This document shows positions 1 to 50,777 of a stretch of 50,777 nucleotides of DNA, one piece after another. The position numbers and the translations under genes are program-made. The notes beneath the pieces were generated by a model that saw only the letters and a program-made list of their open reading frames with translations, had not been told where the DNA came from and did no database searches. This stretch comes from Desulfobacterales bacterium. Lineage in GTDB: Bacteria > Desulfobacterota > Desulfobacteria > Desulfobacterales > ETH-SRB1. Where the stretch lies: assembly GCA_030610995.1 (NCBI GenBank), contig JAUWQO010000009.1, positions 1 to 50,777 on the forward strand, given 5' to 3'. Each line of letters opens with the position of its first letter. The stretch's first letter is position 1.

Positions 1-462
1 TTGTGGAAGGTTGTCTCTCGTGTAGCTTGCACTAAAAAACCCTTTCTTTGGAGTCAGATACTCTAAAAATTTCGATTCAACCGCTATTAATAAATGGTCG
101 TTATCAAGAAATACATCAAGGTTTGGAGGGGTTCCTCCAAGACCAGTCGGACATTTTTTCTCAAAAGTCACGGATTTAAATCCGTTTTTCCCGCAAAGAA
201 ATAAATCCGTCGTATTGCTTTTCCATTTAGCGAAAGCATTAACTGCTAAAGCTGATGAGGAGTGAAGCGCCTTAAATTTTTCCTGTAGTTCATTGCCACT
301 GCCGCCTTCTAATTCACGATAAACATCGGCTGACAGTTTAATAGAAGGTAACAGATTGTTTACAAGGCAAGAGACATAACCCTTATCAGATACTGAGAAG
401 GCACGCCGTTTTAAATATTGATGTCTTATGGCTGATTTGCATGTATTAAGAATATTATTCAT
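1..462 (-). CDS. Partial hypothetical protein, PD-(D/E)XK nuclease-like
   Basis: The minus strand is open from an ATG at 462 to the window edge, giving 154 residues (MNNILNTCKSAIRHQYLKRR...) with the C-terminus missing. It has no signal peptide or membrane segment. Residues around 118-133 read PNLDVFLDNDHLLIAVESKF, that is, an acidic residue on one strand followed about ten residues later by E-S-K. This spacing and the flanking hydrophobic strands resemble the PD-(D/E)XK catalytic core found in many restriction-like and repair nucleases, and hypothetical proteins with a similar core are common. The nuclease assignment is inference from this one motif. The reading frame has no internal stop and sensible composition, so it is likely a real gene. 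It lies 333 bp downstream of the next minus-strand gene and is separated from it by hairpins, so it is probably transcribed independently. Confidence 0.55.
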   Translation of the reverse strand, partial: MNNILNTCKSAIRHQYLKRRAFSVSDKGYVSCLVNNLLPSIKLSADVYRELEGGSGNELQEKFKALHSSSALAVNAFAKWKSNTTDLFLCGKNGFKSVTFEKKCPTGLGGTPPNLDVFLDNDHLLIAVESKFLEYLTPKKGFFSASYTRDNLPQ

Positions 463-794
463 ATTATGTCATATGCGAACAATGATTAGCAGGCGAAAAA
501 GCGCAATATGATGGAACGAAATCGCGCATGACATTCGCACCTTTAGTATAGTTTACAATTTGTTGTAGCTCGCTAACCGCGAATATTGAAATCGAAAAAG
601 TGAGCTGTTTTTCTCAATTTTCCCGGTATATCCGATATACGGGAAAAAGCGCTTGATATCCCTGATATCAGGGGATTTATGAGAATAAATTAGTGGACTC
701 AACAAATCATTAAAAAAGAGTTGCATTTAATATAAATATAAAGGATATCTTTGCGGATATCAAGATTGATATCCGCTGAATACGAGTCTTACCG
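463..794. other. Intergenic stretch with GATATC palindromes
   Basis: No gene is seen in this stretch. It is AT-rich and contains several short palindromes built on GATATC: around 654-677 (gatatccctgatatcagggg) and around 743-775 (ggatatc...gatatccgc), besides the stronger hairpin at 618-645. These could be terminators of the minus-strand gene that ends at 795, or degenerate repeat arms. No promoter could be assigned with confidence to the gene starting at 462. Confidence 0.4.
618..645 (-). terminator. Hairpin, probable terminator
   Basis: TTTTCCCGG...TATAC-GGGAAAA forms an inverted repeat: TTTTCCCG pairs with CGGGAAAA, and the stem continues through TATATC/GATATA with one bulged G. A-rich sequence on one side and T-rich on the other make it look like a bidirectional intrinsic terminator. 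It lies downstream of the minus-strand gene at 795-1286. The call is based on symmetry only. Confidence 0.4.
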
Positions 795-1286
795 CTAGCG
801 TTTACTCACTACGTCAAATCCAACCGTTGGAATCAATTTTTCTCCGTTTTCGTCCGTAACATCTACCGTCCATTTCCCACAGTGCAGGGACTCTCCGATC
901 TTTTTGGCAGACCATGTCCTGAAACCCTCGCTTTTGAGTATCTTCAGTTTTATCACAGCATTCAAGAACTCATCGGTATCTATAGCTTCTTCTGAGACAT
1001 GAAGTTCCCTTTCTTCCTCAGACCATGAGGAGGACGCAGACTTGGCTCCTTTTCCGTAGAACGAATAGACGTGCCGGATGAAACCATCGCGCGGGCTTTT
1101 GACTTTGACCCAGAAGAATATCTTTTTAATTTCGTCGTTTACTACGAGCCCATCCGTAACCGGAAAACTGCATTCTCGGTCATCTATCTGATAACAGAGA
1201 CGCCACTCCAAAATGCTGATGTCAGAGGCCGCACAAACGGATGAAAATCCAAAAAACAAGATCAGTAAAAGAATACACCTCTTCAT
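795..1286 (-). CDS. Secreted DUF2914-like small protein
   Basis: This is a 163-residue protein. Residues 1-19 form a signal peptide (MKRC, then a Leu/Ile/Phe-rich core, then SVCA-A), so the product is probably periplasmic or extracytoplasmic. The mature part alternates short beta strands. Its C-terminal half, with an RTWS motif at about 120, then GKWTVDV and DENGEKL and a terminal FDVVSK strand, resembles DUF2914, a small beta domain of unknown function common in Desulfobacterota. The start has a good Shine-Dalgarno (GAGG upstream of ATG). The gene stands alone, with hairpins downstream. Function is unknown, and the DUF2914 match is from memory of the family pattern. Confidence 0.6.
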   Translation of the reverse strand: MKRCILLLILFFGFSSVCAASDISILEWRLCYQIDDRECSFPVTDGLVVNDEIKKIFFWVKVKSPRDGFIRHVYSFYGKGAKSASSSWSEEERELHVSEEAIDTDEFLNAVIKLKILKSEGFRTWSAKKIGESLHCGKWTVDVTDENGEKLIPTVGFDVVSKR

Positions 1287-1622
1287 TTGAAACTCCTCAT
1301 GATAAGATTATGAAATATGTTATTGTTCATTGTTGCGCAATTGCACTGTTGCTTCAATAACTCCAGACGTGGTTTTTGAAATTCACGCCGAATTAGAGTC
1401 AAAATTGGGAAGAGACAGGATTAAGATGGCGGATCTTCCTGATAATAGATATTTATCTGATTATATAGAAATTGTCTGTTGTCTGATTATATTTCTCCTA
1501 TCTCGGCAAGGAGCATTGATTCGTGATTTTTTAGGCATATAATTCGAATAACATATCCCCAGGCAAGAATCCACTTTAATAGTTGATGTCCCCTATATCG
1601 GCTGTCGGCTGAAAAAGCAAGG
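1287..1622. other. Intergenic region without a convincing gene
   Basis: A 70-codon open frame on the plus strand (1330-1542) is the longest here. It has no Shine-Dalgarno sequence and no family match that I recognise. Its middle (residues about 21-45, with charged helix-like composition) could be the remnant of a degraded gene. I see no promoter, RNA gene or clear repeat. Confidence 0.3.
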
Positions 1623-1877
1623 TTATGCCACAGCTTCGGTAGGAAGCTCCCAACCGGGAAAGACGATAACTCCCGGATGGACTTTTAGGGCTCGAGCCAA
1701 CACTTTAGCACGCTCAACGCCGAGCCGGACACGGTCATTTTCGATTGCCAAAATTGTTGTCTGGGGAATGCCTGTAAGCGGTAACCTTTCCACCTGCCAG
1801 ACAGGGCTTCGTCGTGAAATCCCTTGATCAGTCGCAATTTGATATGTCAAGCACGATTTATTTTTACTGTATAGCAA
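1623..1877 (-). pseudogene. Truncated XRE-type HTH regulator (antitoxin-like)
   Basis: The C-terminal 55 residues (LTGIPQTTILAIENDRVRLG, then VERAKVLARALKVHPGVIVFPGWEL) match the second half of a lambda-repressor-type HTH domain common in small XRE regulators and HigA-like antitoxins, ending in the usual VFPGW tail. The N-terminal 25-30 residues do not resemble the expected first helix. There is no Shine-Dalgarno sequence, and the frame overlaps the 3' end of the rhomboid gene by 14 bp. I read it as a 5'-truncated remnant. A short functional protein starting at an internal codon is possible but less likely. No toxin partner is adjacent. Confidence 0.5.
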
Positions 1878-2832
1878 CCTTTAATAATAGATCACCTCGT
1901 TGCCCGTAGAGCGCATCTTTCCCCAGCCCTTTCAGCTTCAGCAGGCTTCCTTCTTTCATGCCCGGTGGAACGATTACTTTAAAAAGCCTTTTCTGGAAAC
2001 CCCAGGGTATGTTTACCAGCTTCCGTGTTCCTGCAATGGCTTCAAGGTGTGTAATAGTAATTATACCGTAAAGGTTCGGGTCATTTGCCATCCCGACAGG
2101 CCGGATAACCTGCAGGCGGTAAGACTTCTTTTTTTCGGTCATCTTGCGCAGCCTGTCGCTGATACCGCCTCCGGGCAGGGCAAGAAATAGTTTTAAAAAG
2201 ATTATTCCGAAGATAAATCCGCCTATATGAGCCCACCACGCAATGCCTGCCATTTGGCCGTGGCTTCCCGCGGCGCTGAGGAACTGAACGACAACCCAGA
2301 CGCCTAAAAAGACAAATGCGGGTATCTCAATAAAATATGGTATAAAAAATATCGGTATAAGGGTCAGTATCCTTGCTTTTGGAAAGAGGATAAAGTAGGC
2401 GCCCATTACTCCTGCAATTGCGCCGCTTGCCCCAATTGTAGGCATTTCAGAGTGGTAGTTGAAAGCAAGGTGGGAAAGGCCTGACGTAAGACCGCATATC
2501 ATATAAAAAGCCAGATAGCGCAGGGGCCCCAGGCGATCTTCAATATTATCGCCGAAAATGTAAAGAAACCACATGTTGCCCAGAAGATGCCAGAAACTAC
2601 CGTGAAGAAAGATGAAAGTAATGAGTGAGACAAGCTGCTGACCTGTCGTAAAATAAGATGCAATTTGGGGAATGGTGTAACGGGCCGGCACAAATCCGTA
2701 CATGTATATGAAGCGTTCCAGCCCTGGTCCCTGAGAAAGCTCTACCAAAAATAATACCACGTTGACGGCGATGAGGGTAGTGTTGACTATTGGATAGTTT
2801 CTGGTGGGAATTGTGTCACGGATAGGTATCAT
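1864..2832 (-). CDS. Rhomboid intramembrane serine protease with DnaJ-C-like tail
   Basis: The protein has 322 residues. Residues about 1-230 form a six- to seven-helix rhomboid domain: an HxxxxHxxxN-type motif (HGSFWHLLGNMWF) near 77-90, the catalytic serine in GASGA near residue 135, and the catalytic histidine in WWAHIGG near 200. It should cleave membrane proteins within the bilayer. After a basic linker (MTEKKKSYRL), residues about 250-322 read like the second half of the DnaJ C-terminal peptide-binding domain: an AGTRKLVNIP strand, then VPPGMKEGSLLKLKGLGK, then GQRGDLLLKVAI. That appended domain is unusual for rhomboids and may bind client proteins on the cytoplasmic side. The start is ATG, just upstream of the cbiR stop. 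The protease call is firm; the DnaJ-C likeness is by motif. Confidence 0.85.
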   Translation of the reverse strand: MIPIRDTIPTRNYPIVNTTLIAVNVVLFLVELSQGPGLERFIYMYGFVPARYTIPQIASYFTTGQQLVSLITFIFLHGSFWHLLGNMWFLYIFGDNIEDRLGPLRYLAFYMICGLTSGLSHLAFNYHSEMPTIGASGAIAGVMGAYFILFPKARILTLIPIFFIPYFIEIPAFVFLGVWVVVQFLSAAGSHGQMAGIAWWAHIGGFIFGIIFLKLFLALPGGGISDRLRKMTEKKKSYRLQVIRPVGMANDPNLYGIITITHLEAIAGTRKLVNIPWGFQKRLFKVIVPPGMKEGSLLKLKGLGKDALYGQRGDLLLKVAIQ

Positions 2833-2865
2833 TTGCTTTATTTTTTAACGCAGGCGGCGCTGGTT

Positions 2866-3669
2866 TCAGCATTTTTCCAGATATTTCAGCGAAGCTTGTA
2901 AGTTGTTATATGAGAATACTTCTATTATCGCTATACCGGCATATGTTTTTAATATTTTCATGATATCTAATGTTTCATTATCTGTCAATTTATCAAGCGA
3001 TAAGTGATCGAGGTTGTCTTTAACTCCGTGAAGATGTATGATTAATGTTTTGTCATGGTGTTTGTCGAAAACCTTTTTTATATCTGCATTCATCCGAATA
3101 AGGTGCCCTATATCAATACATGCTGATAGATTTAAAGAAGATATAATCTTTTCTACCCATTCAAAGGGATACATCAGGTTTTCAATTGCTATTGATCTGC
3201 TTTTTATTCCGGTTGAAAGCAACCTGCCCATGCTCTCATAAATACGTTCCTGCCATTTATTTACGGTATCTGTTTCGCTCAAATCCTCATTGAATGAAAG
3301 ATGAAGTATATAAACTGAAGGGATTAAAGGCAGGGTAAGATCTATTACACGTTGAACCGACTCAATGGCGCGGCGCCGGATTGATCGATCTTCATCACCC
3401 AACGATATATCTATAGGCAGATGAACATCATAAGTAATGTCGAATTCCTCTGCAAGGATGGAAAGTTCTTTTATCTCGTGCTTTAAAGGAAGACTGTCAT
3501 AAGCGCTTTCAAACAAAAGAAGTTCGATTTCATCGAGATAGGGGCCAAGCATTTTAACATTAGGTATATAATGATCCGGATATATAAACGACGTGGTTCC
3601 TATTTTGAATGGATAAGCTCTCTTGTATGACTTTGGAAGAACAGGAATTTCGGCGTGATAGTTTAACAC
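2866..3669 (-). CDS. cbiR: Cobamide-remodelling phosphodiesterase CbiR-like
   Basis: This 267-residue protein has an AP-endonuclease-2/xylose-isomerase-like TIM-barrel pattern: alternating strands and helices ending in metal-ligand-type motifs such as YDVHLP, YILHLSFNE, IAIENLM, CIDIGHL, IIHLHGV and AIIEVFS. It starts at GTG 3669 and overlaps the end of cobS by 7 bp, so the two are translationally coupled. CbiR enzymes hydrolyse the nucleotide loop of foreign cobamides so that CobU and CobS (here directly upstream in the same operon) can attach a different lower ligand. The assignment combines fold, size and this cobalamin-assembly context. The alternative is another sugar-phosphate isomerase of the same superfamily. 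If the call is right, the organism imports and refits cobamides. Confidence 0.7.
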   Translation of the reverse strand: MLNYHAEIPVLPKSYKRAYPFKIGTTSFIYPDHYIPNVKMLGPYLDEIELLLFESAYDSLPLKHEIKELSILAEEFDITYDVHLPIDISLGDEDRSIRRRAIESVQRVIDLTLPLIPSVYILHLSFNEDLSETDTVNKWQERIYESMGRLLSTGIKSRSIAIENLMYPFEWVEKIISSLNLSACIDIGHLIRMNADIKKVFDKHHDKTLIIHLHGVKDNLDHLSLDKLTDNETLDIMKILKTYAGIAIIEVFSYNNLQASLKYLEKC

Positions 3670-4394
3670 AGGGCGCTTCCCGCTATAACTATTAAAAAAA
3701 GCATTGATTCAATAACCTCGGTCATCGCTCCTAACATGTCGCCTGTAATACATCCAATCCGCTTTTTGTAGTAAAGCAGGATTAGCGCTGTTATAATGAT
3801 AAAAGTCAAATTTAACAGGACTCCTCTCCATCCTAAAAAAAAGGAAAGGGCAACAGGTATCAGCAATCCCCAAAAGGCGCTGATCTTTAATGAATCGCTA
3901 AAAAGATCATGGCCTGTTCCGCCTTCAGGCCTGCCGTACTTGAGAAACCTTATACCGAATAAAATACTTCCCCTTGCGTAGGCAGGAATAATAACGAGCA
4001 ACAGGCTCCGGTGAACATCTAAACTTGCGATGCCCACCCATTTAATCGCCAGTACACAGACAACCGCAACAAGCCCCATAACGCCGATTCTGCTGTCTTT
4101 CATAATAGTAAGGGCGTCTTCTTTGATCCTGTGCCCCAGAAGGCCGTCTGCTGTATCTGCCAGACCATCCAGATGAAATGCGCCGGTAATGACCGCAAGA
4201 AATATCACATCGAGCAGTGAAGCAACAGGCTTTGGCCACAATTGTAAAACAGCCATATCAAAGGCTGAAACAAGCAAGCCGATAATTATGCCGACCAAAG
4301 GAAAAAACTGTGCCATCCTTTTGGGCTCAAATGTTCCCGGCTTTCCAACAGGCAGGATTGTTATAAATTGTATTGCTGCAATAAGACTTTTCAT
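3663..4394 (-). CDS. cobS: Adenosylcobinamide-GDP ribazoletransferase
   Basis: CobS (243 residues) is an integral membrane enzyme that joins adenosylcobinamide-GDP to alpha-ribazole(-phosphate), completing the cobamide nucleotide loop. The sequence begins MKSLIAAIQFITILPVG, the typical CobS N-terminus, and has the conserved acidic motif in GAFHLDGLADTADGLLG (residues about 90-107), followed by hydrophobic segments and TGDMLGAMTEVIES near the C-terminus. Length is normal for the family. The gene lies between cobU (upstream, across a repeat-filled 151-bp gap) and the overlapping cbiR. Confidence 0.93.
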   Translation of the reverse strand: MKSLIAAIQFITILPVGKPGTFEPKRMAQFFPLVGIIIGLLVSAFDMAVLQLWPKPVASLLDVIFLAVITGAFHLDGLADTADGLLGHRIKEDALTIMKDSRIGVMGLVAVVCVLAIKWVGIASLDVHRSLLLVIIPAYARGSILFGIRFLKYGRPEGGTGHDLFSDSLKISAFWGLLIPVALSFFLGWRGVLLNLTFIIITALILLYYKKRIGCITGDMLGAMTEVIESMLFLIVIAGSALC

Positions 4395-4460
4395 TTGTTA
4401 AGTACTTTGCCACAAAGGCACTAAGACACTAAAATATATAATATAATTCTCTTAAAATTC

Positions 4461-4551
4461 ATAATTTGGGAATTTAGGAATTTAGGAATTCCGAATTGAA
4501 GGATATTGTCACTTTTAATTCCTCAATTCCTCAATTCCCAATTCCTCAATT
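4461..4551. repeat. Inverted repeat of AATTTAGG / AATTCCTC words
   Basis: The left arm repeats aatttgggaatttaggaatt and the right arm repeats its near-complement, with aattcctcaattcccaattcc, around a short spacer. Together they can form a long imperfect hairpin between cobU and cobS. The right arm runs into the last codons of cobU. It is one of many word-type inverted repeats in this window. Confidence 0.6.
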
Positions 4552-5073
4552 TATTTTTACAGGTATGCCGGCTGCCATCCATATAACCTTATCAGAACAT
4601 GCCGCCATATTCTGGTTGACATGTCCGACAACATCCCTGAACCTTCTTGCAAGAGCGTTATCCGGAACAATACCTGTCCCGACTTCGTTTGAAACCAGGA
4701 TAACCGAGCATTGAGCTGTTTCAATCGAATGTATCAGGTTGTGTGTATGCCTGGAAATTGTTTCCTGATCATCTGTTTCCAAAAGAATATTGCTTATCCA
4801 TAATGTCAGGCAGTCCACAAGAATTAAATCCGATTTTGGGCTGTTTTCAATTATTGCTTCAGGAAGCAGTATAGGTTCTTCTATAGTTGTCCAGCTTTTA
4901 CTTCTTTCCTTTTGATGCTGTTCAATCCTTTGTTTCATTTCGTCATCACCGGGATCTGCCGTCGCAATATATATTTTCCTGTCTCCGGCAAACCCTTCTG
5001 CCAGTTTAACCGCATAGCGGCTCTTGCCGCTCCTGCATCCTCCGAAAACGAATACACTCTCTTTCACAAACAT
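4546..5073 (-). CDS. cobU: Adenosylcobinamide kinase / guanylyltransferase
   Basis: CobU (175 residues) phosphorylates adenosylcobinamide and transfers GMP to it, giving adenosylcobinamide-GDP, the substrate of CobS. The P-loop FGGCRSGKSRYA at residues about 10-21 and the catalytic region with IATADPGDDEM...RIEQHQKERSKSW (around 35-62) are diagnostic. LVDCLTLWISN and VILVSNEVGTGIVP are further family motifs. The length is that of the bacterial bifunctional enzyme. It lies first in the cobU-cobS-cbiR run. The last residues fall at the edge of an inverted repeat. Confidence 0.93.
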   Translation of the reverse strand: MFVKESVFVFGGCRSGKSRYAVKLAEGFAGDRKIYIATADPGDDEMKQRIEQHQKERSKSWTTIEEPILLPEAIIENSPKSDLILVDCLTLWISNILLETDDQETISRHTHNLIHSIETAQCSVILVSNEVGTGIVPDNALARRFRDVVGHVNQNMAACSDKVIWMAAGIPVKIN

Positions 5074-5092
5074 GCTCCTGGGTTCTCATTTG

Positions 5093-6061
5093 TTAAGGAA
5101 GTTTAAATGATGGCTCATTACGTTCACTGACAATATTATATTTAACAGTTCCTCTATAGACTCCACATAACCAACCACTCAATCCGGATTTGGTTTTGAT
5201 GAGATACCAGGAATAAACTGGGGTATTATCCGTCGCTTCCCTGATTATTTGAAATTCTACACCTCTATCTAATTGACTGATAATTTTACTGCCAGCAGAG
5301 TGGTTCTTTCGAATATTCATTCTGGTGAGCATGACGTACCACTGACTCTTCTTTTTGAAAGACAACGGCGTTGTTGGATCAGAAGCTTTTTTGTCCGGAT
5401 AAAGTTTTATTAAAAAAACACCGGCGATTTCCTTGGAGCACTGAAGAATGTTTTTATAGGCAATTAATGCCTCTTCTCTATTATCCTCTTTCAAATAAAG
5501 AATACCTGCCTGATAATAATGATCGGCGCTCAAAATATTTTTGCCAACTTCTTTATATGCCAGCCCAAGATTACGATGCACTACAGAATTGTCAGGCGCG
5601 GTCTCCAAAGCCTTTTTAAGCACCGCAATTGCTTCCTTAAACATCTTTTTCTCAAGGTAAATAACTCCTAAGGTATGATATGGAAGATCAAATTCAGAAT
5701 CCAGAGCAATGGCTTTTTTAAATTCCGCAATTGCTTCATCAAACATCTCTTTTTTATACAATGAAACTCCAAGGTCATGATGAATACGGACATCGTTGGG
5801 ATTTATGGTAAGGGCCTTTTTATATGTTTCGATTGCCTTATCCCACATTCCCATAATATTATAAATATAACCTAAATTGTTATAACTGGGCACATGGTTG
5901 GGATGAATATCGATAGTTTTTTTAAAACAGTGAATAGCCTGCTCATAATTCTCTTCTTCAATGCTTTTAACTCCTTTGCTGAACCACTCTTCTGCAGCTT
6001 CTTCTGCCAATCCTGCATCTGCAAGAAAGAATAAGAAAAATAATATTATATACCGTTTCAA
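5093..6061 (-). CDS. Periplasmic TPR protein with SH3-like domain
   Basis: The protein has 322 residues. Residues 1-19 look like a signal peptide (MKRYIILFFLFFLADAGLA). Five or six tetratricopeptide repeats follow at about 23-200 (NYEQAIHCFKKTIDIHPNH, DKAIETYKKALTINPND, DEAIAEFKKAIALDSE and so on), then a C-terminal beta-rich stretch at about 235-305 containing YSWYLIKTKSGLSGWLCG, which is the pattern of a bacterial SH3 domain that binds peptidoglycan or peptides. It is probably a scaffold in the periplasm. It ends 20 bp from the start of cobU, but a functional link with cobalamin is not evident. Confidence 0.75.
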   Translation of the reverse strand: MKRYIILFFLFFLADAGLAEEAAEEWFSKGVKSIEEENYEQAIHCFKKTIDIHPNHVPSYNNLGYIYNIMGMWDKAIETYKKALTINPNDVRIHHDLGVSLYKKEMFDEAIAEFKKAIALDSEFDLPYHTLGVIYLEKKMFKEAIAVLKKALETAPDNSVVHRNLGLAYKEVGKNILSADHYYQAGILYLKEDNREEALIAYKNILQCSKEIAGVFLIKLYPDKKASDPTTPLSFKKKSQWYVMLTRMNIRKNHSAGSKIISQLDRGVEFQIIREATDNTPVYSWYLIKTKSGLSGWLCGVYRGTVKYNIVSERNEPSFKLP

Positions 6062-6148
6062 TATTTCCTCCTATACCCTTGTCAGTCGCAAGTTCTCGTA
6101 ACATACTGAAATAATTAAACCACAAATTATTCCACCCTACCCCTAATG

Positions 6149-6361
6149 CTCTTGACTTAAGGAGACTTTTAATGGTTTTTGAATATCGAATATCGAACAA
6201 GGAACCGCAGAATTACGAAGGGGTTACTTCGACATTCGACATTTCTTGTTCGACATTTTGCGGTTCAAGAAAATTTGCTTAAGTCAACAGTATTCCCCCC
6301 TACCCCCTCAAAGAGAAAATTTGGGGAATGCTGCGATCTGGATTCCCGCCTTCGCGGGAAT
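6149..6361. repeat. Nested inverted repeats upstream of the TPR gene
   Basis: An outer inverted repeat TTGACTTAAG (6152-6161) / CTTAAGTCAA (6278-6287), embedded in similar C-rich flanks (ccctacccc), encloses an inner inverted repeat with arms built on gaacaaggaaccgcag and its near-complement (about 6186-6268). A separate hairpin, ATTCCCGC/GCGGGAAT, lies at 6342-6361. The rest of the 400-bp gap (6062-6461) shows no gene. The inner arm words recur at 14560-14655. Confidence 0.6.
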
Positions 6362-6461
6362 GACAAAATGATATATTATTTTAATTATGACATAAAAAGC
6401 TATCTATTTATACAATAAAATAGCGGTAATACTTTAGCCTTATGCAACAAACCATCTGCGG

Positions 6462-7259
6462 TTAATATTTATTGCATTTTTGCGGAACAAGAGTAACACG
6501 CGGAAAGCTGCCAACAGGGCTTTGATCCACCAACAGTGTGCAATTATAAACCTCTTCCAGCGCCTTAAAGGTAAGCACACTGTTTGGTTGACCAAGCCCA
6601 ACAATTTCTCCGGCTTTTAGCAGGAGAAGTCGATCCGAATACATGGCCGCAAGGTTTACATCGTGCGATACAATAATAACGGTAAAACCGATTTCTTTTT
6701 TCAGTTTCTCCATCAAATCCATCACTTTTACCTGGTGGGCAAGGTCCAGCGAGGCAGTCGGTTCATCAAGAAGTATGATTTTTGGTTCCTGGCATATGGC
6801 TCTGGCGATAAAAACGCGCTGGCATTCGCCTCCGCTCAACTGGTCTAATGGTCTATGTGCAAGATGTTCAATATCTGTAAGGGCCATTGCATTTCCGGCA
6901 ATTTCCAGATCCTTTTCCTGCTCAAATCCAAGCATATTTAGATGGGGGGAACGCCCCATTAGAACAAGCTCAGTAACAGTAAATGGAAAATCAAGTACCG
7001 CCATTTGTGGAACAAGGGCAATTGTTTTTGCCAGTTCCTTTCGGGTATAGTCTTTTAAAGGGCGATCAAGAATTCTCAGTTTGCCTTTTTTTGGTTTTAG
7101 GATTCCGGCAATTATTTTCATCAAGGTTGTCTTGCCTGACCCGTTTGGACCGATGATAATAAAAAATTCGCCTTCAGGAACCGAAAAAGAAAGATTTTTT
7201 AAAAGCTCATTGTCGGTGTATGAAAAACTTAAGCTTTTTATCTCAACTGCCTTTTTCAT
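6462..7259 (-). CDS. btuD: Corrinoid/iron-chelate ABC transporter ATPase
   Basis: This 265-residue cytoplasmic ATPase energises a BtuCDF-type importer. Walker A IGPNGSGKTTLMK (about 38-50), Q-loop VPQMAVL, signature LSGGECQRVFIARAI (about 142-156), Walker B IILLDEPTASLD and the H-loop IIVSHDV are all present. It overlaps the permease stop codon by 4 bp (ATGA), so translation is coupled. Family members import either cobalamin or ferric siderophores. The adjacent corrinoid salvage genes favour a corrinoid substrate, but sequence alone does not settle it. Confidence 0.85.
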   Translation of the reverse strand: MKKAVEIKSLSFSYTDNELLKNLSFSVPEGEFFIIIGPNGSGKTTLMKIIAGILKPKKGKLRILDRPLKDYTRKELAKTIALVPQMAVLDFPFTVTELVLMGRSPHLNMLGFEQEKDLEIAGNAMALTDIEHLAHRPLDQLSGGECQRVFIARAICQEPKIILLDEPTASLDLAHQVKVMDLMEKLKKEIGFTVIIVSHDVNLAAMYSDRLLLLKAGEIVGLGQPNSVLTFKALEEVYNCTLLVDQSPVGSFPRVTLVPQKCNKY

Positions 7260-8266
7260 CGTTTTGATCTTTTTAAAAGATAAATAAACAACGGCGCTCC
7301 GATCATGGCGGTAATCACGCCGGCAGGCATCTCCCCCTGTTGAGGGAGAATCCTTGACAGCAAATCACATATAACCATATAGGCCCCGCCACCCAGAATA
7401 CAGGCAGGAACAAGGACACGATGGTCAGGGCCGAGGATAAGCCGCAAAAGATGCGGCATAACCAGACCGACAAAACCCAGCAGGCCGCAATGACATACGG
7501 TTGAGCTAACCATAAACGATGTTGTTACAAGAAGGATCGTGGTTACTCTCCTGATGTTTACGCCCATGGTCTGGGCCATTTCATTCCCCATAAGAAGAAT
7601 ATTCATCGAGTGTGAATACCGGAAAAGAATAATAAAGCATGGAAAAAGTGTTAGAGCAAGTATCCCTACCTGCCGGAGATCAGACATGGAAAGATCTCCC
7701 ATAAGCCAGAAAATAATATTATGGAGCCTGGAGTCCTGCGTCATGGAAACAAGGAACATGATAATCGCACCGCAAAATGCATTCACCATTACACCGGAAA
7801 GAAGCAGTGTATTTTTTTTAAGAATAGATTGTCCGGATGACATTATAAGAAGCAAAACCAGCGTGGCAATACTTCCAAGAAAGGCGGTAAAACTAACGCC
7901 CGGGAAACGGGATAATCCGGCTAATATGCCGATAATGGCCCCAATAGCAGAGCCACCTGAAATGCCAAGAATATATGGTTCGGCAAGCGGGTTTCGAAGG
8001 AGCGCCTGGAAAACGAGACCGCCCAGGGAAAGGGTTGCTCCGACCAGGGCTGCAAGCAGTACACGGGGAAAACGGATTTGCCAGACAATTGTATGTAGCA
8101 TGGAGCCTGCCCCTCCTTCTCCGAACAGTGATTGTAATACTGCCTTTACACCGTTTCCGGTCGACCCCATGGAAATTCCAATAAGCATGGTCATTAAAAG
8201 GAGAAGCAAAAACAGGGAAGAAACCCACGCAATACGTTTCAGGACAAATGGGGTTTTAAGATTCAC
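7256..8266 (-). CDS. btuC: Corrinoid/iron-chelate ABC transporter permease (FecCD family)
   Basis: This 336-residue inner-membrane permease has about ten transmembrane segments. FecCD/BtuC motifs are visible: RFPRVLLAALVGATLSLGG (about 68-86), QALLRNPLAEPYILGISGG (about 89-107), GFVGLVMPHLLRLILGPDHR (about 264-283), and GEMPAGVITAMIGAPLFIYLL at the C-terminus. It is translationally coupled at both ends: 4-bp overlaps with the binding protein upstream and the ATPase downstream. Confidence 0.9.
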   Translation of the reverse strand: MNLKTPFVLKRIAWVSSLFLLLLLMTMLIGISMGSTGNGVKAVLQSLFGEGGAGSMLHTIVWQIRFPRVLLAALVGATLSLGGLVFQALLRNPLAEPYILGISGGSAIGAIIGILAGLSRFPGVSFTAFLGSIATLVLLLIMSSGQSILKKNTLLLSGVMVNAFCGAIIMFLVSMTQDSRLHNIIFWLMGDLSMSDLRQVGILALTLFPCFIILFRYSHSMNILLMGNEMAQTMGVNIRRVTTILLVTTSFMVSSTVCHCGLLGFVGLVMPHLLRLILGPDHRVLVPACILGGGAYMVICDLLSRILPQQGEMPAGVITAMIGAPLFIYLLKRSKR

Positions 8267-9198
8267 TGTTCTTCCTCAAATAGTTCTGGCTCAAATAGTT
8301 CCGGCTCAAATAGTTCCGGATGAATCAGCCTGACAAGAAGTTCAAGTCCGTCTAAAAGACGGGGGGTGGGGCGGTCAAAAAGGCTTGAATCCACCAGGAA
8401 AATTCGCTGGTTTCGGACAGCAGGAATGCCTGTCCAGCGGCTCCATTCTTTCTTAACACGCTCAAACACTTCGCCCCTTGCCATGGAACTGATGATAAAA
8501 ACCTCCGGAGAAAGGGTCAGAACCTGCTCCCGGCTAAACCTGGGGTATGCGGTAAATCCTGCTGCAAGATTTTCCCCTCCGGCAAGTAAAATAAGTTCAT
8601 GGATAAATGTATCCGACCCGGCTGAAACAATGGGAAAAATCCCAACCTGATAAAAGACCCGCGGCCTGCTTGAAGCTTTTGCCACTAAAAACTCCACCCG
8701 CTGAATCCTGGAACGCATCTTTTGCACCTGACTTTTTGCCTTTTTGCCGGCATTCAGGAGAGCGCCGATCTCAACAACTGCTTCCATCACAGAATCAAGA
8801 TCCCTTGGGTTCACAACATATACAGGTACTTGAAGAGACTCAAGCCTTTCAACAACCGCCCTGGGGTTGCCATCCTTTGTAGCTATACATAGATCCGGTT
8901 TTAAGGCGACAATTCTTTCCAGATCAAGCCGCACAAATGAACCAACCTTTGGAAGCTTTGCGGCTTCGTGAGGAAAATCGCTGAACCTGGTTACACCTGC
9001 TAAACGATGTTCCTGCCCCAGTCCATATATGATTTCCGTAATACTCGGGGCAAGGGACACAACCCGTTTAGGATCGTCCGGCAAACTGACCATACGCCCT
9101 AACTGATCGGTCACGCATCTGGCATTAGCTTGCGTTCCCACAGGAAAGGAAAAGAATATTAAAACCAGCAAAACAACAATCAGATGTTTGTATCTCAT
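8263..9198 (-). CDS. btuF: Corrinoid/iron-chelate ABC transporter binding protein
   Basis: The protein has 311 residues. An N-terminal signal peptide (hydrophobic core at 7-24) directs it to the periplasm. The BtuF-type helical-backbone-metal-receptor fold is shown by RVVSLAPSITEIIYGLG (about 45-61), RLAGVTRFSDFP (about 65-76) and VGSFVRLDLERIVALKPDLCIA (split over about 86-107). It should deliver the ligand to the permease encoded next. The C-terminus carries a tandem duplication of a PELFE unit (three copies, 18-bp repeats at about 8274-8322), a low-complexity tail not expected in the family. The ATG at 9198 overlaps the stop of a short upstream frame (ATGA). Confidence 0.87.
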   Translation of the reverse strand: MRYKHLIVVLLVLIFFSFPVGTQANARCVTDQLGRMVSLPDDPKRVVSLAPSITEIIYGLGQEHRLAGVTRFSDFPHEAAKLPKVGSFVRLDLERIVALKPDLCIATKDGNPRAVVERLESLQVPVYVVNPRDLDSVMEAVVEIGALLNAGKKAKSQVQKMRSRIQRVEFLVAKASSRPRVFYQVGIFPIVSAGSDTFIHELILLAGGENLAAGFTAYPRFSREQVLTLSPEVFIISSMARGEVFERVKKEWSRWTGIPAVRNQRIFLVDSSLFDRPTPRLLDGLELLVRLIHPELFEPELFEPELFEEEQ

Positions 9199-9248
9199 AA
9201 GCCTGAAACAAACAAACCCGGGATAAAAATCAAAACAATTCTTTTCAT
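9195..9248 (-). CDS. Possible 17-residue leader peptide coupled to btuF
   Basis: A strong Shine-Dalgarno (AGGAGG) stands 9 bases before ATG 9246-9248, whereas btuF itself has none. The frame encodes MKRIVLIFIPGLFVSGL and stops by sharing ATGA with the btuF start. This geometry suggests that ribosomes load on the leader and re-initiate at btuF. Alternatively it is the old btuF start put out of frame by a small indel. A weak promoter-like pair (TTGAAT, then TAAATA, on the minus strand) lies about 40-70 bp further upstream. Confidence 0.4.
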   Translation of the reverse strand: MKRIVLIFIPGLFVSGL

Positions 9249-9329
9249 TAATCTTAGCCTCCTGTTTTTTTAAGCGCTAAAATACAAGAAATATTTATGC
9301 ATTTTACATAATTATATTCAAGATATTTC

Positions 9330-9712
9330 GTAACTATTCAGCCACAGATTCACACAGATGAACGCAGATAGGTTTAAATACAAAGAAATCACAGAACATT
9401 AAGAATTATATTAATATGTTGGTGACTTTATAACTTTATGGCTGAACTATTACAATAAAACCCCAATTGAGCTTTTAGCAGTTAGCACAATAATTCAACC
9501 CCGCCGTTAGCCATTAGCGTTTAGCCGTTAGCATTGGAAAAGCGGTGGAAATGAGAGATTTTAGAGAACTTAATCAACAGGTCAATGAGGTAAAAAGGAT
9601 GTTGAACAGTTTTATCCAAAAGCTAACCGCTAATTGCTAAGAGACAACCACATCTTATGTAAAAGAAAAAATATCAGTGATGATCAGCGTAGATCAGTGG
9701 CTGAATAGTTAC
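9330..9712. mobile_element. MITE-like element A, copy 1 (16-bp TIR, 8-bp TSD)
   Basis: The ends are perfect 16-bp inverted repeats: GTAACTATTCAGCCAC at 9330-9345 and GTGGCTGAATAGTTAC at 9697-9712. The element is flanked by an identical 8-bp direct repeat, GATATTTC (9322-9329 and 9713-9720), as expected for a target-site duplication. The first 65 bp and an inner block with ttataactttatggctgaac are shared with copy 2 at 15741-16080. At about 9460-9650 the copy holds a second inverted repeat made of TTAGC/GCTAA words enclosing a fragment of a four-helix-bundle gene. No transposase is encoded, so mobility would depend on an enzyme elsewhere. Confidence 0.75.
9551..9640 (+). pseudogene. 3' fragment of an S23/four-helix-bundle protein gene
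   Basis: This 29-codon frame (M R D F R E L N Q Q V N E V K R M L N S ...) ends LTANC. It closely resembles the last helix of the TIGR02436 four-helix-bundle proteins first known from 23S rRNA intervening sequences, which typically end in an acidic/amphipathic E-xx-R-M-L-xx-L-xx-K-L helix. The first three helices are missing. The stop codon is provided by the GCTAA-word repeat arm. The fragment sits inside MITE-like element A1. Confidence 0.5.
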
Positions 9713-9804
9713 GATATTTCTTGAACCGGGGTTTGAGTTTGTTGTCAATTTTCAATAACCATGTTAAATATTGATCCAAACAAAACATAATACCGGATAG
9801 AGAC

Positions 9805-10245
9805 ATGCGCGCAGTAATACAAAGAGTAAAAAAGAGTTCTGTATCAATAAACAATGAGATAATCGGTGAAATCGGTCCCGGCCTTCTTGTGCTTCTTGGC
9901 GTAGCTAAAGGGGATGATACCGGTAATGCTGAATACCTCGCAGATAAAATAACTAATTTGAGGATCTTTGAAGATGAAAACAACAAAATGAACAGGTCAT
10001 TACTTGAAACAAGGGGCGAAATGCTTGTAGTATCGCAATTTACCCTGCTGGGGGACTGCCGGAAAGGTAGGCGCCCGTCATTTGTGAATGCCGCCGAACC
10101 TGATAAAGCCAATAATCTTTATGAACATTTTGTAAATCAGGTACGCCGTAACGGTATTCAGGTAAAAACCGGTCAATTCCGCGCAATGATGGATGTGTCT
10201 TTAATTAATGACGGACCGGTTACTCTGATTGTAGAAAGCATATAG
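9805..10245 (+). CDS. dtd: D-aminoacyl-tRNA deacylase
   Basis: This 146-residue homodimeric cytoplasmic enzyme hydrolyses D-amino acids (and glycine mischarged on tRNA-Ala) from tRNA. Diagnostic motifs: [13 protein letters not shown] at the N-terminus, [14 protein letters not shown] (about 25-38), the SQFTL motif (about 76-80) followed by [11 protein letters not shown], and the C-terminal NDGPVTLI corresponding to the cross-subunit Gly-cisPro region. Length is normal. It converges with mscS, with only 10 bp between the stop codons. Confidence 0.95.
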
Positions 10246-10255
10246 AGAGACCGGC

Positions 10256-11356
10256 TTATAAGGCAGGTTTTTCTTCCTTATACGTTATGGTGATATCTCT
10301 TTTGGGGTATGGTATCTCAATCCCCTCTTTATCAAACTCGTCTTTTACTTTATCTGTAATATAGGAAATCGTATCCATACGTTTTCGCGCATCATCAATC
10401 CATACCCTGAGCTGGAGATCGACCGATGATTCCCCAAACCTTCTCACAACCACTTGAGGCGAAGGGTCTTTTGCAATCCAGTCAGCGGAATCAGCAACCT
10501 TTTTAATTATCTCCTTTGCTTTTTTCATATCCGCGTCATATGCAACCCCGATATCAATTCTAACCCTGATCTTCGAAGTGATAATAGTGTAATTTACAAT
10601 ATCACGTGTCATGATTTCATTGTTTGGAATAATTATTACAATATTATCGGTTGTCCTTATCTTTGTCGCTCGAAGGCCGATATCAATAACATCACCCCAC
10701 GTAGCGCTTCCGGCCGGAGCATTCCACACTTCGATCCGATCACCTATTTCAAATGGCCTGTCAATGATGAGCAATACACCGGCTATAAGATTTGACAATG
10801 TATCCTTGGCCGCAAACCCTATTGCTATTCCGATTACGCCGGCGCCCGCAATAAACGGCATTACATTTACTCCCAGAATGTCAAGGGCCAGAATTATCGC
10901 CGTTATATAAACTATTACGCCGGCAAATTTGTTGAGCAGATCGAAAATAATATTATCAACCTTGGTCTCTGTCTTCGTGGCAATATTATCTTCCATATAC
11001 TTAAGAAGCATAGCAACGAAATCTTTTACAGGGGCTGCAAATAGCATAATCAAAAAAGCAAAGAAGACGTTTTCAACTAATTGAATGTTGAAAATCCTGA
11101 TAAGATATGTGCCTGTCACAAGCGCCAGAGCATAAAAAACTGCTCTGCGAACAGCTATAAAAATCTTTGCGTCAATACGCATAAACTTGTATTTTTTTGC
11201 CCGTTTCTGAATATAATTAAGGATGGTTTTTAAAACAAACCAAACTATTAACGAAACCGCTATTGCTATTGCGGTCTTATACAGTATATGAAGATAAGAT
11301 GCTTCCGGCCCAAAAAGTGCTTGAAGTTTATCAATAAATGCATGTAATTTATTCAT
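10256..11356 (-). CDS. mscS: MscS-family mechanosensitive ion channel
   Basis: This 366-residue inner-membrane channel opens under hypo-osmotic tension. Several hydrophobic helices lie between about 25 and 180. The pore helix has the Ala/Gly-rich pattern VMPFIAGAGVIGIAIGFAAKDTLSNLIAGVLLI, split over residues about 165-200, and is followed by the beta domain (RPFEIGDRIEV, then GDVIDIGLRATKIRTTDN, then IIIPNNEIM) and the alpha/beta C-terminal domain ending in IPYPKRDI. It stands alone, between the convergent dtd and a repeat cluster. Confidence 0.92.
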   Translation of the reverse strand: MNKLHAFIDKLQALFGPEASYLHILYKTAIAIAVSLIVWFVLKTILNYIQKRAKKYKFMRIDAKIFIAVRRAVFYALALVTGTYLIRIFNIQLVENVFFAFLIMLFAAPVKDFVAMLLKYMEDNIATKTETKVDNIIFDLLNKFAGVIVYITAIILALDILGVNVMPFIAGAGVIGIAIGFAAKDTLSNLIAGVLLIIDRPFEIGDRIEVWNAPAGSATWGDVIDIGLRATKIRTTDNIVIIIPNNEIMTRDIVNYTIITSKIRVRIDIGVAYDADMKKAKEIIKKVADSADWIAKDPSPQVVVRRFGESSVDLQLRVWIDDARKRMDTISYITDKVKDEFDKEGIEIPYPKRDITITYKEEKPAL

Positions 11357-11370
11357 ATAATACCTCTATG

Positions 11371-11490
11371 GCGTCGTAAAAAGTCCCATCTACTGCGTTG
11401 TAGTATTTTTTCAGACCCTCGACATACTATATGTATGCCTTCTGGCCTGAAAAACTCCTACGCCTTGTATACGAACCTTTTTGCTTAGCC
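11371..11490. repeat. Imperfect inverted repeat upstream of mscS
   Basis: A stretch beginning ggcgtcgtaaaaagtc and ending ctttttgcttagcc has weakly complementary ends, and the middle contains the palindrome CATACTATATGTATG with flanking ttcagaccctc/ttctggcctgaa arms. It looks like a hairpin-forming intergenic element. No second copy is seen in this window. Confidence 0.4.
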
Positions 11491-11492
11491 AG

Positions 11493-11642
11493 CTATGAGG
11501 CTGTCCGAGAATGGCTATTTTCCGCAATCTCTGCGTCAGGCTCAGATTTTAATCCTCAAAATACTCAATGTATTCCTGCGGTTAAAATCTTCGCCTTCCT
11601 TGACCTTGCAAAAAATTTCTCATTCTCGGACAGCCTCCTATA
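11493..11642. repeat. MITE-like element C (GAGGCTGTCCGAGAATG ends)
   Basis: Inverted ends GAGGCTGTCCGAGAATG (11497-11513) and CATTCTCGGACAGCCTC (11621-11637), extended by ctat/atag outside, enclose about 110 bp containing inner complementary words (gattttaatcc / gcggttaaaatc). No coding potential. It is a single copy in the window. Confidence 0.55.
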
Positions 11643-11644
11643 GT

Positions 11645-11776
11645 TAATTAGTGTCTGAACGGAAACTATCCAAAGTTGTCATTTCGAGCGGAGCGAAAAA
11701 TCTTATGACACTAAAAATAGATTTCTCCCTTCGGTCGAAATGACAAAAAGAGGGGTTTTCGTTCAGACACTAATTA
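11645..11776. repeat. MITE-like element B, copy 1
   Basis: The ends TAATTAGTGTCTGAACG and CGTTCAGACACTAATTA are inverted repeats, followed inside by GGAAAC / GTTTTC. The inside is a different hairpin, of the gtcatttcgagcgg / ccttcggtcgaaatgac type that is widespread in bacterial genomes. The same outer ends recur at 15436-15600 around another inner hairpin. Confidence 0.6.
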
Positions 11777-11854
11777 TAACTGCGCCGCCATTTTGTCAAA
11801 TATTGAAATGCTATGCCCCGTTGAAACGGGGAAATAAAATCGATTAAGGGGAAT

Positions 11855-13138
11855 ATGTTGAAAGCTTCCTTATCATCTGTTTGGATATTACTGTTTTTCT
11901 GTTTTTTGTATTTCGGGCAATCGGAAAATTTATGGGCGGAAAATTTATGGGCGGAGAATCAATACACTCAAAACAATCATCCAACAAAGCACTCTATAAT
12001 CAAAGCGCTTCAAACCCTGCAACTTGACATCGGCAGTAATGATGCTGTGCTTGTTGTAAACCGGCAAGGTAGAATAATATTTTCCAAAAATGCTGAAAAG
12101 CCTCTGATTCCTGCTTCCACCCTGAAAATACTGACATCTCTTGTGGCGCTTCATTATCTTGGCCCTAATTACAAATTTATAACTGAATTTTATATGGATG
12201 CAAAGGCAAATCTGAAAATAAAGGGCTACGGCGATCCGCTTTTAACATCAGAAGTTTTAGCGAAGATATCAAAATCCTTAAGCGCCGACCTTTCAATAAA
12301 GGCTCAAAGGATCAACGATCTTATTTTGGATGACTCATATTTTATAAGAAAGATAGTAATTCCCGGAAAGACAAAATCATCAGAGCCATATGATGCGCCG
12401 AACGGAGCCCTGTGCGCCAATTTCAACACTGTTTATTTTAAACAACTTAAAGACGGCTCCTTTATCAGCGCCGAACCCCAGACACCTCTTTTGCCGATCG
12501 CTTTTAAAAGGATCAAACAGTCCGGTCTCGACAAAGGAAGGATAGTGCTTTCTCATGCTGAAAATGAAATTACACTCTATGCCGGGCATCTTTTTCAATA
12601 TTTCCTGAATAAAGAAGGGATTAAAACAAAAGGAAGGATAAAAGCAGAAAAGGTTCGGAAAGACAAAGATAAACTAATTTATCAGCACACTTCACAATTT
12701 ACCTTAAAACAAATAATATCAAAACTACTTGAGCATTCAAATAACTTTATGGCAAACCAGATACTGATTGCAACAGGGGCAAAGGTTTTCGGTCCTCCCG
12801 GGACGCTGGACAAAGGTATATTAGCAGCATCAACTTATGCAAAAAACGTGCTTAATATAGACAACATCCGCCTTGTTGAAGGTTCTGGAATATCTAAAAA
12901 AAACAGGATTTCCGCAAAGAATCTGGCTAAAATTATCAAAGAATTTGAGCCATACTACAATCTAATGCGCCATTCAAAAGGAGAGTATTATAAGTCAGGA
13001 ACATTAAAGGGCATAACAACAAGGACAGGCTATATTGAAAATAAAAAAGGGGAATTGTATCGCTTTGTAGTAATGTTAAACTCGCCCGGCAAATCAATGC
13101 AAAACATTATGAAGAATGTTCGCCGGATTGTTGATTAA
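11855..13138 (+). CDS. dacB: D-alanyl-D-alanine carboxypeptidase, PBP4 type
   Basis: This 427-residue protein has an N-terminal signal peptide (hydrophobic 7-23). The three penicillin-binding active-site motifs are present: S-x-x-K in PASTLKILTS (about 86-95), S-x-N in HSNNFM (about 294-299) and the K-(S/T)-G motif in KSGTLKG (about 380-386). The large insertion between the first and second motifs marks the class C (PBP4/DacB) family, which trims or cleaves peptidoglycan cross-links in the periplasm. A short in-frame duplication (ENLWA twice, then ENQ) follows the signal peptide. It starts at ATG 11855 with GGGGAA upstream and is monocistronic. Confidence 0.9.
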   Translation: MLKASLSSVWILLFFCFLYFGQSENLWAENLWAENQYTQNNHPTKHSIIKALQTLQLDIGSNDAVLVVNRQGRIIFSKNAEKPLIPASTLKILTSLVALHYLGPNYKFITEFYMDAKANLKIKGYGDPLLTSEVLAKISKSLSADLSIKAQRINDLILDDSYFIRKIVIPGKTKSSEPYDAPNGALCANFNTVYFKQLKDGSFISAEPQTPLLPIAFKRIKQSGLDKGRIVLSHAENEITLYAGHLFQYFLNKEGIKTKGRIKAEKVRKDKDKLIYQHTSQFTLKQIISKLLEHSNNFMANQILIATGAKVFGPPGTLDKGILAASTYAKNVLNIDNIRLVEGSGISKKNRISAKNLAKIIKEFEPYYNLMRHSKGEYYKSGTLKGITTRTGYIENKKGELYRFVVMLNSPGKSMQNIMKNVRRIVD

Positions 13139-13233
13139 AGTTAAGGAATGCGCCTCCGCTCCCTGCTCCTCAGTCGATGTTGGACGTTCATCTTCTAACC
13201 TTCTAATCTTCTAACCTTCTAATCCCCGCTCCC

Positions 13234-14484
13234 TTAGTGCTTAAAACTCCTTTGTCCTGTATATACCATTGTAACATCTGACTCATTGCATGCCTCAATC
13301 GACTGATAATCGTTTACAGATCCTCCGGGCTGAATCACAGCGGAAATACCTTCATTTAGACCCACATCAACACCATCCCTGAATGGAAAAAACGCATCAC
13401 TGACCATTGCAGAACCTGGCAGCCCGCCCTTTTCGTCTGCAACTCTGCTGTCAATTTCTTCCTTTTTATCCTTGTCTTTTAATTCATTATAAGGAATTTT
13501 ATACATCTCAAAACAGTAACGGTCAGCAAGCTTTCGATATGCTTTATCTCTGGCTATCTCGGCAACCCCTACCCTGTCCTGTTCTCCTGTGCCAATACCA
13601 ACTGTTACCAGGTCCTTTACATAAATAACCGAGTTAGATGTAACTCCTGACTCAACCAGCCATCCAAACAGCATATCATTATATTCCTTCTCTGTTGGCT
13701 CCCGGTTTATCCTGTAGTTCTTCCCTTTGTATTCGCACTCTGCTATATTAAGATCATCTTTCGACCTGGCAGCAGGTACAAAAGACCACTGGGAGACAAT
13801 ACCGCCATCAATAAGGCTTTTGAATTCTACAAATCTCTGCCCGACAAAATCTGTCAATCTGTCTATATTGCCTATCCTTATAACCCTGAGACTTTTCTTC
13901 TTTGCAAAAATATCCATAACCCCGTCTTCAAAATCAGGAGCTACCACAACTTCAGCATATTGTCTGTTAATTGTTTCTGCCGTTGCTCTATCAACAGCTC
14001 TGTTTACAGCGATACAACCTCCAAATGCAGCAATTCTGTCTGCCATGTTGGCCTTAATATAGGCATCCTCAAGTGTATCAGACTGGGCGACCCCGCATGG
14101 ATTGTTGTGCTTTACAATTACAACAGTGGGTTTGTCTTTAAAATATCTCAAAATATTCAGGGAATTGTCAGCATCAGTTAAGTTTGTCTTGCCAGGATGC
14201 TTGCCTGACTGCAAAAGCTCAATATCTGACGCCAGATACTGGCCGGGCTGTATGATTTCTGTTTCAGCAAGGATCAGGTTCCCGTTAACAAGTTTGTAAA
14301 GAGCGGCTTCCTGTCCTGGGTTTTCGCCGTATCTTAAGCCTTTTTCAACATCATCTATAGTCCAGGTAACTTTTTCATAAAAAAGAGTCTGTCTTTTATC
14401 CTTGTCCACAAAGCTGATTTCCATATTCGGCGTAAAATGGTCATCCATGATTGTTTTGTACATTTTCTTTAGATCTTCAGCCAT
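13234..14484 (-). CDS. purH: AICAR formyltransferase (separate PurH C-terminal half)
   Basis: A 416-residue stand-alone AICAR transformylase, which transfers the formyl group of 10-formyl-THF to AICAR in purine synthesis. Hallmarks: GLRYGENPGQEAALY (about 49-63), KHNNPCGVAQSDTLEDAY (about 124-141), AFGGCIAVNR and the C-terminal DAFFPFRDGVD with IQPGGSVND. In most bacteria this domain is fused after an IMP cyclohydrolase domain in one PurH chain. Here it has its own start (GGAGATATAA before ATG 14484), with the cyclohydrolase as a separate upstream gene. It links purine synthesis to the same one-carbon folate pool used by Fhs and FolD. Confidence 0.9.
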   Translation of the reverse strand: MAEDLKKMYKTIMDDHFTPNMEISFVDKDKRQTLFYEKVTWTIDDVEKGLRYGENPGQEAALYKLVNGNLILAETEIIQPGQYLASDIELLQSGKHPGKTNLTDADNSLNILRYFKDKPTVVIVKHNNPCGVAQSDTLEDAYIKANMADRIAAFGGCIAVNRAVDRATAETINRQYAEVVVAPDFEDGVMDIFAKKKSLRVIRIGNIDRLTDFVGQRFVEFKSLIDGGIVSQWSFVPAARSKDDLNIAECEYKGKNYRINREPTEKEYNDMLFGWLVESGVTSNSVIYVKDLVTVGIGTGEQDRVGVAEIARDKAYRKLADRYCFEMYKIPYNELKDKDKKEEIDSRVADEKGGLPGSAMVSDAFFPFRDGVDVGLNEGISAVIQPGGSVNDYQSIEACNESDVTMVYTGQRSFKH

Positions 14485-14499
14485 TTATATCTCCTTAAT

Positions 14500-14670
14500 T
14501 AAAAGGTAAGCGTTCACGGGTTCACGGTTCAGAGGTTCAGGGTTGAGTTTCTTTCGTTTGAAAGGCTCTTGAACCGTCTCCCGCGGCATGCGGGAAATAT
14601 CGAAATGATACCTTCGAAATTCTGCGGTTCCTTGTTCTGCGGTTCGATATTCAAAACAGATGAGTAAAGA
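14500..14670. repeat. Word-repeat region between the two purH genes
   Basis: The left part consists of gttcacggttcagaggttca words (14508-14545), which recur in both orientations at 44600-44805. The right part has gaaccg/cggttc words (ctgcggttccttgttctgcg, 14621-14640) like those at 6186-6268, around a small cccgcggcatgcggg palindrome at 14580-14594. No gene seen. It separates the two halves of PurH. Confidence 0.5.
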
Positions 14671-14717
14671 ACCAACATCAACAAGCATAAACTACAGAAT
14701 GAAGGATGCCTTTAACT

Positions 14718-15395
14718 TTAAAAGGAATAACAAGCCTTTACTTCATCGAAGGTTCTATCACTCAAATAGTCTGCGATAAACCGGTCATATACGGCTGTGT
14801 GTTCAAAGGCCTTCTGCGCCAGGTCAAAGCGTAGTTCCAGAGATAATTGTCCGTTATTTGATTTTATCTCTGATACAATAGTTTCGTAGTCAGAAGGGTC
14901 AACAACCGGCGCCACTCTTATAAAGTTTTTGGCGGCAGCCCTTATCATGCAGGGCCCGCCGATATCTATATTGCCCCTGGCCTGTTCGACGGTTATATCC
15001 TGTTTGGCAATAGTTTCCTTAAAAGGATAAAGGTTCACTACCACCATATCAATGGGAACAGCATCTGTTCTCTTTAAGTCGTTTTGGTGGTATTCATTGT
15101 ATGTTTCCGTAAGAAGACCCAGATATATTTTAAAATCCAAAGTCTTTACAAGCCCCCCCTGGGTTTCGGGCTGCCCCGTGTAATCCGACACCTGTGTCAG
15201 GTAGTATTCGGCATCAGAACCAAGTATCTCTTTTATACTGTTGTATGTACCTCCGGTTGAAAAAATTTTTAGCTCAGGATTTACTGAAAGCATCTCCGGT
15301 ATTAGCTTGTCGAGGCCATTTTTGTCTGAAACACTTACAAGTATGTGCTTCACCCTGATTAAATCATCGATCCTTTGAACAACATTAATACTCAT
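14718..15395 (-). CDS. IMP cyclohydrolase (separate PurH N-terminal half)
   Basis: This 225-residue protein equals the N-terminal MGS-like domain of PurH, which closes FAICAR to IMP. Seen: HILVSVSDKNGLDKL (about 17-31), FSTGGTYNSIK (about 45-55), VSDYTGQPETQGGLVKTLD (about 68-86), VVVNLYPF (about 118-125) and the IDIGGPCMIRAAAKNF motif (about 142-157), all standard. It ends cleanly in a stop codon, and the formyltransferase begins 233 bp downstream. The separation is therefore a genuine gene split, not a frameshift. Gene order matches the domain order of fused PurH. Confidence 0.9.
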   Translation of the reverse strand: MSINVVQRIDDLIRVKHILVSVSDKNGLDKLIPEMLSVNPELKIFSTGGTYNSIKEILGSDAEYYLTQVSDYTGQPETQGGLVKTLDFKIYLGLLTETYNEYHQNDLKRTDAVPIDMVVVNLYPFKETIAKQDITVEQARGNIDIGGPCMIRAAAKNFIRVAPVVDPSDYETIVSEIKSNNGQLSLELRFDLAQKAFEHTAVYDRFIADYLSDRTFDEVKACYSF

Positions 15396-15435
15396 TGTCT
15401 CTACTTTGCTCCCTCATATTTTCCTTAAAACCATG

Positions 15436-15600
15436 TAACTATTGTCTGAACGAAAACCCCTGAATTACATTATTCCTGTCATTGCGAGGGAGGTGCGACC
15501 GAAGCAATCTCGTTAAAAACCAAGGGATTGCTTCGTCGTTCGTTCCTCACTCCTCGCAATGACGACCCGAAACTATGGGTTTTCGGTCAGGCACTAATTA
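15436..15600. repeat. MITE-like element B, copy 2
   Basis: The ends ATTGTCTGAACGAAAAC and GTTTTCGGTCAGGCACTAAT match the outer inverted repeats of copy 1 (11645-11776). The inside is a different hairpin built from cattgcgagg / cctcgcaatg with gcaatctcg / gattgcttcg arms. It lies in the upstream region of the IMP cyclohydrolase gene. Confidence 0.6.
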
Positions 15601-15740
15601 TGTATTTTTTATACTATCATTACAAATAGTGTCAAGAATTTTGTGTAAAAGACAAAACCGTTTTTTCCTCTTGGCATTGCCACTTCTTTTTCCAAAATTC
15701 CATTTGCAATTCGATAAATTTACGCATAGTTTATTTCCAT

Positions 15741-16080
15741 GTAACTATTCAGCCACAGATTCACACAGATGAACGCAGATAGGTTTAAATACAAAAAAAT
15801 CACAAAACATATTATAATCTAAAATAAGCGATTAGCCATTAGCTTTTAGCTATTAGTGAAACTATATCAAAATATTATTAAATAATAACATTTCACCCGA
15901 TGGGTAATTAATAAATAATTATACGAATGCATATTCCATAAGAGCCAATGGCTAATTGCTAACAGCTAATCGCTTAACGTAGGTATAATCTTGGTGACGT
16001 TATAACTTTATGGCTGAACTATTACAATAAAAGATAAAATATCAGTGATAATCAGCGTAGATCGGTGGCTGAACAGTTAC
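15741..16080. mobile_element. MITE-like element A, copy 2
   Basis: Ends: GTAACTATTCAGCCAC (15741-15756) and GTGGCTGAACAGTTAC (16065-16080), 15 of 16 complementary. Flanks ATTTCCAT (left) and ATTTCCAA (right) form an 8-bp direct repeat with one mismatch, consistent with an aged target-site duplication. The end regions match copy 1 at 9330-9712. The inner inverted repeat of TTAGC/GCTAA words (about 15830-15980) sits at a different internal site from that in copy 1 and contains no gene fragment. It ends 35 bp before the RACo start codon. Confidence 0.72.
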
Positions 16081-16115
16081 ATTTCCAATTAAGATTTCGG
16101 AGACCTTTATTATTG

Positions 16116-17717
16116 ATGATGAATGAAAACAACACAGGCTGGATAAGACATGTTTCTATCACTCCCCCAACTCTGCAAAATAATACTGCGGATGCTGATC
16201 GGCTTATAGGAGAATTAAAAACCAGGCTTAATACCGATGCCGTTGATATAGACCTTTATTTATTAAAAAGATTGCCGGATCTTTTGAGGAGATGCGATTA
16301 TAATGTTGACTGCATCCTTTGCAAGGATCGGAAAAGGTGGCTTGTTACAGGAATTACGCACCCGCAGGATACAAGTCCCATATACGGCCTGGCCGTTGAT
16401 CTCGGCACTACCAGGATTGTCTTGCGCCTTATAGATCTTTCAACAGGCCGGATTCCGGCCGAAACATCTTTTGACAATCCTCAAATATCCGTGGGACCCG
16501 ACATATTGGCAAGGATACACTTTGCGGACCAGGATGGAGGACTGAATAAGCTCAACAAAATGATTGTCGACAGCCTTAATCGAATGATCATAAGGTTGTG
16601 CGATTCCTGTAAAATAAAGCCATATAACATATATTCCCTTTCTGTGGCAGGCAATACAGCCATGACCCATTTTTTCATGGGTCTTAGTCCTCACTGGATA
16701 GTACGTGAGCCATATATTCCGGTTATAAACAGACCCGGACTTGTAAAAGCAAAAGATCTGGGAATTAAGGTTAACCCTATGGCCAGAGTTCTGATCTTTC
16801 CAAATGTCGGCAGTTATTTTGGTGGAGACCTGATTGCAGGGATTCTGTTTTCCGGCTTAAACAAAATAGAGGATACAGCTATTTTGGTTGACGTTGGGAC
16901 AAATGCAGAGGTTGTATTAGGAAATAAAGACTGGCTTGTTGCCTGTGCCGGAGCAGCAGGTCCTGCCCTGGAATGCGGGGTAACCGGGATGGGTATGATG
17001 GCGGGCCCCGGAGTGATTGATCAGGTTGTGATTGATCAGGTTGTGATCGATCATGATACTTATAATATTCGATTGCATACCATTGACAACATGCCGCCTA
17101 AAGGGATTTGCGGTTCAGGTCTGATAGACCTTGCAGCCCACCTTTTTCTTTGCGGTATGATCGACACCAAGGGCAAGTTGGCGCCGTCGATATGCGGCAG
17201 CAGACTAAAGGAGAAAGATGGTATCAGGCATCTTGTGGTAGTACCTGCAAAAGATTCCGCCACAGGGTCTGACCTTACTATAAGCCAGGCAGACATTGAC
17301 AGTCTTATCATATCCAAGGCCGCCATGTATACAATACTTGAGACCATTACATCTTCTGTTGGAATCTCTTTTAAGGATCTTTCTACATTTTATGTGGCAG
17401 GCGCCTTTGGATCTTTTATCAATCCCAGGTCGGCCATCTCTATTGGAATGCTTCCTGATTTGCCGATTGACCGTTATAAATGCCTGGATAACAGCTCTAT
17501 TGGCGGAGCAACCATGGCGCTTACATCGAGTGAGTGTTTAGATGAGATCGATAATATCAGAGACCGCGTTACCTATCTTGAATTAAATGTAAATCAGGAA
17601 TTTATGAACAGATTCAGCGCTGCCAGGTTTCTCCCCCATACTGATTCCTCGCTTTTTCGCTCGGTAAAGGCGTGTGCCCACATCTCCCCTCCACAAAAGC
17701 CTTCCGCGGCAGGATAA
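16116..17717 (+). CDS. RACo-like corrinoid activation ATPase (ASKHA, DUF4445)
   Basis: This is a reductive activator of corrinoid proteins, which uses ATP to return Co(II) of the corrinoid iron-sulfur protein to active Co(I). Taking ATG 16116 (GGAG about 13 bases upstream) gives 533 residues; an in-frame GTG at 16065 lies inside the neighbouring mobile element and is unlikely. The ASKHA nucleotide-binding domain is clear: YGLAVDLGTTRIVLRLIDL (about 93-111), VAGNTAMTHFFMG, IAGILFSG, ILVDVGTNAEVVLG, AGAAGPALECG and the C-terminal FYVAGAFGSFI. The N-terminal [2Fe-2S] ferredoxin domain of canonical RACo is absent and not encoded upstream, so electrons must come from a partner. A 15-bp tandem duplication yields a repeated VIDQV segment at about residue 310. 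Confidence 0.85.
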   Translation: MMNENNTGWIRHVSITPPTLQNNTADADRLIGELKTRLNTDAVDIDLYLLKRLPDLLRRCDYNVDCILCKDRKRWLVTGITHPQDTSPIYGLAVDLGTTRIVLRLIDLSTGRIPAETSFDNPQISVGPDILARIHFADQDGGLNKLNKMIVDSLNRMIIRLCDSCKIKPYNIYSLSVAGNTAMTHFFMGLSPHWIVREPYIPVINRPGLVKAKDLGIKVNPMARVLIFPNVGSYFGGDLIAGILFSGLNKIEDTAILVDVGTNAEVVLGNKDWLVACAGAAGPALECGVTGMGMMAGPGVIDQVVIDQVVIDHDTYNIRLHTIDNMPPKGICGSGLIDLAAHLFLCGMIDTKGKLAPSICGSRLKEKDGIRHLVVVPAKDSATGSDLTISQADIDSLIISKAAMYTILETITSSVGISFKDLSTFYVAGAFGSFINPRSAISIGMLPDLPIDRYKCLDNSSIGGATMALTSSECLDEIDNIRDRVTYLELNVNQEFMNRFSAARFLPHTDSSLFRSVKACAHISPPQKPSAAG

Positions 17718-17751
17718 CCTTGAACTACAATATGTTGCGTCACTTTTTTTC

Positions 17752-17781
17752 TTGACACATATTTAATTACCTTTATATACT
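17752..17781 (+). promoter_or_regulatory. Sigma-70-type promoter for the CBS-ACT gene
   Basis: TTGACA at 17752-17757 and TATACT at 17776-17781, separated by 18 bp in AT-rich DNA, lie 86 bp upstream of the start codon at 17868. Both hexamers are near consensus. Confidence 0.6.
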
Positions 17782-17867
17782 TAATTTTTATACAAATTTT
17801 TTTGATCTTTTATGAAATATGCAGACCGGCGGGGTCAGAGCCCCTTACAAGCAATGGAGGAAATTTT

Positions 17868-18566
17868 ATGTTGGTCAAAGGATGGATGTCAAGCGACATA
17901 ATTTCAGTCGAGGAAGAAACTTCTATGATGAAGGCTTCCGTCATTATGAAGGAGCACAATATTCGTCGTCTTCCAGTAGTCAAAAAGGGACAATTAGTTG
18001 GGATTGTTACTGATACAAATTTAAAAGAGGCTTCTCCATCAAAGGCTACCACTCTGGATATCTATGAAATGAGTTATCTGTTGTCTGAGATTAAAGTCAA
18101 AGAATTGATGTCAAAAGACGTGATCTATGTGAAACCTGATGAGACTATAGAATTTGCGGCAGTCTTGATGCTCGAAAACAAGATTTCAGGACTCCCGGTA
18201 ATAAACGATCAACAAAATTTGATCGGTGTTATAACGGAAACAGATATATTTAAAGCTTTAATCCATATTACCGGAGTATACAGCGGCGATACACAGTTTG
18301 CTTTCTGCCTGAGAGATAAACCGGGATCGGTGCATGAAGTCGCGGAAGTCATCCGCAGCATGGGCGGCCGGGTCGTGAGCATACTCACAAGCTATGACTT
18401 AGCGGATGAAGGGTACAGAAACGTCTATTTTCGAATTCGGCATATGGAACATGATCTGCTGGTAAAACTGGTCGATGTTCTGGAAGAAAAATTCACCGTA
18501 TTGTACACCGCAAAAGAATCCTTGGAAAAGGTCGCAGGCAGGCGGTTGCAGATTAAGAATCGTTGA
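17868..18566 (+). CDS. CBS-pair plus ACT domain protein (AcuB-like)
   Basis: Starting at ATG 17868 (GGAGG 8 bases upstream), the protein has 232 residues. Two CBS repeats occupy about 1-60 (MSSDIISVEEETSMMKASVI, then IRRLPVVKKGQLVGIVTDTN) and 78-135 (MSKDVIYVKPDETIEFAAVL, then ISGLPVINDQQNLIGVITE). An ACT-like domain follows at about 143-220 (FCLRDKPGSVHEVAEVIRS). Such cytoplasmic proteins bind adenine nucleotides and small ligands and regulate a partner. It converges with cooC (26 bp between stops) and is bordered by acetyl-CoA pathway genes, so a role in regulating them is possible but unproven. Confidence 0.8.
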   Translation: MLVKGWMSSDIISVEEETSMMKASVIMKEHNIRRLPVVKKGQLVGIVTDTNLKEASPSKATTLDIYEMSYLLSEIKVKELMSKDVIYVKPDETIEFAAVLMLENKISGLPVINDQQNLIGVITETDIFKALIHITGVYSGDTQFAFCLRDKPGSVHEVAEVIRSMGGRVVSILTSYDLADEGYRNVYFRIRHMEHDLLVKLVDVLEEKFTVLYTAKESLEKVAGRRLQIKNR

Positions 18567-18592
18567 TTCATCCAACTACCCCAATCAACAAA

Positions 18593-19378
18593 TTATCCAA
18601 TTATCTGTCCATCTGTCCGTACGTCAGCAATTTTCATGATCGCATCCTTTATTTTCTCGATTGCCAGAACTGCATCGCCACCATCATCAAACGGTGCCTG
18701 CTGATTGATATCTGCCTGTATCAGATTATCATCATACGGAATTGTGCCGATCACAGGAATTCCGAGTCTGTCCAGATTTGCGCTGATTGCGTCAATATCG
18801 CGTTCGCTCGCTCTATTGATTACGGCAACCAGCCTTCCGATTCCGATCTTTTTACTTAATTTCTGTATCCGTGCCGCTGTCTCGATTGATCTAGTTCCGG
18901 GCTCAACCACCGCAATCATCAAATCAACCCCGCTAGCGGTTCCGCGCCCGAGATGCTCAATGCCAGCCTCCATATCAAGGATCACAATGCTCTGTTCCCG
19001 AAGCAGCACATGACGCAGCAGCGCACGCAGCAGCGAGGATGCAGGGCACATACATCCTGATCCTCCTTTGTCGATGGTTCCCATTGTGAGCATGGAAACA
19101 CCATGCTCGGTCACGCCGAATCGACAAGCGATATCATCCACCTTGGGGTTCAGTTTGAAGATACCCCCTATGCCTGTGCCTGCTCGTTCTTCGATTAGTT
19201 TTTTGTGTTCCGTGAGCGGAGCAGGTGGGTTTTTGATACCGATGGCAGATGCCAGGTTCATGTCAGGATCGGCATCGATTGCAAGGACTGCAAAGCCGTC
19301 TGCTGCGAAGATGCGGGCGAGCGTGCCTGCGAGTGTGGTCTTGCCGACGCCGCCTTTGCCTGTAATTGCGATTTTCAT
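18593..19378 (-). CDS. cooC: CODH nickel-insertion ATPase CooC
   Basis: A 261-residue MinD/ParA-type P-loop ATPase. The deviant Walker A GKGGVGKTTLAG (about 7-18), switch DADPDMNLASAIG (about 36-48) and the metal-binding-type CMCPAS motif at about 113-118 are typical of CooC, which loads Ni into the C-cluster of carbon monoxide dehydrogenase. VILDMEAGIEHLGRG (about 133-147) is also a hallmark. It is on the strand opposite to its presumed client CooS (22822-24777). Start at ATG 19378 with GGAG upstream. Confidence 0.92.
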   Translation of the reverse strand: MKIAITGKGGVGKTTLAGTLARIFAADGFAVLAIDADPDMNLASAIGIKNPPAPLTEHKKLIEERAGTGIGGIFKLNPKVDDIACRFGVTEHGVSMLTMGTIDKGGSGCMCPASSLLRALLRHVLLREQSIVILDMEAGIEHLGRGTASGVDLMIAVVEPGTRSIETAARIQKLSKKIGIGRLVAVINRASERDIDAISANLDRLGIPVIGTIPYDDNLIQADINQQAPFDDGGDAVLAIEKIKDAIMKIADVRTDGQIIG

Positions 19379-19461
19379 TGTTGCTCCTTTGGGACGTTAA
19401 AAACTCGCTTTTTGGTGAGCTAAAAGTAAGGGTAATTGAATTGTGCGTCAAGAGAAAAAGG

Positions 19462-19805
19462 ATATTGCTGGTTGCTGGTTGCTGGTTGCGCCTATTCACT
19501 ATTCAAGAATGGCCCTTAACAAACATAGCTGTAAATCGTAGGGTGCGTTTTACGCACCAAAAAACATTCGATTTTGCCTATCAAGGTGTTTTGTCATTCA
19601 TACATTCGGATAATACATATGTCGGTGATGGTGCATAGAATGCACCCTACATGGCTCCCACGCTGGAGCGTGGGAACGAGAAAACGAGTAACCAGCAACC
19701 AGTAATGAGAAGCTTAAGCTCAAAGCTAACAACGAGCAACCAGCAACTCTCCGAGCCGTAGGCTCTACGAGCCGGAGTCCAGCAACCAGCAACGAGTAAC
19801 GAGTA
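19462..19805. repeat. Nested inverted repeats upstream of fhs
   Basis: The left arm of gttgctggtt words (19465-19490) and right arms of ccagcaacc/aacgagtaac words (19683-19805) are complementary and enclose two smaller inverted repeats: GTAGGGTGCGTTTTACGCACC with its partner GCATAGAATGCACCCTAC (about 19538-19650), and the hairpin CTCCCACGCTGGAGCGTGGG (about 19653-19673). No gene in the stretch. The same words flank the panB cassette. Confidence 0.6.
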
Positions 19806-19831
19806 ATATAAAAAAAATGAATAATTTATAC

Positions 19832-19860
19832 TTGACTAAATGAAAGATACCATTTATAAA
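19832..19860 (+). promoter_or_regulatory. Sigma-70-type promoter for fhs-folD
   Basis: TTGACT at 19832-19837 and TATAAA at 19855-19860 with a 17-bp spacer, 62 bp before the fhs start codon. It is immediately downstream of the repeat cluster. Confidence 0.6.
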
Positions 19861-19921
19861 GGTTTTGAATAAATAAATATGATTCAGTAAATTATTGGAA
19901 TCCAGAAAAAAGGAGGGAATT

Positions 19922-21685
19922 ATGGTTCTCGATCCAACTAAATACAAAGACTGGGAAATTGCCGAATATGCTGAAAAAAATATGAAAACGGCTTATCAAT
20001 TGGGAGATGAGCTCGGGCTGGAGAAAGAGGAACTCCTTCCACATGGACATTATGTGGCAAAAATCGATTTTGCAAAAGTTTTAAAACGCCTAAAAAATAA
20101 ACCGGACGGTAAATATATTGATGTTACCGCCATTACTCCCACCCCGCTTGGAGAAGGCAAAAGCACTTCTGCCATGGGATTGGTGCCCGGGCTTGGCAAG
20201 CGAGGAAAACGGGTTGTCGGCGCTATCCGTCAACCTTCCGGCGGCCCGACTATGAATATAAAGGGAAGCGCCGCAGGCGGCGGACTGGCCCAGTGTATCC
20301 CTCTTACCCCGTTTTCATTAGGGCTTACAGGCGATATTAACGCCATTATGAATGCGCATAACCTGGCCATGGTAGCTTTGACAGCCAGAATGCAGCATGA
20401 AAACAACTATTCTGATGAGATACTGACGAAAAAAAATCTGAAACGGCTCGACATTAATCCCAAGAATGTGGAAATGGGGTGGATTATGGATTTTTGCGCT
20501 CAATCGCTTCGGAATATTATTATAGGTCTGGGGGGGAAAATGGACGGTTTCCCCATGCAGTCTAAATTCGGGATTGCCGTAAGCTCGGAGATTATGGCTA
20601 TTCTGGCGGTTGCCACCGACCTGAAAGACATGCGTGAGCGGATGGGAAAGATCGTGGTTGCCTATAATAAAAAAGGTGATCCTGTTACCACGGCAGACCT
20701 TGAGGTTGACGGCGCCATGACCGCATGGATGGTGGAAGCGCTCAATCCGAATCTCCTTCAGACTTTAGAAGGGCAGCCGGTCTTTGTGCATGCAGGGCCC
20801 TTTGCAAATATTGCAATAGGCCAGTCATCCATTATAGCAGACAGGGTGGGGTTGAAACTTGCAGACTACAATGTTACAGAGAGTGGTTTTGGAGCGGACA
20901 TCGGGTTTGAAAAATTCTGGAACTTAAAGTGTCGTTTTAGTGGTTTGAAACCGCATTGCGCTGTGCTTGTGGCAACTATTCGCGCGTTAAAATGTCATGG
21001 CGGCGGACCTCCCCTGCCTCCGGGAAAATCAATGGATCCGGCCTACCTTGAGGAGCATGTGGAGTGGGTGGAAAAGGGTTGTGAAAATCTGGCTCACCAC
21101 ATAAAGACGATCAAGAAAGCAGGGATTAACCCCGTGGTCTGCATCAATTCCTTTTACACCGATACCAAGGATGAGATAGCGGCTGTTCGCAGGTCGGCCG
21201 AGGCTGCAAGCGCCCGCGTTGCCGTTTCTGAACATTGGCTTAAAGGTGGTGACGGGGCTCTGGAATTTGCCGATGCAGTTATCGATGCGTGTGAGGAAGA
21301 AAACGATTTCCACTTTCTTTATGATATTGAAACTCCGCTGCGCAAGAGGATTGAATTGATTGCCAAAGAGGTATATGGCGCGGACGGTGTAAGTTATACC
21401 CCGGAAGCTGAGACTAAAGCAAAGAGAATAGAACAAGATCCTGAACTGGCAAATTTGGGAACATGTATGGTCAAAACTCATCTAAGTCTTTCTCATGATC
21501 CGGCTAAAAAAGGTGTGCCAACGGGATGGACGCTCCCTGTCCGGGATATCCTGACCTATAAAGGGGCGGGATTCGTGGTTCCCGTGGCAGGGGCAATCAG
21601 CCTGATGCCTGGAACGGCTTCTGATCCGGCTTATAGGCGTATTGATGTAGATGTGGAGACCGGAAAAGTAAAGGGGCTTTTTTAA
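19922..21685 (+). CDS. fhs: Formate-tetrahydrofolate ligase
   Basis: This 587-residue enzyme makes 10-formyl-THF from formate, THF and ATP, the second step of the methyl branch. The start at ATG 19922 follows AGGAGGG by 5 bases; an upstream in-frame TTG is not used. The P-loop [15 protein letters not shown] lies at about 74-88, with [20 protein letters not shown] (split) at about 105-124, GGPPLPPG at about 361, and [17 protein letters not shown] and SLSHDP further on. Length is slightly above the usual ~555-560. An 11-bp gap separates it from folD, so they form an operon. Confidence 0.96.
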
Positions 21686-21696
21686 GGAGATTATAA

Positions 21697-22581
21697 ATGT
21701 CTGCAAAGATCATCAGCGGCACTGAGATTGCCAAACAGATACGGGAAGAACTGAAAAAAGAGATAAAGGAATTAAAGAAAAGACATGGTGTAACTCCGGG
21801 GTTGGCCACAATTCTTGTGGGTGACGATCCAGCTTCCAAGGTATATGTGGGTCAAAAGGAGAAGTCGTGTAACAATTTGGGGATATATTCGGAAAAAATC
21901 AATTTGCCTGGAGATATCTCGGAGAAAGAGCTTCTCTCGCTAATTGAGAAATTGAACAAGAACTCACGGATTCACGGGATATTGGTTCAGCTCCCTCTTC
22001 CGAAACAGATTAATGAATCCCGCGTTATATATGCCATTGATCCTGCTAAAGATGTGGATGGTTTCCATCCGGTGAATGTGGGAAAGATGGTGGTCCGAGA
22101 AAAGTGTTTTCTCCCCTGTACCCCTCATGGGATACTGGAGCTTCTGGCCCGTTCCGGTGTGCAAACAGAAGGCGCCGAGGTCGTGGTTGTCGGCAGGAGT
22201 AACATTGTTGGGAAACCTGTCCTTAATCTGATGCTCCAAAAACGACCCACGGGCAATGCAACGGTAACGCTGTGCCATACAAGGACAAAAGACCTGGTCT
22301 TTCACACGAAGCGGGCCGATATCCTCATCGTAGCCACCGGTCATCCAAAGACGGTTACAGGAGATATGGTAAAAGAAGGGGTCGTGGTTATTGATGTGGG
22401 GGTAAACCGGATAGGAAAGACCCCGGAAGGAAAGGCAATTCTGGTTGGCGACGTGGACTTTGAAAGTGTAAAAGAAAAAGCTGCTGCTATCACACCGGTA
22501 CCCGGTGGCGTCGGCCCCATGACTATTGTCATGTTGATGAAGAATACGGTTGAAGCGGCAAGGAATAGTATTGTCGAGTAG
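21697..22581 (+). CDS. folD: Methylene-THF dehydrogenase / methenyl-THF cyclohydrolase
   Basis: FolD (294 residues) converts 10-formyl-THF to methenyl- and then methylene-THF with NAD(P)H. Motifs: ILVGDDPASKVYVGQKEKSC (about 41-60, containing the catalytic Lys), LVQLPLPKQIN (about 96-106), DVDGFHPVNVG (about 119-129), the dinucleotide-binding VVVGRSNIVGKPV (about 161-173), and PVPGGVGPMTIVMLM near the C-terminus. Follows fhs with Shine-Dalgarno AAGGAG. The last codons and stop lie within the TCGAG-word repeat, suggesting that the repeat inserted exactly at the gene end. Confidence 0.96.
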   Translation: MSAKIISGTEIAKQIREELKKEIKELKKRHGVTPGLATILVGDDPASKVYVGQKEKSCNNLGIYSEKINLPGDISEKELLSLIEKLNKNSRIHGILVQLPLPKQINESRVIYAIDPAKDVDGFHPVNVGKMVVREKCFLPCTPHGILELLARSGVQTEGAEVVVVGRSNIVGKPVLNLMLQKRPTGNATVTLCHTRTKDLVFHTKRADILIVATGHPKTVTGDMVKEGVVVIDVGVNRIGKTPEGKAILVGDVDFESVKEKAAAITPVPGGVGPMTIVMLMKNTVEAARNSIVE

Positions 22582-22805
22582 TCGAGTGGGGAATTGGTCG
22601 AGTAGGAAAATGGTCGAGTGGGAAAATAGTTGAGTAGTTGAGTAGGGAAAATAGTTGAGTAGGAAAATAGTCGAGTAGATGATTGCTTGCTCGTTGATTT
22701 CTTAACCAATGACCACTCGACCACTTGACCACTTGACTACTCGACCACTTGACTACTCAACTACTCGACCACTCAACCACTTGACTACTCGACTACTCGA
22801 CCAAC
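22576..22805. repeat. Long inverted repeat of TCGAG words (folD-cooS)
   Basis: The left arm has agtcgagtggggaattggtc and similar words (22576-22680). The right arm (22700-22803) has gaccactcgaccacttgac and similar, complementary over most of its length, with a short non-repetitive centre. It can form a very long imperfect hairpin. It fills the gap between folD and the cooS Shine-Dalgarno. The same words occur at 45779-45990 and 46497-46585. Confidence 0.75.
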
Positions 22806-22821
22806 ATTTGGAGGAATGATA

Positions 22822-24777
22822 ATGGGATCAAGAAGATCTCCTATCGGCGCAGCCAAACGCTGCCTCGGCATTGATTGTGAAGGAAGCACCTGTGTTGCGG
22901 AACAGGCCGAGCGCAGGGGCGTTGTTACTTACATACAACGGATGAACAAGCGCTCTATTGAGCCTTGTCTTTTCGGCCAGGGAGGGACGTGTTGTCGTAT
23001 TTGTTCCTTTGGCCCGTGCATGATGATCGAAGATATTCCGGAATCGATAGGAATCTGCGGAGCCACTCCTGCTACTGTGGCAGCGCGTAATTTTTGCCGT
23101 ATGGTTGCCGGAGGGGCTTCCGCACACATGGACCACGGCCTTGAAACAGCGCTGGCATTTCTGGCTGCTGCCAGAGGAGAATCCGACTATAAAATCAAGG
23201 ATGAAAAGAAGCTCCGAGCGCTGGCAGAGGTCTTTGATATAAAGACCGAAGACCGGAGCACGAAAGATATTGCTGTTGAGCTTGGTGAAAAGGCATTGGC
23301 TGAATTCGGGAAGCAGGAAGGAGGCCTGTATTGCATACGCCGGGCTCCTGAAAAACGGCAGGAAGTATGGAAAAAAAATGGGGTTGTCCCGCGTGGCATA
23401 CAGCGGGAAGTAGTAGAAATCATGCATCGGACCCATATGGGGACCGACCAGGATTATCGCAATCTGCTTCTTCAGGCCACCAGGTGTGCCCTGGCAGACG
23501 GCTGGGGCGGCTCCATGATATCTACCGAGCTGCAGGACATCATGTTTGGAACCCCGGTTCCGACTCGAGCGGTGGTTAACCTCGGTGTCCTTTCCAAAGA
23601 CGAAGTCAACGTGGTTGTGCACGGTCATGAACCGATCCTGTCTGAAGCAATGGTGTTGGTTGCCGAAGATCCGGAAATGATAAAAGCAGCCAAAAACGCG
23701 GGGGCAAAAGGGATCAATCTGGTTGGTGTCTGCTGTACCGGAAATGAAATTCTCATGCGTCATGGAATTCCTGTCGCAGGGAGCTTTATCCAGCAGGAGA
23801 TTGTGCTTGCAACAGGCGCTGTAGAGGTAATGGTAGTAGACGTTCAGTGCATCATGCAGTCTCTTCCCTCTGTGGCCAGGTGTTTCCATACTGAGGTTAT
23901 CACCACGTCTGACCGGGCAAAAATCCCTGGCGCAAAACATATAGAGGTACATCATCACAATGCATTGGAGGCGGCCAGGCAGATAGTCCAACGCGCTATT
24001 GACCGGTATCCGCAGCGAGGGGAGATCAATATCCCCCACCATAAGATGGATGTTGTGGCAGGATTCAGCCACGAAACCATAAATCACATACTTGGCGGCG
24101 CGTTCCGCGCCTCGTACAGGCCTTTAAATGATAATATAATTAACGGGCGTATAAGGGGTTTGGGGGCTATTGTCGGTTGTGACAGCGCGCGTGTTCGCTC
24201 AGGTTACATGCACACCACAGTAGCCAAGGAATTGATTGCCAATAATGTTCTGGTTCTTACGACGGGCTGCGCGGCCACAGCCTGCGGTCGTGAGGGGCTG
24301 CTTACGCCTGAAGCGGCCAGTTTAGCGGGACCGGGTCTCAGAGAGGTATGTGAAACAGTAGGTATGCCTCCTGTATTGCACATGGGCTCGTGTGTGGATA
24401 ACAGCCGGATATTGATGGCTGCAACGGAGGTTGTCCGGGAAGGGGGTCTTGGCGACGATATTTACCAGATACCCGCGGCTGGTTGCGCGCCTGAGTGGAT
24501 GAGTGAAAAAGCGATATCTATTGGACATTATTTTGTTGCAAGCGGCGTCTTTGTTGTATTCGGGAGAACCTTTCCAACAACTGGAAGCAAGGTTTTGACT
24601 GATTTTCTGTTCAAAGAGTTTGAAGATCTATACGGTGGAATGTGGGCTGTTGAATCCGATCCAATAAAGATGGCGCAACTAATGATACAGCGTATAGAGA
24701 AAGGGCGAGAGGCCTTGGGTATCCAGGAGAAAAAGAAAAGAGTCCTCTTTGATATGGCTATGAGGCGTGAGCTGTGA
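22822..24777 (+). CDS. cooS: Carbon monoxide dehydrogenase catalytic subunit
   Basis: This 651-residue Ni-Fe CODH (CooS/AcsA) reduces CO2 to CO for acetyl-CoA synthesis, or oxidises CO. ATG 22822 is preferred because GGAGG is 7 bases upstream; ATG 22816 is only one base from it. Cysteines of the D- and B-clusters appear in the N-terminal part, including CCRICSFGPC at about 57-66. The C-cluster ligands are in VCCTGNEILMRHG (about 305), TTGCAATACGREGL (about 480), HMGSCVDNSRI (about 518) and AAGCAPEWMSEKA (about 553). In the CODH/ACS complex it passes CO to AcsB, whose gene lies 10 kb downstream. CooC is the maturase. Confidence 0.96.
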   Translation: MGSRRSPIGAAKRCLGIDCEGSTCVAEQAERRGVVTYIQRMNKRSIEPCLFGQGGTCCRICSFGPCMMIEDIPESIGICGATPATVAARNFCRMVAGGASAHMDHGLETALAFLAAARGESDYKIKDEKKLRALAEVFDIKTEDRSTKDIAVELGEKALAEFGKQEGGLYCIRRAPEKRQEVWKKNGVVPRGIQREVVEIMHRTHMGTDQDYRNLLLQATRCALADGWGGSMISTELQDIMFGTPVPTRAVVNLGVLSKDEVNVVVHGHEPILSEAMVLVAEDPEMIKAAKNAGAKGINLVGVCCTGNEILMRHGIPVAGSFIQQEIVLATGAVEVMVVDVQCIMQSLPSVARCFHTEVITTSDRAKIPGAKHIEVHHHNALEAARQIVQRAIDRYPQRGEINIPHHKMDVVAGFSHETINHILGGAFRASYRPLNDNIINGRIRGLGAIVGCDSARVRSGYMHTTVAKELIANNVLVLTTGCAATACGREGLLTPEAASLAGPGLREVCETVGMPPVLHMGSCVDNSRILMAATEVVREGGLGDDIYQIPAAGCAPEWMSEKAISIGHYFVASGVFVVFGRTFPTTGSKVLTDFLFKEFEDLYGGMWAVESDPIKMAQLMIQRIEKGREALGIQEKKKRVLFDMAMRREL

Positions 24778-24837
24778 TAGCGGTGATTATAAACTATTCA
24801 ATTATAATACGTTACCATATTTAAGAATACATGAACT

Positions 24838-24992
24838 TATAAAATCCCAAATTTCAAGCATCAAATTACAAATAAATCCCAAATTTCAATATCCAATGAC
24901 CAAAACATATACGGGTTTGGAATTTTGAATTTTGGTCATTGTAATTTATTTGATATTTGTGATTTGTTATTTAGAATTTGCAATGGGAGGGG
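24838..24992. repeat. Inverted repeat of AAATCCCAAATTTC words (cooS-hdrA)
   Basis: The left arm ttataaaatcccaaatttca, extended by caaattacaaataaatccc (24837-24905), pairs with the right arm containing aattttggtcattgtaattt and gatatttgtgatttg (24925-24985). The same element occurs twice near 50275-50575. No gene. Together with the tail-like sequence at 25026-25042 it makes up the whole 5' region of hdrA. Confidence 0.65.
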
Positions 24993-25034
24993 ATGAAAAA
25001 AAGGAAGTCCCTATACAATATATTTAGTGGCTGA

Positions 25035-28000
25035 ATGGTTACAGACATGAAAGAAAGTAAAACAACAAAAAGTGGTTCTGTCCTTGTCGTGGGCGGCGGT
25101 GTGGCAGGTATTCAGGCATCTTTGGATCTTTCTGAGCTGGGTTATTTTGTTTACCTCGTTGAGAAATCCGCATCAATTGGCGGGGCAATGGCTCAATTGG
25201 ACAAGACCTTCCCTACCAATGACTGTGCTATCTGAATACTCGGACCAAAGTTAGTTGAGGCCGGTCGGTCTCCAAACATAAAGATACTGACAAACGCTCG
25301 ATTGGAATCTGTTCAGGGTGAGGCAGGGAACTTTACTGCTCGCGTGCATACTGCTGCGCGATACATCAACGAGGAACTTTGCACGGGCTGCGGCACATGC
25401 ACTATGTATTGCCCTGTTATGATCGTCGATATTTTCAATGAAGGTCTTGCTTTAACAAAAAGCCTTCATAAAGATTATCCCCAGGCAGTGCCGTCGAGTT
25501 TTTATATCGATCCCAAAGAATGTCTTTTTATAAATCATGAGATGTGTCGTATCTGTGTTTCAACATGTCAAGCACAGGCCATAGATTTTAGTCAGACAGA
25601 GGAAGATCACAATCTATCTGTAGGTTCTGTAATATTGGCTCCGGGGTTTGGACATATTGATGATGAAGTTCTTAGCCGCCACGGTTTTGGTAAATATCCT
25701 GATGTGCTTACAAGTTTAGAATTCGAGCGGTTGACTTGTGCATCAGGTCCTACTGAAGGGACGATTGTCAGGCCGTCAGATCAGCGCCCTCCAAAACATA
25801 TTGCATTCCTCCAGTGCATAGGCTCAAGGGATGAAACATGTGGAAATGGATACTGCTCATCAGTTTGCTGTATGTATGCAATTAAAGAGGCATCTGTGGC
25901 AAAAGAACACGACCCTGATCTTGATATAACCATATTTTACATGGATATGAGGACTCAGGGCAAGGAATTTGATGCATCCCGTCAACGAGCCAGGGAAAAA
26001 TACGGCATCAAATTTGTCAGATCACGTATTGCGGGAATTCAAGAACAGGGGGATCGGTTGAGGATATCATACGTGGATGGCCGAGGTGTTCATCACGGTA
26101 AGTACTTTGACATGGTTGTTCTGTCTGAAGGTTTGGAATCACCCGAAGGGGCTGATGATCTTGCCCGCAACTGCGGTATTGATATTAATAAGTACGAATT
26201 TTGCAGCACTCAGGCTTTTACTCCCCTTCAGACATCAAGACAGGGTATCTTTGTGGCCGGCGCTTTCGGAGGACCAAAAGACATCCCTGAGAGCGTTACT
26301 GAAGCAACCGGCGCTGTGGCTTCTGTTGACTCATTGCTAAACAAAGTGAGGGGCAGCCAGGTTGAAAAAAAAGAATACCCCGCAGAGCTTGTGATAGGAG
26401 ATGAGCCAAGAATAGGTGTTTTTGTGTGCCACTGTGGAAGCAATATTGCAAGTGTTATTGACGTTGCCGCAGTTAGAGAATATGCGTCAACTCTTGAGAG
26501 CGTTGTTTATGCGGATCAAAGCCTGTATGCTTGTTCTCAGGACGCTCAATATATCTTAAAGGAAAAGATTGAAGAGCATAATCTTAACAGGGTTATAGTT
26601 GCTGCCTGCACACCACGTACACATGAACCATTATTTCAGGAAACACTGAGGGATACGGGTCTGAACCGCGCTCTGTTTGAAATGGTAAATATCAGGGACC
26701 AGTGTTCGTGGGTGCATGCAGGAGAGCCTGAAGAAGCTACTGAGAAAGCAAAGGATCTAATCAGAATGGCAGTCGCAAAGTCCTGTCTGTTAGAGCCGCT
26801 TCCAGAGCAGCAAATTCCTGTTATACCTAAAGCACTGGTCATAGGTGGTGGAATTTCAGGAATGACAGCCGCGTTGAGTATGGCGGAGCAGGGATTTGAG
26901 ACCTTTCTAATAGAAAAGTCTGACAAACTTGGCGGTAATTTGAGGAATGTGAGCGCTCTGCTATCTGGCGAGGACCCAGGAAAAATAGTTAAAGAAGTTG
27001 AGGAAAAGCTAACTTCCAATGACTTGATACGAGTTTATACCGGCGCTGAGGTTGAAAGCGTATCCGGCTATGTGGGGAACTTTACCACTAACATTTCTTC
27101 TGCTTTGGGGACACAAGTTATTGAGCACGGTGTAATCATTATTGCTACTGGTGGCCGTCCGTATGAGCCAAAGCAGTATTGTTACGGAACTTCCAGGCAG
27201 GTTGTAACCCAACTGGAATTGGAAGATGCTATTTCTTCCGGCGCCCTGGAGGAAGATCTCCAACAGGTTGTTATGATTCAATGCGTTGGTTCCAGAGGGG
27301 ATGACCTTTCTTATTGCAGCAAGATATGCTGCGGTCAGGCCGTGAAAAATGCTCTGCGGATTTTAGATAAATACCCGAATGCCAATATTTATATCCTTTA
27401 CAGAGATATGCGCACTTACGGGTTTATGGAAGACTACTATAAAAAGGCAAGAAAAAAAGGCGTTGTTTTTGTCAATTATGACAAGGAAAAAGCGCCTGTT
27501 GCAACTGACACGGACGGCAAGCTTTCCGTTACCTTTTTTGATGAAATGCTTGATGAGGATATTACCCTTGAGCCGGATCTTCTCGTACTGAGCGTTGGAA
27601 TAGTACCGAACGATGTTGACAGCCTGTCAAAGATTCTCAAGGTCCCTGTGACAAAGGATAATTTTTTCCTGGAGGCACATGTCAAGCTCCGTCCTGTTGA
27701 ATTTTCTGTTGACGGTATATTCATGTGCGGTCTTGCCCATTCCCCCAAACCGGTTAATGAATCTATTGCTCAGGCAAAATCTGCTGCCGGCAAGGCAGCT
27801 CTACCTCTGGCAAAAGGTGTCGTGTCAGTAGAGCCGATTGTATCTAAAGTAAATCCTGAAATTTGCATTGGGTGCGGTATTTGTGTAAGCCTTTGCCCGT
27901 ATCAGGCGATTCAAATGGTCAAGGCAGACAAGAAGAAAAAGGCGGAAACTATTTCCGCCTCTTGTAAAGGCTGTGGGATTTGCGCATCCCATTGTCCAAA

Positions 28001-28070
28001 ACTGGCTATATCTATGGGAGGTTTTACAACCGAACAGATCAGGTCTCAGATAAGAGCCTTTGGAGGATAG
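25035..28070 (+). CDS. hdrA: Selenocysteine-containing HdrA, double-module
   Basis: This is one gene with in-frame TGA at 25233-25235 (residue 67 from ATG 25035; a second ATG at 25047 is also possible, and neither has a Shine-Dalgarno). The context DKTFPTNDCAI-U-ILGPKL matches the HdrA motif FPT-DCxxCIL, so Sec replaces a cluster or FAD-site Cys. A SECIS-like hairpin follows at 25257-25272. About 1011 residues: FAD motif GGGVAGIQ (about 19), ferredoxin clusters CTGCGTCTMYC (about 116) and CRICVSTC (about 171), a GVFVCHCGSNI section (about 461), a second FAD motif VIGGGISGM (about 602, without the Cys/Sec motif), and CIGCGICVSLC / CKGCGICASHC at about 944 and 977. The flavin subunit of an Hdr-type electron-bifurcating complex. 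Confidence 0.93.
25257..25272 (+). promoter_or_regulatory. SECIS-like hairpin of hdrA
   Basis: GAGGCC (25257-25262) and GGTCTC (25267-25272) pair fully (one G-U) around the tetraloop GGTC. The loop begins 27 nt after the UGA, in the range used by bacterial SelB-binding SECIS elements, whose apical loops typically contain GGU/GGUC. Confidence 0.75.
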
Positions 28071-28110
28071 AATTGCCCTTTAGCTATAAGTGTTGAGACA
28101 TATTTTTATC

Positions 28111-28228
28111 CTTAATTAACAATTAGTTATTAACAATTGATTATTGATTATTTGTTTTATGTTTTTATATTTATGCCCAAAAAGCAAATAATAATAGTTA
28201 ATAATCAATTGATAACTGTTAATTGCTA
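28111..28228. repeat. Inverted repeat of ATTAACAATTG words (hdrA-mvhD)
   Basis: The left arm (ttaacaattagttattaac, attgattattgattatttg; 28112-28158) is complementary to the right arm (caaataataatagttaata, then caattgataactgttaatt; 28185-28226) around an AT-rich centre. It lies between two genes presumed to be cotranscribed, so it would be part of the mRNA. Confidence 0.65.
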
Positions 28229-28272
28229 ATGGAGAAATGACTTATGGGTAAAGGGCAGGGATAGGAGGATCA

Positions 28273-29049
28273 ATGGGGCAAGAATTTAATCCTAAGATAC
28301 TTGGATTTATGTGTCACTGGTGCTGTTACGCGGCTGCAGATTCAGCGGGTGTAGCACGGTATCAATACCCCCCAAATGTTAGAACGATTCGTATGATGTG
28401 TACAGGGAGAATGGATCCCCTTTTTATTATAGATGCTTTTTGCGTTGGAACAGATGGTGTCTTTGTTGGTGGCTGACACCTTGGGGAGTGCCATTACCAG
28501 GTTGGTAATTATGATGCGATGATAATGGAAGAATTCGTCAGAAAGATATTGGTAAAGGTAGGTATCAATAGCGACCGTTTTGCATTGGAATGGGCATCAG
28601 CGGCCGAGGGGCCACGATTTGTCAAGCTGATTACTGATTTTACTACAAAAATCAAGTCTCTTGGCCCTTTGGGAGAGCCCGAGGGTGATAGTAAGGATGA
28701 GTTGCTAATCAAGCTTTTTGCGGCAAGAAATGCGCTTGAGAAAGCAAAATTGCGGACAGGGCTGGGCAAACTTACAAAGGGATTTCGTAAAGAAGGCGAT
28801 TATTCTGATCAGATCATAAAGGATAAGGTCAATGAGAAGCTGGCAAAATCAATAAGCGCTGAGATAGCTCGAAATGAGACTTTGCTTCGCATACAAAAAG
28901 AGGGGCCGATTCATTTTGACGATTTGACCCAAAAAATAGGGATGCCTAGAACAGATATTGAAAAATATGTGGCCGCATTTCGGAAAAAAGGGTTAGTGGC
29001 TGAGGCTGATGGCCAATTATCAGTAACCAGCAGAAAGTCAGAAGGTTAG
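28273..29049 (+). CDS. mvhD: Selenocysteine-containing MvhD with C-terminal extension
   Basis: One gene of 259 codons with in-frame TGA at 28474-28476 (Sec68). Around it the protein reads GTDGVFVGG-U-HLGECHYQVGNYDA, matching the MvhD/VhuD [2Fe-2S] motif G-CH-G-CHY--GN with Sec for the first Cys. N-terminal cysteines are in CHWCCYAAAD (about 14-23) and MMCTGRMD (about 41). MvhD mediates electron transfer between HdrA and a partner such as a hydrogenase or dehydrogenase. Ordinary MvhD is about 140 residues. Here residues about 150-258 add a helical segment and a winged-helix-like end (ETLLRIQKEGPIHFDDLTQK...). AGGAGG 6 bases before ATG 28273. Cotranscription with hdrA is likely. Confidence 0.92.
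28493..28509 (+). promoter_or_regulatory. SECIS-like hairpin of mvhD
   Basis: ATTACC (28493-28498) and GGTAAT (28504-28509) form a perfect 6-bp stem with loop AGGTT, which starts 22 nt after the UGA. Spacing and the GGT-containing loop fit bacterial SECIS elements. Confidence 0.75.
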
Positions 29050-29068
29050 AAGGTCAGAAGATTAGACA

Positions 29069-29148
29069 GCAACGAGTAACGAGCAACCAGTAACGAGCAA
29101 CCAGTAACGAGCAACCAGTAACGAGCAACCAGTAACGAGCAACGAGTA
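29069..29148. repeat. Tandem AACGAGCAACCAGT-type words
   Basis: Direct repetition of aacgagcaaccagt-like 14-mers, six or so copies, ends directly at the panB Shine-Dalgarno (AGGAGGT). The same words lie after the DUF2520 gene (30820-31110) and before fhs. There is no hairpin partner immediately adjacent; the complement-type arms occur elsewhere. Confidence 0.7.
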
Positions 29149-29160
29149 GGAGGTAGAATC

Positions 29161-29949
29161 ATGGGATCGCAAGTTACACTTACCACTCTTTATAAAATGA
29201 AGGAAAAAGGTGAAAAAATAGTTGCTCTTACAGCCTATGATTATCCATTTGCAAAGATGGTTGATGAATCAGGGGTGCATATGATCCTTGTAGGGGATTC
29301 AGTAGGGATGGTAGTTCAGGGAGAATCGAGCACCCTGCCGGTTACAATGGATGAAATGATATACCATACCCGCATTGTGTCAAAAGCCGCCGGACATGCA
29401 ATGATTGTCGGTGACATGCCGTTTATGTCTTACCAGGCAAGCATAGAACATGCAATTGCCAATGCAGGACGTTTTCTTAAAGAAGCAGGCGCCGCTGCAG
29501 TCAAGCTGGAAGGGGGAAGAGCGGTCAGTGAAACAATAAAAGCAATTTCAGGGGCTGGAATTCCGGTACAGGCCCACATAGGCCTTACACCGCAATCTGT
29601 TCACCAGATGGGAGGCTACAGGGTTCAGCGCAATGAAGAACAGCTCATGGCAGATGCCCTTGAGATAGAATCCGCCGGAGCCTTTTCCGTTGTTTTAGAA
29701 GGCATTCCATCCGAAATTTCGGAAAAGATAACTAAAGCGCTTGCCATACCAACAATAGGAATAGGAGCGGGTCCACATTGCGACGGGCAGATACTTGTGC
29801 TGCACGACCTTCTGGGGTTAAATGACAGGCATCTGCCAAAATTCGTAAAGCAATACGCCAATCTGCTTGATGATGCAAAAACCGGAATAAAACAGTATAT
29901 AGAGGAAGTGCAGGCAGGTAAATTTCCTGCCAAAAAACATTGTTATTGA
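29161..29949 (+). CDS. panB: 3-methyl-2-oxobutanoate hydroxymethyltransferase
   Basis: PanB (262 residues) transfers a hydroxymethyl group from 5,10-methylene-THF to alpha-ketoisovalerate, giving ketopantoate for CoA synthesis. Motifs: [18 protein letters not shown] (about 21-38), [13 protein letters not shown] (about 41-53), [10 protein letters not shown] (about 82-91), AAAVKLEGG (about 110-118), [19 protein letters not shown] (split, about 137-155), [21 protein letters not shown] (split, about 198-218). A strong Shine-Dalgarno precedes ATG 29161. It uses the same methylene-THF pool as MetF, which may explain its place here. 3 bp separate it from the next gene. Confidence 0.95.
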
Positions 29950-29952
29950 AAC

Positions 29953-30861
29953 ATGAAACCATCTTTTGCCATTATAGGATGCGGAAAGGTCGGCACTGCG
30001 CTGGGGAAATTTCTTGCAAAGGCCGGCTATAAACCAGCCGGGTTTGCGAGTAAAAGCCTTTCGTCTGCCAAAAGGACTGCTGAAATTATCGGTTCTGATA
30101 ATTTCAGCCGGATCCCCTGGGAAATAACAAGAAAGGCGGATATCGTTTTTATAACAACACCTGACAGCGCTATAGCCGACACGTGCAACAGTATCTCCCT
30201 TCATTCCGGTTTCTGTAAAAATGTTGTGGTCCTGCATTGCAGCGGAGCGCTCCCTTCAACCATTCTATCGTCTGTAAAAGAGTGCGGCGCTTTTGCGGGG
30301 TCAATGCATCCTCTTCAGAGTTTTGCTTCAGTTGAAATTGAAAAAAATCCTTTTCAGGATATAATAATTTCTCTGGAAGGTGAAAAGGAAGCTGTCAGTG
30401 CGGCAAGGAAAATTGCAACCGACCTTGGCGCAACCAACTTTACAATACAAACAGAGGCCAAAACACTCTATCATGCTTCGGCGGTTGTAGCATCAAACTA
30501 CCTTGTAACCCTGCTCGACCTTTCCTTAAAGCTGATTGAAGCAGCAGGGATATCAGGCGCAGATGCTTTAAAGGCGCTAAAACCACTAATTGAAGGGACG
30601 CTTTCCAATATAGAAAAAACCGGGATTACCAGGGCACTCACCGGCCCCATTGTCAGGGGAGATATTGAAACCGTAAAAAGACATTTGGTCCAGATAGGTT
30701 TAAAGACTCCCGACCTTCTCGACCTTTACAAGACACTGGGCTTTCATACAGTCGATATTGCAATGGCCGGGGGCGGTCTTTCAGAATCATCAGCTCAAAA
30801 GTTGAAAAAGATTACATCTAACGAGCAAGGAGCAGGGAGCAAGGAGCAAGGAAAAGCTTAA
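29953..30861 (+). CDS. Rossmann/DUF2520 oxidoreductase, possible ketopantoate reductase
   Basis: 302 residues. The N-terminal Rossmann fold FAIIGCGKVGTALGKFLAKA (about 5-24), with VFITTPDSAIAD (about 66-77) and VVLHCSGALPS (about 90-100), is followed by a helical DUF2520 domain (MHPLQSFASVE at about 117, then YHASAVVASNYLVTLLDLS at about 172-190). This architecture is related to 6-phosphogluconate dehydrogenase/ketopantoate reductase-like enzymes. The 3-bp gap after panB suggests that it performs the next step, ketopantoate to pantoate. That is inference; other NADPH-dependent reductions are possible. The last 14 residues (SNEQGAGSKEQGKA) are translated from the intergenic repeat, so the original C-terminus was probably extended. 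Confidence 0.8.
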   Translation: MKPSFAIIGCGKVGTALGKFLAKAGYKPAGFASKSLSSAKRTAEIIGSDNFSRIPWEITRKADIVFITTPDSAIADTCNSISLHSGFCKNVVVLHCSGALPSTILSSVKECGAFAGSMHPLQSFASVEIEKNPFQDIIISLEGEKEAVSAARKIATDLGATNFTIQTEAKTLYHASAVVASNYLVTLLDLSLKLIEAAGISGADALKALKPLIEGTLSNIEKTGITRALTGPIVRGDIETVKRHLVQIGLKTPDLLDLYKTLGFHTVDIAMAGGGLSESSAQKLKKITSNEQGAGSKEQGKA

Positions 30862-31110
30862 GCTGAAAGCTCAAAGCTCAAAAATCAAAGTTAACAACGA
30901 GTAACGAGCAACCAGTAGGGTGCATTCTATGCACCATAGTGGTGCATAGAATGCACCCTACAGATATGTTACGTCAATTTTGTACAATTGATATTTTACG
31001 ATAATCAAGAACAAAAAGTTCGAATGTGTTCCGTCTTAAGTTGGTAGCCGTAACGAGTAACGAGCAACGAGCAACCAGTAACCAGCAACGAGACACAAGC
31101 AACGAGCAAG
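30820..31110. repeat. AACGAGC-word repeats around a GTGCATTCTATGCAC palindrome
   Basis: Word repeats (aacgagcaaggagcaggg at 30821; aacgagtaacgagcaacc at 30897) flank a near-perfect palindrome at 30917-30962, GTAGGGTGCATTCTATGCAC paired with its complement. A second block at 31052-31110 has the same words and runs up to the HdrC-like start at 31116. Between the blocks (30964-31050) lies about 90 bp of non-repetitive AT-rich sequence that could hold a promoter. Confidence 0.65.
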
Positions 31111-31115
31111 AAATT

Positions 31116-31697
31116 ATGGCAATAGACAGAGATGATTTAGAACCTCGATTCAAATTTGAAGTCGCGGAACTTCCGGAAGGTGAGCATGTCAAGGAATGCT
31201 ATGCATGTGGAAGCTGCACCGGAACATGTCCGGTCAGCCAGGTGATACCTGAATTCGATCCGCGAAAGATTCTTCATATGATTATGCTCGGCCTGAAGAA
31301 TCGTCTCCTTTCATCCGATTTGATCTGGTATTGCACAGGATGCCAAACCTGTGAGTTTGTGTGTCCGCAGGATGTGAACTTCAGCGATGTGATCAAGGCG
31401 CTGAGGATCCTGGCCTTGCGGGACGGCTATGTGGATGCAGAAACATTGGGTGAAATGGGGAAGCTGGCTGTTGTAAACGAGAAATACTGCGTGGGTTGCC
31501 TTACGTGTGTGCGGGTGTGCCCGTTTGATGCGCCTTATATGGAAAAAGGGAGTGGGCTTGCTCATATTGAACCGGTAAAGTGTGTGGCCTGCGGAATATG
31601 TGTGGCTGAATGTCCTGCCAGGGCTATTGAACTGAAAACATCTGAAGACGTGAGGCGGTTTGCGTCATGTGAATTTTTGCTCTCAAGGGAACTATGA
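31116..31697 (+). CDS. hdrC: HdrC-like four-cluster iron-sulfur protein
   Basis: From ATG 31116, 193 residues (an in-frame upstream frame is repeat-encoded and not credible). Four cysteine clusters: CYACGSCTGTCPVS (about 25-38), CTGCQTCEFVCP (about 72-83), CVGCLTCVRVCPFD (about 126-139) and CVACGICVAECPARA (about 159-173). The first two with the helix FDPRKILHMIMLGL between them are the HdrC pattern; the second pair is an added ferredoxin. It should relay electrons between HdrA and the MetVF module. No HdrB (CCG-domain) partner is encoded nearby. It has no clear Shine-Dalgarno. 4 bp separate it from the next gene. Confidence 0.85.
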   Translation: MAIDRDDLEPRFKFEVAELPEGEHVKECYACGSCTGTCPVSQVIPEFDPRKILHMIMLGLKNRLLSSDLIWYCTGCQTCEFVCPQDVNFSDVIKALRILALRDGYVDAETLGEMGKLAVVNEKYCVGCLTCVRVCPFDAPYMEKGSGLAHIEPVKCVACGICVAECPARAIELKTSEDVRRFASCEFLLSREL

Positions 31698-31701
31698 TAA
31701 T

Positions 31702-32121
31702 ATGACTAATCCAAATGAACCCGATATTGTGGCTTTTTGTTGCCATTATAGCGCCTATGCATGGTCCCAGGATTTGCAAAACTTACCCCGGTTAGGGTTT
31801 CCGGAAAATGTGCGGCTGGAAATACTGCCCTGCAGCGGCAGGATCAGCATAATCCGTTTGTTAAAAGCATTTGAACAAGGCGCAGACGGAATTTACGTTG
31901 CCGGGTGCAAGGACGATACCTGTCACAATGTAAGAGGGAGCCGGATTGCAAAAAAAAGAGTCGATTACGTAAAAAATGTTTTCGATCAACTGAATATAGA
32001 ACCTGAACGCATAGAGATGTTTATGATTTCTCGCGAGCCGAATCGCGGATTTATTGAAGCAGCAAAAGAGATGACTATGCGAATCAAAAAGTTGGGACCA
32101 AGTCCATTAAAGGGAAAATAG
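31702..32121 (+). CDS. mvhD: MvhD-type electron-transfer subunit (Cys form)
   Basis: 139 residues, the ordinary MvhD length. Seen: FCCHYSAYAW (about 11-20), EILPCSGRI (about 39-47), GADGIYVAGCKDDTCHNVRG (about 59-78) corresponding to the G-C----CH---G motif, and the C-terminal FIEAAKEMTMRIKKLGPS. Here the position that is Sec in the upstream paralogue is an ordinary Cys. The start is taken at ATG 31702, 4 bp after hdrC; an ATG at 31694 is out of frame. It is placed between HdrC and MetV, so it probably connects the Fe-S relay to methylene-THF reductase. Confidence 0.9.
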   Translation: MTNPNEPDIVAFCCHYSAYAWSQDLQNLPRLGFPENVRLEILPCSGRISIIRLLKAFEQGADGIYVAGCKDDTCHNVRGSRIAKKRVDYVKNVFDQLNIEPERIEMFMISREPNRGFIEAAKEMTMRIKKLGPSPLKGK

Positions 32122-32124
32122 GTT

Positions 32125-32793
32125 ATGATTGTCGGACAGAGAAAACCGATCCAGGAAATTATCGGAATGTTGAAAGGGATTAAAAATATCCTGATTCTTG
32201 GATGTGGTGGATGCGCTACGGTCTGTTCTGCCGGAGGAGAAAAGGAGGTTGAAATCCTTGCCTCAATCATTCGGATCGATCGCAAAAAAAAGGGGGGGCC
32301 GGTTGAAACAAAGGAAAAGACTCTTGCCCGCCAATGCGATACGGAATATCTGGAAGAATTGAAAGATGAGGTGGACAAATATGATGCTGTCCTTTCCATG
32401 GCCTGCGGTGTGGGAGTTAACTTTCTGGCTGACATGTATCCGAAAACCATTATTCTTCCGGCTTTAAACACCAGTTTTATGGGTGTTTCGGAAGAGCAGG
32501 GGGTGTGGTCGGAACGGTGTGCGGGTTGCGGAAACTGTGTTCTTGATAAAACCGGTGGCCTGTGTCCTGTTGCACGCTGTTCAAAGCATTTACTTAACGG
32601 CCCATGCGGAGGATCGCAGAACGGGAGGTGTGAAATTAATCCCGATATTGCTTGTGTCTGGCAATTGATATATGATCGTTTAAAGGGCTTGAATCAATTG
32701 GAAAAGCTGCAGGAGATCTTTCCAATGAAGGATTGGTCCAGCAGCCTGCACGGAGGTCCCAGAAAAATCGTCAGGGAGGATCTAACACTATGA
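32125..32793 (+). CDS. metV: MetV, iron-sulfur partner of methylene-THF reductase
   Basis: 222 residues, the zinc/iron-sulfur protein that pairs with MetF in acetogens and other Wood-Ljungdahl bacteria. N-terminal part: ILGCGGCATVCSAGGEKEVE (about 25-44). Middle: SMACGVGVNFLADM (about 92-105). C-terminal cysteine-rich part: CAGCGNCVLDKTGGLCPVAR (about 132-151), then CSKHLLNGPCGG and GRCEINPDIACVW. It overlaps metF by 4 bp (ATGA). MetV is thought to feed electrons from Hdr-type modules to the flavin of MetF. Confidence 0.92.
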   Translation: MIVGQRKPIQEIIGMLKGIKNILILGCGGCATVCSAGGEKEVEILASIIRIDRKKKGGPVETKEKTLARQCDTEYLEELKDEVDKYDAVLSMACGVGVNFLADMYPKTIILPALNTSFMGVSEEQGVWSERCAGCGNCVLDKTGGLCPVARCSKHLLNGPCGGSQNGRCEINPDIACVWQLIYDRLKGLNQLEKLQEIFPMKDWSSSLHGGPRKIVREDLTL

Positions 32794-33716
32794 ATTCAGC
32801 GAGTAATTTGAAAAAGGTGTTGGCATCCGGACAGTTTGCTGTAACAGCGGAACTGGGCCCCCCAAAAAATGCGGATGCAGAAGTTATTCGCACAAAAGCA
32901 AAGTTACTTTCGGACTGCGCTGACGCGGTAAATATTACCGACTGCCAAACCGCCATTGTCCGGATGTCGAGTATCGCGTCATCTGTTGTCATGATGCAGG
33001 AAGGGCTGGAGCCGGTAACCCAGATGACGTGCAGAGACAGGAATCGTATCGCCATTCAGAGTGATCTCCTCGGAGCCGCAGCCCTGGGAGTAAAAAATTT
33101 ACTCTGTCTTACAGGAGATCATCAACAATTCGGAAATCATCCGAATTCTACCGGCGTCTTTGATATGGATTCGATACAGCTCTTGCAGATGGTCAGGATG
33201 ATGCGAGACGAAAAGGTCTTTCAGTGCGGAGAAGAAATCAAAGGAAAAGCGCCGGACTTTTTCCTGGGAGCGGCAGCCAATCCTTTTGCAGATCCGTTTG
33301 AGTTTCGGGCTCTTCGCCTGGCAAAAAAGGTTGCGGCTGGCGCTCAGTTTATTCAGACGCAGCTTGTTTATAACGTCGAAAAATTCGCCGCATGGATGAA
33401 AGCGGTCAGGGATCTTGGACTCCATGAAAAATGCTACATCCTGGCCGGAGTTACACCTCCAAAGTCGATCGGAATGGCCAGGTACATGAAAAATAATGTT
33501 CCGGGCATGGATGTTCCAGATCATGTTATAGCTCGCCTCAAGGGAGCTAAAGATTCCAAAAAGGATGTGCAGAAAGAGGGGATCAACATTTGTGTAGATA
33601 TTATTAACATGGTAAAAGAGATAGAAGGTGTGGCCGGTGTGCATATCATGGCGATAGAATGGGAAAGCGCCGTACCGGAGATAGCCAAACAGGCCGGTCT
33701 TCTGCCGAGACCATAG
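32790..33716 (+). CDS. metF: 5,10-methylene-THF reductase
   Basis: 308 residues from ATG 32790 (GGGAGG 9 bases upstream; coupled to metV by ATGA). It reduces methylene-THF to methyl-THF, the last reaction of the methyl branch before AcsE. Motifs of the MTHFR TIM barrel: TAELGPPKNAD (about 19-29), DAVNITDCQTA (about 48-58), QMTCRDRNRIAIQSDLLGAA (about 78-97), LCLTGDHQ (about 106-113), FIQTQLVYNVEKFAAWM (about 191-207) and ILAGVTPPKS (about 223-232). It lacks the C-terminal domain of longer MetF and relies on MetV. Confidence 0.94.
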   Translation: MNSASNLKKVLASGQFAVTAELGPPKNADAEVIRTKAKLLSDCADAVNITDCQTAIVRMSSIASSVVMMQEGLEPVTQMTCRDRNRIAIQSDLLGAAALGVKNLLCLTGDHQQFGNHPNSTGVFDMDSIQLLQMVRMMRDEKVFQCGEEIKGKAPDFFLGAAANPFADPFEFRALRLAKKVAAGAQFIQTQLVYNVEKFAAWMKAVRDLGLHEKCYILAGVTPPKSIGMARYMKNNVPGMDVPDHVIARLKGAKDSKKDVQKEGINICVDIINMVKEIEGVAGVHIMAIEWESAVPEIAKQAGLLPRP

Positions 33717-33855
33717 GGGATTGTCGATTGTCGATTGATGATTGAAGATTGAAGGTATTCTATTAATTTTATAACAAAAAGACAGAGCGACCTGTCTCCC
33801 GTTCCGGCACAGGCAGGAACGATTCCACAAATCGACAATCATCAATCATCAATCC
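33717..33855. repeat. ATTGATGATTGAAG-word inverted repeat, core variant with insert
   Basis: The left arm gattgtcgattgatgattga (33720-33752) pairs with the right arm aatcgacaatcatcaatcat (33831-33853). The core (ggtattctattaatttt...cgattccaca) matches the core at 37079 and 38539, but is interrupted by a small inverted repeat (cctgtc...gacagg-type, 33793-33820). Confidence 0.7.
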
Positions 33856-33875
33856 AAAAAAGGGAGATATATAAA

Positions 33876-34832
33876 TTGACCATAGAAATACCAAAGATTG
33901 CTTATGCCGGAAAGATAAAAGAGATCCCGTTGGGACGTGGAGAGAATATCATAACCGTAGGTGGCGAGTCGTGTTGTCCGTTTCATCTGTTCGAAGGCGC
34001 TATGCCGCATCCTCCGAAAATAGCGATGGAGGTCTATGACAGGGCTCCAGAAGATTGGCCGGATACAGCGCTGGAACCGTTTGCCGATGTTGCGGGCGAT
34101 CCTGTGGCATGGGCTCGAAAATGTGTCGATACCTATGGGGCTGAAATGATAGCGCTGCAACTTGCGAGCACCGATCCGAATGCCGAGGACACACCGGCCG
34201 ACGAGGCCGCCGCGATTACAAAAAAAGTCTCCGATGCGGTGGAAGTTCCTTTGTTTGTTTTTGGAAGTTCAAGTGTTGATAAGGATACCGAGGTATTAAA
34301 GGCGGTCTGCGAGGCATGCGAGGGGAAAAACCTGATTATAGGGCCCCTGGCAGAAGGAAACTATCGGGCGATCGGAGCCACGGCAATCGGTTATCAACAT
34401 ACTGTTATGGCTTCCACACCAATCGACATAAACCTGGCAAAACAACTCAATATCCTATTGGGGAACTTGAACGTCCCTGACGATAAGATCATTATTGATC
34501 CGACGACCGGCGCTCTTGGATACGGCCTGGAGTATTGTTACAGCGTAATGGAACGGATCCGAACGGCCGCGCTTGTCCAGGAAGACGAAAGACTTCAGTT
34601 TCCGATCATTGCCAATTTTGCAAAAGAGGTATGGAAGACAAAAGAGGTAAGGTTGAGTGAAATGGAAGCTCCGCTTTTAGGAGATCAAAAAAAGAGAGGT
34701 ATATTGATTGAGGCCATGACGGCTCAGTGTGTGCTCCTTGCCGGAGCTGATATCCTGGTAATGAGGCACCCTGAAGCTATTAATTTAGTAAAAGAATCGA
34801 TTCAAGATTTGATGATCAGAGGAGAAAGTTAA
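33876..34832 (+). CDS. acsD: Corrinoid iron-sulfur protein small subunit
   Basis: 318 residues, delta subunit of CODH/ACS (AcsD/CdhD), which with AcsC binds the corrinoid that carries the methyl group from AcsE to AcsB. Starts at TTG 33876 behind AAGGGAG. TIM-barrel signatures: GGESCCPFHLFEGAMPHPP (about 29-47), MIALQLASTDPNAED (about 91-105), GPLAEGNYRAIGATAIGY (about 155-172), DPTTGALGYGLEYCYSVMER (about 209-228) and LAGADILVMRHPEA near the end. 2 bp separate it from acsB. Confidence 0.94.
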   Translation: MTIEIPKIAYAGKIKEIPLGRGENIITVGGESCCPFHLFEGAMPHPPKIAMEVYDRAPEDWPDTALEPFADVAGDPVAWARKCVDTYGAEMIALQLASTDPNAEDTPADEAAAITKKVSDAVEVPLFVFGSSSVDKDTEVLKAVCEACEGKNLIIGPLAEGNYRAIGATAIGYQHTVMASTPIDINLAKQLNILLGNLNVPDDKIIIDPTTGALGYGLEYCYSVMERIRTAALVQEDERLQFPIIANFAKEVWKTKEVRLSEMEAPLLGDQKKRGILIEAMTAQCVLLAGADILVMRHPEAINLVKESIQDLMIRGES

Positions 34833-34834
34833 TC

Positions 34835-37039
34835 GTGTCTAAAATAATTTGTTCCGCAGCCATTCGAGGAGCCCACAAGATTGTGGGCACGGCAGAAACA
34901 AAGTGTGAAGATGCATTGAAAAAGTGGGGGCCTGATCAGGAAATCGGATTTCCGAACACCACATATTATCTACCGATTATCTATGGCATCCTTGGAATCC
35001 CTGTAAAGACTCTGGGGGATGCAAAGGGGGTGCTCGACAAGTGCAAAAAACTCCTTCCGGCGCCGGTGAGCGATAAGGTATGGCTTCCTTATCTCGCTCC
35101 TGCATTGGAAGCCGGCATGGCCACCTTTTTCGCAGAAGAAATCATTGAGGCGATAAGATATTTGGAGGAGCCCGATTTTTATACAAAGGGAGAAGACCCG
35201 CTTCCTGATAATATATGGCTGGGTGCTGCGGACGACGTTATCATGCGAAAACGTGGTGTGGAATTTGTTGACGGGACAGCTCCGGGGTTTGCCGCCATAT
35301 TAGGCGCCGCGCCGACCAAAGAAATTGCCGTTAAGATTGCAATAGAGCTTCAAGAAAAGAATCTGTATGTCTTTATGTGTTCGGATCACGAAGGAAAGAC
35401 CATGTCCGAGCAACTAATAGAGGCCGGCGTTCAAATAGGCTGGCCTACCCGTCTGGTTTCGTTTGGGCCGAGCTATACGGCAGCAGTATTTGCAATGGGG
35501 TTTGCAACACGTGCCGCTATGTCCTTTGGAGGAATTAAGCCCGGAGATTTTGCAGGAAACTTACGTTATAATAAAGACAGGATTTTTGCCTTTGCAATGC
35601 CGCTTGGGACCGTGACCGATGAATGGTATGCCAATGCGGCCGGAGCCATCAACTGGGGCTTCCCCACCATAGCAGACACACCGATTCCACAGGTTCTTCC
35701 CACGGGCATCTGTACATACGAGCATGTGGTCAGCAACGTACCGCATGATCAGATAGTCGCCAGGGCTATTGAAGTTCGCGGGTTGAAGGTAGCTATCAGC
35801 AAGGTAGATATCCCCATGTCCTATGGGCCTGCCTTTGAAGGAGAGCGTATCAGAAAGGATGATCTCTACTTTGAATGCGGCGGCGGGAGGACGCTTGGAG
35901 TAGAGCTGACTATCTCTAAGGATATGTCGGAAGTTGAGGACGGAAAGATTGAAATGATCGGTCCTGACCTGGATCAGATTAAAGAAGGGGACAAACTCCC
36001 CTTTGCAGCGCTGATCGAGGTGGCGGGTCGACAAATGAAGCCGGGCTTTGAGCCGATCTTAGAACGCCAGATCCATCACCTGATCAATTATGTCCAAGGT
36101 ATAATGCATATCGGACAGAGAAGTATTATGTGGATACGGGTAGGAAAGGCGGCTGTTGAAAAAGGATTTTTACTCAAACATCTCGGCAAGGTAATACATG
36201 CCAAGTACCATCAGGACTTTGGGAATATTCTCGATAAGGTGCAGATAAAGATCTACACAGATGAAGAGAGAGTCAAAGAAGTCCTGGAAATGGCAAAAAA
36301 GCTGTATAAACAGAGAGATGAGCGGGTTGAGGGTATGACCGACGAAACAGAAGAGACCTACTATTCATGTACGCTGTGTCAGTCATTCGCTCCGAGCCAT
36401 GTCTGCGTGATTACGCCGGAACGGACAGGGATGTGCGGCGCTTACAACTGGCTCGACTGCGAAGTCTCTTATGAAATCAACCCCACAGGTCCGAATCAGC
36501 CGATAGAAAAGGGAGAATGTATCGATCCGGTATTGGGCCAGTGGAAAGGGATCACCGATTTTGTATTCAAGGCCTCGCGCCAAAAAATAGAGCAGGTAAG
36601 CGCTTACAGCTTGATGAACTTCCCAATGACTGCGTGCGGGTGCTTTGAGTGCGTGGCGACAATCCTTCCCCTGTGCAATGGTATTATGATAGTAAACAGG
36701 AACTTTATGGGGATGACACCCTGCGGCATGAAATTTACTACCCTGGCCGGAATGGTGGGCGGCGGAAACCAGACACCCGGTTTTCTCGGAGTAAGCAAAC
36801 ATTACATTTGCAGCAGGAAATTTCTCAAGGCCGAAGGAGGCTTAAAGCGTGTGGTATGGTTGCCTAAGATGTTAAAAGAAGAAATCGCCGAACGGATGGA
36901 GCCGATATGCGAAGAGATGGGGATTCCAAATTTCCCTGAGATGATAGCCGATGATACAATCGGAACCACGGAAGAGGAGATCCTCCCGTTTCTCGAAGAA
37001 AAAGGGCATCCGGCTCTTACCATGGATCCGTTGATGTGA
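34835..37039 (+). CDS. acsB: Acetyl-CoA synthase (A-cluster subunit)
   Basis: 734 residues, normal for bacterial AcsB/CdhC. It condenses CO, the corrinoid-borne methyl and CoA into acetyl-CoA at the Ni-Ni-[4Fe-4S] A-cluster. Starts at GTG 34835 with AGGAG 10 bases upstream. N-terminal helical CODH-binding domain; A-cluster cysteines in CTLCQSFAPSHVCVI (about 512-526) and RTGMCGAYNWLDC (about 534-546); the distal-nickel Cys-Gly-Cys in ACGCFECV (about 600-607). It follows acsD by 2 bp, so the pair is tightly coupled. Confidence 0.97.
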   Translation: MSKIICSAAIRGAHKIVGTAETKCEDALKKWGPDQEIGFPNTTYYLPIIYGILGIPVKTLGDAKGVLDKCKKLLPAPVSDKVWLPYLAPALEAGMATFFAEEIIEAIRYLEEPDFYTKGEDPLPDNIWLGAADDVIMRKRGVEFVDGTAPGFAAILGAAPTKEIAVKIAIELQEKNLYVFMCSDHEGKTMSEQLIEAGVQIGWPTRLVSFGPSYTAAVFAMGFATRAAMSFGGIKPGDFAGNLRYNKDRIFAFAMPLGTVTDEWYANAAGAINWGFPTIADTPIPQVLPTGICTYEHVVSNVPHDQIVARAIEVRGLKVAISKVDIPMSYGPAFEGERIRKDDLYFECGGGRTLGVELTISKDMSEVEDGKIEMIGPDLDQIKEGDKLPFAALIEVAGRQMKPGFEPILERQIHHLINYVQGIMHIGQRSIMWIRVGKAAVEKGFLLKHLGKVIHAKYHQDFGNILDKVQIKIYTDEERVKEVLEMAKKLYKQRDERVEGMTDETEETYYSCTLCQSFAPSHVCVITPERTGMCGAYNWLDCEVSYEINPTGPNQPIEKGECIDPVLGQWKGITDFVFKASRQKIEQVSAYSLMNFPMTACGCFECVATILPLCNGIMIVNRNFMGMTPCGMKFTTLAGMVGGGNQTPGFLGVSKHYICSRKFLKAEGGLKRVVWLPKMLKEEIAERMEPICEEMGIPNFPEMIADDTIGTTEEEILPFLEEKGHPALTMDPLM

Positions 37040-37148
37040 TGACAATTGATGATTGAAGATTGACGATTGACGATTGAAGGAATTCTGTCAATTTTTAAAA
37101 AGGCAGAGCGAAGCGATTCCACAAATCGACAATCTTCAATCATCAATA
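37040..37148. repeat. ATTGATG-word inverted repeat with conserved core (acsB-acsC)
   Basis: The left arm caattgatgattgaagattg (37043-37076), a core at about 37079-37123 (aattctgtcaatttttaaaa, then aggcagagcgaagcgattcc), and the right arm aatcgacaatcttcaatcat. The core is essentially identical to that at 38539-38583. It sits between stop codon and Shine-Dalgarno. Confidence 0.75.
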
Positions 37149-37170
37149 GAAATAAAGGAGAAGAACGGTT

Positions 37171-38523
37171 ATGGGACTTTCGGGAATAGAGATATTTAAA
37201 AAACTACCAAAGACAAATTGCGGCAAGTGCGGGGTTCCTACCTGCCTGGCTTTTGCCATGAAGTTGGCTACGGGTAAGGCTGAACTTGACGCGTGCCCGG
37301 ATTTGTCCGAAGATGTGAAAGAAGAACTCGGGGAGGCCTCGGCTCCTCCTGTGAGAACAGTGGTTATCGGTACAGGTGAACAAGCAATAAAACTGGGCGG
37401 GGAAACAGTGCTATTCCGCCATGAGAAGCGGTTTGAAAATCCCCCCGCATTTACTCTTCTCCTTTCGGACAAGATGGATGAAGCTGAAATTTCGGCTAAA
37501 CTAACCAAGTTTAAGGAGACCGCCTATGAACGCGTCGGCATTGTGTTGCGGCCTGCAATGGTTGCCGTCAAAGGAGAATCCAAAGATACTTCCGGATTTA
37601 TGGCGTTGGTTGAAAAGGTCTGCAATGATACAGATGCGGCTCTTGTGCTGATGAACGAAGATACAGATGCGCTTTCTCAGGCCGCCAAATCCTGTTCAAA
37701 CAGAAAGCCGCTCATTTATGCCGCCACCAGCGAAAATGTGGAAACACTGGGAAGCCTTGCCAGGGAACTTTCATGTCCGTTGGCGGTTAAAGGAAATAGC
37801 TTAGAAGAGCTGGCAGAAATCTCTGAAAAACTGATCAAAATGGGAGTTAAGGATCTGATTCTTGATTCAGGGGCCAGAACCGCGGGAAAGTCCCTGGAAG
37901 ATCAGATTATTATCCGGAGATCCGCATTGATGAAAAAATTTAAGCCGTTTGGATTTCCTACGATTGTTTTTCCGTGTGAGATGACGGACAACCCGATGAA
38001 AGAGGCGATGATTGCCTGTCAGATGGTTGCAAAATACGGCAGTATTATTATTCTCTCTGAAATAGAAGGCCACAGTATCTTCCCGCTTCTCCTTGCAAGT
38101 ATGAATATCTTTACGGATCCGCAAAGGCCTATGGCTGTGGAACAGAAGATTTATGAGATCGGCGCTACAGATGAAAATTCACCTGTTCTTATTACAGGAA
38201 ATTTTTCTCTTACCTATTTTATTGTTTCAGGGGAAGTCGATACGAGCCGTGTGCCGTCATATCTATTGATTAAGGACACAGAGGGCCTTTCGGTCTTAAC
38301 CGCATGGGCTGCCGGCAAATTCGGAGCAGACACCATTGCGCCCTTTGTAAAGAAATGCGGTATTGAGGAGAAGGTCAAACATCGCAAATTGGTGATTCCG
38401 GGTTATCTTGCAACCATCAGCGGAGAGTTGGAAGAAGAGCTTCCGGATTGGGAAATTCTCATCGGGCCGAGAGAGGCAAGCCATCTGCCTGCGTATTTGA
38501 AACAATTGAAGATTGAAGATTGA
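37171..38523 (+). CDS. acsC: Corrinoid iron-sulfur protein large subunit
   Basis: 450 residues, gamma subunit (AcsC/CdhE). The N-terminal [4Fe-4S] motif TNCGKCGVPTCLAFAMKLAT with C-PDL (about 14-45) is the cluster that reduces Co(II) during reactivation. A TIM barrel and a C-terminal corrinoid-binding domain follow (SVLTAWAAGKFGADTIAPFV at about 374-393, PGYLATISGELEEELPDWEI). Starts at ATG 37171 after AAGGAG. The last four residues (KIED) and the stop are encoded by the adjoining ATTGAAG repeat, so the repeat arm has been adopted as the gene end. Confidence 0.96.
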   Translation: MGLSGIEIFKKLPKTNCGKCGVPTCLAFAMKLATGKAELDACPDLSEDVKEELGEASAPPVRTVVIGTGEQAIKLGGETVLFRHEKRFENPPAFTLLLSDKMDEAEISAKLTKFKETAYERVGIVLRPAMVAVKGESKDTSGFMALVEKVCNDTDAALVLMNEDTDALSQAAKSCSNRKPLIYAATSENVETLGSLARELSCPLAVKGNSLEELAEISEKLIKMGVKDLILDSGARTAGKSLEDQIIIRRSALMKKFKPFGFPTIVFPCEMTDNPMKEAMIACQMVAKYGSIIILSEIEGHSIFPLLLASMNIFTDPQRPMAVEQKIYEIGATDENSPVLITGNFSLTYFIVSGEVDTSRVPSYLLIKDTEGLSVLTAWAAGKFGADTIAPFVKKCGIEEKVKHRKLVIPGYLATISGELEEELPDWEILIGPREASHLPAYLKQLKIED

Positions 38524-38617
38524 AGATTGAAGATTAGAGGAATTCTGTCAATTTTTAAAAAGGCAGAGCGAAGCGATTCCACAAATATTCAATCTTCAAT
38601 CGACAATCTTCAATTTT
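38503..38617. repeat. ATTGAAG-word inverted repeat with conserved core (acsC-acsE)
   Basis: The left arm attgaagattgaagattgaa (38505-38535) overlaps the acsC stop codon. The core at about 38539-38583 matches 37079-37123. The right arm aatattcaatcttcaatcga continues to 38615. Confidence 0.75.
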
Positions 38618-38649
38618 GTCACCAATGACAACTGAACCGGAGGTTTTCT

Positions 38650-39534
38650 ATGGTAATCTGTGTTGCGGAAAATATTAATATTATGTCAAAGACGCTCGGG
38701 CCTGCAATGAAGGAGAGAAATGCCGGTCCGATTCAGGATATGGCGCTGGCCCTGACGAAAAACGGCGCTGACTATCTTGATCTGAATATCGGACCTGCCA
38801 GAAAGGGCGGCGATGAGCTGATGGATTGGCTGGTTAAGACGGTTCAAGAAGTAATCGATCTTCCTCTTTCACTTGACACGACGAATCCGGTTGCCATGGA
38901 AGCAGGATTAAAGGCGAACATAAAAGGAAAATCACTGATAAACTCTGTTTCGCTTCAGCCTGAGCGATTGGAAAAAGGGCTTCCAATGATAATTAGGTAT
39001 AATGCGGACGCGATAGGACTTCTGTGGGGAAAAGATGGAATGCCGCGGGATGCCGATGAGCGGGCTGCTATGGCGGTCGATTTTATTTACCAGGCAAATG
39101 AGGCGGGAATTTCCACCTCAAACATCTGGATCGATCCGATTGCAACACCGATATGCGTTGATATAAATCAGGTTTTGGCCGGTCTGGAATTCATGAGCAT
39201 GTTGGGTGAAATAGCGCCTGAAGCCAAATCGATTGTAGGGCTTTCCAATGTTTCCAACGGCGCTCCGGACAATCTCCGTCCATATCTGAATCGCGCCTAT
39301 TTAATGATGCTTATGAAATATGATATTTATTCCGCAATTGTCGATGGATTTGACAAAGAACTGCTCGCGATTGCCGGTGGCAAAAGGCCTGAACATGTTA
39401 AATTAGTGCATGACATAATGGACGGAAACGAACCTGACCCTGCATCCCTGGGACAAACCGAATTGGAATATTACAAAACTACACGTGTTCTCATGGGTAA
39501 GGTTCTCTATTCACATTCGTGGCTAAGCACTTAG
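38650..39534 (+). CDS. acsE: Methyl-THF:corrinoid iron-sulfur protein methyltransferase
   Basis: 294 residues. A DHPS-like TIM barrel that moves the methyl group of methyl-THF to Co(I) of AcsCD. Motifs: VAENINIMSKTLGPAMKERN (about 5-24), ADYLDLNIGPARKGG (about 39-53), LPLSLDTTNPVAMEAGL (about 72-88), SLINSVSLQPERLEKGLPM (about 96-114), IWIDPIATPICVDINQV (about 158-174) and IVGLSNVSNGAPDNLRPYLN (about 195-214). Shine-Dalgarno GGAGG stands before ATG 38650. Length is slightly above the ~262 usual for acetogens. Confidence 0.93.
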   Translation: MVICVAENINIMSKTLGPAMKERNAGPIQDMALALTKNGADYLDLNIGPARKGGDELMDWLVKTVQEVIDLPLSLDTTNPVAMEAGLKANIKGKSLINSVSLQPERLEKGLPMIIRYNADAIGLLWGKDGMPRDADERAAMAVDFIYQANEAGISTSNIWIDPIATPICVDINQVLAGLEFMSMLGEIAPEAKSIVGLSNVSNGAPDNLRPYLNRAYLMMLMKYDIYSAIVDGFDKELLAIAGGKRPEHVKLVHDIMDGNEPDPASLGQTELEYYKTTRVLMGKVLYSHSWLST

Positions 39535-39678
39535 GATTGAAGATTGTCGATTGAATATTGAATATTGGATACAGAAGCCGTTTGTGCCAGGATTGGCATG
39601 TCCAATAGTGTTAAGTCAGAAATTGCTGATGCTCCCTAATCTTCAATCTTCAATATTCAATATTCAATATTCAATTAC
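39533..39678. repeat. ATTGAATATTG-word inverted repeat (acsE-fdhA)
   Basis: The left arm gattgaagattgtcgattga with attgaatattgg (39536-39568) pairs with the right arm taatcttcaatcttcaatat (39639-39677). The centre, about 70 bp, differs from the core of the other copies. It ends directly before the fdhA start, leaving no Shine-Dalgarno (aattacaaaATG). Confidence 0.65.
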
Positions 39679-39681
39679 AAA

Positions 39682-42600
39682 ATGTCTAAGTTAGAAATAA
39701 AAATTGATGGCCAAACATTATGGGTTGATTCCGGCACAATAATATTGGATGCAGCGCTCAAGGCAGGGGTTTTTATCCCGACACTGTGTTATATTCCGGG
39801 CAAAACCACAGAACACCCTTGCGGAATATGTGTTGTTGAAGTCGATGGGAGAGAAGAATTAGTTCAAGCCTGCTCCACGCTTGTGGAAGGCGGCATGGTG
39901 GTAACTTCTCGAAGCGATCGGGTTATAAAAGCAAGAAAAGAGGTTTTAGAACGGATGCTCTCGCGACATTATGGCGATTGTATTGCGCCCTGTTCTCTGA
40001 CATGTCCTGCCGGCATTAACATTCAGGGTTATCTTAGCAGAATTGCAAGCGGCGAGTTTATAGAGGCCCTGAAACTTATCAAAGAAAAGAATCCCCTTCC
40101 TCTTTCCGTTGGAAGGGTCTGCCCACATTTTTGTGAAACTCTATGTCGCCGTATCCTGGTAGACGAATGTCTCTCCATTAATCATCTAAAGCGATTTGTA
40201 GCAGATTTTGCTATCGACCACAAGGATGCGCATGTTTTGCCTCCTCCCCCATCTTCCGGACACAAGGTTGCTGTGATCGGTGGGGGGCCGGCCGGGCTCT
40301 CCGCTGCTTATTATCTGGCCTATATGGGGCATGAGGTAAGTATATTCGAGGCAATGCCTCAATTAGGCGGAATGCTTCGTTATGGGATCCCGGAATTTCG
40401 TCTTCCCAAAAAGATCGTTGACAAAGAGATAGAAAATATACTCAGAGCAGGTGTCCGTCCACAAACCGGAAAGAGACTGGGGGTTGACTTTACTATTAAG
40501 AGCCTGAAGGAGAGCGGTTTTGAGGCTATTTTTCTTGGCATCGGCTCCTGGCAAAATCAAAAGATGGGTATCGAGGGAGAGGAGTTGGACGCTGTTCTTT
40601 CGGGCCCTGAGTTTCTTAAGGCCATGAGTATGGGGCTAATGCCGTCCGTAGGTCAAAGGGTGGCCGTAATAGGGGGGATAGATACTGCCGTGGATACGGC
40701 CAGGACCTGTGTGAGGATGGACGTAGATGAAGTTGTTGTTATATATCAACGTTCGATGATGGAGATGCCGGCAAGCCATCGAGAAGTCATCGAAGCCGAA
40801 AAAGAGGGTGTCAAGTTTATCTTTATGACAGGGCTTACAAAGATAAAGAAAGAGAAAGACTTTCTTAAACTTGAAACGGTCCGTATGAAGTTGAGCAGAC
40901 CCGACAAGAAGGGAAAGCGCTGGCCGATTCCTGATCCTGGATCCGAAAAAACCCGTGAAACAGATACGGTAATTGTGGCGATTGGACAGGCCCCTGATCT
41001 TTCCTGGATGGAAATGCCGGATGAAGGGGTAAAGCCGCGTGTCCTTTCCTGTGGAACTCTTATTGCCGGTCCTCAAACGTTTCAGACTTCGGAAAAGGGG
41101 GTTTTTGCAGGAGGAGACGCCATACGCGGGCCAAGAACGGTTATCAATGCAGTCAACGGGGGGAGAAAGGCAGCCGGAGCAATAGATGTATATCTTAGAA
41201 AAAAACCGTTACACCGTCACAAACGGCTACTCAATTTCACAAAGGGTAAAAAATTCGAAGATGTTGATCTGCATAACTTCGAAGATGTTCCGATACGCCT
41301 TGGAGAAAAGATGCCTGTGCGGGCGCCGGAAAGACGCACCCGGGATTTTGATGAAATCGAATTGGGATTTACTGAGGAAACAGCGCTTCGGGAGTCCAAA
41401 CGATGCTTGCAGTGTGGATGCGCAGCTCTTTCCAAGTGTAAGCTGCGTGAATTATCCATAGAATACGAAGTAAGATTTCGTATATCCAGTATGCTAAAAC
41501 GCAGGCAGTACGAGATCGACAGCCGTCATCCTTTTATTATTATTGATCTCAATAAGTGTATATTTTGCCAGCGTTGCGAGAATAGCTGTGAATATGGCGC
41601 ATTGGAGCTGACCGGGACTAATTTTGACAACAACGGACTCCCTGAACAAATCTCCATAATTATTAATGAAAAGTGCGTTTCTTGCGGCGCTTGCGTAGAT
41701 GAATGTCCGGCAGGCGGTCTGGCAAAAAAATCGATCTGCTTTCCTGTTGGCCCTCATGAAATCAAAAAAGTCAAAACAGTCTGCCCGTTCTGCGGTTGTG
41801 GATGCACCATTGACTTGAACATGAAAGGAGACTCAATCATTGAAGTAACCTCTGATCCTGAGGATAGCCCCAATTTCGGGCATCTCTGTGTCAAGGGGAG
41901 GTTCGGAATCAATTTTGTTCGTCATCCGGATCGATTAAAAAGACCGCTTGTCCGAAAAAGGGGATATTTTGAGGAGGTGAGCTGGGAAGATGCGATCTCT
42001 CTTGTTGCACAAAAATTTTTGAAAATAAGGGATAATGATCCTGATAGTCTGGCCGGTTTGAGTTCGGCAAAGTGCACCAATGAAGAAAATTACCTCATGC
42101 AGAAATTTATGCGCACAGTGATCGGCACAAATAATGTTGACCACTGCGCGCGGCTCTGTCACGCATCCACAGTGGCCGGTTTGGCCGCATCGTTTGGAAG
42201 CGGGGCCATGACCAACTCTATAGCCGATTTCAAAAAGGCTGATGTAATCCTCCTTACAGGGAGCAATCCCACTGAAAATCATCCTACCATAGCCCTTGGT
42301 ATGATAAAAGCCATACAAAAAAACAAGACAAAACTGATTGTAGTCGATCCCCGTGAGATAGAAATAGTGCAGTATGCCGAAATCTGGCTGCGTCCAAAGC
42401 CCGGCACGGATATGGTCTGGTTAAACGGTATGATGAACGTAATTATAGATGAAGATCTATATGATATCCTTTATGTGGCTGAAAGAACGGAGAATTTTAC
42501 GGCTTTGAAAGAGACGGTGATGCAATACAACCCGGAATTTGTTGAACAGGTGACCGGCATACCCGCAGAAGATCTTATCAGGGCTGCGCGTCTTTATGCC

Positions 42601-43788
42601 AAAGCTGAGCGAGGCTCTATTGCATATGCCATGGGCATCACCCAGCATGCATTCGGCACCGACAATGTTAAATCGATTGCCAATCTCGCCATGTTGTGCG
42701 GAAACGTCGGGATCCAGGGAGGCGGAGTTAATCCCTTAAGAGGCCAGAATAATGTGCAGGGGGCCTGCGATATGGGCGCCCTTCCAAATGTACTTCCCGG
42801 CTACCAGTCTATTTCCGATCAGGAGACCGTCGGGAAATTCGAAGAGGTCTGGAAAAAGAAACTTCCGCTAAAACCAGGCCTGGCTCTAACAGATATGTGG
42901 CCTGCTATTCTGGAAGGGACGATAAAAGGGATGTACATCATGGGAGAAAACCCTGTTATTAGCGATCCCAACTCAAAACAGGTAGAAGCGTCTCTGAAAA
43001 AATTAGACTTTCTGGTGGTTCAGGATATCTTCATGACAGAAACGGCAAAGTTGGCCGATGTAGTCCTTCCTGCCGCCAGTTTTGCCGAAAAAGACGGCAC
43101 CTTTACCAATACAGAAAGGCGGGTCCAACGGGTGAGAAAGGGATTGGACCCCTTGGGGGATTCCAGACCCGATTGGAAGATTATCTGCAACCTGTCTGAA
43201 AAGATGGGAGCCCCTATGAATTACGATGACCCTGAAAAAATCATGGAAGAAATCGCCTGTCTTGTCCCGATTTACGGCGGGATTCACTACGAACGCCTCA
43301 ATAAGAATGGTCTCCAGTGGCCGTGTCCGAACTGGGAACATCCCGGCACGCCGTATCTGCATAAAGGTAGTTTTGCCCGTGGAAAAGGATTGTTTCAATC
43401 CGTGGAATTCATCCTCTCCGATGAACTTCCGAATGAAGAATATCCTTTTCTTCTTTCAACTGGAAGAGTTCTTTACCATTACAACAGCGGCACCATGACC
43501 CGCAAGGTGGAGGGGCTGCATACGGTTTTTCCTGAATCGATCATTGAGATTAATCCGTTGGATGCGAAAAAGAAGGGGATAGCGGACGGAAGTATGGTTA
43601 AGATAAGATCGCGGCGAGGAGAGATTGCCGCGCGAGCCTGTCTTACCAGGAAAAGCCCGGAAGGAATTGTCTTTATTCCGTTTCATTTCGGGGAAGCAGC
43701 GGCCAATATTTTGACCAGCGACGCCCTCGACCCGGTCGCCCGAATACCGGCATTCAAGGTCTGTGCAGTCAGGGTGGAACCGGCATGA
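39682..43788 (+). CDS. fdhA: Giant formate dehydrogenase: ferredoxin-GltD-FdhA fusion (Cys type)
   Basis: 1368 residues in one chain. In order: [2Fe-2S] domain (1-80, CYIPGKTTEHPCGICVVEVD), GltD-type helical Fe-S domain (about 95-185, CSLTCPAGINIQGYL, VCPHFCETLCRR), FAD motif VIGGGPAGLSAAYYLA (about 199), NAD(P)-binding half (VAVIGGIDTAVDTAR, about 326), CLQCGCAA (about 575), two ferredoxin clusters (CIFCQRCENSC about 626; CVSCGACVDEC about 665), then the molybdo/tungstopterin catalytic part: CPFCGCGC (about 704), active-site CARLCHASTVAGL with Cys826 (TGT at 42157-42159) where many FDHs have Sec, and the C-terminal pterin-binding domain (about 1280-1365). It probably reduces CO2 to formate at the head of the methyl branch, with NAD(P)H and/or ferredoxin as donors. 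Confidence 0.9.
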   Translation: MSKLEIKIDGQTLWVDSGTIILDAALKAGVFIPTLCYIPGKTTEHPCGICVVEVDGREELVQACSTLVEGGMVVTSRSDRVIKARKEVLERMLSRHYGDCIAPCSLTCPAGINIQGYLSRIASGEFIEALKLIKEKNPLPLSVGRVCPHFCETLCRRILVDECLSINHLKRFVADFAIDHKDAHVLPPPPSSGHKVAVIGGGPAGLSAAYYLAYMGHEVSIFEAMPQLGGMLRYGIPEFRLPKKIVDKEIENILRAGVRPQTGKRLGVDFTIKSLKESGFEAIFLGIGSWQNQKMGIEGEELDAVLSGPEFLKAMSMGLMPSVGQRVAVIGGIDTAVDTARTCVRMDVDEVVVIYQRSMMEMPASHREVIEAEKEGVKFIFMTGLTKIKKEKDFLKLETVRMKLSRPDKKGKRWPIPDPGSEKTRETDTVIVAIGQAPDLSWMEMPDEGVKPRVLSCGTLIAGPQTFQTSEKGVFAGGDAIRGPRTVINAVNGGRKAAGAIDVYLRKKPLHRHKRLLNFTKGKKFEDVDLHNFEDVPIRLGEKMPVRAPERRTRDFDEIELGFTEETALRESKRCLQCGCAALSKCKLRELSIEYEVRFRISSMLKRRQYEIDSRHPFIIIDLNKCIFCQRCENSCEYGALELTGTNFDNNGLPEQISIIINEKCVSCGACVDECPAGGLAKKSICFPVGPHEIKKVKTVCPFCGCGCTIDLNMKGDSIIEVTSDPEDSPNFGHLCVKGRFGINFVRHPDRLKRPLVRKRGYFEEVSWEDAISLVAQKFLKIRDNDPDSLAGLSSAKCTNEENYLMQKFMRTVIGTNNVDHCARLCHASTVAGLAASFGSGAMTNSIADFKKADVILLTGSNPTENHPTIALGMIKAIQKNKTKLIVVDPREIEIVQYAEIWLRPKPGTDMVWLNGMMNVIIDEDLYDILYVAERTENFTALKETVMQYNPEFVEQVTGIPAEDLIRAARLYAKAERGSIAYAMGITQHAFGTDNVKSIANLAMLCGNVGIQGGGVNPLRGQNNVQGACDMGALPNVLPGYQSISDQETVGKFEEVWKKKLPLKPGLALTDMWPAILEGTIKGMYIMGENPVISDPNSKQVEASLKKLDFLVVQDIFMTETAKLADVVLPAASFAEKDGTFTNTERRVQRVRKGLDPLGDSRPDWKIICNLSEKMGAPMNYDDPEKIMEEIACLVPIYGGIHYERLNKNGLQWPCPNWEHPGTPYLHKGSFARGKGLFQSVEFILSDELPNEEYPFLLSTGRVLYHYNSGTMTRKVEGLHTVFPESIIEINPLDAKKKGIADGSMVKIRSRRGEIAARACLTRKSPEGIVFIPFHFGEAAANILTSDALDPVARIPAFKVCAVRVEPA

Positions 43789-43823
43789 CTCTCTCTTATG
43801 GGCCGTGGGATGCGAAAGTGTAA

Positions 43824-44600
43824 TTATCTTCTTCCGCTTGTAATGAATGCATAGGCATTATGGTTGTGGATTGACTCAAAATTTTCAGCGCTTACAGAAA
43901 ACCAGGTAACATTTTCGTCTTTTTTCAGCTTTTCAGCGACATCCCGAACAATATCCTCAACAAACTTAGGGTTTGAAAAACCCTGTTCAGTTACATGCTT
44001 TTCATCAACACGTTTTAATACAGAATATACTTCACATGACGCGGATTTCTCCACCAGCTCTATCATATCTTCTATCCAGATAAATTTCTTAAATCTTATG
44101 CTGAGCCTCACTTCTCCCCGCTGATTATGAGCGCCTGCTTCACTGATTTCCTTTGAGCAGGGGCAAACAGAAGAAACAGGAACTATTACTTCTGATATTA
44201 GATCAAGTCTGCCGTTATGGCCGCTCGATCCGATGATCCCGCATGTATAGTCCATGAGTCCGGGAGAATTACTTATCGGGGCTTTTTTTTCAATAAAATA
44301 AGGAAATGTAATCTCAATATGCGCCGAAGCCGCTTTTAAATGCTCCTTCATCTGCTCAAGAATATTTGATATTTTTTTCAAAGAAATCTCAGATCGAAAT
44401 AAATGGAGCAGCTCAACAAAACGGCTCATGTGCGTCCCTTTGTATCTCTCAGGGAGGTCCACATACATGTTTATTGAAGCGATAGTATGCTGAAAACCGT
44501 TCTTCCGGTCAAGAACCGTAATGGGATATCGAAGATCTTTTATTCCTACCTTGTCAACAGGTATATTGCGAAAATCGTGTTGGTTCTGGATATCTTTCAT
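43824..44600 (-). CDS. folE2: GTP cyclohydrolase FolE2
   Basis: 258 residues, the type IB (COG1469) GTP cyclohydrolase that makes 7,8-dihydroneopterin triphosphate, the first step of folate synthesis. Motifs: VGIKDLRYPITVLDR (about 18-32), GTHMSRFVELLH (about 56-67), the metal/active-site VSSVCPCSKEISEAGAHNQR (about 142-161), RVDEKHVTEQGFSNPKFVED (about 197-216) and a C-terminal ESIHNHNAYAF. Its active-site Cys and His residues are present. In this window it supports the folate-dependent methyl branch and converges with fdhA. Confidence 0.95.
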   Translation of the reverse strand: MKDIQNQHDFRNIPVDKVGIKDLRYPITVLDRKNGFQHTIASINMYVDLPERYKGTHMSRFVELLHLFRSEISLKKISNILEQMKEHLKAASAHIEITFPYFIEKKAPISNSPGLMDYTCGIIGSSGHNGRLDLISEVIVPVSSVCPCSKEISEAGAHNQRGEVRLSIRFKKFIWIEDMIELVEKSASCEVYSVLKRVDEKHVTEQGFSNPKFVEDIVRDVAEKLKKDENVTWFSVSAENFESIHNHNAYAFITSGRR

Positions 44601-44805
44601 GGGATTTAAGGTTCAGGGTTCAAAGGTTAATTACTTTGCGATTTCCTTCATCTTTTTGCTTTTAAGTTCAGTACAAGCTCGCTTCCTGCCCGCTCATGCC
44701 TCGCAGTGGCAGTCGGGGACGTATCATAAGAATCTAATAAATTTCACATTGGACTCAGATCAGTTTAACCTTGAACCTTGAACCTCTGAACCGTGAACGG
44801 TTATC
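44600..44805. repeat. Inverted repeat of GGTTCAGGGTTC words
   Basis: The left arm aaggttcagggttcaaaggt (44609-44628) and right arm aaccttgaaccttgaacctc with tgaaccgtgaacggtt (44768-44803) are complementary and enclose about 140 bp of non-coding sequence. Matching words occur between the two purH genes (14508-14545). Confidence 0.6.
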
Positions 44806-45537
44806 TTATTTTAATAAATAGTCTGTATTCACATGGCTCATGGCCCTGAAAATATTCCCTTTTATCTTTTTATTGCTGCTGTATAACTGCCTTAAAAGGT
44901 TTTTTATTTCCTGTCGTTTAGATACTTTTGCCGAAGGGCATGGATTGACAAACTCCGGGAACCCTTTTTCACCGGCAAAACAGCTTATGATATCCTCATC
45001 CGCAAATGCAAGGGGCCTTATTACTGTAAACCTTCCCTGGAAAAAAGACTGGAAAGGAACCATCGTGCTAATCTCACCTGAATAACACATATTCAAGAAC
45101 AGCGTCTCAATGATATCATCCTTGTTATGCCCGAAGGCCAGTTTGTTGCACCCAAGTTCATCAGCAATTTCAAAAAGCCGTTTCCTGCGTAACCTTGAAC
45201 ACAAAAAACAGGGGTTTTCCCGATTCGTCGAGCTATGAGCCAAAATTCCATAGTCTGTATGCTCTACGATGAGCTTGAAGCCGTTTCTATCGCAATAATC
45301 CGCAAGGGCTTCACTAAAGCCTCCCTCAAACCCCGGATCAACGCAAACAGCAAACAGCTCATATTTTATGGGAATTCGAGGCTGACGTTCCTTTAAAATC
45401 GATAGGAGAGCAAGACTGTCTTTCCCTCCGGAGAGCCCCACCAGTATTCTATCTTCATTAGATATCATATTATATTGATGTAAGGCTTTGCCAACGGCTC
45501 TATTCAACACTTTATATATATAGCTTGGTTTTGACAA
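44806..45537 (-). CDS. ttcA: TtcA-like ATP-dependent tRNA thiolase
   Basis: 243 residues, PP-loop ATP pyrophosphatase. The SGGKDSLALL loop lies at about 35-44. CFLCSRLRRKRLFE (about 111-124) provides the paired cysteines typical of the [4Fe-4S] TtcA/TtuA group, with FGHNKDDIIETLFLNM (about 136-151) and NPCPSAKVSKRQEIKNLL (about 200-217). It likely thiolates a tRNA base (cytidine 32 in TtcA). The alternative is another member of the family acting on U54 or U34. It lies 10 bp downstream of rpoZ on the same strand. Confidence 0.82.
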   Translation of the reverse strand: MSKPSYIYKVLNRAVGKALHQYNMISNEDRILVGLSGGKDSLALLSILKERQPRIPIKYELFAVCVDPGFEGGFSEALADYCDRNGFKLIVEHTDYGILAHSSTNRENPCFLCSRLRRKRLFEIADELGCNKLAFGHNKDDIIETLFLNMCYSGEISTMVPFQSFFQGRFTVIRPLAFADEDIISCFAGEKGFPEFVNPCPSAKVSKRQEIKNLLRQLYSSNKKIKGNIFRAMSHVNTDYLLK

Positions 45538-45547
45538 AAGTGAACGG

Positions 45548-45751
45548 TTACTTTTTTTCTTTATCTTGCTCTATAACGACCTTGCCGGCGGCAATTTCTC
45601 TGAGAGCGACAACAATATCTTCATTTTTCGGCGAATTTACCAGATATTCGGAACCTTCGCTAATCTGTCTAACGCGCTTCACAGCCACGTTGCACAGCGA
45701 AAAACGGTTTGGTATCTTTTCCAAGCAATCTTCAATTGTAATACGTGCCAA
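45548..45751 (-). CDS. rpoZ: RNA polymerase omega subunit
   Basis: 67 residues. It begins MARITIEDCLEKIPNRFSLC and has KRVRQISEG at about 25-33 and ALREIAAGKVVI at about 49-60, all standard for omega, which stabilises the beta-prime subunit. The start is set at TTG 45751: GGAGG lies 7 bases upstream, and the longer ATG start at 45766 would overlap that same Shine-Dalgarno. The C-terminal tail is lysine-rich. Confidence 0.88.
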   Translation of the reverse strand: MARITIEDCLEKIPNRFSLCNVAVKRVRQISEGSEYLVNSPKNEDIVVALREIAAGKVVIEQDKEKK

Positions 45752-45778
45752 AGTAAAAACCTCCATTATTAACTTATT

Positions 45779-45990
45779 TAGTCAAGTGGTTAAGTGGTTG
45801 ATTAGTCGAGTGGTTCAAAGACTCGTAAGCGTTCAGGGAACAGGGAAAGTTGAAATTGGAAAATAGAAATTGGAAATTTGGCCTTCATGCTTTTGTACTG
45901 TTCTTCCCAATTTCCAATTTCAAGTTTCAAGCCGTCAACGGCTACAAAGACTCTTACAACTCGACGACTCGACTATTTAACCACTCGACT
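45779..45990. repeat. TCGAG/ACTCG-word inverted repeat (greA-rpoZ)
   Basis: The left arm agtcaagtggttaagtggtt with gattagtcgagtggttc (45780-45818) pairs with the right arm aactcgacgactcgactatt with taaccactcgactaac (45958-45993). Inside is a second inverted repeat, gttgaaattggaaaatagaa against caatttccaatttcaagttt (about 45850-45932). Another nested arrangement. Confidence 0.65.
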
Positions 45991-45994
45991 AACG

Positions 45995-46462
45995 CTACAA
46001 TATCTCTACCAGCTCGTAAAACCTTTTTCCACCAGGAGCCTGAAGCTGGATCTCGTCTCCTGGTTTTTTCCCCACAATCGCTCTGCCAAGTGGTGAAGAT
46101 ACTGATATTCGACCTTCATCGATACTTGATTCGTCCGGCCCCACAAGCTGATATTTTACATTCTCTTCATTATCTGTATTTTCAAGCAAAACAGTGCAGC
46201 CAAACACAGCACAATCCCTGGGAAGTGTATCAGGATCGATAATATCGGCATTGGCCAGCTTGTACCCTAATTCACCCATCCGGCCTTCAATAAAAGCCTG
46301 TCTATCCTTTGCCGCTTCAAACTCCGCATTTTCGCTAAGATCTCCATGCGCGCGAGCTTCTTCAATGGCTTTTATGTTTTGGGGTCGCTCAACCTTTTGA
46401 AGATGTTCCAGCTCTTTTTTCAGTTTCTCGTAACCATTTTTTGTAATTGGTACTCGTTCCAT
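45995..46462 (-). CDS. greA: Transcription elongation factor GreA
   Basis: 155 residues. An N-terminal coiled coil (residues about 1-75, with PITKNGYEKLKKELEHLQ, then IKAIEEARAHGDLSENAEFE containing the acidic tip) and a C-terminal FKBP-like domain (YQLVGPDESSIDEGRISVSS at about 104-123, SPLGRAIVGKKPGDEI at about 123-138). It rescues backtracked RNA polymerase. Length is normal. Word-type repeats sit on both sides. Confidence 0.96.
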   Translation of the reverse strand: MERVPITKNGYEKLKKELEHLQKVERPQNIKAIEEARAHGDLSENAEFEAAKDRQAFIEGRMGELGYKLANADIIDPDTLPRDCAVFGCTVLLENTDNEENVKYQLVGPDESSIDEGRISVSSPLGRAIVGKKPGDEIQLQAPGGKRFYELVEIL

Positions 46463-46496
46463 TTAAACTCCATTTTCGATCTTTAGTAACACTTCA

Positions 46497-46585
46497 GCCA
46501 GACTGGTCGAGTAGTCGAGTGGGAAATTGGTCGAGTGGTTAACTACTCGACTACTCGACTACTTGACCACTCGACTATTTACAGG
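46497..46585. repeat. TCGAG-word inverted repeat (asd-greA)
   Basis: tggtcgagtagtcgagtggg (46504-46523) and aactactcgactactcgact with acttgaccactcgac (46540-46576) are complementary, with a very short loop. The same words as at 22576-22805 and 45779-45990. Confidence 0.7.
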
Positions 46586-46588
46586 TCT

Positions 46589-47611
46589 TTACAAATAGTT
46601 TTCTGCCAGAATTTCCGCTATCTGAACCGTGTTGGTTGCAGCTCCCTTCCTTATATTATCGGCAACAACCCATATATTTATCCCGTTTGGAATCGATTCA
46701 TCCTCCCTGATGCGGCCCACAAGTGTCAAATCCTGACCGGCGGCATCAACAGCTAACGGATAAACATTCTTTTCAGGATCATCCATGACCTTAATACCTG
46801 GTGCATTTTCAAGAAGAGACTTCACTTCAGAAGCTGTGATATGCTTTCTGGTTTCAATATTAATCGATTCAGAGTGGCCGAAAAACACCGGGACACGAAC
46901 CGTTGTCGCCGTGACCCCTATATTATCGTCTTCCAGGATTTTTCTTGTCTCATCTACCATCTTCATTTCTTCTTTGGTATATCCATTATCCAGAAACACA
47001 TCTATATGCGGAAGGCAGTTAAAGGCTATCCTGTGTGGATATACATTTATCTTATAATCGACAAAATTGATCATGGATCTTGTCTGATCAAAAAGTTCAT
47101 CGATTGCTTTCTTCCCTGTGCCGGATACAGCCTGATATGTTGAAACCACAATCCTCTTTATTCCGCATTTCTTGTAAATAGGATCAAGAGAAACAACCAT
47201 CTGGATTGTAGAACAGTTCGGATTTGCAATAATACCTTTGTTTGTATATTGTGCCACTGCATGAGGATTGACTTCAGGAACGACGAGCGGAACCTCGGGA
47301 TCCATCCGCCAGGCGCTGGAATTATCAACAACAACGCACCCGTCCTTTGCGGCAATTGGCGCAAATTTTTTACTTATACCCCCGCCTGCCGAAAAAAGGG
47401 CAATATCCACGCCTCTGAAAGAATTTTCTTTCAATTCTTCAACTTCCACTAAATCTCCTCTAAAACGAAGCTTGCGGCCAACAGATCGACTGGATGCCAA
47501 AAGCTTAATAGACTTGACAGGAAAGTTCCTCTCTTCCAGACAGGTTATCATCTGATTCCCTACAGTGCCTGTAGCGCCTGCTACTGCGACATTAAATTTC
47601 TTCTCAGACAC
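46589..47611 (-). CDS. asd: Aspartate-semialdehyde dehydrogenase
   Basis: 340 residues, NADPH-dependent, for lysine, threonine and methionine synthesis. NADP motif VAVAGATGTVGNQMI (about 8-22), LASSRSVGRKLRF (about 38-50), catalytic cysteine in IIANPNCSTIQMV (about 125-137), TYQAVSGTGKKAIDEL (about 158-173) and the FFGHSESINIETRKHI region (about 238-253). The stop codon lies beside the TCGAG repeat. 2 bp separate it from leuB upstream. Confidence 0.95.
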   Translation of the reverse strand: MSEKKFNVAVAGATGTVGNQMITCLEERNFPVKSIKLLASSRSVGRKLRFRGDLVEVEELKENSFRGVDIALFSAGGGISKKFAPIAAKDGCVVVDNSSAWRMDPEVPLVVPEVNPHAVAQYTNKGIIANPNCSTIQMVVSLDPIYKKCGIKRIVVSTYQAVSGTGKKAIDELFDQTRSMINFVDYKINVYPHRIAFNCLPHIDVFLDNGYTKEEMKMVDETRKILEDDNIGVTATTVRVPVFFGHSESINIETRKHITASEVKSLLENAPGIKVMDDPEKNVYPLAVDAAGQDLTLVGRIREDESIPNGINIWVVADNIRKGAATNTVQIAEILAENYL

Positions 47612-47613
47612 GA

Positions 47614-48681
47614 TTACTTTCCTTTAATATATTCTGACACAAGGTCGCCGACCTCTTTTGTCGTAAATCCCATCTTCCCTGCTCCAACATCCTTTAGATC
47701 GTCTCGCAGAACCTTTCTTACCGCCCCTTCTATCAAAGAGGCTGCTTTATGCTCACCTAATGTTTCAAGCATAAGTTTGGCTGCTAAAATCGCTGCAATC
47801 GGATTGATTACCTGCTTGCCGGTATACTTGGGAGCAGACCCGCCGATCGGCTCGAACATTGAAACACCATCAGGGTTGATATTTCCTCCTGCCGCAATCC
47901 CCATCCCGCCCTGTATAATTGCCGCCAGATCGGTAATAATATCCCCAAACATGTTATCGGTAACAATAACATCGAACCACTCAGGGTTTTTTACCATCCA
48001 CATGCAGACAGCATCCACATGCGCATAATCTGTTTCAATATCCGGGTACTCTTTTGCAACCTCATTAAAAGCACGTTCCCAAAGATCAAAGGCAAAGGTC
48101 AGTACATTGGTCTTTCCGCAAAGAGTTAACTTTTTTGCCTTGTCGCGTTTTCTGCAATATTCAAAGGCATATCTTATGCATCTTTCCACTCCCTTGCGTG
48201 TATTTATCGATTCCTGAATTGCCACTTCATCAGCGGTCCCGCGCTTTAAGAAACCGCCAGCGCCTACGTAAAGACCTTCCGTATTCTCACGCACCACGAC
48301 AAAATCAATATCTTCAGGCCCCTTGTCCTTTAACGGAGTATTAACTCCTTCATACAGCCTAACCGGTCTCAAGTTGACATACTGGTCAAAATGAAACCTG
48401 AGTTTCAAAAGTATGCCCTTTTCAAGAATACCAGGTTTAACATCAGGATGACCGATGGCGCCTAAGTATATTGCGTCCGACAGTGCAAGCGACTCAAGCA
48501 CCTTATCAGGCAAGATCTCTCCGGTTTCTTTATAATGGTCACCGCCAATATTGCAATGGGTAAATTTGCAGATAAAATCGCATTTATCCCCCACTGTTTC
48601 AATTGTTTTGATACCCTCTGTTATAACTTCCGGGCCTGTTCCGTCACCCGGGATAACTGAAATAGAATATTTTTTTGTCAT
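47614..48681 (-). CDS. leuB: 3-isopropylmalate dehydrogenase
   Basis: 355 residues of the beta-decarboxylating dehydrogenase family. VIPGDGTGPEVITEG (about 9-23), LRFHFDQYVNLRPVRLY (about 93-109), VVRENTEGLYVGAGG (about 129-143), catalytic-type MFGDIITDLAAIIQGGMGI (about 246-264) and the NAD-binding FEPIGGSAPKYTGK with INPIAAILAAKLML (about 278-306). Family members with other substrates (isocitrate, homoisocitrate, tartrate) look similar, so leucine biosynthesis is the likeliest, not the only, assignment. Upstream lies an ATTGATG repeat. Confidence 0.87.
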   Translation of the reverse strand: MTKKYSISVIPGDGTGPEVITEGIKTIETVGDKCDFICKFTHCNIGGDHYKETGEILPDKVLESLALSDAIYLGAIGHPDVKPGILEKGILLKLRFHFDQYVNLRPVRLYEGVNTPLKDKGPEDIDFVVVRENTEGLYVGAGGFLKRGTADEVAIQESINTRKGVERCIRYAFEYCRKRDKAKKLTLCGKTNVLTFAFDLWERAFNEVAKEYPDIETDYAHVDAVCMWMVKNPEWFDVIVTDNMFGDIITDLAAIIQGGMGIAAGGNINPDGVSMFEPIGGSAPKYTGKQVINPIAAILAAKLMLETLGEHKAASLIEGAVRKVLRDDLKDVGAGKMGFTTKEVGDLVSEYIKGK

Positions 48682-48706
48682 GATAATATAAAACCTAAAT
48701 AGTTGT

Positions 48707-48802
48707 TTTGGATTGATGATTGATGATTGATGATTGATGATTGATGGAATCGCTTCGCTTTATCTTTTCAATCGACAATCATAAATCGACAATCATAAAT
48801 CA
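48707..48802. repeat. ATTGATG-word inverted repeat, core reversed
   Basis: The left arm is five tandem gattgatgattg units (48709-48746). The core ggaatcgcttcgctttatct (48747-48766) is the reverse complement of the gcgaagcgattcc core at 37079 and 38539. The right arm is aatcgacaatcataaatcga. It is the same family as the acs-flanking copies, in the opposite orientation. Confidence 0.7.
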
Positions 48803-48816
48803 TTTATATATCCTTA

Positions 48817-49602
48817 TTAAACAGGCTTTGTGTCCTGTCTCTCTGCTTCGCTGGATTCGGCCTCTTTTTGTTTTATAAGTTTATGATACCTTATTGTAGT
48901 AATTGGACCTGAGAGGACATAGACAACCCCTAAAAGAAACAGGGCAATGGGCGGCTGAGCGGCGATAAAAATTAATATCAGTATCACAGTAACCAAAACA
49001 TTAAAATTCATCTTTTGAAAAAGTTCGGGATTCTTTTTGAAGCTATTGTATTTAATGGTACTAACCATTAAAAATGCAAGCATGTAGAGCATTACAATAA
49101 TTACCACAGGATTTGCATTCCCTGCAATGTCGAATCTATTACAAAACAAGACAGTAGTCGCTGCCATGCCCGCTGCAGCCGGTATTGGAAGGCCAATAAA
49201 ATACTCGCCGCTGATACTGCCCGTCTGTGCATTGAAACGGGCCAGTCTGAGCGCTCCGCATGTCATAAAAAGGAATGCGGCAAGCCAGCCAACCCTCCCA
49301 AGAGGTTTAAGCGCCCACAAGTAAATCATTAACCCGGGAGCAAGGCCAAAGGATATAAGATCTGCAAGAGAATCGTATTCCACGCCAAATCTGCTTGCAG
49401 TCTTTGTAGCCCTGGCGATCTTACCGTCTAAAATATCAAATACAACCGCAATTATTATCGCTATAGCCGCCGCAATATATTTGCCGTCTATAGCAGATAT
49501 AATTGCATAGAAACCGCAAAAAATATTAAGAGATGTAAAGATATTCGGCAAAATATATATCCCGCGGCGAAAGCCCTTTTTGTTGTTCCTCTTTCTTTTC
49601 AT
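48817..49602 (-). CDS. pssA: CDP-diacylglycerol-serine O-phosphatidyltransferase
   Basis: 261-residue membrane enzyme that makes phosphatidylserine. CDP-alcohol phosphotransferase motif DILDGKIARATKTASRFGVEYDSLAD (split across about 46-71, the D-G-x2-A-R-x8-G-x3-D-x3-D signature). About seven hydrophobic helices, beginning at YILPNIFTSLNIFCGFYAII (about 16-35). Coupled to psd by a 4-bp overlap. The C-terminal tail is hydrophilic. Confidence 0.95.
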   Translation of the reverse strand: MKRKRNNKKGFRRGIYILPNIFTSLNIFCGFYAIISAIDGKYIAAAIAIIIAVVFDILDGKIARATKTASRFGVEYDSLADLISFGLAPGLMIYLWALKPLGRVGWLAAFLFMTCGALRLARFNAQTGSISGEYFIGLPIPAAAGMAATTVLFCNRFDIAGNANPVVIIVMLYMLAFLMVSTIKYNSFKKNPELFQKMNFNVLVTVILILIFIAAQPPIALFLLGVVYVLSGPITTIRYHKLIKQKEAESSEAERQDTKPV

Positions 49603-50270
49603 GTCAAATATCCCAATATCGATGTTCCTGCTTTTACCCTGTCTTCAATGCAAACATTTAGATTTGTGTCATCAGGCAAATAAAGATCAAGTCGTGAGCC
49701 AAAGCATATCATGCCAAAACGCTGGCCACGGGCCATTCTGTCCCCATCGTGAACCTTGCAGATAATTCGCCTGGCAATCAACCCTGCAATCTGGACAACA
49801 CAATATTTTTTCCCCTGGTCTGTTTTAATAAAAACCGCATTTCGTTCATTGTCGCTTGATGCCTTGTTGAAATTTGCGGCAATAAATTTTCCTGGATGAT
49901 AATTGATCTTTTCAACCTTCCCTTCATGCGGAATGCGATTTACATGTACATTAAACACCGACATGAAGATGCTTATCTTAAGGCAACGACCTTCAAAATA
50001 GGGGTTGTTGTCCTTGATGCATGCCTCAATAACCTTTCCATCTGCCGGTGAAACAACCGCGCCATTCTTGCTTGGAACAACCCTGTCCGGATCTCTAAAA
50101 AAATAGCAGATAAAAATGGTAACTGCAAGCCCTATCAAAGACAAAACAGCCAGTTCCGATAGAGCAAACACAACGGTTATAAATGCTGAAGCTAAAATAA
50201 AAGGATATCCGGCTTTTGCCACAGGAAATGCTGTTTGACCGGGTGGATCGGGTCGAGAAAAATTGTCCAT
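49599..50270 (-). CDS. psd: Phosphatidylserine decarboxylase (short, archaeal-type)
   Basis: From ATG 50270, 223 residues (an in-frame TTG at 50288 lies in the adjoining repeat). Converts phosphatidylserine to phosphatidylethanolamine. Two hydrophobic segments near 20-60, then VVSPADGKVIEAC (about 74-86), FMSVFNVHVNRIPHEGKVEK (about 104-123), and GMICFGSRLDLYLP (about 185-198) in which the Ser of GSR is the self-cleavage site giving the pyruvoyl cofactor. The product substrate is supplied by PssA, encoded next in the operon. Confidence 0.93.
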   Translation of the reverse strand: MDNFSRPDPPGQTAFPVAKAGYPFILASAFITVVFALSELAVLSLIGLAVTIFICYFFRDPDRVVPSKNGAVVSPADGKVIEACIKDNNPYFEGRCLKISIFMSVFNVHVNRIPHEGKVEKINYHPGKFIAANFNKASSDNERNAVFIKTDQGKKYCVVQIAGLIARRIICKVHDGDRMARGQRFGMICFGSRLDLYLPDDTNLNVCIEDRVKAGTSILGYLT

Positions 50271-50274
50271 GAAC

Positions 50275-50575
50275 TTATAAAATCCCAAATTCCAAGCATC
50301 AAATTACAAATAAATCCCAAATTTCAATATTCAATGACCAAAACATGTTTGGAGTTTCAAACCTGCCCGACGGACGGCAGGCGGGTTTAGGTCATTTTGA
50401 TTTTTCCAGTATTTCTGAACTTATAAAATCCCAAATTCCAAGCATCAAATTACAAATAAATCCCAAATCCCAATATTCAATGAACAAAACATGTTTAGAC
50501 CGGTTTGGGATTTTGAGTTTTGGTTATTGTAATTTATTTGATATTTGTGATTTGTTATTTAGAATTTGCAATCAG
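50275..50575. repeat. Two copies of the AAATCCCAAATT element upstream of psd
   Basis: Copy 1 (50277-50345) has only the left arm and then a different insert, a cctgcccgacggacggcagg palindrome-like block (50363-50386). Copy 2 (50420-50575) has both arms (aatcccaaattccaagcatc / gatatttgtgatttgttatt). Both match the element at 24838-24992. No gene in 50271-50641. Confidence 0.65.
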
Positions 50576-50641
50576 CTGAGACCCCCTGACCTCTCCCTAA
50601 TTAAGCTTTGGCTCAATTAGGATCGAGTTTCAATCACTCAA

Positions 50642-50777
50642 TCATTTCAACAGATGCCCAATTCTGTTCCATCTGACTCCAAAACTTCCATTATCCCATG
50701 ACCAGTAGACAATAAATGCTTTTCCTTTTACAGCTTTTAAATCAACAAAACCCCAAAACCTGCTGTCATAGCTGTGA
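50642..50777 (-). CDS. lepB: Signal peptidase I, C-terminal end (cut by window)
   Basis: 45 codons before a TGA stop at 50642-50644; the rest lies beyond the window edge. The translation H S Y D S R F W G F V D L K A V K G K A ... matches box E and the tail of type I signal peptidases (SDSRxWG-V, then GKAFxxYWS, then RWNRIG). The enzyme removes Sec signal peptides at the inner membrane. It would be transcribed toward psd. Catalytic Ser and Lys are outside the window. Confidence 0.82.
   Translation of the reverse strand, partial: HSYDSRFWGFVDLKAVKGKAFIVYWSWDNGSFGVRWNRIGHLLK

Follow-up and report, generated by a model that had tools for sequence, protein, structure and literature searches.

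Mini-elements with IS66-type ends in a Desulfobacterales genome descend by internal deletion from an element carrying a GxxExxY gene

Introduction

Are two anonymous-looking intergenic repeats in a Desulfobacterales genome mobile elements and, if so, what moves them and from what do they descend? The repeats lie in the window analysed here, a stretch of 50,777 nucleotides from a Desulfobacterales-type MAG of 3.02 Mb in 200 contigs (93% complete; hereafter the home genome). A sequence-only reading had proposed that both are copies of one non-autonomous transposon that duplicates 8 bp of its target, a proposal that would fail if most copies lacked such duplications or if the flanking 8-mers belonged to a longer conserved repeat.

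Results

Two window elements with matching ends and flanks

Element 1 (9330-9712, plus strand, 383 bp) is delimited by two perfect 16-bp terminal inverted repeats, with GTAACTATTCAGCCAC at 9330-9345 on the plus strand and at 9697-9712 on the minus strand, and is flanked on both sides by GATATTTC (9322-9329 and 9713-9720). Element 2 (15741-16080, plus strand, 340 bp) belongs to the same family; its ends carry zero and one mismatch, and its flanks ATTTCCAT (15733-15740) and ATTTCCAA (16081-16088) agree at 7/8 positions. Re-reading bore out the coordinates, perfect inverted-repeat ends and exact 8-bp flanks first reported for element 1, together with the extent, ends and flanks of the second copy. 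A transposase ORF was absent from both elements. Across the window, ends with up to three mismatches occurred six times against 0.29 expected, and a solitary end, GTAACCATTCAGCCAC (25027-25042, minus strand), had no recognisable partner. Both elements folded better than their shuffled counterparts (z of -5.1 and -7.2), as expected of long palindromes, and an Rfam scan of the window returned 0 families.

The window holds further features in its own right. A different anonymous repeat at 15495-15598, of the CGAAGCAATC..CTCGCAATGACGA type and terminating in GTCAGGCACTA, is of a type also nested in two other loci (L041 and L054). Judged from ORF sequences only, positions 19895-43788 carry a Wood-Ljungdahl-type locus, in which genes for CO dehydrogenase/acetyl-CoA synthase and the folate pathway cluster with heterodisulfide-reductase-like and formate-dehydrogenase-like genes.

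Home-genome copies duplicate 8 bp of target DNA

Throughout the home genome, the 16-bp end was found at 65 places (36 exact, 29 with one mismatch), while a reversed control pattern gave 0. Examining the surroundings of all ends yielded 28 inward-facing pairs with lengths of 102-653 bp. The flanking 8-mers of these pairs matched at 8/8 positions in eight cases, 7/8 in five and 6/8 in three; the remaining 12 showed no recognisable duplication, which counts against the IS66 explanation developed below. When right flanks were shuffled among elements in 20,000 rounds, none of the permutations reached the observed 16 of 28 pairs agreeing at 6/8 or better (maximum, 9). Exact flank repeats occurred in eight pairs at length 8 and in none at lengths 5-7 or 9-12. 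The flanking 8-mers are therefore target duplications, of constant length and in AT-rich sites, and not parts of a longer repeat; neither circumstance that would have undone the initial proposal applies, the duplication length being sharply 8 bp and most paired copies matching at 6/8 or better. A 2.2-kb end pair on contig C37, considered as an autonomous copy, was rejected as a transposon; it holds a complete aminoacyl-tRNA-synthetase-like gene and a separate element.

Sister species provided the corresponding empty sites. At the element 1 locus the window reads ATTCAA-GATATTTC-[element 1]-GATATTTC-TTGAAC, and the corresponding sequence in two members of the same genus (G001 and G003) is ATTCAAGAGATTTCTTGAAC or close to it. 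The element 2 site is empty in a third (G004), which reads GTTTATTCTCATTAATATTTCGG. At each empty site the 8-mer duplicated in the window is present once, with one or two substitutions. The two window copies are therefore genuine insertions whose presence varies among members of the genus, in support of the claim of true transposition. In all, empty sites were seen in G001, G003, G004 and G006.

IS66 transposases lie between the same ends elsewhere

GTAA ends are typical of IS66 elements, and 8-bp duplications are made by several IS families. The window ends start with GTAA(C) (GTAACTATTCAG), and their first 12-13 nt are identical in IS66 copies from the genus and order; the ends of autonomous elements within the order match at 13-14/16 nt at best and never at 16, which counts against the IS66 explanation. 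So does the absence of any PF03050 (IS66 transposase) match in the home bin, at 93% completeness and 200 contigs. As PF03050 is absent from the elements and the home bin and present in autonomous relatives, the window elements are IS66-ended and not IS66 insertion sequences.

Within the genus, G001 contains a 3333-bp IS66 element (L101 2469-5801) with perfect GTAACTATTCAGGGGT ends, of which the first 12 nt are in common with the window ends; no matching duplication was found at its flanks, a further point against. This element has an additional ORF of 149 aa upstream of TnpC (L095:308-757). The order also contains IS66 elements that measure 1.59-1.76 kb and have a single transposase ORF; they end in GTAACTATTCAGC.. 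or GTAACTACTCAG.. and are flanked by 8/8 duplications, namely ATAAAAAC (L261), CATTTTCT (L262), GGATTTTT (L263), AAAACGCC (L265) and AAACAAGT (L266); L261, L263, L265 and L266, at 1.72-1.76 kb, carry GTAACTATTCAGC at one or both ends.

An exact 16-mer scan of a 257-Gb collection covering 84,980 species recovered two complete elements. Lone matches were discounted because about 120 are expected by chance (our own arithmetic), and only pairs with duplications were used. The element from a Methanomicrobiales MAG (L126; 1542 bp) has ends matching at 16/16 and 15/16, the duplication TTTTATGG and a 485-aa TnpC, and that from a Cryomorphaceae MAG (L177; 1522 bp) has an 8/8 duplication, AAGGTTTT, and a 456-aa TnpC. 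Both proteins match DDE_Tnp_IS66 (PF03050; E of 2.9e-40 and 3.6e-45, respectively) as well as the zinc finger of IS66. MAGs of Elusimicrobia (L109), Methylobacter (L151), Anaerolineales (L111), Altiarchaeales/Altarchaeum (L140, L170, L173) and Syntrophaceae (L165, L178) likewise contain mini-elements that combine these ends with 8/8 duplications; several of these non-home copies have a variant second end, for example GTAACTACTCAGGT. An Anoxybacillus IS66 element (L152 5061-6639) is flanked by an exact duplication, AAACAGAA; one of its ends is exactly GTAACTATTCAGCCAC and the other shares no more than GTAA, indicating that the two ends of an ISBst12-group element can differ greatly.

The sequence-only reading had also suggested looking for a transposase gene between the same ends. 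Such genes exist, as IS66 TnpC in elements of about 1.5-1.76 kb with exact 8-bp duplications, and none is present in the home genome. The ISBst12-group element ISDge4 has been observed to jump; it encodes a transposase of 449 aa, its ends are GTGACTACTCAGCA/GTAACTGCTCAGCA, and an 8-bp repeat accompanies it (PMC12898284). Literature searches using the end and arm sequences returned unrelated matches only, and no description of IS66-derived MITEs was found in the searched literature, outside whose scope many subscription papers lie.

Mini-elements are remnants of a gene-bearing element

On contig C37 of the home genome lies a 653-bp element (L031:3166-3818) whose ORF matches PF13366 (PDDEXK_3; E of 1.1e-37) and NCBIfam TIGR04256, the GxxExxY family (E of 1.3e-36), which belongs to the PD-(D/E)XK nuclease superfamily. 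The gene extends from a start codon in the left arm to final codons in the right arm. Close to the 3' end of the gene lies an interrupting insert, which has the ends CAACCTGTGCGGTTAG/CTAACCGCACAGGTTG and is flanked by AAAGATTT on each side.

Of the other 27 elements, 25 match this sequence, nearly all at both ends; the two exceptions, of the GGCAC type, have no match to it, which counts against common descent. Five intermediates (L036, L040, L045, L048 and L049) keep interior gene segments: L049 retains parent positions 24-103, 289-394 and 582-652, and L045 retains 1-92, 303-394 and 582-648, while the shortest copies are reduced to about 1-60 and 600-648. Both window copies are homologous at both arms. 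Element 1 retains positions 1-66 and 601-648, its left arm (9330-9395, plus strand; remnant GxxExxY start codon at about 9358) and right arm (9660-9707, plus strand) being 94% identical to the 5' and 3' ends of the gene-carrying element, and element 2 retains 1-64 and 593-646. The mini-elements therefore derive by internal deletion from the gene-bearing element, and not from IS66.

The arms contain repeated units, spaced at 10 bp (CAGAT type, as in the left arm of element 1, 9330-9395) or at 8 bp (GGCAC type). Arm autocorrelation reached 0.47 (lag 10) and 0.42 (lag 8), compared with 0.27-0.29 in shuffles, values that are only descriptive because pattern was the basis for choosing the types.

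These elements in turn harbour other mini-elements. Element 1 holds a TTAGC-type insert, and the TTAGC-type palindromic insert of element 2 (15821-15983) is bounded by its own duplication, TATAATCT, at 15813-15820 and 15984-15991; similarly, an inner element with GTAGCCGTTCACGG ends in L034 has GAAAAAAT on each side. This nesting and the descent from the GxxExxY element are additions to what the sequence-only reading contained. A second family, with GTARCCGTTYACRG ends, to which this inner element belongs, outnumbers the first, with 118 ends in the home genome (for example L034, L289, L290 and L293), and among 22 sampled pairs its duplications matched at 8/8 in seven and at 6-7/8 in four more. 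Its interior consists of GAAATTGGAAATTAG arrays, and an IS66-like end, GTAACTGTTCACAGGG, was seen in L271.

Most sampled GxxExxY genes sit within inverted arrays in several phyla

PF13366 matches number 20 in the home genome and are present in six of the seven genus members. Around other GxxExxY genes we found inverted arrays of the 7-mers CACAGAG (L302, L338), CACGAAA (L310, L342), CGCAAAG (L308, L311, L313), CACAGAT (L333) and ACAGGAT (L352, L372), and of CACGGA (L370, L376) and CACTAAG/CAAAG (L344, L380, L387). Enclosure was scored by locally aligning 260 bp of upstream sequence with 260 bp of downstream sequence in reverse complement. With a cut-off of 16.5, 33 of 46 GxxExxY genes scored above the threshold; among 459 other ORFs, 5% did so (Mann-Whitney P of 6e-20). 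The sample spread evenly over the phylum, comprising 18 genes, gave a P of 1.5e-9 when taken alone. As in RAYT-REP systems, the gene lies within inverted repeats, and lone arrays and mini-elements are abundant.

GTAAC ends occur at a minority of GxxExxY loci (L328, L344 and L387). In the Elusimicrobia locus L344, IS66-type ends enclose 475 bp with a 7/8 duplication (CGCAATTG/CGTAATTG); a duplication is absent from L387. Around array-bounded GxxExxY units lacking GTAAC ends, target duplications did not exceed chance. A D-x-ExK motif is conserved in 42 of 46 GxxExxY proteins, which is compatible with an active nuclease. PADLOC gave no defence-system match for GxxExxY, no close solved structure was found, and the searched literature, in which the name is almost never mentioned, describes neither a function nor mobility for the family; nor did it yield a description of GxxExxY-array units, many subscription papers being outside its scope.

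One orthologous intergenic site carries five different inserts in five sister species. Distinct array-bounded GxxExxY units occupy it in G004 (C22, L302) and G001 (C89, L310), a gene-less array palindrome in G005 (C12, L399) and a toxin-antitoxin-like pair, named from ORF reading only, in G006 (C162, L398); the home genome (G000:C131, L394) has a 102-bp IS66-type MITE together with the same toxin-antitoxin-like pair as G006. The site resembles an insertion hotspot or a cassette-exchange site.

Discussion

Overall, we hold with high confidence that the window copies are genuine MITEs moved by IS66-type transposition; with no such gene in the home bin, we infer that an IS66 transposase is the mover of the home copies. 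A single-ORF transposase of the ISBst12 group would recognise the 12-16-bp ends (GTAACTATTCAG-CCAC) in trans, and insertion into AT-rich intergenic DNA through an 8-bp staggered cut would leave the 8-bp duplication. Internal deletion of a longer precursor, which shared these ends and carried one GxxExxY gene, gave rise to the mini-elements, leaving arms made of the two gene ends and periodic CAGAT repeats, and later nested insertions of other mini-elements, again with 8-bp duplications, account for differences in copy length.

Could the 8-mers instead be chance matches or pieces of a longer intergenic repeat, with no transposon involved? The AT-rich flanks and the 12 pairs without a match might suggest so, but the permutation test and the length specificity speak against it and the empty sites in sister genomes already refute it, making this reading practically negligible. 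A mover from another family that duplicates 8 bp, for example IS1595, ISL3 or IS256, with GTAAC-like ends arising by chance, would fit both the general occurrence of 8-bp duplications in several IS families and the missing IS66 gene in the home bin. We nevertheless regard it as very improbable: apart from the GxxExxY elements, which lack a transposase, every coding element with these ends and a target duplication encodes PF03050, a non-IS66 transposase was never seen between such ends, and GTAA ends are characteristic of IS66.

The two other alternatives concern the role of the nuclease and are compatible with IS66-type transposition of the window copies. On one of them, the IS66-type ends are incidental, and the GxxExxY gene makes up, together with the arrays, a separate mobile or cassette unit in which the nuclease would act as mobiliser, as RAYT does for REP. 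The enclosure of GxxExxY genes by inverted arrays in several phyla and the differing array-bounded cassettes at the shared site would fit such a role in movement; however, array units without GTAAC ends show no duplication above chance, whereas GTAAC-ended mini-elements do, and other genes, the toxin-antitoxin-like pair, occupy the shared site too, leaving this reading unlikely. The other alternative, to which we give slightly less than an even chance, is that the gene was passive cargo that became enclosed by a pair of IS66-type ends and was subsequently lost by deletion. It agrees with the small share of GxxExxY loci that have GTAAC ends, but arm arrays accompany GxxExxY genes lacking IS66 ends in many phyla, so the linkage of array and gene is independent of IS66. 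As a broader and tentative reading, possible though on balance doubtful, GxxExxY proteins may be the cognate enzymes of pan-bacterial intergenic repeats, that is, inverted arrays of 7-mers (CACAGAT, CACAGAG, CACGAAA, CGCAAAG, CACTAAG, ACAGGAT) at a spacing of 8-10 bp. A complete unit would then be array-GxxExxY-array, the lone arrays dispersed across many genomes would be its non-autonomous remains, and some units would have gained IS66-type ends and move as MITEs.

IS66-type transposition gives a class of anonymous-looking repeats a probable engine, the IS66/ISBst12 transposase, and a movement proven by empty sites. The statistical association of gene and array in unrelated bacteria ties these repeats to the little-mentioned GxxExxY family and turns their identity, and the role of GxxExxY, into a question answerable by binding, cleavage and transposition assays. 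If true, the cognate-enzyme reading would provide many unnamed repeats of environmental genomes with a gene and a mechanism.

Among known systems, the ISBst12 group (for example ISDge4; PMC12898284) shares GTAACTxyTCAGC ends and the 8-bp target duplication, and is the likely transposase source for the window elements; these differ in lacking a transposase, having only the outer 12-16 bp in common and an interior unrelated to IS66. Prokaryotic MITEs such as Chunjie, QMITE1/2 and MITEPsy1, in a review that never mentions IS66 (PMC10969869), are similar in their size below about 600 bp, terminal inverted repeats and duplications, and equally in being intergenic, palindromic, size-variable and present in tens of copies, whereas the parent here is a GxxExxY-gene element with IS66-type ends and not the IS itself. 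RAYT-REP systems (REP-associated tyrosine transposases) also place a small nuclease-like gene between inverted short repeats that occur solitarily genome-wide; in contrast to RAYT, GxxExxY is a PD-(D/E)XK-superfamily protein and not an HUH/Y1 enzyme, and unlike REP, the repeats here are arrays spaced at 8-10 bp whose enzyme-driven movement is putative. Finally, the gene of the 653-bp parent is a clear member of the GxxExxY family (TIGR04256; PF13366 PDDEXK_3).
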